Positions 1 through 64,000 of a stretch of 64,000 bases of DNA are shown piece by piece; the stretch's first letter is position 1; each line of letters opens with the position of its first letter. The notes beneath the pieces are model-generated. The model did no database searches. It was not told the DNA's origin and was given only the letters and a program-made list of their open reading frames with translations. Source of the stretch: Pseudohongiella spirulinae (GTDB lineage: Bacteria > Pseudomonadota > Gammaproteobacteria > Pseudomonadales > Pseudohongiellaceae). Location: the NCBI RefSeq assembly GCF_001444425.1, contig NZ_CP013189.1, positions 2,480,001 to 2,544,000 on the forward strand. The letters run 5' to 3'. A program made the translations under genes and the position numbers.

Positions 1-1
1 G

Positions 2-232
2 GGCCTGCCGAGCAGTCACCAGGAAGTACAGGACGCCATTGCTGGTGTTGTTGAGCTCTGCAAAAAGCACAATGTGCCATGTGGCATTACAACTAACCCA
101 CGTGACATCCGCGATCGTCTGGACCAGGGCTTCCTGTTCCCGACTGTGGGCTATTGGGGAGATGCCGGCATTTCAGGCAGCACGGCTGAAAACCTGAGCA
201 TCGCTCGCGAGCACGCCGGTCGCGACGACTGA
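2..232 (+). CDS. C-terminal end of a HpcH/HpaI-family aldolase/citrate lyase-like protein (5' truncated by window edge)
   Basis: An open frame enters from the left edge and ends at a TGA at 230-232, giving the last 76 codons. The visible residues include HQEVQDAIAGVVELCKKH, then a VPCGITTNPRDI strand and the tail GFLFPTVGYWGDAG. Alternation of a helix ending in a Cys-Lys pair, a V/C-G-I strand and a final 'position in the barrel' strand resembles the C-terminal part of HpcH/HpaI aldolases, TIM-barrel enzymes that cleave 2-keto-3-deoxy acids using a divalent metal and pyruvate. The metal and active-site residues lie upstream of the window, so the substrate cannot be named. The family assignment is by recall of the C-terminal pattern and is moderately confident. 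Confidence 0.6.
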   Translation, partial: GLPSSHQEVQDAIAGVVELCKKHNVPCGITTNPRDIRDRLDQGFLFPTVGYWGDAGISGSTAENLSIAREHAGRDD

Positions 233-247
233 TAAAGTAGTGAAAAG

Positions 248-530
248 CCCGGGGGACGGAGGCGGTCTACGTCCCCCGCGCACTGTCAGTGATAAAGCGT
301 CTTGGTGGGGACTGGCATTACGGTCAATCAGGCCACGCTTATCCCTGGCGGGAATTTCCGATAAAGCGCGAAGCCTGTCTGAGCTCCGAGCCCGCGAAGC
401 GCGCGAGGGCGAGTTCTGCAGCGCCGGAAATTCCCGCCAGGGATGTGGCCGACCGTAATGCCAGTCCCCACCAAGACGCGATTAACCGAAAGCTTAAACC
501 GGGGGACGTAGACCGCCTCCGTCCCCCGGT
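248..530. repeat. 283-bp nested inverted repeat (paired REP-like hairpins around a long imperfect palindrome)
   Basis: Outer arms 250-278 and 500-528 are exact 29-bp reverse complements. Each arm is itself a hairpin with an 8-bp stem (GGGGGACG/CGTCCCCC). Inside, 297-325 pairs exactly with 451-479 (29 bp). After a 5-nt bulge on the left arm (326-330), 331-336 pairs with 445-450; after a second bulge (337-340), 341-360 pairs exactly with 425-444 (20 bp). A 64-nt GC-rich centre (361-424) remains. Both outer hairpins are followed outward by short T tracts (TTTTT at 532-536 on plus; TTTT on minus at 243-246), so the element could terminate transcription both ways between the aldolase gene and aceF. 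There is no coding capacity worth calling. The structure suggests a non-autonomous mobile or REP/BIME-like element, but no transposase is present. Confidence 0.85.
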
Positions 531-534
531 CTTT

Positions 535-2193
535 TTACATCATCAACAATCGAATATCTGACAACAACTCCGCCAGACGCGTCACAAACATGCCCGCATC
601 CACGCCGTTCACTGCCCGATGGTCGTAGCACAGTGAAAAAGGCATCATCTGACGCGGCACAAACTCGTTATTGATATAAACCGGTTTCACCTGCGTTTTG
701 GAAACGCCCAGAATCGCAACTTCAGGCGCATTCACAATAGGCGTGAACCCGGTTCCGCCCAATGCACCCAGGCTGGAGATCGTGAAGCAGGCACCCTGCA
801 TATCTTCCTTGCTTAGTCGGCGCTGCTTGGCCTTATCAGCCAGCTCAGCAAACTCAGCCGCCAATTGCCACACTGATTTCTGATCGACATTGCGTACCAC
901 AGGCACAACCAGTCCGGCGTCTGTTGCAACAGCAACACCGATATGAATGTACTTTTTCTGAATCAGTTTTTCGCCTGAAGAGTGCAGCGACACATTAAAC
1001 TGCTTGTACTCATCCAGAACCTTGGCACAGGCCTTCAGCAGGAAGGGTAACGGAGTCAGTTTGACACCACGCTTGTCAGCTTCTTTGCGCTGAGCCGCAC
1101 GGAACTCTTCCAGCTCGGTGACATCGGCCTCATTGAACTGAGCGACGGCCGGTACGTTGAGCCAATTGCGGTGCATATTGGCGGCTGTCACTTTATGCAA
1201 CTTGCTCATCGGGACTTCTTCAACTTCACCGAACTGGCTGAAGTCGACATCAGGTACTGCGGGAATGCCCGCGCCACCACCGGACAGCGACGCCGTCACC
1301 GGCGCACTCAATCTGGATTTTACGAACTGGTGGATGTCGTCCTTCTGAATGCGGCCCTTGGCACCGGTACCTTCTACCTGAGTCAGGTCAACGCCCAGTT
1401 CACGAGCCATCTTGCGCACCGCCGGACCCGCATAGACTTTGCTGTCATTGCGAGCGGCTGCTTCTTCAGCAAATTCAGCCTGCTTGCGTGACAGACTCTT
1501 GCCCGGTTCGGCTGTATTGTTGTCCGCTTTAGCCGGAGCCGCCTCTGACTTTTTATCAGCCACACCGCTGCCCGCTGACGCTTTGGCTGCCGCTGGTTTA
1601 CCACCCGAAACCTCCAGCTCCAGCACGGCGGACCCTTTGGACACCTTATCGCCCACTTTCAGCTTCACTGACTTCACGACTCCCGACAACGGAGACGGAA
1701 CATCCATGGCTGCCTTGTCAGATTCCAGTGTGATCAGTGCATCCTCTTCCTTGATCTCGTCGCCTTCCTTAACGTGAATCTCGATGACTTCTACATCGCT
1801 GTCGCCGCCAATATCCGGCACGCTGACCAGCTCAATACGTGACTCTGAAGTACTGTCGTCGTCCGCCGACGGCTCTTCGTTCTGCCCAGCAGGCTCGGCT
1901 GCAGCCGGTGCTTTGGCCTCACTGGCGTCAGACTCGGCCGCTTCATTACCGGCACCTTCAACTTCGATGGTGGCGATATCATCGCCCTGATTAACCTGAT
2001 CGCCCACCTTGACAGTAATACTCTTGATCACACCCGACACAGGCGACGGGATCTCCATCGCGGCCTTGTCACTTTCCAGCACCAGCAGGGAGTCATTTTC
2101 ACTGACCGTATCACCGGCCTTGACGAGGATTTCAATTACCTCGACGTCTTTGCTGTCGCCCAGGTCGGGCACTTTAATGTTCTCTACAGCCAC
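535..2193 (-). CDS. aceF: Pyruvate dehydrogenase E2, dihydrolipoamide acetyltransferase
   Basis: 552 aa. E2 core of the pyruvate dehydrogenase complex; it transfers acetyl groups from lipoyl-lysine to CoA in the cytoplasm. Two lipoyl domains are visible, with lipoylated Lys43 (ESDKAAMEIPSP) and Lys160 (ESDKAAMDVPSP), joined by an acidic Ala/Pro-rich linker. A peripheral subunit-binding domain follows at about 252-293 (AGPAVRKMARELGVDL). The C-terminal acyltransferase domain carries the catalytic DHRAVNG motif at about 524-530. Two lipoyl domains is one fewer than in E. coli but common in the group. It lies 32 bp downstream of aceE and is surely cotranscribed with it. The E3 gene (lpd) is not in the window. 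Confidence 0.97.
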   Translation of the reverse strand: MAVENIKVPDLGDSKDVEVIEILVKAGDTVSENDSLLVLESDKAAMEIPSPVSGVIKSITVKVGDQVNQGDDIATIEVEGAGNEAAESDASEAKAPAAAEPAGQNEEPSADDDSTSESRIELVSVPDIGGDSDVEVIEIHVKEGDEIKEEDALITLESDKAAMDVPSPLSGVVKSVKLKVGDKVSKGSAVLELEVSGGKPAAAKASAGSGVADKKSEAAPAKADNNTAEPGKSLSRKQAEFAEEAAARNDSKVYAGPAVRKMARELGVDLTQVEGTGAKGRIQKDDIHQFVKSRLSAPVTASLSGGGAGIPAVPDVDFSQFGEVEEVPMSKLHKVTAANMHRNWLNVPAVAQFNEADVTELEEFRAAQRKEADKRGVKLTPLPFLLKACAKVLDEYKQFNVSLHSSGEKLIQKKYIHIGVAVATDAGLVVPVVRNVDQKSVWQLAAEFAELADKAKQRRLSKEDMQGACFTISSLGALGGTGFTPIVNAPEVAILGVSKTQVKPVYINNEFVPRQMMPFSLCYDHRAVNGVDAGMFVTRLAELLSDIRLLMM

Positions 2194-2225
2194 TTGGCAT
2201 GCTCCTTTATTGTTGCGCCCGGATC

Positions 2226-4916
2226 TCAGACGGTCATTGGATTTGGCTTGTCGGCATCAATGCCCAGATCCTTGATCGCCTTGCTGATCACATCAGCGCT
2301 GACCAGTTTCCTGGCACCCAGCTCAGTCAGTGCAGCTATCACGATGTAGTTGCGATCCACTTCAAAGAAGCGACGCAGATTCTGTCGTGAATCACTGCGT
2401 CCAAAACCGTCTGTACCCAGCACCCGATAGGAGGCGGGAATATACTCACGCACCTGATCGGCATAGATTCGCATATAGTCGGTTGCCGCGATAACCGGGG
2501 CCTGACTGTCGCCCAGACATTTAGTGACAAACGGCACCTTACTCTTCTTGCCCGGATGCAGCATGTTCCAGCGTGTTGCGTCGATACCGTCACGACGCAG
2601 TTCATTGAAACTGGTGACGCTCCATACTTCAACCGGCACCTTGTATTTGCTTCGCAGCATTGCCGCAGCTTCACGCACTTCGCGCAGGATGGTACCACTT
2701 CCCAGCAGACGCAGCGGCTCATCAGTCAGAGCCTTGCCTGAAACTTTATAATCCTTGGCCTTGCTATCTTCCAGCAAGTACATTCCCTTGATAATGCCCT
2801 GCTCAGCACCGTCGGGCATTTCCGGATGCTGGTAGTTCTCGTTCATGGTGGTGATGTAGTAATACACAGACTCTTTTTCATGATACATGCGGCGCAAACC
2901 ATCCTGAATAATGACCGCCAGCTCGTATGCATAGGTCGGATCATAAGTCACACAGTTGGGGATGGTTGAAGCCAGCAGGTGGCTGTGACCGTCCTGATGC
3001 TGCAGACCTTCACCGTTCAGGGTTGTACGCCCTGCAGTTGCACCAATCAGGAAACCGCGCGCCTGTGAGTCGCCAGCCGCCCAGGCCAGATCACCGATGC
3101 GCTGGAAACCAAACATCGAATAATAGATGTAGAAGGGAATCAGCGGGAAGTTATTGACGCTATAGGATGTGGCAGCCGCCAGCCAGGTGGAGAATGCACC
3201 AGCTTCACTGATACCCTCTTCCAGCATCTGGCCGCTCTTGTCCTCGCGGTAATACATGACCTGATTGGAGTCAGCGGGATCGTAAAGCTGCCCCACGGCT
3301 GAATAGATACCGAGCTGACGGAACATGCCTTCCATACCAAACGTACGCGCCTCATCAGGAACGATTGGCACAATACGCTTACCGATTTCCTTGTCTTTGC
3401 ACAGGGTGTTGAGCATGCGCACAAAGGCCATGGTGGTCGAGATTTCGCGCTCACCTGTACCCTTTAGCTGCGCGTCAAAAGCACTGATATCCGGTACCGG
3501 TAAAGCGTAGCTCTGAGCGCGACGCTGTGGAACGGCACCGCCCAGTGCTTCGCGCATCTTGCGCATATAGCGCATTTCTAACGAATCGTCAGCCGGACGG
3601 TAGTAAGGCAGGTCTTTCAACTTGTCATCAGGAATCGGAATATTAAATCGGTCACGGAAGCGCTTCAGTGATTCGATATCCAGCTTTTTGGTCTGGTGTG
3701 CCGCGTTCTGAGCCTCGGCCGCAGAACCAAACGCGTATCCTTTAACAGTTTTCGCCAGAATAACGGTCGGCTTGCCTTTGGTTTCTACCGCTTCTTTATA
3801 CGCTGCATAAACCTTGAAGGGGTCGTGACCACCCCGGTTCAAAGCCATGATGTCATCATCTGACAGATGCTCAACCATTTTCAGCAACTCTGGGCTCTTG
3901 CCAAAGAAGTGCTCACGGGTATAGGCGCCGCCACGGCCCCAGTAGTTCTGGTATTCACCATCAACCACTTCGTCCATGCGCGCCTGCAGAATGCCATCTT
4001 TATCGGCCGCCAGCAGGGCATCCCAGTGACGACCCCAGACCACCTTGATCACATTCCAGCCAGCGCCGCGGAACACACCTTCCAGTTCCTGAATAATTTT
4101 GCCGTTACCCCTCACCGGACCATCCAGGCGCTGCAGGTTGCAGTTGATCACAAAAATAAGATTATCCAGACCTTCACGACCCGCCTTGCTGATCGCGCCA
4201 AGTGATTCCGGCTCATCCATTTCACCGTCACCCAGGTAGGCCCATACCTTACGATCTTCCTGCTCCAGCAGGCCACGCGCCTCCAGGTACTTCATGACGT
4301 GCGCCTGATAAATCGCCTGTAGAGGCCCCAGCCCCATGGATACGGTCGGGAATTGCCAGTAGTCAGGCATCAACCAGGGGTGTGGATAAGAGGACAGACC
4401 GTCACCGCCGACTTCACGACGGAACTTGTCCAACTGTTCTTCAGTAATACGGCCTTCCAGGAAGGAACGAGCGTAGATGCCTGGCGCAGAGTGCCCCTGA
4501 AAATAAATCAGATCCCCACCATGATTCTCGGTCGGCCCCCGGAAGAAATAGTTAAAACCCACATCGTACAGTGTGGCCGATGAGGAGAAGGTAGAAATAT
4601 GGCCACCCAGTTCAGAATCATCAAGGTTGGCACGCATCACCGTGACCAGCGCGTTCCAGCGAATAATGCCGCGGATCTGGCGCTCCATGAACATATCGCC
4701 AGGCATACGATCTTCAGCCTGCGAGGAAATGGTATTACGATACGGTGTCGTGACGGCCGCGTAGGGAAGCTGCTGAGTGTCGCGGGAAACCTTGTCTGTC
4801 AGACGGGTAAGCAGAAAGTTTGCCCGGTCGGCTCCTTCATATTCAATGATGGCGCCAAGAGCCTCAAGCCATTCCTCGGTTTCTGTCGGATTAAGATCGT
4901 CGTTATGGTCAGTCAT
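2226..4916 (-). CDS. aceE: Pyruvate dehydrogenase E1 component, homodimeric type
   Basis: About 896 aa, normal for the single-chain (homodimeric) E1 of gammaproteobacteria. It decarboxylates pyruvate on thiamine diphosphate and passes the acetyl group to the AceF lipoyl arm. The ThDP/Mg motif is seen as GDGEMDEPES at about residues 231-240, followed by an INCN segment near 259-262. The N-terminus MTDHNDDLNPTETEEWLEAL matches the family start; an in-frame ATG two codons upstream (4922) is an alternative, and neither has a clear Shine-Dalgarno. The 110 bp up to ampE contain no PdhR-like operator that I could recognise. First gene of aceE-aceF. Confidence 0.97.
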   Translation of the reverse strand: MTDHNDDLNPTETEEWLEALGAIIEYEGADRANFLLTRLTDKVSRDTQQLPYAAVTTPYRNTISSQAEDRMPGDMFMERQIRGIIRWNALVTVMRANLDDSELGGHISTFSSSATLYDVGFNYFFRGPTENHGGDLIYFQGHSAPGIYARSFLEGRITEEQLDKFRREVGGDGLSSYPHPWLMPDYWQFPTVSMGLGPLQAIYQAHVMKYLEARGLLEQEDRKVWAYLGDGEMDEPESLGAISKAGREGLDNLIFVINCNLQRLDGPVRGNGKIIQELEGVFRGAGWNVIKVVWGRHWDALLAADKDGILQARMDEVVDGEYQNYWGRGGAYTREHFFGKSPELLKMVEHLSDDDIMALNRGGHDPFKVYAAYKEAVETKGKPTVILAKTVKGYAFGSAAEAQNAAHQTKKLDIESLKRFRDRFNIPIPDDKLKDLPYYRPADDSLEMRYMRKMREALGGAVPQRRAQSYALPVPDISAFDAQLKGTGEREISTTMAFVRMLNTLCKDKEIGKRIVPIVPDEARTFGMEGMFRQLGIYSAVGQLYDPADSNQVMYYREDKSGQMLEEGISEAGAFSTWLAAATSYSVNNFPLIPFYIYYSMFGFQRIGDLAWAAGDSQARGFLIGATAGRTTLNGEGLQHQDGHSHLLASTIPNCVTYDPTYAYELAVIIQDGLRRMYHEKESVYYYITTMNENYQHPEMPDGAEQGIIKGMYLLEDSKAKDYKVSGKALTDEPLRLLGSGTILREVREAAAMLRSKYKVPVEVWSVTSFNELRRDGIDATRWNMLHPGKKSKVPFVTKCLGDSQAPVIAATDYMRIYADQVREYIPASYRVLGTDGFGRSDSRQNLRRFFEVDRNYIVIAALTELGARKLVSADVISKAIKDLGIDADKPNPMTV

Positions 4917-5026
4917 AAGCATTCTGTTCTGTTTGGTTGGTTTTAATTTTGTAGGTCAATTACATTCTGGCGCAAATATTACTCTTTCCGGAGAGTCATT
5001 TCAAGCCGAAGACGGCATTTTTGTAG

Positions 5027-5920
5027 TTAAACTACAAGAGCAGCCAGCGCCAATCCCATGATCCATACAACCTGAGTGCGCAGCAGCAAATCACGCAATG
5101 CCTCCAGCGACAGAGCAGCACGCTGACTGAAATCAGTGGTATCGGCTGCAAGCTCAGTCACCCCTGCACCTGCAGCAGAACAGGCCTCCAGCATATCAAT
5201 ATTCGATACTGCTTGCAGCTCACCAAGCCCGAAGCGCTTGATCTCATTAAAGGTGGCAGCAAAATCACCTGCCAATGCATAGGCCAGTGCCAGAAGCCTG
5301 GCTGGCACCCATTCCGCTACCGCCAGCAAACGATCAACAAACTCTGCTTCCTCACGGGTATCGAGTGACTGAGCTCGCCGATACAAGGTAACCAGCAACC
5401 AGTAAGCCAACGCCCCAATCGGCCCCAGCAGAGCATAAAACACCAGAACTGCAAACAATTGGCGGAATGCTGCCAGCTGAATATAGCGGGTGAACTGGCG
5501 GTGCATCAGTGCATAATCCTGCAATGAGGCATCAAATACGTCGGGAACTGCCTGTTCCACATGCAAATAAGCGGCCTCATAATCACGGGCCCGCCACAGG
5601 GCCAGATATTGCTCAATCAGGGCAGGCTGATTGACCCGCGAAAAACAATAGACAACAACAATAACATGCAGGCCCAATGTGAGCAGCCCGAACAGTACAC
5701 CCTGCGCCAGCCACAGCAGACACGCCAGCGGCACAAGGGGCAGCAATACGACCAACAAAGGCAAAGTGCCGCGCCAGTCTCGCATTACCGACGGGATACT
5801 GCTCTGACGCTGCAATAACCAACGCAGCCAGGTTTCAAACCAGCTGTCCACCTGCAGCTGCCGCTCACGCTGCCAATAGTGGTTGATGATCAGGGCAACA
5901 AGAATAGTCAGAAAACTCAT
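5027..5920 (-). CDS. ampE: AmpE-like inner-membrane protein
   Basis: 297 aa, close to the roughly 284 aa of E. coli AmpE. AmpE is a multi-pass inner-membrane protein of the CobD/CbiB-like fold, linked to beta-lactamase regulation through ampD, with no proven enzymatic activity. Hydrophobic segments are visible at the N-terminus (FLTILVALIINHYW), at about 50-90 (LPLLVVLLPLVPLACLLWL), near 155-180 and at the extreme C-terminus (IMGLALAALVV). Its start overlaps the end of ampD by 4 bp (ATGA), so the two genes are translationally coupled. The call rests on this pairing plus the membrane pattern. Confidence 0.88.
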   Translation of the reverse strand: MSFLTILVALIINHYWQRERQLQVDSWFETWLRWLLQRQSSIPSVMRDWRGTLPLLVVLLPLVPLACLLWLAQGVLFGLLTLGLHVIVVVYCFSRVNQPALIEQYLALWRARDYEAAYLHVEQAVPDVFDASLQDYALMHRQFTRYIQLAAFRQLFAVLVFYALLGPIGALAYWLLVTLYRRAQSLDTREEAEFVDRLLAVAEWVPARLLALAYALAGDFAATFNEIKRFGLGELQAVSNIDMLEACSAAGAGVTELAADTTDFSQRAALSLEALRDLLLRTQVVWIMGLALAALVV

Positions 5921-6462
5921 ACACTCAGAGTCCGGTAGTGGTGCCAGTCAAAACAGGGGCCCGGGTCAGTTTTACGCCCTGGGGCGATATCACTGTGACC
6001 GACAATGGATTCATCTGTAATCGCCGGAAAACATTGGCGCAACTCGCGGGTCACCGAAGCCAGCCGCTGATATTGTGCATCAGTAAAAGGTTTATCATCA
6101 CACCCTTCAAGCTCAATACCAATTGAAAAATCGTTACAATTTTCACGCCCACAAAAAACTGACTGTCCCGCATGCCATGCCTTCTTGTTAAAGGGCACAT
6201 ATTGAGTAATCCGGCCAAGACGGTCGATCAGCAAATGAGCCGACACCCGCAACTGATAGATATCTGCAAAGTAAGGGTGGGCCTCGGGGTCTAATTGGTT
6301 GGTGAACAGGTGGTCGATCCAGTGTCCGCCAAACTCACCCGGTGGCAGACTGATATTGTGAATGACCAACAGACTGATGTCGCCATCTTCCGGCCGCTCG
6401 CTGCAGTTTGGCGATTCAAGCCGCCTGACTCCTTCCAACCAGTAATCTGACGTCAAGCACAT
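5917..6462 (-). CDS. ampD: 1,6-anhydro-N-acetylmuramyl-L-alanine amidase
   Basis: 181 aa, the usual size for cytoplasmic AmpD. It removes the peptide from anhydromuropeptides imported during wall recycling, and its loss derepresses ampC in relatives. Zn ligands are visible at His35 ([12 protein letters not shown]), His156 ([12 protein letters not shown]) and Asp166 (TDPGPCFDW), with the AWHAG segment between. There is no signal peptide, consistent with the cytoplasmic AmpD branch. It is divergent from nadC across a 59-bp gap that must hold both promoters. Confidence 0.96.
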
Positions 6463-6521
6463 GCCCCCTCAGTTATGCTAAAGTCGCGGTCCACAGTATA
6501 GCACCCGGCAAGGCAATCAAC

Positions 6522-7400
6522 ATGGTTCACACGCAGTCAGAGATTCCGTCAGATATCGCAGCGCATGTCCAACTGGCGTTGGCTGAAGATATTGGCAGCG
6601 GCGACATTACTGCCAGACTGATTGGCGAAGATACACAGGCCCGGGCGCGAATCATCTGTCGCGAGCCAGCCGTCCTGTGCGGCATTCCCTGGGCTAATGA
6701 AGTGCTTCGGCAAGTATCACCCGCCATTCAGGCCGACTGGCAACTGAAAGATGGTGAAGAGCTTGTGGCTGACCAGTTGATTGTGCGCCTGACAGGGCCC
6801 GCCAGAGCGCTGCTGACTGCCGAACGCAGCATGCTGAATTACCTGCAAACCCTCTCAGGAACGGCCACTTTGAGCCGGCAATACGCCAGCTTAGTGGGTC
6901 ACACAGCCGTCCAACTGCTTGATACACGCAAAACATTACCAGGTCTGCGAAGCGCCCAAAAATACGCCGTCAGGGTTGGCGGTTGCAGCAATCATCGTAT
7001 GGGACTCTGGGATGCCTTTCTGATCAAAGAAAACCACATCAACGCCAGCGGCTCAATTACCCGGGCGATAGCTGAGGCGCGCCGGATCGCGCCAGGCAAA
7101 CCCGTGGAAGTTGAGGTGGAGAATCTGAAAGAGCTTGAAGAAGCTTTAGAGGCGGCAGCAGACATTGTAATGCTGGACAACTTCACTGCAACAGACATGC
7201 GACAAGCCGTCCGCATGAATCAGGCACGGCTCGGCAAGGCCTGTAAACTTGAGGCCTCAGGCGGCATTACTCGGGATAATCTTGTGGACATTGCGGAAAC
7301 CGGGGTGGACTACATTTCGATTGGTGCCCTGACCAAAGATGTCAGGGCAATCGATCTGTCCATGCGTTTTGACAGCATGGATAGCGGACTGTCGGACTGA
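6522..7400 (+). CDS. nadC: Nicotinate-nucleotide diphosphorylase (quinolinate phosphoribosyltransferase)
   Basis: 292 aa. It converts quinolinate and PRPP to nicotinate mononucleotide in de novo NAD synthesis. Family hallmarks are visible: [55 protein letters not shown], and the barrel strands [18 protein letters not shown] and LEASGGI. The nadC-ampD divergent arrangement is common in gammaproteobacteria. The stop codon (7398-7400) directly abuts the stop of the convergent cytochrome gene at 7401, with no intergenic space for a separate terminator. Confidence 0.97.
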
Positions 7401-7799
7401 TCAGGACTCCGGCGGAACAATTCGGATGCTTTCCATGCTGCCACTATAGTAGTCCAGCTCGGTGTCACCGGCCGGAAAACCAGTGATCTGCAGGATGTGC
7501 GCCAGCACCTGCTGGTACTCCTGATCTGTCAGCGAACCGGGCATATCAGCCGGCATGGTGCCCAGAATTTCCTCAAACAGGTACAGCAAAGGCTGATTGT
7601 TGCGGTTCGACAAGGCTGTTTTGTAGAAGTCCGCGTTATGACAGGCTGAACATCGCTGCTCATAAACTGGCTGACCGGCTTCCGCCTGCTCTGCCGTGTA
7701 GACACCATCCTTGATCGTACCGGTCTGTGCAAACGCCGCACCCGCCAGGCCTGCTGCCATAAAAGTGGCAGTCAACATTCCATAAGTAAATTTCTTCAT
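7401..7799 (-). CDS. Small periplasmic c-type cytochrome
   Basis: 132 aa. It has a Sec signal peptide (MKKFTYGMLTATFMAAGLAG, with likely cleavage after AFA at about 24) and one heme-attachment motif CSACH with Cys50, Cys53 and His54. A Met in MPADMPGSL could be the distal ligand. The mature protein of about 108 residues is a class I-like monoheme cytochrome c. A perfect 13-bp palindrome (7812-7824) sits just upstream of the start codon. No redox partner gene is adjacent: the neighbours are nadC and pilA. It may donate electrons to a terminal oxidase or accept them from a dehydrogenase, but the sequence does not say which. Confidence 0.85.
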   Translation of the reverse strand: MKKFTYGMLTATFMAAGLAGAAFAQTGTIKDGVYTAEQAEAGQPVYEQRCSACHNADFYKTALSNRNNQPLLYLFEEILGTMPADMPGSLTDQEYQQVLAHILQITGFPAGDTELDYYSGSMESIRIVPPES

Positions 7800-8009
7800 A
7801 ATTGCTACTCCGGCACCTGGTGCCCTTTACTCAATCTGATCTGCCAGGCTGCATGCGCTGCGTCTCAAGGCTCAACATGATCAGCCTGTTTCCTGAGTAT
7901 CAGTCTAGGAAAACACGGCTGAACTGAAGCTTAACAATACAACGTATTTTTCAGCCAGGCGCTAATGTAGCAAAAATCCGTGAACCGGGGTAGCAAGCAA
8001 TCCTGTCAG

Positions 8010-8030
8010 GCTGAAACAAGTTGTTTCAGC
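8010..8030 (-). terminator. Hairpin at the 3' end of pilA, overlapping its stop codon
   Basis: GCTGAAACA (8010-8018) and TGTTTCAGC (8022-8030) are exact reverse complements with a 3-nt loop, so the element is a 21-bp palindrome apart from its centre base. It covers the pilA TGA at 8026-8028. There is no U tract after it on the minus strand, so it may stabilise the pilin mRNA 3' end or terminate inefficiently. From here to 7800 I see only the probable promoter region of the cytochrome gene. Confidence 0.45.
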
Positions 8031-8472
8031 AAAGTCCGCTGGCAAGGCAGCCGGAGCCGACATCTGTTGACCAGTTGACGGACCCTGCAGAGACGACGCC
8101 GCGCAACACATAGGTATCATCCGTGGCGATTCCGGCAGACAGGCCGCTTGGGGCAACGGTAACCAGAAAATCATCTTCATCAACACTGATTGCTACTGAG
8201 CCGACTCCATCGGCGGCAGCCCAGCCACTTCCCGAGGGAATCGATCCACACTGCCCCGCGCCGTTTGCCTGCACACACAGATCCACCCGTGTGCGGGCCG
8301 GTGTTGCTGCCGCAAGCACCTCAGCGTATCTGGCGCGTGCCGCATAATCCTGATAGGACGGCAAGGCAATGGCTGCCAGAATTCCGATAATAGCCACCAC
8401 CATCATCAGCTCGATCAATGTAAAACCTTCCACTAAGGCAGGGGCTCGCTTGCACTTGTTAATTCTGGACAT
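8026..8472 (-). CDS. pilA: Type IV major pilin (prepilin)
   Basis: 148 aa from the ATG at 8472, which has a strong Shine-Dalgarno (GGGAGGA) just upstream; an in-frame start 23 codons earlier lacks one. The prepilin leader is 16 residues and ends in Gly16, with cleavage before Phe17. FTLIE with Glu at mature position 5 and the hydrophobic [20 protein letters not shown] stretch form the class III signal and N-terminal helix. Four cysteines occur in the globular part: a pair in [12 protein letters not shown] and a pair in the last ten residues (GCLASGLC), the latter in the place of the D-region disulfide. It is divergent from pilB-pilC-pilD, which encode its assembly machinery. Alternative name: fimbrial protein of the PilA/PilE type. 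Confidence 0.93.
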
Positions 8473-8515
8473 AATTTTCCTCCCTGAAAATATCCGTGTC
8501 CGTTTTCCTGGTTCT

Positions 8516-8554
8516 GGTTTTATAGCAGAGCCAGATTGCATCTGCTATAAAACC
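8516..8554. promoter_or_regulatory. 14-bp perfect inverted repeat in the pilA/pilB divergent promoter region
   Basis: GGTTTTATAGCAGA (8516-8529) and TCTGCTATAAAACC (8541-8554) are exact reverse complements separated by 11 bp. Each arm contains TATAAA reading outward, so both divergent genes have a -10-like element: pilB starts 28 bp after the right arm and pilA 43 bp after the left. It could be a symmetric pair of promoters, a dimer operator, or a leader hairpin. I looked for a sigma-54 site (TGGC-N-GC spacing), common before pilA, and did not find one. Confidence 0.6.
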
Positions 8555-8581
8555 TGCATCTGAAAAGGATTTCGGAAAATC

Positions 8582-10222
8582 ATGTTTGACCTGGAACTCA
8601 AGAACTCGCTGGTACAGGCCGGATTGCTGAATGCCGATCTGGCAAATCAATATCTGCGTGACGCTCAGCAGCAAGACATCTCTTTCACGGGATTGCTGGC
8701 AAATAAAAAAGTGATCTGTGAAAAACAACTGGCACAGACCATTGCCAGTCTTTTTGCCCTGCCCTGGATCGACGCCTTTTGCTTTGACTTCGACCTTCCC
8801 GGGACACTGGACCTTGATCTGGAACACCTGAACAGGCGGCAGATCCTGCCTGCTTTCAAGTGGCAGGGGAAGCTGCTTGTTTTATTCGCCGACCCCGCTC
8901 GCCTCGCAGAAATCGATGCGCTGCAATCCCGGCTCAAACAGCCAGTCACTGCCGTGGTGACCGGTCATCAGTGTCTGAAAAAGGCGTTCCGGGACCTTTT
9001 AACAAGCAAGCATCAGACAATTGTTGACGCTACCGCACAAGAGGTACCCGTTGAAACAAATGAACACCAGGAACCTGCTGTTCACTTTGTAGAACGGGCG
9101 CTTAACAATGCCATCAAATGCGGGGCCTCGGACATACACTTTGAACCCGGCGATCGAAGCTTCCGGGTGAGAATCCGCCGTGACGGCATTCTCTATGAAT
9201 CCGCTACTGCCCCCTCATCACTGCACAGAAAAATCATTTCACGCCTGAAGATCATGGCTGAGCTGGATATTACCGAGCGACGCAGACCACAGGATGGCAG
9301 ACTGTCATTCTCGTCAACTGCTGGCAACAGCACCGACATGCGTATCAGCACACTGCCCACCCTATGGGGTGAAAAAATTGTTCTGCGTATCGTTGGCAAC
9401 GGTCCTCAGCGCATCCACCCAGACGCGCTGGGGTTCGATACACAGCAGCACAAATTGTTCATGCAGGCTTTAGGCCGCTCCCAGGGCATGATCCTGGTAA
9501 CCGGCCCCACCGGGAGCGGCAAATCCATCACACTTTTTTCAGCGCTCGCCTATCTGAACGATGTCGGGAAAAACATTTTCACCGTCGAAGATCCGGTTGA
9601 GTCCATTGTCCCCGGCCTGAATCAGGTCAGTGTCATCCGTAAATCGGGCCTGGACTTCAGCTGCGCTCTGCGCGCTTTTCTGCGCCAGGACCCGGACATC
9701 ATCATGGTTGGCGAAGTGCGCGACAGTGAAACGGCTGAAATTGCTGTCAAGGCGGCACAAACAGGCCATCTGTTGCTGACCACCCTGCACACCAACAGCG
9801 CGGCCGAAGCCATTACCCGGCTTCAGAACATGGGCATTGCCACCTACAATACTGCCGGGGCGGTAATACTGATCATTGCCCAGCGTCTGTGTCGGCGGCT
9901 ATGCGCTCACTGCAAATCATCCACGCAACTTCCGGATCAAGCGCTCAGGCAAGCCGGGATGTCGGATTCAATGATCAAGAAAGCAGTTCTGTTTGATCCG
10001 GTGGGATGTGCACACTGTCATCAGGGCTATCAGGGACGCCTGGCACTTTTTGAGATGATTCCTGTCGATCAGACTATATCGCATCTTATCACCTCGCAAG
10101 CCGACGCCGCCAGGATACGCGCTGCAGCCGATCAGGCCGGGCACCAGAGGCTGCGGCAAAATGGTCTGGCACAAGTTGCCGCCGGCCAAACCACACTGGC
10201 CGAAATTGATCGGGTGTGCTGA
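8582..10222 (+). CDS. pilB: Type IV pilus extension ATPase PilB
   Basis: 546 aa, GspE/PilB family hexameric ATPase that powers pilus extension at the inner membrane. An N-terminal MshEN-like domain spans about 1-150. The Asp box is at about 184-188 (DIHFEP), Walker A at 308-315 (GPTGSGKS), Walker B around 371-381 (PDIIMVGEVRD) and the His box at about 399-405 (LTTLHTNSA). A tetracysteine zinc site is present (CRRLCAHC, then GCAHC). The start has AAGGA upstream. Its stop overlaps the pilC start by one base (TGATG). Confidence 0.96.
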   Translation: MFDLELKNSLVQAGLLNADLANQYLRDAQQQDISFTGLLANKKVICEKQLAQTIASLFALPWIDAFCFDFDLPGTLDLDLEHLNRRQILPAFKWQGKLLVLFADPARLAEIDALQSRLKQPVTAVVTGHQCLKKAFRDLLTSKHQTIVDATAQEVPVETNEHQEPAVHFVERALNNAIKCGASDIHFEPGDRSFRVRIRRDGILYESATAPSSLHRKIISRLKIMAELDITERRRPQDGRLSFSSTAGNSTDMRISTLPTLWGEKIVLRIVGNGPQRIHPDALGFDTQQHKLFMQALGRSQGMILVTGPTGSGKSITLFSALAYLNDVGKNIFTVEDPVESIVPGLNQVSVIRKSGLDFSCALRAFLRQDPDIIMVGEVRDSETAEIAVKAAQTGHLLLTTLHTNSAAEAITRLQNMGIATYNTAGAVILIIAQRLCRRLCAHCKSSTQLPDQALRQAGMSDSMIKKAVLFDPVGCAHCHQGYQGRLALFEMIPVDQTISHLITSQADAARIRAAADQAGHQRLRQNGLAQVAAGQTTLAEIDRVC

Positions 10223-11424
10223 TGGCCGGTCTCAGCGTCTATCAATGGCGGGGATACGACCGCGAACAGCGGGTAGTCAGCGGGCAGCTTCAGGCCAACA
10301 ACAAACAGGCTGTCAAAGTACAACTACTCGCTGAAGGCGTCATTGTCACCTCAGCAAAAAAAATTCGGCAAGAACGCGCTGCCATCAAATTACCGCACAA
10401 AAAAATGATTCTTGATGCGTTGGAACAACTGGCCAACCTGCTTTCCGCAGGCCTGCCACTAACCCAGGCACTGGATGTGATCGCCGGTGCGAATGCCAAC
10501 CGCGCCTTGCACACACTGCTGCTGAATATCCACCAGCAGATTTCAAGGGGTTCGACGCTGACCGAGGCACTGCGTCAGCACCCACGATGCTTTCAGACAT
10601 TGACGATCAACCTGATCGGCATAGGCGAGACATCAGGCAAACTGGAACAGATGCTGACCCAGGTCTGTATTATGCAACGCCAACAAATGCATACACGTGC
10701 GCTGCTGATCAGGGCCATGCAATATCCCGCCATCGTACTGACCGTTGCCGTATTGGTCATCTGGCTGATGCTGACGCGTATCGTACCCGCGTTTGCAGGC
10801 AATTACGAAAGCCTGGATGCCGAGTTACCAGCTCTAACCCAGTCTGTCATGCATGTGGCCCAGCTGGCAAACTCCTGCGGCCCCGGGGTCCTGATCGTCG
10901 CGGTGCTGATCAGTGTGAGTTGGGTGGCTATTCAGAGACGCTCATCAAGAGTCGGGCTCTGGACAGATAGACACCTGCAATCAATTCCGATCCTTGGACA
11001 CATTATTCAGTCTGGCACGCTTCACAGAATATGCTTCACACTGGCTATCACGATGCACAGTGGACTGAATCTACTTGCATGCCTGCAGGCAGCAGCAAAA
11101 GCCTGTGGCAACCGGTATTACGAGCAGCAGTTAAAATCGATCGCCGTACAAATAGAAAAAGGTGACTCTCTGTACCAGGCAGTTCGCACCGCAGGCGCAT
11201 TTCCGGTTATGATTGAGCAGATGGTTAAAGCTGGTGAGGAATCCGGCACATTGGAGAACATGCTGCAGAAATGCGCTGTTCATTACAGGGAGTCGCTGGA
11301 GTCATCGGTTCACGTGCTGACCAGTCTGCTTGAGCCGCTTCTGATGACCGTACTGGGACTGGTTATAGGCATTCTGATGCTTGCCATGTACCTGCCAGTC
11401 TTCAATCTGGGATCTGTGTTATGA
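10222..11424 (+). CDS. pilC: Type IV pilus inner-membrane platform protein PilC
   Basis: 400 aa from the ATG at 10222 that shares a base with the pilB stop; a GTG at 10216 is also in frame. GspF/PilC family with two homologous cytoplasmic helical domains (LEQLANLLSAGLPLTQALDV and ITMHSGLNLLACLQAAAKAC), each with the GxxLxxAL pattern, followed by membrane segments (YPAIVLTVAVLVIWLMLTRI and LLMTVLGLVIGILMLAMYLP). It couples PilB to the pilin pool. Encoded between pilB and pilD with overlaps at both ends, so this is one operon. Confidence 0.95.
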   Translation: MAGLSVYQWRGYDREQRVVSGQLQANNKQAVKVQLLAEGVIVTSAKKIRQERAAIKLPHKKMILDALEQLANLLSAGLPLTQALDVIAGANANRALHTLLLNIHQQISRGSTLTEALRQHPRCFQTLTINLIGIGETSGKLEQMLTQVCIMQRQQMHTRALLIRAMQYPAIVLTVAVLVIWLMLTRIVPAFAGNYESLDAELPALTQSVMHVAQLANSCGPGVLIVAVLISVSWVAIQRRSSRVGLWTDRHLQSIPILGHIIQSGTLHRICFTLAITMHSGLNLLACLQAAAKACGNRYYEQQLKSIAVQIEKGDSLYQAVRTAGAFPVMIEQMVKAGEESGTLENMLQKCAVHYRESLESSVHVLTSLLEPLLMTVLGLVIGILMLAMYLPVFNLGSVL

Positions 11425-12323
11425 CAATTTTGGATATCATGGCCGAGTCAGCGCCTCTTACGATTGCGCTGGCCACCTTGCTCGGCCTGTTAGTGGGCAG
11501 TTTTCTTAATGTCGTGATCTACCGTCTGCCTTTGATGCTGCAACGCGAATGGCAGCAGCAGTGTCTGGAGTTTTTGCAGTGCGATGCGAAATCTCTGAAA
11601 GTTGAAGACCCCATACCAGAACATAAAACTTTCAACCTGCTGAAACCCGACTCGCACTGCCCGGTCTGCAAAAATCCGGTCAAACCGTGGCAGAATATCC
11701 CGGTGATCAGCTATTTGCTGATGAAGGGCCGATGTGGCCACTGTAAAACGCGCATTCATTGGCGCTACCCGGTCGTCGAACTCTGCACTGCGCTCCTGTC
11801 AGGCCTGGTAGCCTGGAAATTCGGTGCCACACCGGTAACAATCAGCGCCCTGATTCTGCTTTGGTCGCTGGTCACACTGACCGTGATCGACATTGACCAC
11901 CAGTTATTGCCGGACAATATTACACTGCCGCTGCTGTGGCTTGGCCTGCTGCTGAGCCTCAGTGACTATGGCCTCGGGACCACCCCGACCGATGCGTTGC
12001 TGGGTGCAACAGTTGGTTATATGAGTCTGTGGAGTATTTACTGGGTTTTCAAACTACTGACCGGCCGGGAGGGCATGGGGTACGGCGATTTCAAACTGTT
12101 GGCCGTGCTGGGTGCCTGGATGGGCTGGCAACAGCTTCTGGGCATTATTATCCTCTCTTCCCTGGCAGGAGCCATCATTGGCATCGTGCTGACTATTGTT
12201 GCCGGCAGAGATAAAAACATCCCCATGTCCTTTGGGCCTTATCTGGCCATCGCGGGCTTTATTGCGCTCATCTGGGGCGATACCATAAACGCATGGTACA
12301 TGGTCACAGTGGCAGGACAATAA
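11421..12323 (+). CDS. pilD: Prepilin peptidase / N-methyltransferase
   Basis: 300 aa, A24 aspartic membrane protease that removes the PilA leader and methylates the new N-terminal Phe. The N-terminal part has a zinc-type tetracysteine set: Cys80/Cys83 (CPVC) and Cys105/Cys108 (CGHC), as in bifunctional enzymes. Catalytic Asp motifs are visible in IDIDHQLLPD (about 156-165) and GYGDFK. Several hydrophobic helices cover the C-terminal two thirds. It starts inside the end of pilC (ATGA overlap). Confidence 0.97.
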   Translation: MTILDIMAESAPLTIALATLLGLLVGSFLNVVIYRLPLMLQREWQQQCLEFLQCDAKSLKVEDPIPEHKTFNLLKPDSHCPVCKNPVKPWQNIPVISYLLMKGRCGHCKTRIHWRYPVVELCTALLSGLVAWKFGATPVTISALILLWSLVTLTVIDIDHQLLPDNITLPLLWLGLLLSLSDYGLGTTPTDALLGATVGYMSLWSIYWVFKLLTGREGMGYGDFKLLAVLGAWMGWQQLLGIIILSSLAGAIIGIVLTIVAGRDKNIPMSFGPYLAIAGFIALIWGDTINAWYMVTVAGQ

Positions 12324-12356
12324 GCTAACCGACGCGAGTTGATATAGAGTGATTCT

Positions 12357-12971
12357 ATGCAATTAAAGGCAAATAAATTGATCATTGGCATCACTGGCGG
12401 TATCGGCAGTGGAAAAACGGCGGCAACCGACCAGTTTGCGGCACTGGGCATAGAGGTAATTGATGCCGATCGACTGTCCCGGGAAGTTGTCAAACCCGGC
12501 TCGCCTGCCCTGCAAGCCATTGCCGGTCATTTTGGTGCTGGCAAGATCCTCACAGAAGATGGACAACTAAACCGGCGCGCTTTGCGACAGATCATATTCA
12601 CGGATCATGACGCCAAAAAATGGCTTGAACAGTTGCTGCACCCGCTGATCCGTCAGGAAATTGTATTGGGCCTGCAAAACAGTCAATCGCCGTATACCAT
12701 ACTCGCATCGCCTTTATTGCTGGAAACTGACCAACAGACTTTGTGCTCCCGTATCCTGCTGATCGACGCCCCGGAGGAACTGCAAATCCGTCGCACAGCC
12801 GACCGGGATCAAAGTGATGAGGCCAGTGTAAGAGCCATCATGCAAACCCAGATGCCCCGCCATCAACGCCGCAGTCACGCGGACGACATCATCGTTAACG
12901 ACGGCACCCTGGAACAACTTCATCAGGCCGTTAAAGACCTTCATCAGACATATCTGGAACTAGCCCAATGA
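12357..12971 (+). CDS. coaE: Dephospho-CoA kinase
   Basis: 204 aa. Catalyses the last step of CoA synthesis, phosphorylation of the 3'-hydroxyl of dephospho-CoA. The P-loop GGIGSGKT lies at 14-21. The substrate-side [10 protein letters not shown] segment and the LID-like helix with RHQRRSHAD are present, as is HPLIRQEI. It sits 33 bp after pilD and overlaps yacG by 4 bp; pilBCD-coaE-yacG is a classic gammaproteobacterial order. Confidence 0.96.
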
Positions 12972-13180
12972 GCACACGCGACCTGAAAGTGAATTGTCCG
13001 ACCTGCCATGAAATCGTAGCCTGGGTGGAAAGTAATAGATACCGTCCCTTCTGCTCTGAGCGCTGCAAGCTGATAGACTTCGGCGAATGGGCCAGCGAGC
13101 GCCACAGCATTCCCGGTGAACCGGTGGATCCGGAACAATTGATGGCGGCGTCCCGCCCGGACGAATACAGCGACAATTAA
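12968..13180 (+). CDS. yacG: DNA gyrase inhibitor / zinc protein YacG
   Basis: 70 aa. A small zinc protein with Cys10, Cys13, Cys29 and Cys33 (CPTC and CSERC), followed by the conserved [11 protein letters not shown] segment. The E. coli homologue binds GyrB and inhibits gyrase. It is translationally coupled to coaE by a 4-bp overlap and ends 4 bp before the Nudix gene. Confidence 0.95.
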
Positions 13181-13184
13181 TACG

Positions 13185-14180
13185 ATGGCCGAAACAACAG
13201 CAAGCACCCGGATTGTGCATGTAGCCGTCGGTGTCATTAGAAACAACATTGGAGAAATTCTTGTCTCGCGTCGCAGCGCGGCGCAGCACATGGGCGGCTT
13301 CTGGGAGTTTCCGGGCGGCAAGGTAGAGCCCGGAGAATCCGTTCGACAGGCTCTGTCAAGAGAGCTGCTTGAAGAGCTGAATATCACGGTAAGCGCCGAA
13401 AGCCTGCAACCGCTGTGCTGCATCCGTCATGACTACCCGGATAAATCCGTACTGCTGGATGTCTGGCAGACCGATCGCTACAACGGCGCACCACTGGGCA
13501 TGGAAGGCCAACCTCTGCGCTGGGTTGCCGCTGACAAACTGGTCGCTGATGAGTTTCCGCCCGGCAATCGCGGCATCATTCGCGCCCTTCGCCTGCCGCG
13601 ACGACTTATGCTGATCAATTGCGACGAACAACTGACTCGTAACCTGCCCGTGACAAGCAAACTCCCCGATCGCAGCCTGATCCGATTGCGTTTTATGGGA
13701 CAGGAACAAAGCTTTGGTGAGTACCTGCATACATTAAACGTATTAGTGCCGGATATCACACATGACATCCTGGTGGACCTCCCGACAGCCAGGGTAGAAC
13801 AGCAAGCGCTTGTCGAGCTGAGGGAAAGTCACAGGCAAATTAAAGGTTTTTTTGCCAACCGCCATGTGGCGCAGTCGATGACCAGCCGCCCGGACGGTGA
13901 TGATCTGATATTTGGTTGTGCGACTCATAACGCAGCGGAAGTCAGCACGGCCAGACAACTGGGCGCTGACTTTGTCATCATTTCACCGGTACTGCCAAGC
14001 CGCAGTCATCCGCAAGACCCAGGCCTGGGATGGAAGCAATTCAGCGAACTGGCCGGGCTGTTCCCGGGGCCGGCATTTGCGATGGGAGGCATGACACATC
14101 AGGATCTTGAATCAGCCATGGCAGCCGGTGCTCACGGTATCGCCGGCATTTCCATGTTCAATGTGTCAACTTCGGTATGA
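13185..14180 (+). CDS. Nudix hydrolase fused to a thiamine-phosphate-synthase-like domain
   Basis: 331 aa with two domains. Residues 1-135 form a MutT-type Nudix domain with the box starting at GGKVEPGESV and ending RELLEELNI (about 44-67), including catalytic Glu60, Glu63 and Glu64; this predicts hydrolysis of 8-oxo-dGTP-like nucleotides. Residues 150-331 look like a ThiE/TenI TIM barrel (GCATHNAAEVSTARQLGADF, PVLPSRSHP and an AMGGMT phosphate-binding strand). This fused form is known in pseudomonads and relatives. Whether the second domain is active is unknown. Its last 15 bp overlap the convergent argJ gene. Confidence 0.9.
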   Translation: MAETTASTRIVHVAVGVIRNNIGEILVSRRSAAQHMGGFWEFPGGKVEPGESVRQALSRELLEELNITVSAESLQPLCCIRHDYPDKSVLLDVWQTDRYNGAPLGMEGQPLRWVAADKLVADEFPPGNRGIIRALRLPRRLMLINCDEQLTRNLPVTSKLPDRSLIRLRFMGQEQSFGEYLHTLNVLVPDITHDILVDLPTARVEQQALVELRESHRQIKGFFANRHVAQSMTSRPDGDDLIFGCATHNAAEVSTARQLGADFVIISPVLPSRSHPQDPGLGWKQFSELAGLFPGPAFAMGGMTHQDLESAMAAGAHGIAGISMFNVSTSV

Positions 14181-15389
14181 GGCATTAATCCGTACGTACT
14201 CTTCCGATAAATCGGAGGTCCATACAGTCTCAGAAACCTGCCCGCGACCGAGTTCTATGCGCAGCTCGATATTTTCCTGACTCATGATCGACTGACCTTG
14301 CGCCTCGGTATAGTCTGGCGCCAGACCTCCCTGATTGACCAGAGCCACATCGCCCAGATAAATGTCAATCAGATCCACGTTAAGATCAGCAACACCTGCG
14401 CGGCCTATCGCTGCCAGGATACGTCCCCAGTTAGGGTCTGATGCTGTCAGTGCAGTTTTGACCAGGGGCGATTCGGCAATAGCATATGCCACCTTCAGAC
14501 ATTCTTGCGAATCCGCACCGCCGTTCACCTGGACCGTGACAAATTTGCGGGCGCCTTCGGCGTCGTGAATAATCTGTCTCGCCAACCCAATCATCAGATT
14601 ATTCAACAAGTCACTGAATTGAGCCAGCAGATCACTGTCAGTTTCATCAATAACTACGCCACTGGCACCACTGGCCACCAGCATGCAGCAGTCATTGGTC
14701 GAGGTATCGCCATCAACAGTGATGCGGTTAAACGAATATTCAACAGCCGTGCGCAGCAGGTTTTGCAACAGCTCCTGAGCAATGTCGGCGTCAGTAGCAA
14801 CAAACGCCAGCATGGTCGCCATATTGGGCTTGATCATGCCGGCACCTTTGGTGATGCCGGTCACAGTGATGCGCTGGCCCTGATGTTCGAGCGAAACCGA
14901 CAGACCTTTGGGGCGGGTATCGGTGGTCATAATTCCCTTCGCCGCCATCAACCAATTGTCGGCCTGCAATGCGTCCATGGCACCCGGCAAAGCAGCAACA
15001 ATTTTTTGAGCAGGCAGTCGCTCACCGATAACACCGGTAGAGAATGGCAATACCTGATCGGCGCTGACACCTGTCAATTCCGCCAGCGACTGACAGCAGT
15101 TGCGGGCATCTGCCATGCCTTGCTGGCCGGTACCAGCATTCGCATTACCGGTATTGATCAACAGATAGCGGGCACGCCCCTGACTGCTTTGCAGGTATTG
15201 TCTGGCCAGCACCACTGGTGCCGCACAAAACGCATTCTGGGTGAACACACCGGCTGTCCGGCATTGTGCCGACAGGGCCATAACCACCACATCATAGCGA
15301 TTGGCATAACGAACTCCCGCCTGCACAGCGGCAATTTTGACACCCTCGATCGGCAACAACCGATCCAGATCCTGCTTTCCTGTTGCCAT
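14166..15389 (-). CDS. argJ: Bifunctional ornithine acetyltransferase / N-acetylglutamate synthase
   Basis: 407 aa. ArgJ moves acetyl between N-acetylornithine and glutamate, closing the cyclic arginine pathway. The precursor self-cleaves before a Thr nucleophile, seen as Thr192 in KGAGMIKPNMATML. Other conserved parts are LLINTGNANAGTG, TVDGDTSTND and the terminal YVRINASYRS. It lies 21 bp after secA on the same strand. Its 3' end overlaps the Nudix gene by 15 bp tail to tail, leaving no room for a private terminator. Confidence 0.97.
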   Translation of the reverse strand: MATGKQDLDRLLPIEGVKIAAVQAGVRYANRYDVVVMALSAQCRTAGVFTQNAFCAAPVVLARQYLQSSQGRARYLLINTGNANAGTGQQGMADARNCCQSLAELTGVSADQVLPFSTGVIGERLPAQKIVAALPGAMDALQADNWLMAAKGIMTTDTRPKGLSVSLEHQGQRITVTGITKGAGMIKPNMATMLAFVATDADIAQELLQNLLRTAVEYSFNRITVDGDTSTNDCCMLVASGASGVVIDETDSDLLAQFSDLLNNLMIGLARQIIHDAEGARKFVTVQVNGGADSQECLKVAYAIAESPLVKTALTASDPNWGRILAAIGRAGVADLNVDLIDIYLGDVALVNQGGLAPDYTEAQGQSIMSQENIELRIELGRGQVSETVWTSDLSEEYVRINASYRS

Positions 15390-15410
15390 TTATAACTCCA
15401 GTTACTACCG

Positions 15411-18173
15411 TTAACTCAAACGGCCATGACATTGTTTATATTTCTTGCCAGAACCGCAGGGACAAGGGTCATTACGTCCTGTCTTTGGCACCTCACGAAC
15501 AAACGGTGCCTTTTGTTCATCCGCTGCAGATGAGCCGGATGTCGTTCTTTCTTCGGCCTGCATGGCGCTGGCCTCAGAGTGCTGAAACTGCATTTTCTCT
15601 TTGGCGCGCTCGGCCTCTCTGGCCCTTTCAATGGCATCAATTTCATCAGGTGATCTGACCTGTACATGACTGAGGAATCGGATCACATCATGCTGCAGTC
15701 GAGACAGCAGACTCTCAAACAGTCCAAATGCCTCGCGCTTGTATTCCTGTTTAGGGTTCTTGCCTGCATAGCCGCGCAGGAAAATACCCTGGCGCAGGTG
15801 ATCCATCGCCTGCAAATGCTCTTTCCATAAGGTGTCGAGAATCTGCAGCACAATCTGCTTCTCGAGCAGTTTCATTTTTTCGCCCACTGTTTCCCGCTTG
15901 TTTTCGTAGGCTTCAGTGAGTGCATCCTTGATTTTCTCACGCAGGGTTTCCTCATAAAGCTTCTCATCCTCCTCCAGCCACTGCGCAACCGGCAGGTGAA
16001 TCGCAAATTCGGCTTCTATGGCTTTTTCAAGACCAGGAATATCCCACTGCTCAAAAATACTCTGCGGCGGCACATGGCTGCTGATGACCTCATCAGCCAC
16101 ATCGTTGCGCATATTACTGACCAGCTCGCCAATATCGTCGCTGGCCATGATTTCATTACGCTGACGATAGACTATGGTCCGCTGATCGTTGGCAACGTTA
16201 TCGTATTCCAGCAATTGCTTGCGGATATCGAAGTTGCGACCTTCCACCTTGCGTTGTGCCTTTTCGATGGATTTGGACACCATGCCGTGTTCGATGGCCT
16301 CGCCGCGTTCCATGCCTAAAGCCTGCATGATATTTTTGACTCGCTCCGAGGCAAAGATTCGCATCAGATTATCTTCCAGCGATAAATAGAATCGCGAGTA
16401 ACCCGGGTCACCCTGTCTACCTGCACGACCTCTGAGCTGATTATCGATACGTCTTGATTCGTGCCGCTCGGTACCCACAATGTGCAGCCCACCTGCAGCG
16501 AGCACCTGATCGTGACGCTGCTGCCACGCGGCCTTGACCTCGGCAATCTGTTCAGGCGCCGGATTCTCCAGAGCGGCCACTTCAACTTCCCAGTTACCAC
16601 CCAACACGATATCCGTTCCCCGACCTGCCATGTTGGTGGCAATAGTGACCACACCTGGCCTGCCAGCCTGGGCAATAATCTGGGCTTCGCGCTCATGGAA
16701 TTTAGCGTTCAGAACTTCGTGCTCAATCTTTTCTTTGCGCAAAAAGGCTGACAGCATTTCCGAGGTTTCAATCGAAGCCGTACCCACCAGAACCGGTGCA
16801 CCAGCAGCGCTGAACTCTTTGATATCCCGCACAATCGCTTCAAATTTTTCCTCAATACTCATGAACACCAGGTCGTTCATATCACGACGCTGCATGGGCG
16901 TATTGGGTGGGATAACAACTACATCCAAGTCATAAATCTGTTTAAATTCAAAGGCCTCAGTGTCGGCTGTACCGGTCATGCCTGACAGCTTGTTGTACAG
17001 CCGGAAATAGTTCTGGAAGGTCGTTGAGGCCAGTGTCTGGCTTTCACTCTGAATTTCCAGACCTTCCTTGGCTTCGATCGCCTGATGCAAACCTTCAGAC
17101 AAACGCCGACCTTCCATGGTGCGACCGGTGTGCTCATCAATCAGAACGATACGGCCTTCCTTGACGATGTATTCAACATCTTTATGGAATAGATAATGGG
17201 CCTTGAGCGCGGAATGAATGTGGTGTAACAGGCCCAGGTTCGCGGCTGCGTAAAGGCTTTCTCCTTCTTTCAGCAACTGGCGCTCCGCCAGCAGCTGCTC
17301 AAGATATTCGTGACCCGCTTCCGTGAGTTCTACCTGGCGCGTTTTCTCGTCGACCATAAAATGGCCGGACTCGACTTTTTCCTGTCGTTCCAAAGCCAGA
17401 CCCGGTGTTGTCTCCGGCGGCGCATCGCCTTTTTCCAGTTTATCGATCAGCGTATTGATCATCTGATAAAGACGCGAGCTGTCTTCTGCCGCTCCCGAGA
17501 TAATCAATGGCGTACGAGCCTCGTCTATCAGGATGGAGTCCACTTCGTCAACGATTGCAAAGTTCAGGTCACGCTGCAGTTTATCTTCCACGCGAAACGC
17601 CATATTGTCACGCAGGTAATCGAACCCGAATTCGTTGTTGGTTCCGTAGGTAATCGATGCCTCGTAAGCGGCCTTCTTTTCCTGCGGCAATTGTCCGCCT
17701 ACAATTACACCAACAGTCAGGCCCAGGAATTCGTACAGTGGCCGCATCCAGTTAGCATCCCGGCTCGCCAGGTAGTCGTTGACGGTGACGATGTGCACAC
17801 CTTCGCCCGTCAGACCATTCAGATAGGCGGGCAATGTTGCCACCAGCGTTTTACCTTCACCGGTTTTCATTTCGGCAATATCACCCTGATTCAGGACCAT
17901 ACCGCCTATCATCTGGACATCAAAATGCCGCAGCCCCAGTGTTCTTTTACTGGCTTCGCGTACAACTGCAAACGCTTCAGGCAACAGGCTCTCCAACGAT
18001 TCACCTGCGTCATAGCGAGATTTGAACTCATCAGTTTTGCCTCGCAACTCAGCGTCAGAAAGCGCTTCCAGACCGCTTTCCAGCTCGTTTATCTTGCGGA
18101 CCATTTTTTGCAGTTTTTTGAGTTTACGGGAGTTACTGCTCCCGAAGATCTTGCTTAGAAACGATGTGCTCAT
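15411..18173 (-). CDS. secA: Preprotein translocase ATPase SecA
   Basis: 920 aa from the ATG at 18173 ([14 protein letters not shown]), the start that aligns with other SecA proteins; an upstream in-frame start adds 15 residues without support. It is the motor of the Sec translocon at the inner membrane. Walker A is at about 102-109 (MKTGEGKT) and the DEAD-like box is [15 protein letters not shown]. The helicase motifs [10 protein letters not shown] and NMAGRGTDI are present. The C-terminal zinc-binding SecB-interaction tail has Cys904, Cys906, Cys915 and His916 ([13 protein letters not shown]). No secM-like gene precedes it. Confidence 0.98.
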
Positions 18174-18207
18174 AATGACCTGATTAACTTTTTCAAATTT
18201 GGATATT

Positions 18208-18224
18208 CCGGATGACACATCCGG
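18208..18224 (-). other. Perfect hairpin upstream of secA
   Basis: CCGGATG (18208-18214) and CATCCGG (18218-18224) pair perfectly around a 3-nt loop, 35 bp upstream of the secA start and 65 bp past the M23 gene stop. No U tract follows, so it is not a standard intrinsic terminator. It could be a leader structure affecting secA expression or an mRNA 3'-end stabiliser. SecA synthesis is controlled post-transcriptionally in E. coli through secM, which is absent here; a link to this hairpin is only a guess. Confidence 0.35.
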
Positions 18225-18288
18225 TATCTGACACTCTTGATGGATTAGATTGCCAGGATTTCGGAACGGCTATTGCGACAGAGAAGAG

Positions 18289-19221
18289 TCAGCGGTGTGT
18301 GCGGCGCACATAGGAAGCCGGATCGATGACACGGCCGTTTTTGTAGATTTCGAAATGGACGTGGGGACCGGTTGAGCGACCGGTGCTGCCGATCAGGGCT
18401 ATTTGCTGTCCCTGCGCAACAACGTCGCCGGCTTCAACGAGGATTTCACTGGCATGCGCATAGCGCGTCAGATAACCATTGCCATGGTCAACTTCAACTG
18501 TTTTGCCATAACTGGGGAGTGTACCGGAAAATGTCACAACACCGGCACCCACACTGACGATGTCATCACCTTCTGCCCCGGCAAAATCAACGCCGTTGTG
18601 CCAGGCCAGGCGGCCAGTGAAGGGGTCTGTGCGACGACCATATGCAGAAGACATCCAGCCACTGACGACCGGCTTGCCACTGATTTCCTGCTCGGCCGTC
18701 AAGCGCTGATCACTGATCAACTCGCCAATCGTCTCCAATTGCTGACTGCGACGTTCTATTTCTTCTTCCAGACGATTGATGGCAACCAGAAAGTCAGGTT
18801 GCTGAACTGAACCAGAATCGGAGATCAACACTCCGCCGGCGGCGGGCGCCTGACTGAAATTGAACTCTTCAGGGTCCAGCTCTGCCACGGCAGTCAGTCG
18901 CTCACCCAGCGCATCGAGTCGGAGCAGGCGGGCCTGCAGCGAGGCCAGACGGGAGGTCAGCGCCTCCAACTGCAATTCAGCATTGCGACGCAGTTCGCCA
19001 ACAGTCTGCGACTGCTCTTCAAGTCTCAGTTGCCACTCATCACTGGCTTCCTGGCTGACTATCTGTTCATTTTCTGACTGATTGATCGCCAGGTGATACC
19101 CGAGATAGCCCATGGCGACCGGTGCACCCAGCAAGCAAAGGGACAGCAGGCCCTTCAGCCAGCCCTTGATGACAATGGTGCGGCTGTGGCCATAACGCTG
19201 GTTGATCAGTATGAGTTTCAT
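18289..19221 (-). CDS. Membrane-anchored M23 (LytM) peptidase
   Basis: 310 aa. A short cytoplasmic N-terminus is followed by a membrane segment at about 26-47 (LLSLCLLGAPVAMGYLGYHL), then a Gln/Glu/Leu-rich coiled coil at about 60-110 and a second helical stretch at 145-175. The C-terminal LytM domain has the zinc motifs HNGVDFAG, the YAHASEI segment and HVHFEIYKNG (HxH), all intact, so an active peptidoglycan endopeptidase is predicted. It lies 18 bp after lpxC and before secA, a position where an M23 gene is usual in pseudomonad-type genomes. Confidence 0.9.
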   Translation of the reverse strand: MKLILINQRYGHSRTIVIKGWLKGLLSLCLLGAPVAMGYLGYHLAINQSENEQIVSQEASDEWQLRLEEQSQTVGELRRNAELQLEALTSRLASLQARLLRLDALGERLTAVAELDPEEFNFSQAPAAGGVLISDSGSVQQPDFLVAINRLEEEIERRSQQLETIGELISDQRLTAEQEISGKPVVSGWMSSAYGRRTDPFTGRLAWHNGVDFAGAEGDDIVSVGAGVVTFSGTLPSYGKTVEVDHGNGYLTRYAHASEILVEAGDVVAQGQQIALIGSTGRSTGPHVHFEIYKNGRVIDPASYVRRTHR

Positions 19222-19239
19222 GTCTCGTCAGAGTCCCGC

Positions 19240-20151
19240 TCAGGCCGCCAGGCCGGCTTTGATGTAGGCGATGGGCACCTGTTCATTCGAGTCGAATGTG
19301 ACCAGTTCCCAGCTATCAGGCTCGGCCTGCAGCTTACGCAGCAGGGCGTTATTCAGGGCGTGGCCGGATTTGTATCCTTTAAACTCACCCAGCAGGCTAT
19401 GTCCAAGCAGATAGAGATCTCCAATGGAGTCCAGGATCTTGTGTTTGACGAATTCGTCTTCATAACGCAACCCATCTTCGTTGAGGACTTTGTAATCGCC
19501 CACTGCGATGGCGTTATCCATACTGGCACCCAGCGCCAGATTACGGTTGCGCAGTTCTTCAAACTCATGCATGAATCCGAATGTACGCGCGCGGCTCACT
19601 TCTTTTACAAAGGAGGTGCTGGAAAAATCGATGGTCGCTGACTTGGTGTAACGTCGGTATACCGGGTGATCGTAAAGCAGTGTGTAACTGACCTTGAATC
19701 CATCAAACGGTTCGATGCTGACGGTTTTGTCGCCGTCCTGAAGGCTCACCGGCCTGGTCACACGGACGAAATGCTTGGGTGCGTCCTGTTCTTCGATACC
19801 AGCCGACTGAATAAGGAATACAAAAGGGCCAGCACTGCCATCCATGATCGGTACCTCAGGGGCACTGACCTCAACATAGGCATTGTCGATACCCAGGCCT
19901 GACATCGCCGACATCAGATGTTCAATGGTAGAGACCCGCACACCGTCTTTAACAAGCGCAGTGGACAGGGTAGTCTCACCAACGAAATGCGCCAGGGCGG
20001 GGATCTCGGGACGCCCTTCCAGGTCTGTTCTGACAAAAATGATGCCGGTGTTGGCGGGTGCAGGACGAAGGGTTAAGTAGACCTTCTCACCCGTGTGCAG
20101 ACCTACGCCTGTCGCTCGGATGACATTTTTTAAGCTGCGCTGCTTCAACAT
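19240..20151 (-). CDS. lpxC: UDP-3-O-acyl-N-acetylglucosamine deacetylase
   Basis: 303 aa from the ATG at 20151 ([11 protein letters not shown]), the start matching known LpxC proteins; an ATG three codons upstream has a closer GGAA and is possible. It catalyses the committed step of lipid A synthesis. The zinc ligands are in [11 protein letters not shown] (His) and in [20 protein letters not shown] (His, Asp), and the catalytic His is in [10 protein letters not shown]. It is downstream of ftsZ, as in most gammaproteobacteria, separated from it by a GC-rich hairpin. Confidence 0.97.
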
Positions 20152-20242
20152 AGAGGGCATCTGTTCCGGGGAATGGTAATTCCGCTGGATGATATCAAAT
20201 ATCAACAAATAACCCAAACACTGATTAGCCCCCTGTGATGGC

Positions 20243-20276
20243 TACCAGCCCGGGGGGAGCCGCCTCCGGGCTGGTA
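20243..20276 (-). terminator. Strong hairpin between ftsZ and lpxC
   Basis: TACCAGCCCGG (20243-20253) and CCGGGCTGGTA (20266-20276) pair exactly over 11 bp with a 12-nt loop, starting 7 bp after the ftsZ stop. There is no T run on the minus strand, so it is more likely an attenuator or mRNA stability element than a full terminator. It would separate high ftsZ message from lpxC message. It shares the 8-mer CCGCCTCC with the hairpins of the 248-530 repeat. Confidence 0.5.
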
Positions 20277-20282
20277 TCATGC

Positions 20283-21446
20283 TCAGTCCGCCTGACGGCG
20301 CAAGAATGCCGGTATATCCAGGTAATCCATGGCATCTTCGGCCCCGACCGCCTTGGCAAAGGTATTGCCCTGCGGCATGGTATGCGCTGTCGCGGCAGGT
20401 CGTGACCGCAGACCGGTACTGGCGGCCGGACTGGTCGCTGCACGGGTGGTATTGTCGACCACCTTGGTCGGACGCTGTTCAGCCGCTGCCACAGGACCCA
20501 ACCCTGTCGCCACGACAGTAACACGGATTTCGTCACCCATCTCCGGATCGATCACCGTACCCACCACAACCGTGGCATCGTCAGAGGCAAATTCAGAGAT
20601 CGTGTCTCCAACCTCAGAGAACTCACCCAACGACAGGTTTTCGCCCGCCGTAATATTCACCAGAATGCCGCGGGCACCATGCAGGTTGACATCTTCAAGC
20701 AAAGGACTGCGAATGGCGGCTTCCGCGGCCTCACGAGCACGCTCTTCGCCGGTCGCATACCCGGTGCCCATCATGGCCATACCCATTTCTGACATCACTG
20801 TGCGCACATCGGCAAAGTCGACATTGATCATGCCGGGACGAATGATCAGGTCAGCAATACCTTTCACGGCACCCTGCAGCACATCATTGGCTGCCTTGAA
20901 CGCTTCCAGCAATGAGGCCTGTTTTCCCAGTACAGCCAACAATTTCTCATTGGGGATGGTAATCAGCGAGTCAACGTGCTGTGACAATTCCTCGATGCCA
21001 CGGTCGGCAATGGCGGAGCGCTTTTTGCCTTCGAACGGAAACGGCTTGGTAACCACCGCCACAGTCAGTATTCCCAGCTCTCTTGCAACTTCGGCGAAAA
21101 TCGGCGCGCCACCGGTACCAGTTCCGCCACCCATCCCAGCCGTAATAAAGACCATATCAGCGCCAGAGAGAATCTCGGCGATTTCTTCCCGGTCTTCCAG
21201 TGCAGCCTGACGACCGACCTCCGGATTAGCACCGGCACCCAGGCCTTTGGTGACCGTGCCACCCAGCTGCAGCAGGGTCTTGGCCTGCACGTCCTTCAAT
21301 GCCTGCGAATCGGTGTTGGCGCAGACGAACTCAACACCCTCCACCTGATTATTAATCATGTGGCGGACAGCGTTTCCGCCACCACCCCCAACGCCAACTA
21401 CTTTAATGACTGCATTTTGCGGAACACTTTCTAATAGTTCAAACAT
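20283..21446 (-). CDS. ftsZ: Cell division GTPase FtsZ
   Basis: 387 aa tubulin homologue that polymerises into the division ring. The GTP-binding signature GGGTGTG lies at 106-112, and the N-terminal [13 protein letters not shown] and T7-loop [11 protein letters not shown] are present. After a Pro/Ala/Thr-rich linker, the conserved C-terminal peptide [12 protein letters not shown], which binds FtsA and ZipA, is intact. Last of the 15 dcw genes before lpxC; 16 bp after ftsA. Confidence 0.99.
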
Positions 21447-21462
21447 ATCGGCCCCCTCGTTT

Positions 21463-22707
21463 TTAAAAGTTATCTTTCAGCCAGTTTCGGACGCGCTTGA
21501 ACACATTAATCTGTGTGTCCTTGACAGCGACCGGACTATGACTTTTTTCCTGGTGTTGCTGTTGTTTCATTCCCCAGAGCAGTAAACCGACTCCGGTTGA
21601 GTAAATCGGATTGCGCACAATGTCCGCCAGCCCCTTGACGCTTTGCGGCATGCCCAGACGAACAGGCATATGAAATATCTCTTCAGCAAGCTCTATAACA
21701 CCTTCCATTTTGCTTGTGCCACCGGTCAGCACAATGCCCGCCGCCAGCAAATTCTCGTAACCACTTCGTTGCAGCTCGGCCTTGACCATGGTGAACAATT
21801 CGTCGTATCTGGGCTCAACGACTTCGGCCAGCGATTGACGGGACAGCTCACGCGCCGGTCTATCACCGACACCTGGCACCTTTATCATCTCGCCGGCACT
21901 GGCGAGCTGGGTCAGCGCACAGGCGTATTTGATTTTTATTTCATCGGCATTATCGGTGGGTGTTCGCAGTGCCATAGCGATATCGTTGGTCACCTGATCG
22001 CCGGCCACCGCAATGACACCTGTGTGGCGTATGGAACCTTCGGTAAACACAGCGATATCCGTGGTACCACCACCAATATCCACCAGACAGACACCGAGTT
22101 CTTTTTCGTCATCCGTCAGCACGGCATAGCTGGATGCCAGCTGCTCCAGTATGATCTCTTCAGTTTGCAGGCCGCAGCGCTTGATGCACTTCTCGATATT
22201 CTGCACGGCGTTAATGGCACAGGTCACCAGATGGACCTTGGCTTCCAGACGCACACCCGACATGCCCAGCGGTTCTTTGACGCCTTCCTGAGAATCAATG
22301 ATGTATTCCTGTGGCAGAATATGCAGCACGCGCTGATCGGCCGGAATGGCAACCGCCTGCGCGGCATCAATCACCCTGTCGATATCAGCGCGGGTCACTT
22401 CCCGGTCACGGATAGCAACAATCCCGTGTGAGTTCATACTCCGGATATGATTGCCGGCTATGCCCGCATATACGGAGTGAATACGGCAACCTGCCATCAG
22501 CTCGGCCTCTTCGACCGCCCGCTGAATCGACTCAACCGTCGATTCAATATTGACAACGGTGCCTTTTTTCAGGCCCCGCGAGCGGTGGCTGCCAATACCA
22601 ACGATGTTAAGCACACCATCTTCTTTGACCTCACCGACAATCGCGACGACTTTGGACGTACCAATATCGAGTCCAACGATCATTTTGCTGTTTTCTGCAG
22701 CGCTCAT
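21463..22707 (-). CDS. ftsA: Cell division protein FtsA
   Basis: 414 aa actin-like ATPase that ties FtsZ to the membrane. Phosphate-binding motifs are visible as [16 protein letters not shown] near the N-terminus and [14 protein letters not shown] near 200; the adenosine motif is [13 protein letters not shown]. The C-terminal amphipathic membrane-targeting helix is present ([15 protein letters not shown]). 13 bp after ftsQ, 16 bp before ftsZ. Confidence 0.98.
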
Positions 22708-22720
22708 AACTTACACCTGT

Positions 22721-23635
22721 CTATCGGCTCGCCACAGCATCTGAGGCTGCCGAGCGTTTGCTGACGGAAAAACCATTGCTGTAACGAAGGTCAATGCTGG
22801 CCACATCAGCCAGCTCCTTGTTTAATCCACGTCTGTAGGCATCGATAAACCGTGACAATCTGGCGTCAACCAATTCGCGGCCCAGGCGTATCGTGACCCC
22901 ATCTGCCGTCTCCATCTGCCAACTGCCTCGCTCATCCACGGCCAACGCCCGGATCCTGAAACCTGCACTGGCGATAACATCGCCGAAGCGGCTGTAATTA
23001 CTCAGCACCAGTGATTCACTGCCGGTGGGGCCTGATAGCTGAGGCAGCCCCTCTTCTCCGCCGCGCCATGGGGCGGCAAATACCATACCGTACTCGTTGA
23101 TCAACTCTGACTCTTTCCATCGGGCCACTGCAATTTCTTCCTGCAGACTGATAACCAGAATGTCGGGCCACACACGACGCACACTGGCACTATGAATCCA
23201 CGGATTCTGCTCCAACTCATCACGCAGGTCCTGCACGTCCACACCCAGGAAACCGGAATCGGTATACCTGGCCAGCAGCGATCTGACCTCCTGCTCAGTG
23301 ACGTTTGTCAAAGGCGACTCCATTCGCACAGTATTGATCGCCCGATTAATGATTGGCCGATTAACCTGCGGCAGATTCAAACCAGGCCATTCGACGTCAG
23401 GCATGGCACTGACAATGAGGTCGCGATACTGGTAAGTCGCAATTATCGCCACGCCCGTCAGCGCCAGCATCAGGAACCAGCGCGGCAATCGAGCACGAGA
23501 TACTGGAGAGTTCTCGCTATCATTTTGCACAGCATCACGTGCCCGACCTTCGGCGCGTATGGGCGCAAAATCAACCGGCGAATTCTGCCGATCATCATAG
23601 GCCGAGAATGATCCTGTTGAACGACGCTCACTCAT
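22721..23635 (-). CDS. ftsQ: Cell division protein FtsQ
   Basis: 304 aa from the ATG at 23635 ([10 protein letters not shown]), overlapping the end of ddlB by 8 bp; a longer in-frame start lies inside ddlB. Bitopic divisome protein that recruits FtsL and FtsB. A cytoplasmic N-terminus of about 50 residues is followed by a membrane helix (WFLMLALTGVAIIATYQY). Next come a POTRA domain (about 110-180, with DLRDELEQNPWIHSASVRRVWP) and the beta domain ending in DLRYSNGFSV, the region that contacts FtsL/FtsB. Confidence 0.95.
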   Translation of the reverse strand: MSERRSTGSFSAYDDRQNSPVDFAPIRAEGRARDAVQNDSENSPVSRARLPRWFLMLALTGVAIIATYQYRDLIVSAMPDVEWPGLNLPQVNRPIINRAINTVRMESPLTNVTEQEVRSLLARYTDSGFLGVDVQDLRDELEQNPWIHSASVRRVWPDILVISLQEEIAVARWKESELINEYGMVFAAPWRGGEEGLPQLSGPTGSESLVLSNYSRFGDVIASAGFRIRALAVDERGSWQMETADGVTIRLGRELVDARLSRFIDAYRRGLNKELADVASIDLRYSNGFSVSKRSAASDAVASR

Positions 23636-24548
23636 GGTCACAGCTACTCTGCAATATATTGACAACCAGTTCCTCAAAGGAAATACCTTTGGCTGCTGCT
23701 GACATCGGCACCAGACTATGATCTGTCATACCTGGCACGGTGTTCAGTTCCAGCAACCAGAACCTTTCCTGTTTATCCTGCATCACGTCCACTCTGCCCC
23801 AACCGCAGGCGCCTAGCGCGTCGAATGCCGCCATACACAATGCAGACAGTTCAGCAGCTTTAGTGGCACTCAGAGGCGCGGGACAGAGATACTGCGTATC
23901 ATTAGCTTTGTACTTGGCATCAAAGTCATAAAATTCATGACTGGTGTGTAACTGAATAGCGGGGTAAACCTCGCCATTTATAACTGGTACCGTGAACTCT
24001 TTACCGAATATTCTTTGTTCAGCCATCACGGCAGTATCAAACGCACGGGCTTTCAGATATGCCTGCTCCAGCGCATTGGCATCAGACACCATCGACATAC
24101 CGATGCTGGATCCTTCATGAGACGGCTTTACGACCAACTCTCCAAGGTCTTCTGCCAAAGCCGTCCAGTTTGTACCATCTGTCAGAAACTCGCTTTTAGG
24201 TGTCGGCAGCCCTAGACTTTGCCAGATCAGCTTGGTTTTCATTTTGTCCATGGCCAGCGCAGAAGCCAGTACCCCGCTGCCGGTATATGGAATGCCTAGC
24301 GTTTCCAGAAAGCCCTGAATAGTGCCGTCTTCTCCGCCCCGACCGTGCAGCATATTAAACACTCGGTCTATTTTCAGAGCACGCAACTGATCATACAGAT
24401 CTGCGTCCACATCTATTCCCATGGCATCAACACCGGCGCGCAGCAAACCCTGCAGAACAGCCTGACCACTCATCAGGGAGATCTCGCGTTCAGCGGACTT
24501 ACCACCCATCAGCACCGCCACTTTGCCGTAGCGATCAAGAGCCGTCAT
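23628..24548 (-). CDS. ddlB: D-alanine--D-alanine ligase
   Basis: 306 aa ATP-grasp enzyme making the D-Ala-D-Ala dipeptide used by MurF. Visible motifs: [17 protein letters not shown] at the N-terminus, the [11 protein letters not shown] catalytic loop, [14 protein letters not shown] (ATP lid), EFTVPVING, and the C-terminal Mg2+-binding [17 protein letters not shown]. It overlaps murC by 4 bp and ftsQ by 8 bp, typical of the dcw operon. Confidence 0.97.
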
Positions 24549-25978
24549 GATTTCAACCCCTGCTGCACCAGAGATTTGGCAATACCACCCACACTGCCGG
24601 CACCCTGCGTGATCACAATGTCACCGTCTCTAACCATATCCATTAGTACATCCCTGACATCATCTTCGTGCTTGACAAATACCGGGTCGACTTTGCCGCG
24701 CATGCGAATACTGCGGCACAGGCTGCGAGCATCGGCTCCCGGAATAGCATCTTCACCGGCCGAATACACCTCCAGCATCAGCAACACATCAACCTCTGAC
24801 AACACCTGAACAAAGTCGTCGTACAGATCCTTGGTTCTTGTATAGCGGTGCGGCTGATAAATCATGACGACCCGCGCCTCCGGCCATCCGGCACGAAGCG
24901 CCGCGATAGTCGCAGCAACCTCACTGGGGTGATGGCCGTAGTCGTCGAGCAACATAATCTGACCACCTCCGACAATAGGAAAGTGACCCTGAATTTCAAA
25001 CCGTCTGCCTACTCCCTGGAACTTTCTCAGCCCTTCGATGATCGACTCATCATCCACACCTTCGTCTGTCGCGACGGCAATCGCTGCAGCGGCATTCAAC
25101 GCATTGTGACGGCCCGGGATTGCCATGCTGATTTTCAGTGTCGCATTTCCTTCCGGACGTTTTACGTCGAACTTTGAATACTGCTCGGTCTGCTGCCAGT
25201 TAAGCACCTGGTAATCAGCCTGCTCAGAAAACCCATAAGTAATAATCGGACGCGCAACTCTGGGCGCGATGTCACGCACCACAGGATCATCAATGCACAA
25301 TACTGCCAGACCGTAGAACGGCAGATTATGAAGAAACTCGATAAAATAACTCTTCAGCTTGTTAAAGTCGCCGTCGTAGGACCCCATATGATCAGCATCA
25401 ATATTTGTGACAACTGCCACCATTGGCTGAAGGTGCAAAAACGATACATCACTCTCATCCGCTTCGCAAACCAGATAGCGACTTTCTCCCAGCCCGGCGT
25501 TGGCCCCTGCGCTGTTTAAGCGCCCGCCTATTACAAAGGTAGGCGCCAGACGGGCTTCCGCGAAAATTGAGGCTACAAGACTGGTGGTGGTGGTTTTGCC
25601 ATGAGTACCGGCAATTGCAACCGCATGGCGATATCGCATCAGTTCCGCCAGCATCTCAGCCCGGGGAATGATTGGTTTGCCCTGTTCTTTCGCGTGCAAC
25701 AGCTCGGGGTTATCTTTTCGCACGGCACTTGAATAAACGACTACGTCTGCCTGATCAGTGTTCGCAGCCGCGTGGCCAATAAATATCTCAGCACCCATTT
25801 TCTGCAGCCGCTCCGTCACACCAGATGCACGCAGATCGGAGCCCGTTATACGATAACCTTGATTCAGAAGCACTTCCGCAATACCACACATTCCGGCTCC
25901 ACCAACACCGATAAAATGAATGGTTTTGATACGGCGCATCTCAGGCACCTGATAATAGCGAGAACGATCAGGCGACAT
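24545..25978 (-). CDS. murC: UDP-N-acetylmuramate--L-alanine ligase
   Basis: 477 aa from the ATG at 25978, chosen because a perfect AGGAGGT lies 6-7 bp upstream; this start overlaps the end of murG by 11 bp. Adds L-Ala to UDP-MurNAc. Motifs: [18 protein letters not shown] (nucleotide binding), [16 protein letters not shown] (P-loop), CEADESD, the ING-type domain segment [14 protein letters not shown], and [12 protein letters not shown] plus [14 protein letters not shown] in the C-terminal domain. Confidence 0.97.
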
Positions 25979-27062
25979 GACACACCTCCTGGCAAACACG
26001 GGCCACCCTGGCACAGGCATCGGGATGTGCTGCGGCTCTGGCTGCTACAGACATCGTCTGCAACCGCGCGGGATCGGCCGCAAAAGATTGCAGTAATTGC
26101 GCCAGTTGCCCGGAATCAAGCATGTGGTCGGCGATAAGCACGGCGGCACCGGCATCCGACAGGTGACGCGCATTTGCTGTCTGATGATCATCGATAGCAT
26201 ATGGATAAGGCACTAACACGGACGGCAAACCTGCCACTGCAAGCTCAGATAAAGTACCCGCACCCGCGCGACAAATGATCAGATCAGCCCATTGGTAAGC
26301 CTCAGCCATATCATCAATGAATGGTGCCAATCGATACGCATCAGATTCACTCAGCTTGTAACGTTGGCACATGTCCATTGCCGATTGATACTTTTGTCTG
26401 CCGGTCTGATGCCAGACTTCAATATCAAGTTCCGGTTTTACTCGAGACACAGCCTCAATTACGTGCGTATTAAGATTGGCAGCACCCAGACTGCCGCCGA
26501 TAACCAGCACATGGAGCTTGCCATCTTTGCAGAAAGAGCGCTGCACACTATACAAAGCTTCAATATCAGCGCGAACAGGATTGCCACTGCTGACAAGTTT
26601 TTTGGAGGGTTTGAACGTGCCAGTAAATGACTGCAGCACCGCCTGCGCAAACGGAACAAGAATGCGGTTGGTCGTTCCGGCCACTGAATTCTGCTCATGC
26701 AACACCAGGGGGCGACGTGATAACCAGGCAGCCAACCCACCCGGACCAGCCACATAGCCTCCCATACCCAGGACACAACACGGCTTGATCTGTTTCATCA
26801 CTTTCAGCGCTGCCCAAAGCGATGTCAGCAGCATGATCGGTGCACTTAAAAGTGATATCAGGCGCTTACCGCGCAACCCCCTCACCGGCAATTGATGCAG
26901 AACGATATTGGTACCCGACAAGACATCATTTTCCATGCCCGTTGGTGTACCTAACCATTCGACATTGATACCCTCTGATTGCAAGCGCCGGGCAACCGAC
27001 AACGCCGGAAAGATATGTCCACCGGTACCTGCAGCCATAATCAACACGGTCGGAGAACTCAT
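25968..27062 (-). CDS. murG: Lipid II synthase, UDP-GlcNAc transferase MurG
   Basis: 364 aa, GT28 glycosyltransferase that adds GlcNAc to lipid I on the inner face of the membrane. Glycine loops [13 protein letters not shown] and [11 protein letters not shown], plus [10 protein letters not shown], are in place; the UDP-GlcNAc site reads [20 protein letters not shown]. Overlaps ftsW by 4 bp and murC by 11 bp. Confidence 0.97.
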
Positions 27063-28243
27063 TGCGAATCCTCCCGATGATCTCGTGGATTCTGCAATTC
27101 ATAATCTATGCGCAGCAACAGACCCACCATGACAAAGCTGATCAACAGGCTGTTGCCACCGTAACTCAGAAAGGGCAGTGTCAGCCCTTTTGTTGGTAGC
27201 AATCCCGTATTGACACCAAAATTGATAAACGTCTGGGTGGCGAAAATCATCGCCAGCCCATACGCCACAAAGGCGCTGAACAACTGCTCTTGCTGCTGCG
27301 CCTGACTGCCCAGCTTGAGAGCCTTGACTATCAATACAGTGAAAAGACCAAGCACCAGCAGCACACCGGCAATACCTAACTCTTCTGCCAGAATGGACAA
27401 GACAAAGTCGGTGTGTGCCTCCGGTAAAAAATAAAGCTTCTGTATACTGTTGCCAAGACCAACACCGAACCATTCTCCCCGGCCAAAGGCAATCAGTGCT
27501 TGTGTCAATTGATAACCTTCACCATATACGTACTCCGCAGCCCACGGATTCAGGAAGGAGGTCAGTCGATTAATTACATAGGGTTTGCTGATGGCCAGGT
27601 AGGCAAAAGCCGCAAAACACAGCATTACCAGCAACATAAACCGATGCAGCCTGACACCACCCAGAAACAACAGCGTAAAGGTGGTCGCCATTATTATCAC
27701 CATGGCTCCGTGATCTGGCTCAAAATGCAGCAGCACTACCGCTACCCCCATTATCACCATGGGCTTGAGGAAACCGGACCAGCTCAGTTGAACTTCATCG
27801 CGTCGACGTGACAGAAACGCAGCCATATACAGAACCATAAATACTTTTGTCATCTCAGAAGGCTGCAGGCGATAAAAACCCAGATCGATCCACCGGGCAC
27901 TGCCATTTACCACCGTGCCGACCCCCGGAATCAGAACCAACACCAATAGCACCAGAGACAAAACCAGCAAAGCCGTACTAAGGCGATACCAGAGTTCCAT
28001 GCTGACGTGCAACATAATCATCAACACGCCGACACCAACCCCGATGAAAAATACCTGGCGCTTGAAGAAGTAAAGTGGATCACCCGACTGGCTGTTGGCG
28101 ATATCCATCGAGGCGGATGTCATGATCACCAGACCAACCCCCAGCAAAGCAATCATGACCAGCAGCAGCACATTCGGCATTGCCGCCTTGTCACTGACGG
28201 AAACTCTGACCGCGCCTCTGGATCTATTAATCAGACTAGTCAC
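27059..28243 (-). CDS. ftsW: SEDS peptidoglycan glycosyltransferase FtsW
   Basis: 394 aa, about ten membrane helices. SEDS-family glycan polymerase of the septum, working with FtsI. Conserved parts include GSARWIDLGFYRLQPSEMTKVF, LLHFEPDHGAMVII, LPEAHTDFVLSILAEELG (catalytic Asp region) and the terminal GLTLPFLSYGGNSLLI. Start overlaps the murD stop by 4 bp; end overlaps murG by 4 bp. Confidence 0.97.
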   Translation of the reverse strand: MTSLINRSRGAVRVSVSDKAAMPNVLLLVMIALLGVGLVIMTSASMDIANSQSGDPLYFFKRQVFFIGVGVGVLMIMLHVSMELWYRLSTALLVLSLVLLVLVLIPGVGTVVNGSARWIDLGFYRLQPSEMTKVFMVLYMAAFLSRRRDEVQLSWSGFLKPMVIMGVAVVLLHFEPDHGAMVIIMATTFTLLFLGGVRLHRFMLLVMLCFAAFAYLAISKPYVINRLTSFLNPWAAEYVYGEGYQLTQALIAFGRGEWFGVGLGNSIQKLYFLPEAHTDFVLSILAEELGIAGVLLVLGLFTVLIVKALKLGSQAQQQEQLFSAFVAYGLAMIFATQTFINFGVNTGLLPTKGLTLPFLSYGGNSLLISFVMVGLLLRIDYELQNPRDHREDSQ

Positions 28244-29610
28244 GACAGCGCCTCCACAGCGGCAACAAAGGCACGACCGCGATGAGCAAAGTCTTTAAAC
28301 ATGTCATAACTGGCACAGGCCGGTGACAACAATACGGCATCATTGTCATTGGCACTCTCTGCCGCCTCAAGCACCGCTTCCTCGATAGATGAGGCTCGCA
28401 TGATATCTGTGCTGTCCTTGATAACCGAGGCCAGCAATGGAGCATCCTTGCCAATCAGAATCACGCGCTTGACATATTTGTCCAATAGCGGCAATAAGGG
28501 TGAGAAATCGGCACCTTTGCCAACACCGCCAGCAATCAGCACCAGCTCGCCGCGAGTGCGCTCAGCTACAGCCTGAATGGCCACCAGTGTGGCACCCACA
28601 TTAGTACCCTTGGAGTCATTGTAATAATCCACGCCACGCAGATTTCTTACATGCTGGCAACGATGTGGCAGACCACCGAATTCCCGCAAAGTGGTAACCA
28701 TGGCGCTCTCTGAGATACCGACGGCCTGGCCCAGCGCGAATGCGGCCATGGCGTTGCTCAGATTATGTCTGCCTGGCAGTCGTATATCCCGCGCAGGCAT
28801 AATGAGATGATCACCCATCGCCACCCATGACTCACGCTCGTGCAACACCACACCCAGTTGATTATTGCCTGGCTCATCGCTACCAAACGAGCAGACCACC
28901 TGCTGCGCTGTCAGACTATTGTATAGCTCGGGGGTTTCGTCACGATTGATGACCGCCTGATGACAGGAGCGGAAGATACGCTTCTTGGCCTCAATATAGT
29001 CAGACATACTCTCGTAGCGATCCAGGTGGTCTTCGCTGATATTGAGTATCGTGGCGACTTCTGCCCCAAGTTTCGTTGTGGTTTCCAGCTGAAAGCTTGA
29101 GAGCTCAAGAATATACAGATCCTTGTTGCCCAGACGCAGCAGATCAAGCGCCGGCACGCTGGCACGTCCGTCAAGGTTGCCGCCGACTCCAATATTCAAT
29201 CCTGACTGCCTTGCCATCTCTGCAACCAGTGTGACCACCGTACTTTTCCCATTGGAACCAGTTACTGCAACAATCGGCGCCTTGGCAGCTCGACTGAAAA
29301 TGTCGATATCTCCCGTCACAGACACCCCGGCCGCAATGGCCTTGGCAATCTCGGGTGTTGCCTTGCTGACTCCAGGACTCAGAACAATTTCGCCCGCCTC
29401 CATCAGAGTGCTCTCGGAAAATTCTCCCAGTTCGACCTCAGCAAACGGAAACTCAACTTCAAACTCTGGCAGGCAGGGTGGGCTGAATCGATTATCGATA
29501 ACCCGAAACGCCTCGCCTCGTTCATGGAAATAACGCGCGCACGACAACCCTGTCTTGCCCAGACCAACGATCACCTTGAATTTTGGTGCGTTGTTGTCAC
29601 TCATTACCAT
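28240..29610 (-). CDS. murD: UDP-N-acetylmuramoyl-L-alanine--D-glutamate ligase
   Basis: 456 aa from the ATG at 29610, which has AGGCGAG just upstream; an ATG two codons later (29604) is possible, and the longer open frame running into mraY is not credible. Adds D-Glu to UDP-MurNAc-L-Ala. Motifs: VIVGLGKTGLSCARYF, AVTGSNGKSTVVTLVAEM (P-loop), LELSSFQLETT, NISEDHLDRY, LPGRHNLSNAMAAFAL and YNDSKGTNVGAT. 17 bp after mraY. Confidence 0.96.
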   Translation of the reverse strand: MVMSDNNAPKFKVIVGLGKTGLSCARYFHERGEAFRVIDNRFSPPCLPEFEVEFPFAEVELGEFSESTLMEAGEIVLSPGVSKATPEIAKAIAAGVSVTGDIDIFSRAAKAPIVAVTGSNGKSTVVTLVAEMARQSGLNIGVGGNLDGRASVPALDLLRLGNKDLYILELSSFQLETTTKLGAEVATILNISEDHLDRYESMSDYIEAKKRIFRSCHQAVINRDETPELYNSLTAQQVVCSFGSDEPGNNQLGVVLHERESWVAMGDHLIMPARDIRLPGRHNLSNAMAAFALGQAVGISESAMVTTLREFGGLPHRCQHVRNLRGVDYYNDSKGTNVGATLVAIQAVAERTRGELVLIAGGVGKGADFSPLLPLLDKYVKRVILIGKDAPLLASVIKDSTDIMRASSIEEAVLEAAESANDNDAVLLSPACASYDMFKDFAHRGRAFVAAVEALS

Positions 29611-29627
29611 GCTCGCCTGTATACAGC

Positions 29628-30710
29628 CTATCTGAGTTTCAATGTTGCCAGTCCGAACAGAACCAGCATCACCGTAATAATCCAGAACCGGACAATAACC
29701 CGCGGTTCTGGCCAACCCTTCAATTCAAAATGATGATGAATCGGCGCCATTCGAAAAATTCGTTTGCCGGTCAATTTGAACGATGCCACCTGCAGGATGA
29801 CCGAGACCGTTTCCATGACGAATATTCCACCCATGATGAACAACACGATTTCGTGGCGTGCAATTACGGCGACAATCCCCAGCGCCGCGCCCAATGCAAG
29901 CGCACCGACATCACCCATAAAAACCTGTGCGGGATAAGTGTTAAACCACAAAAATCCAAGTCCGGCGCCCAGCATTGCACCGCAGAAAATGACCAATTCA
30001 CCAGCACCACTGACAAACGGAATTCGCAGATAAGCGGAAAATTCGGCGTGACCGGCCAGATATGCAATAATTCCCAGCGCCCCACCGACCATGACTGTCG
30101 GCAAGATAGCCAGGCCATCCAGACCATCGGTCAAATTGACCGCATTACTGGCACCAACAATGACAAAATAAGTGATGACGATGTAAAGAAGCCCAGTCTC
30201 TATAGCAACGTCTTTGAAAAACGGAACAATATAGGCAGTCTGTACCGGGTCAGTTGCATTTGTATACAGAAACACCGCAGCACCCAGACCCACAACAGAT
30301 TGCCAAAAGTACTTCCAGCGGGCAGGCAGACCTACGGGATCTTTACGGAAAACTTTTCGGTAGTCGTCGACCCAGCCAATCGCCCCGAACATCAATGTCA
30401 CCAGCATGACTACCCAGACATAGACATTGCGCAGATCTGCCCAAAGCAATGTGCTGAAGGCGATACCAACCAATATGAGGGCGCCGCCCATCGTTGGCGT
30501 ACCTGCTTTGCTGAAATGACTCTCCGGACCATCCGAACGCACAACCTGGCCTATTTGATGCCTGTTCAGACGCCTGATCATCGCTGGCCCGACCATTAAC
30601 GCAACAATCAATGCGGTCAAAATACCCATGATGCCGCGCACAGTAATATACTGAAACACCGTAAAGCCGCTGTTAAACTGGGACAGGTATTCGGATAACA
30701 GTACCAGCAT
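29628..30710 (-). CDS. mraY: Phospho-N-acetylmuramoyl-pentapeptide transferase
   Basis: 360 aa polytopic membrane enzyme that makes lipid I from UDP-MurNAc-pentapeptide and undecaprenyl phosphate. Seen: [28 protein letters not shown] (Asp pair), the [14 protein letters not shown] loop, and the C-terminal [15 protein letters not shown] histidine motif. The start shares one base with the murF stop (TGATG). Confidence 0.98.
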
Positions 30711-32080
30711 CAGTGCATCTCCCCTTCAGACAGGTAATCAGCAGCTACATCCATGCCGGCACTACGCGACCCCTTGATGAGCACTAACACGGCATTATTC
30801 ATGGTCTGCCGCGCGTATTCACACAGCTGTTCAACAGTCTCAAAATGTTTGGCGCCTTCACCAAACGCACCGCTGGCGTAACGACTGAATTCACCGACAG
30901 TCCAGAGCCTGGTAACACCCGCTTGTCTGGCGTATCGACCAACCTCCTGATGAGCTGAGACAGCCTTGCCGGCCAATTCAGCCATATCACCCATAATGAC
31001 TATGCTCGATTTTTTGCTTTGCTCGGCAACGTCTGACAATACGTCTATTGCCGCCCTAAACGAAGACGGACTGGCGTTATAAGAATCATCCAGCAAGGCT
31101 GCACCCTGTATTCCCTGTCGCGGGCACAATCGACCTGCAACTGGCTTGACTGCTGCCAGGGCATTTCTGACAGACTGCAGAGCGGCTCCAGCTTCAACTG
31201 CAATGGCTGATGCAGCGACTGCATTGGCTACGTTGTGACGTCCCGGCAATGCCAGAAAACATTCCACAGCCCCGGAAGGTGTATGCAAGCGGAAGCGCAT
31301 ACCATCTGCTTCGGCTGTTACATTATCGGCAAAATAGTCGGCATTATTCTTCTGAACCGAAAACAGGCGCACGGTGCGGTGGGCCGCCCGATTCACCCAT
31401 ATTTCACAGGCCGGGTCATCCGCATTAAGAATCACAGTTTGCGTGGCTGACGCTGAATCGATAATTTCGCCCTTGGCCTGCACCACTCCCTCAAGACTTC
31501 CGAAACCTTCCAGGTGTGTTTCCGCCGCATTATTCAATAAGACAATCTGCGGATTAGTCATGGCCACCGTGTGAGCAATTTCACCTGCGTGATTGGCACC
31601 CAATTCGATAACCGCGCGCTCATGCTCACTACCGAGACGCAATAACATTAACGGTGCGCCGATGGTGTTATTCAAATTACCTTCCGTCACAAGCACTTTG
31701 AACTGCTCGCGGAGGATAGCTCCTGCCATTTCTTTCACACTGGTTTTACCCTGACTGCCGGTAACGGCTGCGATCACGGCGGTGGATCGGTTACGATTCA
31801 AATTACCCAGCCAGCCCAGCGCTTTTTCTGTGTCATCCACAATCAGTTGTGGCACAGACACATCTTGCTTTTTCGAGACAATGACAGCTGACGCACCCGC
31901 TGCCGCTGCCTGTTTCACGAATCTGTGGCCATCAAAGTTGTGTCCCGTCAGAGCAATAAATAATTCACCTGACACAATAGTACGGGAGTCAGTACTTACC
32001 TGCGTGAAGCAGACATCCTCACCGATGCGCTCAGCACTCATGACTGCCTGCAGATCTGAAAGGCAAAGAGAGCCAATCAC
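30710..32080 (-). CDS. murF: UDP-MurNAc-tripeptide--D-Ala-D-Ala ligase
   Basis: 456 aa. Adds the D-Ala-D-Ala dipeptide made by DdlB. It begins with GTG (32078-32080), overlapping the murE stop by 4 bp (GTGA). Motifs: [17 protein letters not shown] (P-loop), [41 protein letters not shown] and [11 protein letters not shown]. Confidence 0.97.
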
Positions 32081-33627
32081 TGGACACCTCCGCCTTTAAC
32101 TGCTTCTGCCGCCCGATCCTGCAAGGCCAGCCGAACCTGGGCAGCATCACTGAATGCCATTTTTTGTCCGGCAACATCCTGATAACACTCATGTCCTTTG
32201 CCGGCTATCAGAACCAGATCTCCAGCCTTTGCTGAGCGGATAGCGGACTCAATAGCCCTGGCCCGATCGCGCTCCACTGCAACCCTGGATTTATCTGAGA
32301 AACCAAACATAATCTGCCTGACAATATCGTCGGCGTTTTCATTGCGTGGATTGTCATCGGTCACAATGATCTGATCCGCGAGCTGATCCGCCACTTCTGC
32401 CATTAATGGACGCTTACCCTGATCACGGTTACCGCCACACCCGAACACACACCATATTTGCCCTCTGGTATGCTGGCGCGCAGCCTCCAGGGCACATCGC
32501 AAACCATCCGGGGTATGCGCATAGTCAACAACGGCAGAAACGCCGTCGACGTTGCCGATCAGCTCCATGCGTCCGTTAACCGGACGCAAACTGGCAATCT
32601 GGCCAACAACAGACTGAAAATCCATTTCCTCTGGCAGTGTCATGACGGCTGTCAGGGCCGCCAGGATATTGCTGAAATTAAACGCGCCCAATAGATGGCC
32701 GGTCACGCTGGCAATACCCCACGGACTGTTGATGATGGCCTGGAATCCATCGGCCGTGAAAGTCAGCTCCTCTGCAAACACATCAGCTCGTTTGCTGTGC
32801 AGACTATAAGTGAAACTTTGCGCAGATCTTGGCAAGGCATTCAGCATGGTTGCCGCATAACTATCATCGGCATTAATGACGGCAACGCGCAAATCTTCAT
32901 GCTCGAATAATTTGCGTTTGGCTTCGGCATAAGCGGCCATGCTGCCATGATAGTCAAGATGGTCACGGGTAAGATTGGTAAACACCGCGGAATTAAACAC
33001 TGTGCCGCTCACCCGGTGCTGATGCAGCCCTTGTGATGACACTTCCATGGCGACAACTTTGGCATTGTTTCTGACAACGTCTGAAAGCGCCTGTTGCAAA
33101 ACAATTGCGTCCGGCGTGGTAAAACCTGTATCACACAATTGAGGAAATACACCGTAACCCATAGTGCCAATAACACCACAGGTTTTATCCAAACCAGCAA
33201 GTATTTGAGCAATAAACTGAGTGCAACTGGTTTTGCCATTAGTGCCAGTTACACCAATAACTGGCAAGCGACGTGAAGGGTAATTGTAGAATCGGGCTGC
33301 CAATTCACCAATCCGGCGACGCAGATTATCAATCGCCAGTACAGGCACTTTACCCGTCATCCTGAGACCGTGCCAGTCACCACCCGCATCGGCAAGCACA
33401 GCAACGCAGCCCTTACTGATTGCAACATCGATATAATCACGAGCGTCATGATTCTTGCCAAATAAAGCAACAAAAACCTCGCCCGCCTTTAGCTGCCTGC
33501 TGTCCATGTTCAGTCCGCTGACAGTGATGCCAGCAACTGAATCATCCAGCAATCCCTGCATCTCCGGACAATCAGATAATAACTCAGCCAGACTGGGCAA
33601 GGGCGATGATTGACGAACAGTATTCAT
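32077..33627 (-). CDS. murE: UDP-MurNAc-L-Ala-D-Glu--meso-diaminopimelate ligase
   Basis: 516 aa. Adds the third residue of the stem peptide. The DNPR motif (in VTDDNPRNENAD) marks the meso-diaminopimelate-specific form, so this organism has ordinary Gram-negative peptidoglycan. P-loop in VIGVTGTNGKTSCTQF; MEVSSQGLHQHRV and NLTRDHLDYHGSM are also present, as is VDYAHTPDGL. Starts 3 bp after ftsI. Confidence 0.97.
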   Translation of the reverse strand: MNTVRQSSPLPSLAELLSDCPEMQGLLDDSVAGITVSGLNMDSRQLKAGEVFVALFGKNHDARDYIDVAISKGCVAVLADAGGDWHGLRMTGKVPVLAIDNLRRRIGELAARFYNYPSRRLPVIGVTGTNGKTSCTQFIAQILAGLDKTCGVIGTMGYGVFPQLCDTGFTTPDAIVLQQALSDVVRNNAKVVAMEVSSQGLHQHRVSGTVFNSAVFTNLTRDHLDYHGSMAAYAEAKRKLFEHEDLRVAVINADDSYAATMLNALPRSAQSFTYSLHSKRADVFAEELTFTADGFQAIINSPWGIASVTGHLLGAFNFSNILAALTAVMTLPEEMDFQSVVGQIASLRPVNGRMELIGNVDGVSAVVDYAHTPDGLRCALEAARQHTRGQIWCVFGCGGNRDQGKRPLMAEVADQLADQIIVTDDNPRNENADDIVRQIMFGFSDKSRVAVERDRARAIESAIRSAKAGDLVLIAGKGHECYQDVAGQKMAFSDAAQVRLALQDRAAEAVKGGGVQ

Positions 33628-33630
33628 ACC

Positions 33631-35358
33631 TTACCTCGCTGTCAGAGTCATGATGCGTGAAGAATCGAGCCGATCCGGGGTAACTTCAAGTATTCGCATG
33701 GCACCGGACGCAATTCGTGCGAAGACTGGCGCGGCCACCTGACTGCCGTAGTGCTCCCCGCCCTGAGGCTCATTAATGATGATCACCACCACAATCCGGG
33801 GATCATCAGCTGGAATAAAACCGGCGAACATGGAGTTGTGCAGATTTGCCTGATAACCACCAGCACCAACCACGCGTGCGGTACCGGTCTTTCCTGCAAT
33901 CGAATAAAAAGGGACACTGGCGCTGTCAGACCCACCCAGCTCCGGATCCACCACAGCCTTCAGCATGCTTTTCACTTCGTGCACAACATCTTCCGCAATG
34001 ACACGCTGAGGCACTACACCAGATCCATTATTGTTGCCATCTTTAAGAATTGTGACCGGCGTGCGCATACCGTCATTGGCAATGACTGCGTATGCCTGCG
34101 CCAACTGCAGGGCTGAGGTTGACATTCCGTAACCAAAGGACAGAGTAGCCAACTCAATGTCGTGCCAGATCCGGTGATTTGGCATCACCCCTCCGCGCTC
34201 GCCCGGAAACCCGCTGGCCGGGCTTTCACCGAATCCGACGCGCAGCAACACATCACGCAATTTTTCGTGACCAACAGCCAGAGCAATCTTGGCTGAACCG
34301 ACATTGCTGGACTTGACCAGCATTTCCTCCAAAGAAATTTCGCCGTAGTTGTAACCGCGATCTTCAACCCAATCGCGTCCAACACGCAGACGTCCCGGAC
34401 TGGTATTAATCATGGTATCGCGGCTGTACAGGCCTGACTCAATAGCCGCCACCGCGGTAAATGATTTAAGCGTTGAACCCGGCTCAAACAAATCGGTCAC
34501 CGCGCGATTACGCAGCGCACCGAAATCCGTAATTGAGGCTCGATTGTGGGGATTGAATGACGGCTGATTGACCATTGCCAGTATCTCGCCATTTCGCGCA
34601 TCCAGAATGACAGCAGAGGCCGAACGGGCCCTTCGGTAGATATACTCAGCCTTGAGTTCTTTGTAAGCCAGGTTCTGAATTCTGAAATCAATACTCAGTT
34701 CCAGCGCTTTTCCGGGTTGCGCCGGCTCTACCGTATTAAGCTCACGAATGATGCGTCCACGCCGATCCTTGATAACCTGCTGGCGACCGGGGACTCCTTT
34801 CAGCCAGTCATCAAATGCAAGCTCCAGCCCTTCCTGACCAATGTCATCAATATTACTGAATCCCAGCACATGTGCTGTGACCTCACCCTGCGGATAGTAA
34901 CGCTGAAATTCCTGGCGGGAGTAAACGCCGTCCAGCCCCAGCGCCATGACAGCCTGTGCCTGATCAGGTGGAATGCGTCTCTGCACATACATGAACTCGC
35001 GCTCGGCGTTAGCCAGCACGCTTTCTGTCAGACTGTCGGGGTTCAACTGCAGGCTGGTCGCCAGAGCGCGAATGTCCGACTCGTTTTTGGCCAGCTCGCG
35101 CGGATTCACCCAGATCGATTCAACCGGCGTACTGATTGCCAGGGGCTCGCCGTTTCGATCCACGATCATGCCGCGGTGCGCCACAATGGGCTCGGTGCGG
35201 ATGGTTCTGGCATCGCCCTGATTCTGCAGAAATTCACCATCCACCCATACCAGCGTGACCAGCTTCCACAGCAGCGCAGCTGCCGCCAATAGCAGCGCCA
35301 GGCAGACCAGCCACAGACGCCAGCCTGTCATGTTGAAACGGGAGACTGACTCACTCAT
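33631..35358 (-). CDS. ftsI: Septal transpeptidase FtsI (PBP3)
   Basis: 575 aa from the ATG at 35358, overlapping ftsL by 8 bp. Class B penicillin-binding protein of the divisome. One membrane helix at about 13-35 is followed by the pedestal domain (HRGMIVDRNGEPLA). The transpeptidase motifs are SxxK (Ser295-Lys298 in FEPGSTLKSF), SxN (Ser350-Asn352 in VKSSNVG) and KTG (IAGKTGTARV). All catalytic residues are intact; no insertion of the kind linked to beta-lactam resistance stands out. Confidence 0.97.
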   Translation of the reverse strand: MSESVSRFNMTGWRLWLVCLALLLAAAALLWKLVTLVWVDGEFLQNQGDARTIRTEPIVAHRGMIVDRNGEPLAISTPVESIWVNPRELAKNESDIRALATSLQLNPDSLTESVLANAEREFMYVQRRIPPDQAQAVMALGLDGVYSRQEFQRYYPQGEVTAHVLGFSNIDDIGQEGLELAFDDWLKGVPGRQQVIKDRRGRIIRELNTVEPAQPGKALELSIDFRIQNLAYKELKAEYIYRRARSASAVILDARNGEILAMVNQPSFNPHNRASITDFGALRNRAVTDLFEPGSTLKSFTAVAAIESGLYSRDTMINTSPGRLRVGRDWVEDRGYNYGEISLEEMLVKSSNVGSAKIALAVGHEKLRDVLLRVGFGESPASGFPGERGGVMPNHRIWHDIELATLSFGYGMSTSALQLAQAYAVIANDGMRTPVTILKDGNNNGSGVVPQRVIAEDVVHEVKSMLKAVVDPELGGSDSASVPFYSIAGKTGTARVVGAGGYQANLHNSMFAGFIPADDPRIVVVIIINEPQGGEHYGSQVAAPVFARIASGAMRILEVTPDRLDSSRIMTLTAR

Positions 35359-35695
35359 TTCGCACCACCACAATTTGCGACCAATCAGGCAGTTGCATGT
35401 TCAAGTCATCAATCGCACGACGCTCGATACGCCCTTCCAGGCCGAAAGTACTTTGCTCGATCAATAACTGACCCCACTGCATGTCCAGCTCGTTACTGAG
35501 CTCGCGTTGCTGCTGCAAGGCGTGGAATACGGAGCGTGATTCAAACGAAGAAACAACGATAGCCAATGAGGAGACCAGAACTGCCAGCGCAAGTAGAACC
35601 AACAACAGATGAGCAGGCGCAAACACACCCAGCCAGCGCAACACCGGCACTGGTTGAGATGATAAATCTGTGTTCTGTATGTCCCGTTTTTTCAT
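35351..35695 (-). CDS. ftsL: Cell division protein FtsL
   Basis: 114 aa. Small bitopic divisome protein that pairs with FtsB. A membrane helix at about 31-51 (LLLVLLALAVLVSSLAIVV) is followed by a periplasmic coiled coil (ESRSVFHALQQQRELSNELD) and the family pattern of a Q-W-x-x-L-L-x-E-x-S-T segment. Position between rsmH and ftsI confirms the call. 42 bp after rsmH. Confidence 0.94.
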   Translation of the reverse strand: MKKRDIQNTDLSSQPVPVLRWLGVFAPAHLLLVLLALAVLVSSLAIVVSSFESRSVFHALQQQRELSNELDMQWGQLLIEQSTFGLEGRIERRAIDDLNMQLPDWSQIVVVRNE

Positions 35696-35737
35696 AACTT
35701 CGTGTCTATTGTTGGTTTTTCCTGTCAGGCCAAACGA

Positions 35738-36688
35738 CTACGCCATACGTTCAGCCACCCTCATAACGGCACTTCGCGCGCGTGGATTACGAGCTATCTC
35801 CTGCGCATCCGGCTTGACTGCCTTGCCGATCTTTTTCAGCCGCGGATTCAGTGCAGATTCCGGCACTGGCAAATCCCTCGGAAACTCATCACCACGGCTC
35901 TGTTTTTGTATAAACTGCTTGACCATCCTGTCTTCCAGCGAATGAAAACTGATCACCACCAGACGACCGCCAGGCTTGAGCAACTGCAAAGACTTGCTGA
36001 GCAACTCCTGCAAGGAAAGCAACTCCTGGTTGATATGAATCCTGATTGCCTGAAATGCCCGCGTTGCCGGATGTTTGTGCTTTTCCCAGGCAGGATTGGC
36101 CTGCTTCACAATTTCAGCCAGCTGCAGCGTACGGGTAATGGGCTGATCCTCACGCTGCATGACAATTGCTTTGGCGATTCGCCTGGAGAAACGCTCCTCC
36201 CCATATTGAAAAATCACATCAGCAATCTCTTTCTCACTCGCAGAACCCAGCCACTGAGCCGCACTTTCACCAGCTTCCGGATTCATGCGCATATCCAATG
36301 GCCCGTCGTGAGTAAAACTGAACCCTCTCTGGGCCTCATCCAGCTGCGGAGATGACACCCCCAGATCCAGCAAAATGCCTGCGGCCTGCCCCGGCGCCAC
36401 CCATTGATCAGCATCACTGAACGCACCATGTCTAATACAAAAACGGGCATCGCTGGCTGAAAGTTCCTGACCGATCTTTATCGCCCCCGGATCTTTATCG
36501 ATTGCCAACAATCGCCCGTTTTCATCAAGCTGTTCCAGAATAAGACGGGAATGTCCTCCCCGCCCGAACGTTCCATCCACATAAAAGCCGGCGCAGTCTG
36601 TCACCAGTGCATCCACTGCCGGATGCAACAAGACGGTTTCATGTTCCTGCATTGCAGCCATATCGCACCGTTCTGCCAGATCAGACAT
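35738..36688 (-). CDS. rsmH: 16S rRNA m4C1402 methyltransferase
   Basis: 316 aa SAM-dependent methyltransferase that N4-methylates C1402 in the P site of 16S rRNA. Motifs: [30 protein letters not shown] (SAM loop), [40 protein letters not shown] and [15 protein letters not shown]. Starts one base away from the mraZ stop. Confidence 0.97.
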
Positions 36689-37144
36689 TTATAGAGACAG
36701 ATTCAAGAGTTCCGGCGGCAACTCATCCTGACCGGACTCACCTGCAAACCAACTGTCAGCCTGCGCGCTCCAACGTTCCTCGTTCCATATTTCAAATTTC
36801 ATGCCCTGACCAACCAGGGCCACGTGTTTATCCAGTTGCGCACGACTGCGGAGAATTTGCGGCAACAGCAATCGTCCGCTGCCGTCCATCTCCAGATCAT
36901 GCGCATGACCAATCAACATACGCTGCACCCGTCGACTGGCCGCATCGAAACTGGACAGACTTTCCACTTTCTGTTGAATCACTTCCCACTCATCAATGGG
37001 GTAAAGAAGCAGGCATTGCCCGGAGAAATCGACAGTCGCCACCAGCCGCCCACCGTATTTATCGGCCAACATCTCCCGATAGCGCGCCGGCATGGCCATG
37101 CGCCCCTTGGCATCGAGATTGATTGTGTTGACTCCCCTGAACAC
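36689..37144 (-). CDS. mraZ: Transcriptional regulator MraZ
   Basis: 151 aa, GTG start (37142-37144), as in E. coli. Two AbrB-like half-domains, with DAKGRMAMPARYR and the DGSGRLLLPQILRSRA repeat carrying the DxxGR DNA-binding pattern. MraZ forms a ring and represses the dcw promoter; its operator repeats lie directly upstream (37171-37210). First gene of the cluster. Confidence 0.97.
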   Translation of the reverse strand: MFRGVNTINLDAKGRMAMPARYREMLADKYGGRLVATVDFSGQCLLLYPIDEWEVIQQKVESLSSFDAASRRVQRMLIGHAHDLEMDGSGRLLLPQILRSRAQLDKHVALVGQGMKFEIWNEERWSAQADSWFAGESGQDELPPELLNLSL

Positions 37145-37170
37145 GACTTGGACTCCCGGCCTCTGTCATT

Positions 37171-37210
37171 AATCCCACTTTGATGCACTTTGTCCCACTT
37201 CACACCACAT
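37171..37210 (-). promoter_or_regulatory. MraZ operator: 10-bp-spaced TGGGA-type boxes
   Basis: On the minus strand four decamers in register read AAGTGGGATT (37180-37171), AAGTGCATCA (37190-37181), AAGTGGGACA (37200-37191) and ATGTGGTGTG (37210-37201). TGGGN repeats with 10-bp spacing are the known MraZ binding site. They lie just downstream of the predicted transcription start and 27-66 bp upstream of mraZ, placed for autorepression. Confidence 0.85.
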
Positions 37211-37216
37211 TGCGAC

Positions 37217-37245
37217 ACTATATGCACAGCAAATGCACAGCGCAA
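37217..37245 (-). promoter_or_regulatory. Predicted sigma-70 promoter of the dcw cluster
   Basis: Minus strand: -35 TTGCGC (37245-37240), 17-bp spacer, -10 TATAGT (37222-37217, five of six consensus bases). The predicted start near 37210 puts the MraZ boxes at about +1 to +40. The promoter itself lies in further GTG-containing decamers of the same phase. Confidence 0.6.
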
Positions 37246-37349
37246 GTACTATTTGCACTTTTTGTGAGACAGAAGCGTATGAAATTTCAGGAAAAAATGA
37301 GGATTTTACAGACCCCACAGGAGAAGTCCGAAAAAAGACATGACTTATC

Positions 37350-37379
37350 AAAAAACTGGGGGATTTACTTAATGTAAAT
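37350..37379 (-). terminator. Weak AT hairpin plus T6 downstream of rnpB
   Basis: ATTTAC and GTAAAT (37363-37368 and 37374-37379) can pair, and T6 follows 8 nt later (37355-37350) on the minus strand. The stem is only 6 A/T-rich pairs, so termination of rnpB here would be weak. The remaining sequence from 37246 to 37427 shows nothing else clear. Confidence 0.3.
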
Positions 37380-37427
37380 TGTCATGAGACATGAGGGTGG
37401 CAAAGTGCAGACGAAGGAATTAAAGTT

Positions 37428-37810
<383 letters not shown>

Positions 37811-37817
37811 GGATGCC

Positions 37818-37846
37818 AATTTAAGCGACTCTCTGGCTGAAAACAA
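37818..37846 (-). promoter_or_regulatory. Predicted rnpB promoter
   Basis: Minus strand: TTGTTT (37846-37841), exactly 17 bp, TAAATT (37823-37818), then 7 nt to the first base of helix P1 at 37810. The spacing fits a sigma-70 promoter with the RNA 5' end as +1, though both hexamers are only partial matches to consensus. Confidence 0.55.
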
Positions 37847-37902
37847 GCTTTTTGTCATCACGCTCGTAGCACGACCAGATGCGCTCGTGTCAAACTCAAG
37901 CC

Positions 37903-39591
37903 ATGAGCGAGCATGTCAGTCGAAAAACAATCAAGACCTTATCCGGCATTACCATGACCTTGCTGGTCGTAATGCTGACAGCGCTTGTACTGACAACGCT
38001 CTGGACCAACAACAGGCACCTCCTGCTGGTCGTCGCCAATAACGCAGTGCAGCCCTATGGACTGATTGTGGATCGGATGGACAATCTCACATTCAGGCAG
38101 TCCAGCTTTGCGATCGATAATATCACCTTGAGGCATCCTGCCAGCGGCCTGTCACTGCAGTTGCAGAACCTGATTCTGGAGCCTGGGTTTAATGGCTCTG
38201 GACGCCTGACAGCCAGACTGGATCCTTTTTATGTGCGCTGGTCCGGCAATTTGACTGACGGAGCACTTGATCAGGAGTTGCGAATTGATGATCTGCGCGC
38301 CGAAATTCCCTCCAGCTCACTTGAATGCGACAGGCAATACCAGTGTCAGGTGTCAATTGCCGGGCAAGGCTATGTCACCATTGGCAAGCTGAGCTATGAC
38401 GGCATCGGGCTCAGCCAGGCCTCAGCATACTGGCAAGCTCCACTGTCACTGGCATACGATTCTGAGCGCGGCTGGCTGCTCGAAGACCTGCAAACGGAAA
38501 GTCAATTCAGGATCAGCAACTTTCAGAGCCACTCCCTCAGCGCAAACCTGTCCGACTTCCAATTTCAACAAACCGTCACACTTGGCAGACAGTTGCTTGA
38601 CGCTGACCTCCGCATGTCCCTTGACAGCAAGCAGATACTCAGCGCCCAGTTCACACAGAATCTGCAAAGCGGTAATGGCAACGGAAAGTTCGCACTGGAC
38701 GCGCTGAAATTCGACTCGAAACTTACACTCTCCCGTCTTTTGCCCTCTCTGCCGCAGGATATTGATGTTGTAGACGGACAGTTACTGGCAAATGGAAGCC
38801 TGACCTGGCGCTGGACAGATTCGCAGCTCAGTGAAGTGCATGGACCCATAACGCTCATGGCTCAATCGCTGAGTGGTTATGTCGATGATAGCGTTTTCAC
38901 TCGCCTGGGCTGGCATGCGCCGTTATTTTTGAAGAGCGATGGGACAGTCGAGTCACGTGACACAGTGTCTGTGGCACTGGCCGGGCTTGATATCGGTGTG
39001 ACCCTGACTGACATCAACACCCGCGCCAGGTTTGACACGGCTTCACGAACATTGGAGCTGGACCGACCATCGATCAGCATTTTTGGCGGCACTGTCAGCG
39101 CTCCCGGTCTTAGCTGGCAAGCTGAGCAGACCAGCGATATTGAGCTGCAACTACGCGATATCGATATCGCCGATGTGCTCTCCCTTACGGCTTACGAGGC
39201 CGTCAGCGCGACCGGCATCCTCAACGGCGAGCTACCGGTCCGACTGAGCGGCACCCAGGCAACTATCACAGAAGGCCGAATACGTGCCGCACCGCCAGGC
39301 GGCACAATAAGTTACCGGCATCCCTCACAAACGAGCGGTAATGACAACACGGATCTTGTATTTCGCGCCCTGCAACGCTACAACTACGACACGCTGGACA
39401 TGCAGGTTGATCTGCTCACCAACGGTGATCTGATCTTGAACACCGCGCTGCAAGGCAGCAGTCCGATGCTCAATGACGGCCAGAGGATCAATCTTAACCT
39501 GAACATTACTGACAATATTCCCGCTTTGTTAAATAGTCTTCAGGCTGGCCGCTCTGTCACAGAAACACTGATGCGCAGGCTGAACGATTAA
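37903..39591 (+). CDS. ydbH: YdbH-like AsmA-family envelope lipid-transport protein
   Basis: 562 aa from the ATG at 37903; an upstream in-frame ATG at 37879 is possible. An N-terminal membrane helix (about 13-33: MTLLVVMLTALVLTTLW) is followed by a long beta-rich periplasmic body with repeated AsmA/TamB-like strands (for example VTLTDINTRARFDTASRTLE and ISIFGGTVSAPGLSW). E. coli YdbH, with TamB and YhdP, bridges inner and outer membranes for phospholipid delivery. E. coli YdbH is larger (about 880 aa), so this is a compact version. It is followed by YnbE- and YdbL-like genes, which supports the call. Divergent from rnpB. Confidence 0.85.
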   Translation: MSEHVSRKTIKTLSGITMTLLVVMLTALVLTTLWTNNRHLLLVVANNAVQPYGLIVDRMDNLTFRQSSFAIDNITLRHPASGLSLQLQNLILEPGFNGSGRLTARLDPFYVRWSGNLTDGALDQELRIDDLRAEIPSSSLECDRQYQCQVSIAGQGYVTIGKLSYDGIGLSQASAYWQAPLSLAYDSERGWLLEDLQTESQFRISNFQSHSLSANLSDFQFQQTVTLGRQLLDADLRMSLDSKQILSAQFTQNLQSGNGNGKFALDALKFDSKLTLSRLLPSLPQDIDVVDGQLLANGSLTWRWTDSQLSEVHGPITLMAQSLSGYVDDSVFTRLGWHAPLFLKSDGTVESRDTVSVALAGLDIGVTLTDINTRARFDTASRTLELDRPSISIFGGTVSAPGLSWQAEQTSDIELQLRDIDIADVLSLTAYEAVSATGILNGELPVRLSGTQATITEGRIRAAPPGGTISYRHPSQTSGNDNTDLVFRALQRYNYDTLDMQVDLLTNGDLILNTALQGSSPMLNDGQRINLNLNITDNIPALLNSLQAGRSVTETLMRRLND

Positions 39592-39659
39592 GCTGATTGT
39601 TAAGCCAGGGTTCATGCACTTCTGTTATAGTCCGCTTATCAAGCAATCGGGACAGCCTC

Positions 39660-39860
39660 ATGAAATCACCAAAACGCTTTGCGTCAACCACAGGGCTGAT
39701 TGGTCTGTTGCTGGCAAGTGCCTGCACACCAACTGTGCAGGTCGCCATGCCGCAGGAGCCCATCACCATCAATCTGAATGTCCGAATTGAACACGAAGTC
39801 CGGGTGCGGGTTGAACGTGAACTTGACGATATTTTCAGCGAAGACAGCGATCTTTTCTGA
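39660..39860 (+). CDS. ynbE: YnbE-like outer-membrane lipoprotein
   Basis: 66 aa from the ATG at 39660. The lipobox LLASAC ends a short signal peptide (Cys22), giving a lipoprotein of about 45 residues. The mature part has the YnbE pattern PTVQVAMPQEPITINLNV. In E. coli, YnbE pairs with the C-terminus of YdbH to extend the bridge at the outer membrane. Lies between ydbH (68 bp upstream) and ydbL (22 bp downstream). Confidence 0.85.
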   Translation: MKSPKRFASTTGLIGLLLASACTPTVQVAMPQEPITINLNVRIEHEVRVRVERELDDIFSEDSDLF

Positions 39861-39882
39861 CGTTTTAAACCAGGAGGTCACC

Positions 39883-40236
39883 ATGACTATAAATTTGATC
39901 AGAGCAGATATCAGCCGCTGGGTCTTCGCCATTCTGGTCATCCTGATCAGTCCGATGGCTCTGGCTCAATCGCTTGACGAAGCCAAATCCAGCGGCTTGA
40001 TCGGTGAGAAAAGCGATGGTTACATAGGGTTCGTGCAGGAAAGTCCGCCTGCTGCGCTGGTAGCGCTGGTAAATGATGTCAACCGTCAGCGCCGTGCCCG
40101 TTACGCCGAGATCGCGCGGCAAAACAATATCGGCATTGGTGAAGTCGCTCAGCTCGCTTATCTGCGCGCCGTGGAAGCCACCAAACCGGGTCACTTTATT
40201 GAAGATGCCGACGGACGCTGGGTCAGAAAACCCTAG
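39883..40236 (+). CDS. ydbL: YdbL-like periplasmic protein (DUF1318)
   Basis: 117 aa from the ATG at 39883, with AGGAGG 6 bp upstream; a longer frame starting inside ynbE is rejected. A signal peptide is visible (VFAILVILISPMALAQ), then the DUF1318 pattern: LDEAKSSGLIGEKSDGYIG, VNDVNRQRRARYAEIA and GEVAQLAYLRAVE. E. coli YdbL keeps YnbE from over-multimerising. The stop TAG (40234-40236) shares the CTAG palindrome with the stop of convergent rsmI. Confidence 0.92.
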   Translation: MTINLIRADISRWVFAILVILISPMALAQSLDEAKSSGLIGEKSDGYIGFVQESPPAALVALVNDVNRQRRARYAEIARQNNIGIGEVAQLAYLRAVEATKPGHFIEDADGRWVRKP

Positions 40237-41120
40237 GAATCCTGAACAACTGCCAGCTCCAGAGCCCGCTTGTATAGTTGGTTCTTTTTGCGCCCGGTAA
40301 TGTCAGCCGCCAGACTGCAGGCCTGTTTCATCGGCAGCTCCCGCAACAACAACTGCAATACATGCTCATCGGCCGGGTCAATGTCCTGCCCGGCCGTTTT
40401 GGGAGCGCCATGCACCAATACAACAAATTCTCCGCGCTGCTGATTATCATCATTACGCAACCATTGTTGTATTCCGGCCAGGCTATCGCCATATACCGTC
40501 TCCCAGGTTTTGGTCAACTCGCGACAGATCACAGCTTCACGTTGGCCACCAAAGACCGCGGCCATGTCATCAATACTGGCAAGAATCCGGTGCGGAGATT
40601 CGTAAAAAACCAGCGTCCTCACCTCGTCGGCCAGAGCCTTCAGACAGCTCTGACGCGCACCCGCTTTAGCTGGTAAAAATCCTTCGAAAATAAATCGGTC
40701 GCTTGGCAAACCAGCCACGCTCAGAGCGCTCACCAGGGCGCTCGCACCCGGCACTGGAATGACAGGCACACCTGATTGGCGGCACTGCCTCACCAGCCCG
40801 TAACCCGGATCGGAAATCAGTGGTGTACCCGCATCGGAAATAAGCGCAATTGCATTACCCTGTTGCAATCTGGTCAGCAGGGCCTGCTCCTGCTGGCCGG
40901 TACTGAAATCGTGGTAGGCAATCATTCGTGTTGTTACACCCAGGTGCTGCAGCAATCTGGCGCTGTGACGGGTATCTTCAGCCGCAATCAGATCCACCTG
41001 CGCCAGAACCTGCCGGGCGCGCTCGGTGACGTCGGCCAGGTTTCCAATCGGTGTTGCTACTACGTACAAAGCCGGGCGCACCAATACCTGCCTGTTGGGT
41101 GTCGCCGAGTCCGGAGCCAT
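40233..41120 (-). CDS. rsmI: 16S rRNA 2'-O-ribose C1402 methyltransferase
   Basis: 295 aa from the ATG at 41120, with GAGGA 8 bp upstream; the open frame extends 75 codons further without homology. SAM-dependent TP-methylase (tetrapyrrole-methylase fold) with LYVVATPIGNLADVTERA, AEDTRHSARLLQHLG, LISDAGTPLISDPGYGLV, VPGASALVSALSVAG and FYESPHRI. It methylates the same nucleotide as RsmH, whose gene is 4 kb away. Divergent from lpoA. Confidence 0.96.
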   Translation of the reverse strand: MAPDSATPNRQVLVRPALYVVATPIGNLADVTERARQVLAQVDLIAAEDTRHSARLLQHLGVTTRMIAYHDFSTGQQEQALLTRLQQGNAIALISDAGTPLISDPGYGLVRQCRQSGVPVIPVPGASALVSALSVAGLPSDRFIFEGFLPAKAGARQSCLKALADEVRTLVFYESPHRILASIDDMAAVFGGQREAVICRELTKTWETVYGDSLAGIQQWLRNDDNQQRGEFVVLVHGAPKTAGQDIDPADEHVLQLLLRELPMKQACSLAADITGRKKNQLYKRALELAVVQDS

Positions 41121-41183
41121 GCCTGGTCCTCTTGATAAGCAGCGTATAGAACAGAGCGTTTTGTCGCATCTGCATCTGGCGCC

Positions 41184-41192
41184 TGCTATGAT
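41184..41192 (+). promoter_or_regulatory. Predicted extended -10 promoter for lpoA
   Basis: TGCTATGAT: an extended -10 (TGn) directly before TATGAT (41187-41192, five of six consensus bases), 56 bp upstream of the lpoA start. A -35 at proper spacing is not obvious, as allowed for extended -10 promoters. Confidence 0.45.
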
Positions 41193-41248
41193 TTGACTGA
41201 GAGATACTTCATGTCGAAGTTTACAGGAATAACGGTATATCTGCTGCC

Positions 41249-43105
41249 ATGCATCCAAAAACCTTACTCGTTCTGCTGTTTTCTCTGCTGATTCTCGGCT
41301 GCGCCGGTTCCGGTGCCCCGGGCTCATCAACAGGTGTCGCCACAAGTCAGGAGAGCGCCGCGGTCGGCGACGAAGTCAATGATTATCTGGCCCTCGCGGC
41401 CGATGCGGAAAGCCCGCAGGCAGAAATTCTGCTCATATCTGCTGCAGAGATCGCGCTTGAGGCTGGCAGCACAGATACTGCAGCCGCCATACTCAGTAGC
41501 ATTTCCGCCAGCACAGGTTTGCCTGTTATCGCGCGCGCCCGGGAATCACTCGCTCTGGCCAGGATTGCACTGGCAAGAGACGATGCGGACACCGCTCTCT
41601 CTCATCTTGACCGTCGACAATATGCGCCAGATACATTGTCGGATGACGCCAGCGGACCGGAGGTCTATCGGCAAATTATTGAACTGCGCAGCCAGCTTCT
41701 GACGGAGCAGGGTCAGTACCTTGCTGCTGCGCGTGAACTAAGCAGGCTGACCGGTCAATTGACTGCTACTGAACAACAGCAGCACATCAATCGCATCTGG
41801 GATGTGCTTAGTGCCGCGCCCGCAAATAATCTGACCTCTCAGCGCGACCTGATCGACTCCTATGAACTGCGCGGCTGGGTGGAACTGCTTAATGCAGTAC
41901 GCAACAGCGGAGCCGACATCGAGCAACAGGTTGTAGCCGTCAACCGCTGGCAGGATCGCTGGAATCAGCACTCCGCTGTCGACATGCTGCCCGAGTCCCT
42001 GGCCTTTGCACAGCAGCTTCTGCAACAACGACCGCAGCGCATAGCCTTGCTGCTTCCATTGGGCGAAGCCGCCGGTCGCGCCGTCAGCGAAGGCTTTCTG
42101 GCAGCATACTACGACGCCTTATCCAAAAATCAGGCAACTCCGGACATTACACTCTTTGACACTACTGCCATCATCGACATCATGCCACTTTACAGACAGG
42201 CGGCAGAGTCTGGCGCTGACCTGATCATCGGGCCACTCAGAAAGGAGTCAGTTCGACAACTGCAACGCCAGCAACGCCTGGCTGTCACCACACTGGCTTT
42301 GAACTACGGAGATACCGGCCGACTTAATCCACCCGGCTTCTTCCAGTTTGGCCTGGCTCCCGAAGATGAAATTCAGCAGGCAGCTCGCATCGCCTGGCAG
42401 CAGGGATATCGTTCTGCCGCCGTGTTGACCCCGGCAGGCGAAGAATTTGAGCGAATTCAGACAACATTCGCAGAACAGTGGCAAAACCTCGGCGGCCAAC
42501 TGGTCAGCACGGCTGGCTATGGTTCGGCCGCCACCTACTCCGCAACCATTGAGCGGATGTTTAATACCGATGCCAGCCAGGCCAGGGCTGATCAGCTGCT
42601 TGAAACTCTGCCACGTAATAATATGGAATTTATCCCGCGCCGCCGCCAGGATGTAGATTTTATTTTCCTGCAGGCAAACCCCGCAGAAGGCCGGCAACTT
42701 AAACCCACCCTGGGATTTCACTACGCAGGCGATCTGCCGGTTATTGCGATGCCAGCCATCTACGAGCCTCCCCGCAGCGCCAGCGGCAACCGCGACCTGA
42801 ATGGTGTCGCGTTTCTGGATGCACCGTGGATGCTGGACAATAATGATCCACTGAAAAGTATCAGCAATGAGAACTGGCCGGCGTCTGCTGCCACAGTGCA
42901 GCGCCTGAGAGCAATGGGAATTGATGTCTACCGACTGCACGCCCGGCTTGCCCAGCTGCAGAACTTCCCAACGACTCGCATGCAGGGTGCAACCGGAGTG
43001 CTGAAGATGCGCGACGATGGAGCCATTGAGCGCGAATTACTGCTGGCCAGATTCGTCAACGGTCAGGCCGAAATATTACCCGCGGGTGCCGATATAAGCC
43101 CCTGA
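41249..43105 (+). CDS. lpoA: Penicillin-binding protein activator LpoA
   Basis: 618 aa outer-membrane lipoprotein: signal peptide with lipobox LILGC (Cys18). The N-terminal part (about 50-260) is helical TPR-like; the C-terminal part from about 265 (RIALLLPLGEAAGRAVSEGF) is a periplasmic-binding-protein-like fold, the known LpoA architecture. LpoA activates PBP1A from the outer membrane in E. coli. Encoded divergently from rsmI and followed by yraN-diaA-dolP, the standard order. Confidence 0.93.
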   Translation: MHPKTLLVLLFSLLILGCAGSGAPGSSTGVATSQESAAVGDEVNDYLALAADAESPQAEILLISAAEIALEAGSTDTAAAILSSISASTGLPVIARARESLALARIALARDDADTALSHLDRRQYAPDTLSDDASGPEVYRQIIELRSQLLTEQGQYLAAARELSRLTGQLTATEQQQHINRIWDVLSAAPANNLTSQRDLIDSYELRGWVELLNAVRNSGADIEQQVVAVNRWQDRWNQHSAVDMLPESLAFAQQLLQQRPQRIALLLPLGEAAGRAVSEGFLAAYYDALSKNQATPDITLFDTTAIIDIMPLYRQAAESGADLIIGPLRKESVRQLQRQQRLAVTTLALNYGDTGRLNPPGFFQFGLAPEDEIQQAARIAWQQGYRSAAVLTPAGEEFERIQTTFAEQWQNLGGQLVSTAGYGSAATYSATIERMFNTDASQARADQLLETLPRNNMEFIPRRRQDVDFIFLQANPAEGRQLKPTLGFHYAGDLPVIAMPAIYEPPRSASGNRDLNGVAFLDAPWMLDNNDPLKSISNENWPASAATVQRLRAMGIDVYRLHARLAQLQNFPTTRMQGATGVLKMRDDGAIERELLLARFVNGQAEILPAGADISP

Positions 43106-43135
43106 CACAAATAACGAACCACTATGGAGACAAGG

Positions 43136-43519
43136 ATGTCTGCTGTCATACCACCAACCCAAAGACGCAATTTTGGCAACGCGCAGGAAAGCCTTGCTGC
43201 AGAGTATCTTGGCCAACGCGGCCTGACGCTGTTGGAGCGCAACTACTACACACGACTCGGAGAAATTGATCTGATCATGCTGGATGGTGACACTCTGGTT
43301 TTTGTAGAAGTCCGCAGCCGGACCAATGCTGACTTTATTGACCCAATCACCTCTATCAATGCTCGCAAGCAAAAACGCATGCAGCGTGCCGCCGAGGTTT
43401 ATCTGAAACATCACCGACTCACAAACAGAGTGAAGGCACGTATTGATGTATTGGGCCTGCTGCGCTGTAATGACGACAGTACACAATTCGAATGGATCAG
43501 AAATGCTTTGGGGCCCTGA
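43136..43519 (+). CDS. yraN: YraN-family endonuclease-like protein (UPF0102)
   Basis: 127 aa from the ATG at 43136, with GGAG 6 bp upstream; an ATG four codons earlier lacks a site. Restriction-endonuclease-like fold with LGEIDLIMLDGDTLVFVEVR, containing the E-D-ExK-like metal residues (Arg replaces Lys). Its cellular role is not established. Between lpoA and diaA. Confidence 0.93.
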   Translation: MSAVIPPTQRRNFGNAQESLAAEYLGQRGLTLLERNYYTRLGEIDLIMLDGDTLVFVEVRSRTNADFIDPITSINARKQKRMQRAAEVYLKHHRLTNRVKARIDVLGLLRCNDDSTQFEWIRNALGP

Positions 43520-43613
43520 GTAACCAGACGATAAAAATGATACGCCACAAAACCCACAGCTTTGCAGTAGAATGGCTCCACAGGCTGTCGTGTTATCAGG
43601 GCGAGAATCTACA

Positions 43614-44207
43614 ATGAATTTGGCAGAAAGGATCGAACAACAGTTCCAGCAATGTGTCGATAATATTCGCGACACAAGACCACTGGTGGGCGATTCTCTG
43701 TTACTGGCTGCCGATACAATCTGCGCTGCATTGCTGCAGGGCGGAAAAGTCATGAGCTGCGGAAACGGCGGCTCGGCCGCCCTGGCTCAGTACTTTGCAC
43801 TTCTGTTGCAGAATCGCTATCAGCGAGAGCGTCCAGGGTTGCCCGCTGTTGCGCTGAGCGCAGACAATGTACTCGTCTCCGGAGTGGCAGCAGAAGACGC
43901 CTACAAAAATGTCTATGCCAACTCTCTGCGCACCCTGGGACAGGCAACTGACTGTCTGGTAGTTTTTTGCGCAGACCGGGACGCTGCCAACCTGCGCGAG
44001 GCCGTTCGCGCAGCCAATGACCGAGACATCCCGGTCATTCTGATAGACAATGAGCAGTGTGCTGACCTGCAGAGCGAACTAAACTCTAAAACGATAATTG
44101 TGCGTACGCCGGGCAGTCACAGGGATCGCAACCAGGAGACGCATACGCTGCTGGTTCATTGTCTGTGTGATTTAATTGATATTCAAATTTTTGGAGAAGA
44201 GCTGTGA
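43614..44207 (+). CDS. diaA: SIS-domain protein DiaA (DnaA-associating) / GmhA-like
   Basis: 197 aa from the ATG at 43614 (MNLAERIEQQFQQ). SIS domain with CGNGGSAALAQYFALLLQNRY, ERPGLPAVALSADN and QETHTLLVHCLCDLIDI. In E. coli DiaA binds DnaA and promotes timely initiation; GmhA is the closest relative (sedoheptulose-7-phosphate isomerase). The neighbours yraN and dolP favour DiaA. Overlaps dolP by 4 bp. Confidence 0.9.
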   Translation: MNLAERIEQQFQQCVDNIRDTRPLVGDSLLLAADTICAALLQGGKVMSCGNGGSAALAQYFALLLQNRYQRERPGLPAVALSADNVLVSGVAAEDAYKNVYANSLRTLGQATDCLVVFCADRDAANLREAVRAANDRDIPVILIDNEQCADLQSELNSKTIIVRTPGSHRDRNQETHTLLVHCLCDLIDIQIFGEEL

Positions 44208-44779
44208 GTCCATTAAAGCATCTGGTATGGGTCAGCCTGTTTATTACAAGCGCTGCGTGTACAACCATTCTGACCGAAACAACGGGTGATCAGGGCATGC
44301 AGGAAGACCCCTATCTCAGAACTGCCGGTACAGTTGTAGAAGACGAATCAATAGAAACCAAGGTTGCCGTCAATATGCGATCACAGCAACCCCAATTCCG
44401 ACAAGCCAGCTTTAACGTCACCAGTCACAATGGCATTGTTTTGCTGGTCGGTCAGGTTCAAACGCAGGCACTCAAAGAAGAGGCGGCACGGATCGCCGCG
44501 GAAGCCAGCGTGCATGTGAGACGAGTTCACAATGAACTGGAAGTGGCAGGCAGTCGCAGCTTGCTGGCGCGCAGCAACGATGCCTGGCTGGCTACCAAAG
44601 TACGCACTCAACTGGCCGCCAACGACGAAGTCAATTCAAACCGTATGCGCGTTGTTGCCAATAACGGCACGATATACCTGATGGGTATCGTCGACCGAGA
44701 TGAGGGTAACAGAGCCACAAGTCTGGCTCGTAACGTCGGCGGAGTTACCCGCGTAGTCAGCGTCTTTGAGTATTTATAA
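44204..44779 (+). CDS. dolP: BON-domain outer-membrane lipoprotein DolP
   Basis: 191 aa, GTG start overlapping diaA. Lipobox ITSAAC with Cys19. Two BON domains (about 48-115 and 125-191) with VTSHNGIVLLVGQVQTQ and VVANNGTIYLMGIVDRDE. In E. coli DolP (YraP) binds anionic lipids and supports outer-membrane integrity and BAM function. Ends 13 bp from convergent sspB. Confidence 0.94.
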   Translation: MSPLKHLVWVSLFITSAACTTILTETTGDQGMQEDPYLRTAGTVVEDESIETKVAVNMRSQQPQFRQASFNVTSHNGIVLLVGQVQTQALKEEAARIAAEASVHVRRVHNELEVAGSRSLLARSNDAWLATKVRTQLAANDEVNSNRMRVVANNGTIYLMGIVDRDEGNRATSLARNVGGVTRVVSVFEYL

Positions 44780-44792
44780 ACCTGGCTGAGGG

Positions 44793-45191
44793 CTATTTGA
44801 CAACCCGCAACGCCGGGCGACTGCCTGGCTTGCCGGGTTTGTCTTCCGGCGGTGTGGGTTCCGGATCCGGTGCCTGAGGCTCAGACTCAAAGACCATACC
44901 CTGACCATTCTCACGAGCATAGATGCCCATCACTGCGGCAATCGGCACAAAAACCGGTGTGGGAATACCCGAGAAGCGGCCATTAAAATCAATGGCGTCG
45001 TTATTCATCTGCAATGCATGCACTGCCGCGGGGGAAATATTAAGAATGATTTGCCCGTCTTTCACGAACTCCTGAGGAACCTGCACACCAGAAGCATAGG
45101 CATTAACAACGATGTATGGCGTGCACTCGTTTTCCAGAATCCACTCATACAGAGCACGCAGCAGATAAGGTCGGCTGGAGGTCATAGACAT
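44793..45191 (-). CDS. sspB: ClpXP adaptor SspB
   Basis: 132 aa. Binds SsrA-tagged proteins stalled on ribosomes and hands them to ClpXP. The folded domain (about 1-105) has SSRPYLLRALYEWILEN, YASGVQVPQEFVKDG, FNGRFSGIPTPVFVPI. An acidic/Pro-rich linker leads to the terminal PALRVVK tail, the conserved ClpX-binding XB motif. Follows sspA by 5 bp. Confidence 0.97.
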   Translation of the reverse strand: MSMTSSRPYLLRALYEWILENECTPYIVVNAYASGVQVPQEFVKDGQIILNISPAAVHALQMNNDAIDFNGRFSGIPTPVFVPIAAVMGIYARENGQGMVFESEPQAPDPEPTPPEDKPGKPGSRPALRVVK

Positions 45192-45196
45192 ATGAC

Positions 45197-45829
45197 CTAC
45201 ACCATCTCCTTTTCTTGATCAGACAAACTGCTTCTGATCGAGTCCCGGGAGAAAAGTCGCGCTCGATACTGCAGAAGAGGCTGGACAGCCTTGTGATTAC
45301 CCAGCTCTACACCAAGCGCCGGCAGGCGCCACAGGATGGGCGCCACGCAACAATCAACGATGGTGAATTCATCGCTCATAAAAAAGGGTTTTTCAGCAAA
45401 AATCGGGGCAATAGAGGTCAGGCTTTCCCGTAACTCCTTGCGCATCTTTTCCTGCTGAGCAGCAGAACCCTTACCGGCTGTCAGATCATCCACAACAGCA
45501 CACCAGTCGCGCTGAATGCGATACATCCACAGACGACTTTGAGCACGAGCCACCGGATAGACCGGGAACAGAGGCGGATGCGGAAAACGTTCATCAAGAT
45601 ATTCCATCATGATATTGGCTTCATACAAAACCAGATCACGATCCACCAGTGTCGGCAGGCTGTTATACGGATTCAGCGAGGACAGATCTTCCGGTGGGTT
45701 TGCAGGGTCAACATTGATTGTCTCAACGGTAACGCCTTTTTCTGCCAGCACGATCCTGACCCGGTGACTGTATTGACTACTGCCATCCGAATAAAAAATC
45801 ATGGAAGAGCGCTTAGCTACAACACCCAT
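45197..45829 (-). CDS. sspA: Stringent starvation protein A
   Basis: 210 aa from the ATG at 45829, with GAGGA 9 bp upstream; the open frame continues upstream into cytochrome c1 coding sequence and is rejected. GST-fold protein that binds RNA polymerase in stress: SMIFYSDGSSQYSHRVRIVL, SLPTLVDRDLVLYEANIMME, and DEFTIVDCCVAPILWRLP. 61 bp after the cytochrome bc1 genes on the same strand. Confidence 0.96.
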   Translation of the reverse strand: MGVVAKRSSMIFYSDGSSQYSHRVRIVLAEKGVTVETINVDPANPPEDLSSLNPYNSLPTLVDRDLVLYEANIMMEYLDERFPHPPLFPVYPVARAQSRLWMYRIQRDWCAVVDDLTAGKGSAAQQEKMRKELRESLTSIAPIFAEKPFFMSDEFTIVDCCVAPILWRLPALGVELGNHKAVQPLLQYRARLFSRDSIRSSLSDQEKEMV

Positions 45830-45890
45830 AAATCTGTTCCTCAATAAAAACCGCCAGCCTGCATCTAAACAGATATCAGATACCCGGCTA

Positions 45891-47909
45891 TTAGTGAATA
45901 CGTCTCCAGTACTCACGGTTCAGCAACAGCGTCAATATGATCAGGATGGCCAGGAAACCCAGCACAAATACACCAATAGACTGTCGCTTCAGGCGCACTG
46001 GCTCGCCAATGTAGTAGAGGAAATTGACCAGATCATAAATCACCTTGTCAAACTCTTCCGGCGTCAGCTCGCCCGAGCCTTCAACATGACGCAAATCGCA
46101 CTCTTCGGGGGATTCAGCGTTATTGCTGCATATCACATCACCCTGCAAATCATACAGAACGTTCGGCATCCCCACATTGGCAAATACCTTGTTGTTAACG
46201 CCCCACACGCGACTGTCATCTTCATAGAAGGAGCGCATGTAGGTGTAGAGCCAGTCAGCACCACGCACCCGGGCAATCAGCGTCAGATCTGGCGGCACAA
46301 CACCAAACCAGTTGTTAGCCTGCTCGGCCTGCATGCTGTTGTCCATCAGATCACCGATCGCCTGATTGCCAAACGCCAGATTTTCCATCACCAGCTCATG
46401 CGGTACGCCCAGATCATCTGCAGTGCGCTCGTAACGTGCATACTGCAATGAGTGACAGGAATGGCAGTAGTTCATGTAGGTTTTCCAGCCATTCTGCAGT
46501 GACGCCTCATCACGCAGATCCATCTCCACATGATCCAGCGGAACATTCGAAGACTCAGCACCCACAGCTTTGAGCGGCAGACCAACCAGCACAGCCAGCA
46601 GCACCAGAGTGATCAACAACTGCTTGTTGGTGATCCAGCGCCCTGTTACGCGGGTCGGCTCCGGGAAGGTCTGCTCCTTTCTGGTGTACCAGGGCATCAG
46701 GAAGAAGAACAGGAAGTACAGCACTGTGCAGAACTGCGCCAGAGCAATACGTGCCGGGCTGGTGCCAAGCGTCCCGAGGTAGCCGAGAATCAGGAAAGAA
46801 GCAGTGAAAATCAACAATGCAATTCGGCTATACCAGCCTTTGTAGCGAATTGATTTCACCGGGCTCTTGTCCAGCCAGGGCAGAACAAACAGGATGGCGA
46901 TAGCGCCAAACATGACAATCATGCCCCAGAACTTGGCATCAATACCAAACAATGGCACGGTAACCGCACGCAGCATCGAGTAGAACGGCGTGAAGTACCA
47001 GACTGGCGGCACGTGTGCCGGTGTTACCAGGGGATTCGCTTCCTGGAAGTTTGGTGGCTCAAGGAAGTAGCCTCCCATTTCCGGCGCAAAGAACACGATA
47101 AAGCAGAATACAAAGAAGAATACCGAGATACCCACCATGTCATGGACAGTGTAGTACGGGTGGAAAGGCACACCGTCAACCGGGATACCGTTTTCATCTT
47201 TGTTTTTCTTGATTTCAATACCATCAGGGTTATTGGATCCGACTTCGTGCAGGGCCAGCAGGTGCAGCACAACAAGCGCGATCAGGATAATCGGAAGAGC
47301 AACAACATGCAGGGCAAAAAAGCGGTTCAGGGTGGCGCCGGAAATCAGGAAGTCACCACGCACCCAGATCAGCAGATCTTCACCAATGACAGGAATCGCA
47401 CCAACCAGCGACACGATAACATTCGCACCCCAGTAGGACATCTGACCCCAGGGCAGAACGTAACCCATGAAGCCTTCCATCATCAGAATCAGATAGATGG
47501 CCATGCCAAATACCCAGATCAGTTCGCGCGGCTTTTTATAGGAGCCGTACATCAGACCTCGGAACATATGCAGGTAGACCACAACAAAGAAGGCCGACGC
47601 GCCCGTGGAGTGGATGTAGCGAATAAGCCAGCCGAATTCCACATCACGCATGATGTATTCAACAGAGGCAAAGGCACCCTCAGCACTATTGGTGTAGTGC
47701 ATGGTCAGGAAAATACCGGAGACCAGCTGAATGACGAGAACAACCAGAGACAACACACCAAAGAAGTACCAGAAGTTGAAGTTCTTCGGCGCGTAGTATT
47801 TGCTCATGTGCTTTTCCCACGCTGTCATGATCGGCAAACGATCATTGGTCCAGTCGCGGAGGCCGACGAGTGAGGACACTATCCAGCCTTGTTTCTTAGT
47901 ATCGCTCAT
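45891..47909 (-). CDS. Fused cytochrome b / cytochrome c1 of the bc1 complex
   Basis: 672 aa in a single reading frame, where most gammaproteobacteria have petB and petC as separate genes. Residues 1-420 are cytochrome b: heme ligands His100/His114 and His201/His216, GSNNPDGIEI after the second pair, and the Qo-site region VWYFTPFYSMLRAV. A hydrophobic segment at about 428-450 (LLITLVLLAVLVGLPLKAVG) acts as an internal signal. Residues 451-672 are cytochrome c1: heme site CHSCH (482-486), axial Met in VGMPNVL (Met581), C-terminal anchor at about 644-663. A likely cleavage follows AVGA at 450. The Rieske gene is 1 bp upstream. Bradyrhizobium fbcH is a known precedent of a b-c1 polyprotein. Confidence 0.96.
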   Translation of the reverse strand: MSDTKKQGWIVSSLVGLRDWTNDRLPIMTAWEKHMSKYYAPKNFNFWYFFGVLSLVVLVIQLVSGIFLTMHYTNSAEGAFASVEYIMRDVEFGWLIRYIHSTGASAFFVVVYLHMFRGLMYGSYKKPRELIWVFGMAIYLILMMEGFMGYVLPWGQMSYWGANVIVSLVGAIPVIGEDLLIWVRGDFLISGATLNRFFALHVVALPIILIALVVLHLLALHEVGSNNPDGIEIKKNKDENGIPVDGVPFHPYYTVHDMVGISVFFFVFCFIVFFAPEMGGYFLEPPNFQEANPLVTPAHVPPVWYFTPFYSMLRAVTVPLFGIDAKFWGMIVMFGAIAILFVLPWLDKSPVKSIRYKGWYSRIALLIFTASFLILGYLGTLGTSPARIALAQFCTVLYFLFFFLMPWYTRKEQTFPEPTRVTGRWITNKQLLITLVLLAVLVGLPLKAVGAESSNVPLDHVEMDLRDEASLQNGWKTYMNYCHSCHSLQYARYERTADDLGVPHELVMENLAFGNQAIGDLMDNSMQAEQANNWFGVVPPDLTLIARVRGADWLYTYMRSFYEDDSRVWGVNNKVFANVGMPNVLYDLQGDVICSNNAESPEECDLRHVEGSGELTPEEFDKVIYDLVNFLYYIGEPVRLKRQSIGVFVLGFLAILIILTLLLNREYWRRIH

Positions 47910-48508
47910 TATGCGTTCACCTCGTCTTCACCAATCACAAGGATGTTGTCTGACTCGTAGTAATAGGGGGGAACTTCCATATTACGGGATGCCGGTGAAC
48001 CGTTGTACACACGGCCAGCCATATCGAACTTTGAACCATGGCATGGACAGTAGAATCCACCCTTCCAGTTCTCTTCAAATGGCTCGGGGCGAATGCTCAG
48101 ACGCGGAGTCGGAGAGCAGAACAGATGCGGACACAAGCCAATCAGCACCAGAACCTCCGGCTCACGCGAGCGATACGCATTGGTTGCGTACTCAGGCTGT
48201 TCGGGCTGGGCTGAATCCGGATCCTGTAACTGATCCGTGATGGTACCCAGTGCATCAAGTGCCGCTTGTGTGCGGCGTACCACAAATATGGGTCGTCCAC
48301 GCCAGGCTGGAATCGGACCCAGAATGCTGCCCTCTTCTATCCGACTGATATCAACCCTAACCGAAGCTCCCGCCGCGCGCGCTTTGGCGCTGGGATTCCA
48401 GGAACCGACGAAAGGCACAACTGCACCTACCACACCGGCTGCCCCTACGACCGAGGTTGACCCTAACAAAAACCGCCTGCGGCCAGAATCAGTACCGTCT
48501 TCACTCAC
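47909..48508 (-). CDS. petA: Ubiquinol-cytochrome c reductase Rieske iron-sulfur subunit
   Basis: 199 aa from the GTG at 48508, chosen because AGGAGA lies 7 bp upstream and VSEDGTDSGRRRFLLG is the family N-terminus; an ATG at 48556 would add 16 residues. A Tat-type twin Arg (GRRRFLLGS) precedes the anchor helix (VVGAAGVVGAVVPFVG). The 2Fe-2S boxes are CPHLFC and CPCHGS: all four ligands are kept, but box 1 departs from the usual CTHLGC at two positions. Stop overlaps the next gene's start by one base. First gene of the bc1 operon. Confidence 0.95.
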   Translation of the reverse strand: MSEDGTDSGRRRFLLGSTSVVGAAGVVGAVVPFVGSWNPSAKARAAGASVRVDISRIEEGSILGPIPAWRGRPIFVVRRTQAALDALGTITDQLQDPDSAQPEQPEYATNAYRSREPEVLVLIGLCPHLFCSPTPRLSIRPEPFEENWKGGFYCPCHGSKFDMAGRVYNGSPASRNMEVPPYYYESDNILVIGEDEVNA

Positions 48509-48680
48509 CGTGTATTCTCCTGAGCTTTGTCGTCTATCAAAAAGAACTGAGCCCACAACCCTCCGTTCGGGTGGGATGAGGACGAAAATCTGCTATCTGC
48601 TAATGCTGCTGTACTGCCGTTGTCTGGAATTCGCCTTCGGACTCAGACTTTGGAGTGGCGCAAACCGGCAAACGGGCTGA

Positions 48681-48709
48681 ATAGTAGTTAATTTAGCGAT
48701 TTTTTTCAA
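48681..48709 (-). promoter_or_regulatory. Predicted promoter of the bc1 operon
   Basis: Minus strand: -35 TTGAAA (48709-48704, five of six), 17-bp spacer, -10 TACTAT (48686-48681, four of six). It implies a leader of about 165 nt before petA, in which I recognise no riboswitch or other element. With the rpsI terminator this accounts for the 335-bp gap 48509-48843. Confidence 0.5.
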
Positions 48710-48773
48710 GCGCCCGTTCGCCAACTTTATGCCTAAACAACTGATCAACAAGGATAATTATTTTTTAACGGGC

Positions 48774-48813
48774 ACAAAAAAAGCGCCTGCCACGATCAGC
48801 AACAGCGCTTTTC
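48774..48813 (-). terminator. Rho-independent terminator of rplM-rpsI
   Basis: On the minus strand AAAAGCGC (48812-48805) pairs with GCGCTTTT (48785-48778) around a loop of about 19 nt, and the 3' arm runs into a T7 tract. It starts 32 bp after the rpsI stop. Confidence 0.8.
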
Positions 48814-48843
48814 TGTTGTCTTTGCTGCCACCGCAGCAATGTA

Positions 48844-49236
48844 TTAACGCTTGGAGAACTGCGGACGCTTACGCGCCTTACGCAAACCAACCTTTTTACG
48901 CTCTACTTCACGCGCATCACGAGTCACGAAACCCGCCTTGCGCAGCGGTGAACGAAGCTCTTCATCATACGCAATCAGAGCGCGCGTCAGACCGTGACGA
49001 ATAGCGCCGGCCTGACCAAAGCTACCACCGCCGTTAACAGTCACTTTAATATCAAACTGCCCATCCATATCCAGCAGCTGCAGAGGCTGCTGCACAATCA
49101 TGCGCGCCACTTCACGGCCAAAAAAAGTATCCAGCGGACGGTTATTAACTGTAATTTCGCCACTGCCCTTGCGAATAAACACACGCGCGGTCGCGGTCTT
49201 GCGTCTGCCGGTGCCGTAGTATTGAGTCGTTGACAT
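48844..49236 (-). CDS. rpsI: 30S ribosomal protein S9
   Basis: 130 aa. Begins [19 protein letters not shown], has [20 protein letters not shown] and ends with the basic tail [16 protein letters not shown] that reaches the P-site tRNA. Follows rplM by 27 bp; the pair is a conserved operon. A terminator follows. Confidence 0.99.
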
Positions 49237-49263
49237 AGGGATTCCGTGAACCTCTTAAAATTC

Positions 49264-49692
49264 TTAGAGTTGCATAGCCTGAGGCTGCTGAGCCGCATGT
49301 GGATGCTCGTTACCGGCATACACCTTCAGCTTTTTGAACATAGCCCGACCCAGCGGAGTGCGTGGCAGCATGCCTTTCACGGCCAGCTTCAGCACTTTCT
49401 CGGGCGAGCGATCAATAAGCTTTTCAAAACTGAAAGACTTCAGGCCACCCGGATAACCGGTGTGGTGATGATACATCTTGTCAGATGATTTCTTGCCGGT
49501 CACCTGGACCTTTTCAGCGTTGACAACCACGACGAAGTCGCCGGTATCCACGTGAGGCGTGTATTCAGGCTTGTGTTTTCCACGCAAACGGGTTGCGATC
49601 TCTGCCGCCAGACGACCGAGCGTCTGACCCTCTGCATCTACCAGCAGCCAGTTGTGTTCAACATTTTGTGGTTTGGCACTAAAAGTCTTCAT
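49264..49692 (-). CDS. rplM: 50S ribosomal protein L13
   Basis: 142 aa. [55 protein letters not shown] and the [19 protein letters not shown] segment are diagnostic. First gene of rplM-rpsI; a likely promoter lies 42-70 bp upstream. Confidence 0.99.
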
Positions 49693-49733
49693 GTAACAAT
49701 CACCGAAAAGGGCATATTCTTCAGGGAGCGCGA

Positions 49734-49762
49734 ATACTACCGAAGAGCCTGTTAAACTTCAA
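49734..49762 (-). promoter_or_regulatory. Predicted rplM-rpsI promoter
   Basis: Minus strand: TTGAAG (49762-49757), 17-bp spacer, TAGTAT (49739-49734), giving a leader of about 35 nt before the rplM ATG. Both hexamers match consensus at four of six positions. Confidence 0.45.
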
Positions 49763-49791
49763 GTATTTTTGGAGCATTTCAACGAAATAAA

Positions 49792-50910
49792 TCAGGGGCG
49801 GTGTTCCCGCGCCAGATACTCCTCGGATTGCATCTCTAGCAGCCTGCTCCGGGTGCGCTCGAATACGAAGGCCAGGTCATGGCCCGAGTACAGCTGCGTC
49901 AGGGGAACGGCGGCGGAAATGATCAATTTGACATGGCGATCATACAGCTCATCGACCAAACTGACAAATCGTCTTGCGATATTATCCATATCACCATCCA
50001 TTTGCGGCACGTCCGACAGGATGATGGTGTGGTAAAGCCTGGCCAACTCAATATAATCAAACGCACTGCGGGCACCATCACATAACTGACGGCAGTCAAA
50101 CCAGGCTATTTCGTCACAAACCCGTCTGACCTTGATAGCCCGGCCCAACACTTCTATCTCTACATTCTCAGAAATTTCCGCGTGACCACTGCTCAGCCTT
50201 TCCATCGCCTGCAGTAGCCCTGCCTCAGCATCGGCTCCCAGTGGATGAAAATACAGGCAGGCCTGCTGCAGAGTCCTCAAACGATAGTCTACTCCGCCAT
50301 CGAGCTCGACAATCTGCGTGTGCTTTTTGAGCAACTCAATGGCCGGCAAAAATCTCGCCCGCTGCAAACCGTTAGCATACAACCCGTCGGGATGAATATT
50401 GGAGGTAGCGACCAGCACCACGTTGCGGGCCATCAGGTGCTCGAGCAGCCCGCCCAGAATCATGGCATCTCCAATATCGGATACAAAAAATTCATCAAAA
50501 CACAGCACACGGGCAGACCCGGCAATCTGTCCGGCTACCAGTTCAAGCGGATTCTTCTGATTCTTTAACGCCGCCAGCGCAGCATGTACCTGCTGCATAA
50601 AACGATGAAAATGCGTTCTCTGCTTTTGCGTAAATGGCAGACTCTCGTAAAAAAGATCCATGATATAGGTCTTGCCACGCCCCACCCCGCCGTAAAAATA
50701 AATGCCCTGCGGGGCGGCCGATGAGGCCGCCTGCACACGTAACCAGCGCAGCGGATTCAATGACAAGCGAGAGTGGCGGTTCGATTGATTCAACAACGCT
50801 TCGTACAGTTGCTGCACCTTTTCAATGGCTGCACGCTGCGCCGGATCAGGCGTGAGTTTTCCGGCATCCAGATCGGCCTGGTAACGCTGCCGCGGCGAAG
50901 CCATTTGCAT
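49792..50910 (-). CDS. zapE: Cell division ATPase ZapE (AFG1-like)
   Basis: 372 aa from the ATG at 50910; a second ATG two codons on is also possible and the longer frame to 51009 lacks family similarity. Residues after the start match ZapE: SPRQRYQADLDAGKL. Walker A IYFYGGVGRGKTYIMDLF, Walker B VLCFDEFFVSDIGDAMIL, sensor VATSNIHPDGLYANGLQR. E. coli ZapE acts on the Z ring at low oxygen or high temperature. The 264-bp gap to zapG holds the divergent promoters; I see no other feature in it. Confidence 0.95.
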   Translation of the reverse strand: MQMASPRQRYQADLDAGKLTPDPAQRAAIEKVQQLYEALLNQSNRHSRLSLNPLRWLRVQAASSAAPQGIYFYGGVGRGKTYIMDLFYESLPFTQKQRTHFHRFMQQVHAALAALKNQKNPLELVAGQIAGSARVLCFDEFFVSDIGDAMILGGLLEHLMARNVVLVATSNIHPDGLYANGLQRARFLPAIELLKKHTQIVELDGGVDYRLRTLQQACLYFHPLGADAEAGLLQAMERLSSGHAEISENVEIEVLGRAIKVRRVCDEIAWFDCRQLCDGARSAFDYIELARLYHTIILSDVPQMDGDMDNIARRFVSLVDELYDRHVKLIISAAVPLTQLYSGHDLAFVFERTRSRLLEMQSEEYLAREHRP

Positions 50911-51174
50911 CGTGGAAAACCCCTGAATTTTGCGTTCAACATGAAAAGACGCGCATTCTAAGCCATGGCGAACCACAAAACCAAGCAACAGATCCGCCTC
51001 AAACAACACAGGCGACCTGCTTCATGCTAGAATCGACAGCGCGCTTGCACAGAATTGGAGGGGCAGATTTAACAGACCTCTTATTCCTTTATTTTATATT
51101 TATATGTTTTTATATAGCTATACATGCTTTAAAAACTTCTATATTGTGTCGCATTACAGCGAAGGTGGAATGAT

Positions 51175-51612
51175 ATGTTGTGGTTAACAGGCATCGCATG
51201 TCTGGCAGTCGGCCTGGTTGCCGGCCTGCTTGTTGGCAGAAAGGTTCAGACCGGCAATCCTGCAAGAGTCACCGAACTGGAGGCCCAGGTTCAGGAGCTG
51301 CAGCGACATCACGCAGATTATCGCGAGAATGTCAGCGATCACTTCAATACCACAGCAGAACTGGTTCAGCAGATGACTGAAAGTTATCGCGATGTTTACC
51401 AGCATCTGGCCACCGGCGCTCAACAGCTTTGTACCGAGGATGTTGCAAGCAAGCTGCTGCCGGCCAATGACCAGGCCATGTTCAGCAGCGAACAGGACAA
51501 TGACGACACACTGGAACCTCCCAAGGATTACGCACCTAAAACCGGTCCGGGACCGGGTGCATTATCTGAGGAGTTCGGACTGGACAAAAATACCAGTCGC
51601 CAGGAAAGCTGA
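51175..51612 (+). CDS. zapG: Cell division/envelope protein ZapG (YhcB, DUF1043)
   Basis: 145 aa. An N-terminal membrane helix (WLTGIACLAVGLVAGLLVGR) is followed by a coiled coil (about 30-85: ARVTELEAQVQELQRHHADY), the conserved DHFNTTAELVQQMTESYRDVYQHL and a disordered acidic/Pro tail. E. coli YhcB links the elongasome and divisome. AAGGTGG lies 5 bp upstream of the start. Confidence 0.94.
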   Translation: MLWLTGIACLAVGLVAGLLVGRKVQTGNPARVTELEAQVQELQRHHADYRENVSDHFNTTAELVQQMTESYRDVYQHLATGAQQLCTEDVASKLLPANDQAMFSSEQDNDDTLEPPKDYAPKTGPGPGALSEEFGLDKNTSRQES

Positions 51613-51717
51613 AACGTCAGCGCTGCGCCTGTCCCGATACAAAGCCAACCCTAATTGACCTGACAATCATGCTGCGGGGCGTACTTGCGCATCCGCAGCC
51701 TGCAAGCGGTATCTGGC

Positions 51718-52626
51718 ATGGCTGACTACAATCTGACGCACCTGAAACAACTGGAAGCCGAGAGCATCCACATCATCCGCGAAGTGGCTGCCGAGTTCAG
51801 CAACCCGGTGATGCTCTACTCCATCGGCAAAGACTCATCTGTCATGCTGCATCTGGCCCTGAAAGCCTTTTATCCGGGTCGCCTGCCCTTTCCTCTGATG
51901 CACGTTGACACCACCTGGAAATTCCGGGAAATGATTCAGTTTCGTGACAACCAGATCAAGAAACTGGGACTGGATCTGATCGTACACACTAACCAGGAAG
52001 GCCTGAAAGCCGGCGTTGGGCCGTTCACACACGGCAGCGAAAAACATACCGACGTGATGAAAACACAGGCGCTGCGTCAGGCGCTGGACAAACACAGGTT
52101 CGACGCAGCCTTTGGAGGCGGTCGACGGGACGAAGAAAAGTCACGTGCCAAGGAGCGGGTTTTTTCGTTCCGCGACAAAAACCATCGCTGGGACCCCAAA
52201 AACCAGCGCCCTGAGTTATGGAATCTGTACAACGGCAAGATCAACAAGGGCGAAAGCATTCGGGTTTTCCCGCTCTCCAACTGGACCGAGCTGGATATCT
52301 GGCAATACATTTATCTGAACAATATCGATATCGTGCCATTGTACTTCGCGCAAAAACGCCCCGTGGTAAATATGGACGGCATTGACATCATGGTCGATGA
52401 TGAGCGCATGCCTATTCCGCCAGGCGTGCAGATTGAGGAAAAAATGGTGCGCTTCCGCACCCTCGGCTGCTACCCACTGACTGGTGCGGTGGAATCACAA
52501 GCCACCACCTTACCGGAGATTATTCAGGAAATGCTGCTGACCACCAGTTCTGAGCGGCAAGGGCGACTGATTGATTCTGATCAGGCCGGCTCTATGGAAG
52601 AGAAGAAACGCAAGGGGTACTTCTGA
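51718..52626 (+). CDS. cysD: Sulfate adenylyltransferase subunit 2
   Basis: 302 aa from the ATG at 51718; a TTG 11 codons upstream is unlikely. Catalytic subunit of ATP sulfurylase, making APS from sulfate. PP-loop [10 protein letters not shown] near residues 40-49; [15 protein letters not shown] and [15 protein letters not shown] follow. A GCTGCGG/CCGCAGC hairpin is present between zapG and this start. One base before cysNC. Confidence 0.97.
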
Positions 52627-52627
52627 C

Positions 52628-54538
52628 ATGTCTCATCAATCAGACCTGATCGCCACCGACATCACCGCTTACCTGGCACAGCATGAACGCAAGGAAATGC
52701 TGCGCCTGTTGACCTGCGGCAGCGTTGACGATGGCAAAAGCACCCTGATCGGCCGCCTGCTTCACGACTCCAAGATGATTTATGAGGATCAGCTTGCTGC
52801 CATCCAGAAAGACAGCATGAAAGTTGGCACCACCGGTGGAAAGTTAGACCTGGCGCTTCTTGTGGACGGTTTACAGGCCGAACGCGAACAGGGCATTACC
52901 ATTGATGTCGCCTATCGTTATTTTTCCACAGCCAAACGCAAATTCATCATTGCCGATACGCCTGGTCACGAACAGTACACCCGCAACATGGCCACCGGTG
53001 CATCCACCTGTGACCTGGCCATCATCCTGATTGACGCGCGTCATGGTGTACAGGTACAGACCCGGCGCCACAGCTTTATCACCTCATTACTGGGTATCAA
53101 ACACATTGTGGTTGCCGTCAACAAGATGGATCTGGTCGATTACCGCCAGGACGTCTTTGAGCAGATTAAAGCGGACTATCTGGCATTCTCGGAGAAACTG
53201 AAACCTGCTGAATTCCACTTTGTTCCCATGTCCGCACTGGACGGCGACAATGTGGTAAACCCCAGCAGCAACATGCCTTGGTACGAGGGGCCGGTGCTGA
53301 TGCAACTGCTGGAAAATGTGCAGATTGCCGAAGACCGTAATTACGACGACTTCCGTTTCCCGGTACAGTATGTAAACCGCCCCAACCTCAATTTCCGGGG
53401 TTTCTGCGGAACCGTGTCATCAGGGGTAGTTCGCAAAGGCGACGAAATCACCGTGCTGCCCTCCAACAAAAAAAGCCGCATCAAGTCTATTGTGACGTTT
53501 GATGAGGAGCTGGAACTGGCCTACACAGACATGGCCATCACAATAACCCTGGAAGATGAAATTGATATCAGCCGTGGTGACATGATTGTGCACCGGGGCA
53601 ATTTGCCAGTTGTTGCTGAAGAGTTCGAGGCAGCACTTGTCTGGATGACTGAAGATCAGCTATTGCCCGGTAAAATGTATGACTTCAAACTGGGCACAAA
53701 AACAGTAAGCGGCCGGGTAAACGCCATCAAACATCAGATTGATGTCAACACGCTGCAAGAAAATCCTGCACCGGCCCTGGAATTGAATGAAATCGCCCTG
53801 TGTGAAATTTCAGTTGACGAGCCGGTTTGCATAGACAGCTATGACAAGAACCGCAGCACCGGTGCTTTTATTGTAATCGACAGACTCAGCAACGTAACTG
53901 TCGGTGCTGGCATGATCACGCTCGACAATGCGGCTGCACGCCGCCGCAAGCGCAGCAGCAATACCCACGTTACACGTGAAGAACGGGCGGCACGATATGG
54001 TCAGAAGCCGGCCACCGTGATGTTTATCGGAGTTTCCGGCGCCGGCAAATCAACTCTGGCCCACGGACTGGAGCGCCGACTGTTTGACCTGGGCCGGGTC
54101 AGCACGGTGCTCGATGGCAAGGCGATGCGGCTGGGTATCAGTAAAGATCTGCCTCATGACGCGGAAGGTCGCGCCGAGAATCTTCGCCGCAGTGCCCATA
54201 TCGCCCGTTTCCTCAATGATTCTGGACTCATCTGCTGCGCCGCTTTTGTGGCACCCAATCCGGATTCACGCGAGCACGCCATGAGCGTCATCGGCAAGGA
54301 CAATTGCCTCATTGTCTATCTCAACCCGCCGATCGACGTCTGTCAGCAGCGCGACCCCAGCGGCATCTATGCCGCCGCCGAGTCAACTGGATCAGCCGAT
54401 ATACCGGGAGTGTCATTCCCCTACAGTCCGCCGGAAAAGGTGGATCTGGAACTGGATACCTCAAGCCTCAGTGTTGACGACTGCCTGGATCAGGTCATAG
54501 CCATAATGCAGGAGCGCCGCATACTGAAAGGACAATAA
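52628..54538 (+). CDS. cysNC: Fused sulfate adenylyltransferase GTPase subunit and APS kinase
   Basis: 636 aa. The N-terminal CysN (about 1-450) is an EF-Tu-like GTPase with G1 [10 protein letters not shown]3 DTPGHEQY and G4 NKMD; it drives APS synthesis. The C-terminal CysC (about 460-636) has Walker [10 protein letters not shown] and [13 protein letters not shown] and would phosphorylate APS to PAPS. Thus one protein completes sulfate activation with CysD. The fused form is known in Pseudomonas and others. Start 1 bp after the cysD stop. Confidence 0.96.
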
Positions 54539-54560
54539 GGGCACCGGACATGGCTATCGG

Positions 54561-55325
54561 TCAGACCGGATTATCAATATCGATGAATTGGTGCTCCAGC
54601 TCAAAGCGCTCGGCGATCCAGTTACCGAGCGCTCTGACGCCATAGCGCTCGGTCGCATGGTGCCCGGCGGCAAAATAATGGATCCCCTGCTCTCTGGCAA
54701 TGTGCACGGTCGGCTCTGAGATTTCACCCGAAATGAACGCCTGAGCACCAATACTGACGGCCTGCTCAATATAGGATTGGGCAGCACCGGTGCACCATGC
54801 GACTCGAGTTATGCGTTGCTCATTCCCGGGTGCGATATGTTGTGGTTCACGGCCCAAACCAGATGTAATTCGCCGGGCAAGCTCAAGCGCACCGATCGGC
54901 TCCGCCAGATCGCTATACAGCCCCATTGGCTGATTATTGATTTTTGTCAGCTCGCCACCGATCTCAAATCCGAGGATTGATGCCAGTTGGGCATTGTTCC
55001 CCAGCTCGCCATGTGAATCCAATGGCAAATGATAGGCAAGCAGATTGATATTGTGTGCCAGTAGCTGCCTGATACGTTGCTGCTTGATGCCGGTAATCAC
55101 GGGACTTTCACCGCGCCAGAAATACCCGTGGTGAACCAGCAACAGATCCGCGTTGAGGTCGACTGCTCGGGCTATCAGGGCCTGACTTGCCGTCACTCCA
55201 CTGACAATACGTGTGATCTGCTCACAACCTTCAACTTGCAGACCGTTTGGGCAGTAGTCATTAAACTGATCTGTCCTGAGTAGTTTATCCAATTCCGACA
55301 CAAGTTGACGACGACTCACAGGCAT
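54561..55325 (-). CDS. Nif3-like dinuclear-metal protein (YbgI family)
   Basis: 254 aa, the short bacterial Nif3 form without the inserted domain. Metal-binding segments are LLLVHHGYFWRG (His pair), LAYHLPLDSHGE and FAAGHHATERYGV. E. coli YbgI forms a ring-shaped hexamer; the role is debated (a GTP cyclohydrolase-like activity or DNA-linked function has been proposed). Divergent from the AlgW/DegS gene, convergent with cysNC. Confidence 0.93.
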   Translation of the reverse strand: MPVSRRQLVSELDKLLRTDQFNDYCPNGLQVEGCEQITRIVSGVTASQALIARAVDLNADLLLVHHGYFWRGESPVITGIKQQRIRQLLAHNINLLAYHLPLDSHGELGNNAQLASILGFEIGGELTKINNQPMGLYSDLAEPIGALELARRITSGLGREPQHIAPGNEQRITRVAWCTGAAQSYIEQAVSIGAQAFISGEISEPTVHIAREQGIHYFAAGHHATERYGVRALGNWIAERFELEHQFIDIDNPV

Positions 55326-55363
55326 AACGATTTACCTTCACATAATGTTTGTTTATTCGCATA

Positions 55364-56557
55364 ATGCGCGATGTTATGAAAAACTTTCTGCAGTTTATCA
55401 GCTGGCCTGCTGTGGCCGGAATTTTGTTTGCCCTGGTGCTGGTTCAATATCAGCAGATGCAACGTCTTTCCAGACAAATCGCCGAGCTGGCGATTGCCGC
55501 ACCGTCGGCTGTAACAGCTGAATTGCAGACCGCCTCCTTTGCTGATGCCATTGATCGGGCATCCCCGTCAGTGGTCAGCATTCACTCGACCATCCGCGAG
55601 CAGATTGAGCTACCACCGGTTGACGAACTGCCCGCTGCCCTGCGGGATCTGCTGGCCAGCATTCCTTCCGAAAGACTCTGGGACAGCCTGGGTTCCGGCG
55701 TGGCCGTAAGCAATGAAGGACACATTCTCACAGCCTTGCACGTTATTGAAGGCGCCGAAGACATAGAAGTGCATTTTGGCGACCAGCAACGTGGTATGGT
55801 GACAGCCAGAGCCCGGCTGGTCGGCTCGGATGCTGACTCTGACCTGGCCCTGTTGCAGGTTGACAGCCCGGTATTGCCGCCGGCCATTCCGGTTGGCTCA
55901 TCTGACGAAGTTCGGGTCGGCGACACGGTTTTGACTATTGGCTATCCGCGCCGCGATCTGATGAACCAGAAATCCGTCTCTCGCGGCATCGTCAGCGCAC
56001 TGGGCATTCCCCGAGATGGCCTGCCCATTGTTGAGTATATACAGACGGATGCTGCCATGAATTATGGCAATTCTGGCGGTGCGCTGATAGACGCGGAAGG
56101 CAGACTGATAGGCATCAACTCATTCATCTACTCTCAGTCAGGCGGTTCGGACGGCATCGGGTTCGCCGTACCCATCAATAAAGCCATGATTGTGGTTGAG
56201 CAGTTGCTGCAGCAGGGCGTGTTTACACCCGGATATCTTGGCGTGATTACCGGCGAACTGCTAAATGAGGAAACCAGCCAGACCTTCTTTGGCAGGCCGG
56301 ATGTCCGCGGGCTGCTGATTGAACAGGTCAATGAAAACAGCCCCGCCGAGCAAGCCGGCATTGTTGCCGGTGATGTCATGACCCGTATCGATGGCACGGG
56401 CATTCAGAGCGTGATTGGTGCTATTGAGCAAATCAACCGCAAGCCACCGGGCGATGAGGTCGTGCTGACTCTTTATCGCAATGGTCAGCTACTGGATATT
56501 ACTGTGACACTGGGTACGGGCACAGCACAGTACCGCACCCAGCTTGACAGCCAGTAG
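55364..56557 (+). CDS. algW: Periplasmic S1C serine protease, DegS/AlgW type
   Basis: About 397 aa from the ATG at 55364; ATG at 55376 or TTG at 55349 are alternatives, none with a clear ribosome site. One N-terminal membrane anchor (WPAVAGILFALVLVQY), a trypsin-like domain with catalytic His in LTALHVIEGA, Asp in DSDLALLQV and Ser in YGNSGGALID, and a single C-terminal PDZ domain (about 300-385). One PDZ and an anchor indicate DegS/AlgW, the protease that cleaves the anti-sigma factor (RseA/MucA) in envelope stress, rather than DegP. Position next to his-murA genes matches AlgW. Confidence 0.9.
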   Translation: MRDVMKNFLQFISWPAVAGILFALVLVQYQQMQRLSRQIAELAIAAPSAVTAELQTASFADAIDRASPSVVSIHSTIREQIELPPVDELPAALRDLLASIPSERLWDSLGSGVAVSNEGHILTALHVIEGAEDIEVHFGDQQRGMVTARARLVGSDADSDLALLQVDSPVLPPAIPVGSSDEVRVGDTVLTIGYPRRDLMNQKSVSRGIVSALGIPRDGLPIVEYIQTDAAMNYGNSGGALIDAEGRLIGINSFIYSQSGGSDGIGFAVPINKAMIVVEQLLQQGVFTPGYLGVITGELLNEETSQTFFGRPDVRGLLIEQVNENSPAEQAGIVAGDVMTRIDGTGIQSVIGAIEQINRKPPGDEVVLTLYRNGQLLDITVTLGTGTAQYRTQLDSQ

Positions 56558-56560
56558 CTA

Positions 56561-57895
56561 TCAGGCCTTACGTCCCGGAATTCGCCAGGCTGCGGACAAG
56601 GCATGTGCCTGCAGCTTTTCGTTGTATGCCAGTTTTTCAGCCACAGGCGCAAGTCTGGCTGCACCCTGTTCTGAACAACGGATAATTGAACTGCGCTTTT
56701 GAAAATCGTAAACACCCAGCGGAGAGAAAAACCGTGCGGTTCCGGAAGTTGGCAACACATGGCAGGGACCAGCACAGTAATCCCCCAATGCTTCCGGCGT
56801 ATATCGCCCCATAAAAATGGCACCGGCATGGCGAATGCCGGGCAGCCACTCATCCGGTTTTTCAACAGACAATTCCAGGTGCTCTGGCGCAATCTGATTG
56901 CATATCGCCAGAGCGTTCTGCTGGTCAGGCGCATAAATCAGCGCGCCACGGTTCTGCATTGACGTGGCGATAATCGCCTGACGTTCCATTTGCGGCATTA
57001 GTCGGGTAATGCTGTCATGCACCGCATCCAGATACTCACGATCTGTACTGATCAGAATGGACTGCGCCTGCTCATCATGTTCAGCCTGTGAAAACAGGTC
57101 CATGGCAATCCAGTCCGGATCGGTTTTTCCGTCACAGACTATTGTCAACTCCGAAGGACCGGCAATCATGTCAATACCAACTTCACCAAAAACCTGTTTC
57201 TTGGCGGCCGTCACGAAGACATTGCCCGGCCCGGTAATCTTGTCGACCCGAGCAATGGTCTGCGTACCAAAGGCCAATGCCGCAATGGCCTGAGCACCGC
57301 CGATCGTGAACAGCCTGTCCACACCGGCTACAGCGGCGGCTGCAAAAATAAGCCGACCAGCACCGCCGGCATCTTCACCATAAGGCGTGGGCACAACGGC
57401 AATAATTTCTTTAACACCGGCAACACGCGCCGGGATGGCATTCATCAATACCGAAGACGGATAGTTCGCCTTACCTCCTGGCACATACAGACCAGCGCGA
57501 TCCAGGGCGATGACATGCTGACCGTACACAGAACCATCGTCTTCCTCATACTGCCAGGAGCTTTGCAACTGACGCTCATGATAACGACGAATACGATCCG
57601 CGGCGTGCCGGAGTGCCTCGGCCAGTTCAGGCTCCAGCGCTGCCAACGCCGCCTCCATCTGACTGCGACTGACCTCCAGCTGCGCCATGTTGTCTACGTT
57701 CAATCGATCAAAGCGCCGGGTGTACTCCAGGACGGCATCATCACCGCGAGTCCGCACCTGATAGATGATATCGGCCACTGTCCGTGCCACATCGGCATCT
57801 TCAATCATGCGACGGTCAAGCAGTTTATTGAGCACTTGCTCAAAATCAGGCTGGGACGCATCCAGCCGGGAAACCGGAAATCGTTGTTCAGACAT
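56561..57895 (-). CDS. hisD: Histidinol dehydrogenase
   Basis: 444 aa. Last two oxidation steps of histidine synthesis. Motifs: [73 protein letters not shown], and [17 protein letters not shown]. Starts sharing one base with the hisG stop (TAATG); 3 bp from convergent algW. Pseudomonads have hisC next to hisD; it is not here. Confidence 0.97.
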
Positions 57896-58551
57896 TATGC
57901 TTGCACCCGTTTCGACGCCGCTACTTTCAATTTATCCAGAAGCACACTGACAGAGGCATGTTTCATTTTCATCGACGCCTTGTTAACGATCACCCTGGAG
58001 CTGATATCTGCAATCAGTTCCAGCGGCTCGAGACCATTTGCCTTGAGCGTATTGCCACTGTCGACAATATCAACGATCCAGTCGGCCAGACCCATCGAAG
58101 GCGCCAGTTCAAGTGCACCATTCAGCTTGATAATGTCTGTCTGCAGCCCCTGCTCCGCGAAGTAGCGCCGCGCAATATTGACAAATTTGCTGGCCACACG
58201 CACTCGCCCCTGGGGTGCTGGCGCACCAACCGGCGCGGCAGTCATCAAACGACAGCGGGAGATACCAAGATCCAGCGGCTCATAAAAAGCCCCTTCACCA
58301 TACTCCATGAGCAGATCCTTGCCCACCACACCAAGGTCGGCACTGCCAAATTCAACATAGGTTGGCACGTCGGAGCCTCGCACTATCATGATCCGCACAG
58401 CGGGCAGATTAGTGTCAAAAATCAACTTGCGGCTTTTACCCGGATCTTCCAGCAGATGAATACCCGCATCTGACAACAGAGGCATGGTTTCCTCGAGAAT
58501 ACGGCCCTTGGTCAGCGCAATAACCAGGGGCTGATTGTCACTCGATGTCAT
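57895..58551 (-). CDS. hisG: ATP phosphoribosyltransferase, short form
   Basis: 218 aa from the ATG at 58551 with AAGGA 9 bp upstream. First enzyme of histidine synthesis. [49 protein letters not shown] and [12 protein letters not shown] (PRPP loop) are present. The C-terminal regulatory ACT-like domain of the long form is absent, so a HisZ partner, encoded elsewhere, is expected for regulation. Confidence 0.96.
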
Positions 58552-58561
58552 ATTTAAGTCC

Positions 58562-60102
<1,541 letters not shown>

Positions 60103-60130
60103 TACTTAACCTCTGAGCGCAAGTTACTGC

Positions 60131-60736
60131 TCACTGCCATGCTTCAATCACAGCATCAATGTCGTTGTCGTGACGCGCCATCAGCGCAGCAAACTGGGTA
60201 TGGTACTGGCGACGCAGGTTTATACCACCAACAAACAGATTACGAAGCTTCCATTCACCCTCAGCGTTTTTGAACAGCGCGTACTGCAGCTCAATCCGGG
60301 CGCCTTCGGAATTGATCTGCATGCGCACGTTCGTGGGCGCATCAGGGTCTTCCGGCGCTTCACGAGGCGGCAGGTAAACCAGCTCCTGGCCACCATATTC
60401 AACCAGTGCCGAACCATAGAAACGTGTCAGAGTGCTGCGTAATTTCTCACCAAATGCCAGCAGCTGCTCGTCGCTGGCATCCCGTGAGAATCGCGCCATT
60501 ACACCTACCGCCACCTCGCGAAAATCAACAAACTTGCCAACTTCCTCTTCAATACCGGCATAGTAGCGATCTTTATCGCTGTCAAAATAAGGCCGCAGCT
60601 CTTCAACCCGCTTAAGCAATTGACTGACTGACTGCTCGGCCGCTTCGACGGCACTGGGCGTCTCAGACTGTGCAGTTGCCAGAAGCGCAGCAAACAGGGC
60701 TGATATGAATAGAGTACTATTGAGTAACAACTTCAT
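60131..60736 (-). CDS. mlaC: Periplasmic phospholipid-binding protein MlaC (Ttg2D)
   Basis: 201 aa. Signal peptide (LLLNSTLFISALFAALLATA) and the MlaC fold; VDFREVAVGVMARFSRDAS, SALVEYGGQELVYLP and the terminal LFVGGINLRRQYHTQF are diagnostic. MlaC ferries phospholipids between the outer-membrane MlaA complex and the inner-membrane MlaFEDB transporter. Here no mlaF, E, D or B gene is adjacent: upstream lies a divergent exchanger gene. 28 bp before ibaG. Confidence 0.95.
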   Translation of the reverse strand: MKLLLNSTLFISALFAALLATAQSETPSAVEAAEQSVSQLLKRVEELRPYFDSDKDRYYAGIEEEVGKFVDFREVAVGVMARFSRDASDEQLLAFGEKLRSTLTRFYGSALVEYGGQELVYLPPREAPEDPDAPTNVRMQINSEGARIELQYALFKNAEGEWKLRNLFVGGINLRRQYHTQFAALMARHDNDIDAVIEAWQ

Positions 60737-60876
60737 TTAGAATTCCTCCACAGTGGTTGCGCAGTGTACCTCAAATAGAGCAGCCAATAAATTACTACTT
60801 GCAAAGCCCCGAAATCATCCGTCTAATGGACGCCCGTTGTCATGATCGATTCGCCACAGCCTGTTATCACTAATTT

Positions 60877-61839
60877 ATGCTCGTAAATGTTGTCATTATC
60901 TGCCTGGGATTTGCCGGTCTGATATGGGGTGCCGACAAGTTTGTTTTCGGCGCCTCTGCATTCGCCCGCAATGTCGGCATCCCACCATTGGTCATTGGAC
61001 TGACAATCGTGGCATTCGGCACGTCAGCTCCCGAAATCTTCTCTTCAGCTGCCTCGGCATTGGCCGGCGAACCAGAACTTGCCATCGGCAATGCCGTTGG
61101 TTCGAACATCTTTAACCTGGGCATCGCACTGGGTGTCGCTCTGGTGATAAAACCCATCACACCGCCCAGATCACTGGCACGCAAAGAACTGCCGGCATTA
61201 ATGCTGGTAAGCGTGCTTTGCGGGCTGCTGATGATGAACCTGTATATAGGCGTCTGGGATGCACTGGCACTGATTGCTGTCGTGTCGTTTTTTATCATTT
61301 ACCTGTTCAGCCGAAAACGCTCACAACCGGCAGACGCCGAGTGTGATGATGACGATGAGATCCCGGACGATGTCAGCACCGGCAAAGCCCTGACCTGGTT
61401 GATTCTGGGGCTTGCATTGCTGATTGTCAGCGCTGAATACCTGGTAGAAGCCTCTATCAGCGTTGCCGGGCTGCTCGGGGTCTCATCCGGCATTATCGGT
61501 TTGACCCTGGTGGCTCTGGGCACCAGCCTGCCGGAACTTGCCGCTACTGTAACCTGTGCACTCCGGGGCCATCATGAATTGGCCGTGGGCAATATCATCG
61601 GCTCTAACGTCTTGAATATCCTGGTGGTACTGCCATTCCCCGGACTGCTGGCAGCAAGTTATTTTGACAGCAATCTCTTCTACCGGGACTACGTGGCCAT
61701 GATGGTAATGACAATCCTGCTGTTAGCCATCAGCTACCCTGCCATTCGCGCCAGACGCCAATTGGGCCGCAGCAGTGGTATCGCATTCATAATGCTTTAC
61801 CTGGCCTGGTTCGGCATAATGTATTACCAGATTCACTGA
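60877..61839 (+). CDS. Calcium/sodium antiporter (YrbG, CaCA family)
   Basis: 320 aa, about ten membrane helices in two inverted halves. Ion-binding alpha repeats: VAFGTSAPEIFSSAASAL plus GNAVGSNIFNLG in the first half, and LVALGTSLPELAATVTCAL plus GNIIGSNVLNIL in the second. A charged Asp/Glu loop (ADAECDDDDEIPDD) links the halves. Divergent from mlaC and 15 bp before kdsD, as in many gammaproteobacteria (yrbG-kdsD-kdsC-lptC). Confidence 0.95.
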   Translation: MLVNVVIICLGFAGLIWGADKFVFGASAFARNVGIPPLVIGLTIVAFGTSAPEIFSSAASALAGEPELAIGNAVGSNIFNLGIALGVALVIKPITPPRSLARKELPALMLVSVLCGLLMMNLYIGVWDALALIAVVSFFIIYLFSRKRSQPADAECDDDDEIPDDVSTGKALTWLILGLALLIVSAEYLVEASISVAGLLGVSSGIIGLTLVALGTSLPELAATVTCALRGHHELAVGNIIGSNVLNILVVLPFPGLLAASYFDSNLFYRDYVAMMVMTILLLAISYPAIRARRQLGRSSGIAFIMLYLAWFGIMYYQIH

Positions 61840-61854
61840 TCTGAGGACCGGTCC

Positions 61855-62829
61855 ATGACTGATTCACGGGCGCTGATCAACAGCGCGCTGCGCACTATCC
61901 GAATTGAACACGACGCTATCGGAGCGCTGCCGGAACGCATTGATGAGAACTTTGTACAGGCCTGCCAGGTGATGCTGGCCTGTCAGGGCCGTATTGTGGT
62001 CACCGGCATGGGCAAGTCCGGACATATCGCCCGCAAAATTGCTGCCACGTTATCCAGCACCGGCAGCCCGGCCATGTTTGTTCATCCTGCGGAAGCCAGT
62101 CATGGAGATCTAGGCATGATCACCGGCAAGGATGTTGTGCTGGCGCTATCCTATTCCGGCACAACGGAGGAGCTGATCAACATACTGCCACTGATAACCC
62201 GCAAAGGGGCGACATTTATCAGTATGACGGGCAACAAACAGTCGACCCTGGCACAGACGGCGGACATCAACCTCGATGCCAGTGTCACTGAAGAAGCCTG
62301 CCCTCTGGGCCAGGCCCCAACAGCCAGCACCACAGTGGCGCTGGTGCTGGGAGACGCGTTGGCCATGGCTCTACTGGAAGCCAAAGGCTTCACTCAGGAA
62401 GATTTTGCCTTCTCACACCCCGGCGGCCGCCTGGGCAGACGCTTACTTCTAAAAGTAAAAGACATCATGAAGGGCGGCGATCTGATCCCGCGTACTTCAA
62501 CCAGCACCTTGCTTAAAGACGCCCTGTTCGAAATCAGCAGCAAGGGTCTCGGCATGACAACTGTTGTAAACGAACGCGGCCAGCTATGCGGCGTTTTCAC
62601 CGATGGCGACCTGCGTCGCGCACTGGATGCCGGCAAAGACATTCGCACAACACAACTGGCGGATGTCATGTCGCCCAACTTCAAGTCCGTGAACCAGGAC
62701 GCCATGGCAGTCGAAGCGGCTCGCTTGATGGAAGATTATCGTATTTACACACTGGTCGTACTTGATCAGCAACAGCAGCTGGCGGGCATCATCCGCATGC
62801 ATGACCTGCTGCAAGCCAACGTAGTTTAA
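61855..62829 (+). CDS. kdsD: D-arabinose-5-phosphate isomerase
   Basis: 324 aa. First step in making Kdo for the LPS inner core. N-terminal SIS domain (VVTGMGKSGHIARKIAATL, EASHGDLGMI, LSYSGTTEEL) and C-terminal pair of CBS domains (about 205-324). Start 15 bp after the antiporter; GAGGACCGG lies upstream. Confidence 0.97.
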   Translation: MTDSRALINSALRTIRIEHDAIGALPERIDENFVQACQVMLACQGRIVVTGMGKSGHIARKIAATLSSTGSPAMFVHPAEASHGDLGMITGKDVVLALSYSGTTEELINILPLITRKGATFISMTGNKQSTLAQTADINLDASVTEEACPLGQAPTASTTVALVLGDALAMALLEAKGFTQEDFAFSHPGGRLGRRLLLKVKDIMKGGDLIPRTSTSTLLKDALFEISSKGLGMTTVVNERGQLCGVFTDGDLRRALDAGKDIRTTQLADVMSPNFKSVNQDAMAVEAARLMEDYRIYTLVVLDQQQQLAGIIRMHDLLQANVV

Positions 62830-62838
62830 GGATCCGGC

Positions 62839-63381
62839 ATGCAATATACAGGCGATAAGCAGACGCTCGACCAACGTGCCAAAAATATCAGGTTGCTGGT
62901 GCTGGATGTTGATGGCGTGCTCACCGACGGTCAACTGTACTTCAGCGAACAGGGCGAAAGCCTGAAGGCGTTTAACACCCTGGACGGACACGGTATCAAA
63001 CTGCTGCAGGCTAATGGCATACAGGTCGCCATAATCTCCGGACGCCGCTCTGCAGCTCTGGAACGGCGTGCCACTGCACTTGGAATCACATTGCTTTGGC
63101 AGGGACGGGAAGACAAGCTGAATGCTCTGCAGGAGCTGCTGCAAAACGCGCCGTATGCACCGCATGAAATTGCCTGTGTAGGGGATGACCTGCCGGACCT
63201 GCCGATAATGCTGGCCAGCGCCCTGGCAATCACAGTACCCAATGCCCATGCCAGTCTGCGGCAATATGCGTCACTTTGTACAGAGCGCCCGGGCGGGCAG
63301 GGAGCGGTGCGCGAAGTAGCCGACTATCTGTTACAGTCACAGGGAAAATACCAGGACATTCTGGACAGCTACACGTCGTGA
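62839..63381 (+). CDS. kdsC: 3-deoxy-D-manno-octulosonate-8-phosphate phosphatase
   Basis: 180 aa HAD phosphatase making free Kdo. Motif I DVDGVLTDG (Asp nucleophile), IISGRRSAALERRA (motif II) and CVGDDLPDLPIM (motif IV). Next to kdsD, 9 bp apart. Confidence 0.97.
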   Translation: MQYTGDKQTLDQRAKNIRLLVLDVDGVLTDGQLYFSEQGESLKAFNTLDGHGIKLLQANGIQVAIISGRRSAALERRATALGITLLWQGREDKLNALQELLQNAPYAPHEIACVGDDLPDLPIMLASALAITVPNAHASLRQYASLCTERPGGQGAVREVADYLLQSQGKYQDILDSYTS

Positions 63382-63388
63382 GCACCCT

Positions 63389-64000
63389 ATGAATCTGAAA
63401 GACCTGGCAGGCCGCAAACTAAGCACCATCCGCCTGAGGAACTGGCTGCTGGCACTCGCTCCGGCGGTGATTATCGCCTGGGTAATCACCGGTCGACTTG
63501 GAGTTTCAACAACCGACGAACCCGACACGCCAATGGAAATCGCCGGACAAACACCTTACGAAGCCTTTGGCCGCGGCATCCGGAGCCATATTTTCGACGC
63601 CAGTGGTGAACTGACTTACGAGATCAGTGCCGAGTCTCAGCGCATGTATCCCGATCAAGTTTCTGAATTGGATATACCCATCATCAGAATGTATGAAGCC
63701 AATCAGGAGCGCTGGAATATCTCAGCATTATCAGGCAGAATTCGTGCCACTTCCGGGGGCAGCATACAGCAGCTGGAACTTGAACAGGGTGTGCAGATCC
63801 GCCATGAACTGAATGGCACGGACAGCGTTCGCCTGACAACTGACTGGATTGTTGTAGACGCCGACACTCAGCGCCTTCACACAGATGCCGTGGTCAATGT
63901 TTCTGGCAGCAGTATTACACAACAGGCGGTTGGCATGCGTGCTGACCTGTCATCAGATTCACTGGAATTTTTATCAAATGTTAATGGCCGCTTCTCTAAC
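63389..64000 (+). CDS. lptC: LPS export protein LptC (3' end beyond the window)
   Basis: 204 codons open to the window edge from the ATG at 63389, 7 bp after kdsC. One N-terminal membrane helix (NWLLALAPAVIIAWVITGRL) is followed by a beta-jellyroll region (IFDASGELTYEISAESQRMY, NISALSGRIRATSGG). Anchored in the inner membrane, LptC passes LPS from LptB2FG to LptA. E. coli LptC is 191 aa, so this one is at least somewhat longer. lptA and lptB are expected next. Confidence 0.9.
   Translation, partial: MNLKDLAGRKLSTIRLRNWLLALAPAVIIAWVITGRLGVSTTDEPDTPMEIAGQTPYEAFGRGIRSHIFDASGELTYEISAESQRMYPDQVSELDIPIIRMYEANQERWNISALSGRIRATSGGSIQQLELEQGVQIRHELNGTDSVRLTTDWIVVDADTQRLHTDAVVNVSGSSITQQAVGMRADLSSDSLEFLSNVNGRFSN

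Follow-up and report, generated by a model that had tools for sequence, protein, structure and literature searches.

The window analyzed here, a 64,000-nucleotide stretch of the Pseudohongiella spirulinae genome, carries a gene in which cytochrome b and cytochrome c1 occupy one open frame, as in genes of the FbcH type. The fusion is the state of all sampled members of the family and occurs in a further 13 families of the order. The features of its junction suggest that its product is probably a precursor with an internal signal for the export of c1. The principle of such a fusion is already known, and what we add is its distribution, a form with a long linker, and an apparent fission of the fused gene in one family, which we consider the most interesting new element.

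The fused gene and its surroundings

The frame runs without interruption on the minus strand, from an ATG at 47909 to a stop codon at 45891 (Table 1). Pfam models matched the translation at residues 37-224 (Cytochrome_B, E 1.7e-67), 290-399 (Cytochrom_B_C, 6e-35), and, as the best stretch for Cytochrom_C1, 523-670 (8.4e-17). Eight residues were invariant among 23 aligned fused proteins (H100, H114, H201, H216, C482, C485, H486, and M581), and these we take to be the heme ligands of cytochromes b and c1. The stop codon of petA and the ATG of the fused gene have one base in common. Together, the heme-ligand residues and the adjoining Rieske subunit mark the gene as part of a proteobacterial cytochrome bc1 complex (petABC). 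The genes rpsI and rplM lie upstream of this region, while downstream, on the same strand, there is an sspA-like gene (289 bits, below the cut-off of 314), followed by sspB, which scored above its cut-off.

Table 1. Positions in the window of the fused gene, its parts, and the adjoining Rieske gene.
Feature	Position	Strand	Basis
Fused gene for cytochromes b and c1, 672 aa (FbcH type)	45891..47909	-	Open frame; Pfam models of both cytochromes
Cytochrome b part, residues 1-424	46638..47909	-	Pfam; alignment with 8smr_I
Junction, residues 425-451: linker and ninth hydrophobic segment 431-449, end KAVGA	46557..46637	-	Hydropathy, site conservation
Cytochrome c1 part with stop codon (residues 452-672)	45891..46556	-	8smr_J alignment; Pfam Cytochrom_C1
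Heme c motif CHSCH, residues 482-486	46452..46466	-	Motif; C482, C485, H486 invariant
Membrane anchor at the C-terminus of c1 (residues 645-663)	45921..45977	-	Hydropathy 3.1
Rieske iron-sulphur subunit (petA), directly upstream	47909..48556	-	TIGR01416 196.9 bits, cut-off 97.4

A hydropathy scan with a frame of 19 residues gave ten segments. Eight belong to cytochrome b, the ninth spans residues 431-449, and the tenth, at 645-663, is the c1 anchor. The scan is crude, and its eight cytochrome b segments match the known eight in number only; presumably, no true membrane helix lies at 164-182, and a helix near 100-118 was overlooked. The initial annotation had described a continuous 672-codon frame for both cytochromes, with four cytochrome b heme histidines, a hydrophobic segment ending in AVGA, the motif CHSCH, and a C-terminal anchor. 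This description was borne out in each of its elements, and the strand, which had been left unstated, is minus. As a separate observation, the Qo motif of the cytochrome b part reads PVWY, not PEWY (residues 302-305; 46995-47006, minus strand), and none of the papers listed in a literature search on this motif contained PVWY.

The genome is a single contig of 3,345,119 bases and contains one match to the fused gene. It also contains two matches to TIGR02227 (signal peptidase I) and one to TIGR00353 (named nrfE), all above cut-off; the latter we take to be CcmF.

Distribution of the fusion

We counted a gene as fused only on a frame read from stop to stop, because the length of an open frame can span a stop. 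In the same family, the fused frame was open in 24 of 24 genomes; in G005, the gene stands at the end of a contig and is visible from residue 115 onward. The nearest named relatives among the best 80 of 157 confirmed stretches were Pseudohongiella sp. O18 (90%) and P. nitratireducens (87%). Given that the frame is open in all 24 genomes, the fusion cannot be put down to chance or to an error in base calling. In one family genome that is 85% complete (G004), a second fragment corresponding to residues 1-140, with 96% identity, was seen beside the full fused gene (contig C7, 29984-30403).

At the level of the order, 116 genomes were searched and 110 matched, and the fusion was present in 40 of these, spread over 14 of 43 families (27 with a short linker and 13 with a long one). 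Among the other 70 matched genomes, those without a DNA reading have open frames of 449 aa or less among the matches listed. Of the 96 genomes searched in the class, 81 matched; 29 loci other than that of the window were read, and none of them was fused. The other 51 loci were judged split among the matches listed, with three less clear cases: G207 and G168 have long frames but separate c1 matches, and G167 is without a c1 match, again among the matches listed. In the phylum, 71 of 80 genomes matched and 33 were read as DNA, of which only one besides the window's own was fused. This one (G261, locus L299) is from another class and has a b-c1 fusion in a 706-aa frame, with a linker unlike that of the window gene. 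The remaining 38 genomes have frames of 549 aa or less among the matches listed.

A number of candidate fusions were rejected. The frames of G074 and G101 read 735 and 736, yet the genes are split. Among matches outside the order that seemed to be full-length, a stop between two frames was found in G214, G143, G202, G173, and G220, and likewise in G292, G256, G273, G267, G279, G275, G257, G260, and G233.

Reading through the junctions of relatives uncovered no stop or frameshift in the 24 family genomes searched and none among them with two genes, in agreement with what the initial annotation would lead one to expect. Its statement that gammaproteobacteria usually have separate petB and petC holds as the common state of the class, but it understated the extent of the fusion in the whole sampled family and in the 13 others of the order. 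In genomes of this kind, complex III could be miscounted when petB and petC are sought as two genes.

The junction and how it may be processed

The ninth hydrophobic segment has a hydropathy of 2.56, with three lysine or arginine residues before it and none after, and it runs into KAVGA at residues 447-451. Signal peptidase I is predicted to cut after Ala451, a likely position that refines the “near 450” of the initial annotation. The best-scoring solved relative of both parts of the fused protein is PDB 8smr, which we take to be the cytochrome bc1 of Pseudomonas aeruginosa. Residue 3 of its c1 (8smr_J) aligns to residue 458 of the fused protein; the chain begins at the equivalent of approximately residue 456, near the predicted cut, although the start of a chain does not necessarily coincide with the N-terminus of the mature protein.

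To place this site in context, we compared 82 distinct junctions, taken from 102 fused loci of which several were one genome found twice. As a sequence pattern, a permissive A-x-A-type site was present in all 82. The strict form, [AV]xA, was present in 76 and missing from six, against 39.4 expected from shuffled windows, about half of which have it by chance; related junctions are not independent. Behind other helices of the same proteins, the strict form was found in 34/82 (TM1) and 29/82 (TM7), but two further control places gave counts of 1 and 0. The pattern is suggestive of cleavage at fused junctions.

The reading that we favor, and hold to be probable, is that of a single FbcH-type precursor. 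The cytochrome b part would insert with its C-terminus in the cytoplasm, and the ninth segment, formerly the c1 signal peptide, would start the export of the c1 domain. A cut by signal peptidase I after Ala451 would free c1 (residues 452-672), which would be held in the membrane by its own C-terminal anchor, and the spent signal would remain on cytochrome b as an extra, ninth helix. Heme c would be attached to c1 by the Ccm system. The signal peptidase I and presumed CcmF matches noted above are in keeping with these two steps. The initial annotation had likewise proposed that a former c1 signal peptide serves as an internal export signal, and four observations support this idea: the A-x-A-type sites, the charges that flank the segment, the fact that internal starts are almost lost, and what looks like a fission in family f14 (the last two are treated below).

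The main rival is a permanent, uncut b-c1 subunit in which the ninth helix would be a structural linker that sets the topology. The median peak hydropathy of the ninth segment in fused junctions is above that of the signal peptides of split c1 proteins (2.53 vs 1.93), and c1 has a second anchor, so the topology would need no cutting. A further point against the cleaved precursor is that the uncharged run has a smaller median length in fused junctions (16) than in the signal peptides of split c1 proteins (19). However, an uncut linker sits poorly with the frequency of the strict site at fused junctions and with its absence just behind the helix in f14 (0/3), where c1 is a separate protein. We therefore think an uncut subunit improbable, if still the strongest competitor of a cleaved precursor.

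It is far less probable that translation also initiates within the gene, at the junction, and additionally yields c1 on its own. An ATG, GTG, or TTG behind a ribosome-site-like sequence is kept in 5/82 fused junctions, but 90/118 split loci have one (near-copies are included among the split loci), and the same rule found none at the junction of the window gene. In that gene, there is no in-frame ATG or GTG between Met405 and the ninth segment, and two TTG codons are found where the segment begins. Finally, it is scarcely credible that a faulty assembly erased a stop codon separating two genes; nothing was found in favor of this, and the same open frame, with a conserved linker, recurs throughout the family and in 40 of the 110 matched genomes of the order.

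The sequences around the junction also offer a route by which the fusion could have come about. In many split relatives, cytochrome b ends in RVTG or RVTM and c1 starts immediately after; in fused junctions, a conserved linker is followed by a helix that often ends in PLKAVGAE or similar. Of 118 split loci, 90 have a c1 start that overlaps the end of cytochrome b, and in 24 the two are no more than 20 bases apart; these counts use the start codon closest to the stop, which favors overlap. Split genes that overlap in this way could become fused by a small change of frame.

Long linkers and the history of the fusion

The 13 long-linker fusions among the 40 fused genomes of the order (L163-L165 and L168-L177) have 67-83 residues between the end of TM8 and RVT vs 14 in the window gene, or roughly 53-69 extra. 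By eye, the insert contains two hydrophobic stretches, and an even number of helices would mean that c1 stays outside. When the insert was compared with the TM7-8 hairpin in hhalign, the probability was 98 with the shared tail included. With that tail removed, the value against the TM7-8 of the same proteins was 55, and control slices gave 18, 0.4, 0.2, and 0.2. These values hint weakly at a duplicated TM7-8 hairpin as the possible origin of the insert. In the bc1 trees, long-linker genes are scattered among short-linker ones, with six changes between the two forms.

On whether the fusion arose once or twice, the bc1 trees place a split group between the two fused clades, but a single clade of all fused rows together with f14 is not rejected (AU p 0.149), nor is one without f14 (p 0.057), so either number of events may be right. 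The fewest changes between the fused and split states were three on the bc1 tree of 172 rows, four on the bc1 tree of 65 rows, with f44 placed outside clade B, and seven on the rpoB tree of 46 rows, where row L248 is bad. The rpoB tree also places the split families f27, f30, and f31 among the fused ones, with weak support.

Split genes and an apparent fission in family f14

Family f14 has separate petB and petC. The set consists of three genomes (L166 = G074, L167 = G101, and L178 = G036), with a fourth, G125, omitted for its masked bases. The cytochrome b of this family has a C-terminal tail of 43 aa with a helix like those of the fused linkers of clade B, and the separate c1 carries its own signal peptide of ordinary appearance. 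Against clade-B fused linkers, the tails gave a best local score of 76-83 and a mean of 49-55, compared with means of 19-20 against split c1 signal peptides; the best scores of shuffled tails had a mean of 32 and a maximum of 44-51. Without the RVTM-GG start, the match is weaker (best 53-59 vs a shuffled maximum of 48-51). While the stretch behind the helix lacks [AV]xA in all three, two of the three tails have an A-x-A triplet at the very C-terminus.

In the bc1 tree, f14 is nested in fused clade B at 99/94, and in the rpoB tree it groups with fused genomes (SH-aLRT 82 and 87); a tree constrained to exclude f14 from clade B is likewise not rejected, with an AU p of 0.095. The simplest reading of these comparisons is that the two genes of f14 arose by fission of a fused gene. 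Alternatively, cytochrome b may have gained the helix prior to a fusion. We give an even chance to a broader proposal, which includes the fission and in which the f14 genomes now encode directly what processing would otherwise produce: cytochrome b would keep the ninth helix of the spent signal without a cleavage site and as a working part, and c1 would have regained a signal peptide. The C-terminus of cytochrome b would then be a hot spot for fusion, fission, and insertion of a helix hairpin within one order. Taken together, the fused, re-split, and long-linker forms provide a natural experiment as to whether cytochrome b benefits from a signal helix left behind on it.

Comparison with known systems

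Among the papers listed in a literature search, which covered few subscription papers, there was no report of the fusion in Pseudohongiella or its order; this is not proof of its absence from the literature. The name fbcH is in use outside Bradyrhizobium, as an annotation label for a “cytochrome b/c1 subunit” (PMC12456017) and as a gene name in Acidithiobacillus (PMC10531304); the domain make-up is the same by name, and neither passage makes a statement on processing. For Bradyrhizobium japonicum FbcH, Thony-Meyer, James and Hennecke 1991 (PNAS 88:5001) is among the references of PMC6976685. Our survey suggests that a one-gene, two-protein route to a core respiratory enzyme is not confined to rhizobia.

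Among solved structures, the P. aeruginosa cytochrome b (8smr_I, 403 aa) is like the fused protein in that it aligns to residues 19-423. The P. aeruginosa complex is unlike it in having two chains, with a cytochrome b that stops before the ninth segment. Another parallel is FbcH of Bradyrhizobium japonicum, where one gene reportedly gives rise to both cytochromes b and c1 and the c1 signal is said to lie inside the precursor. The window gene shares with it the origin of b and c1 from one gene and differs in belonging to another lineage. By analogy, processing of the window gene's product most likely follows the Bradyrhizobium mode, with export by an internal signal, a cut after Ala451, and heme attachment by Ccm.
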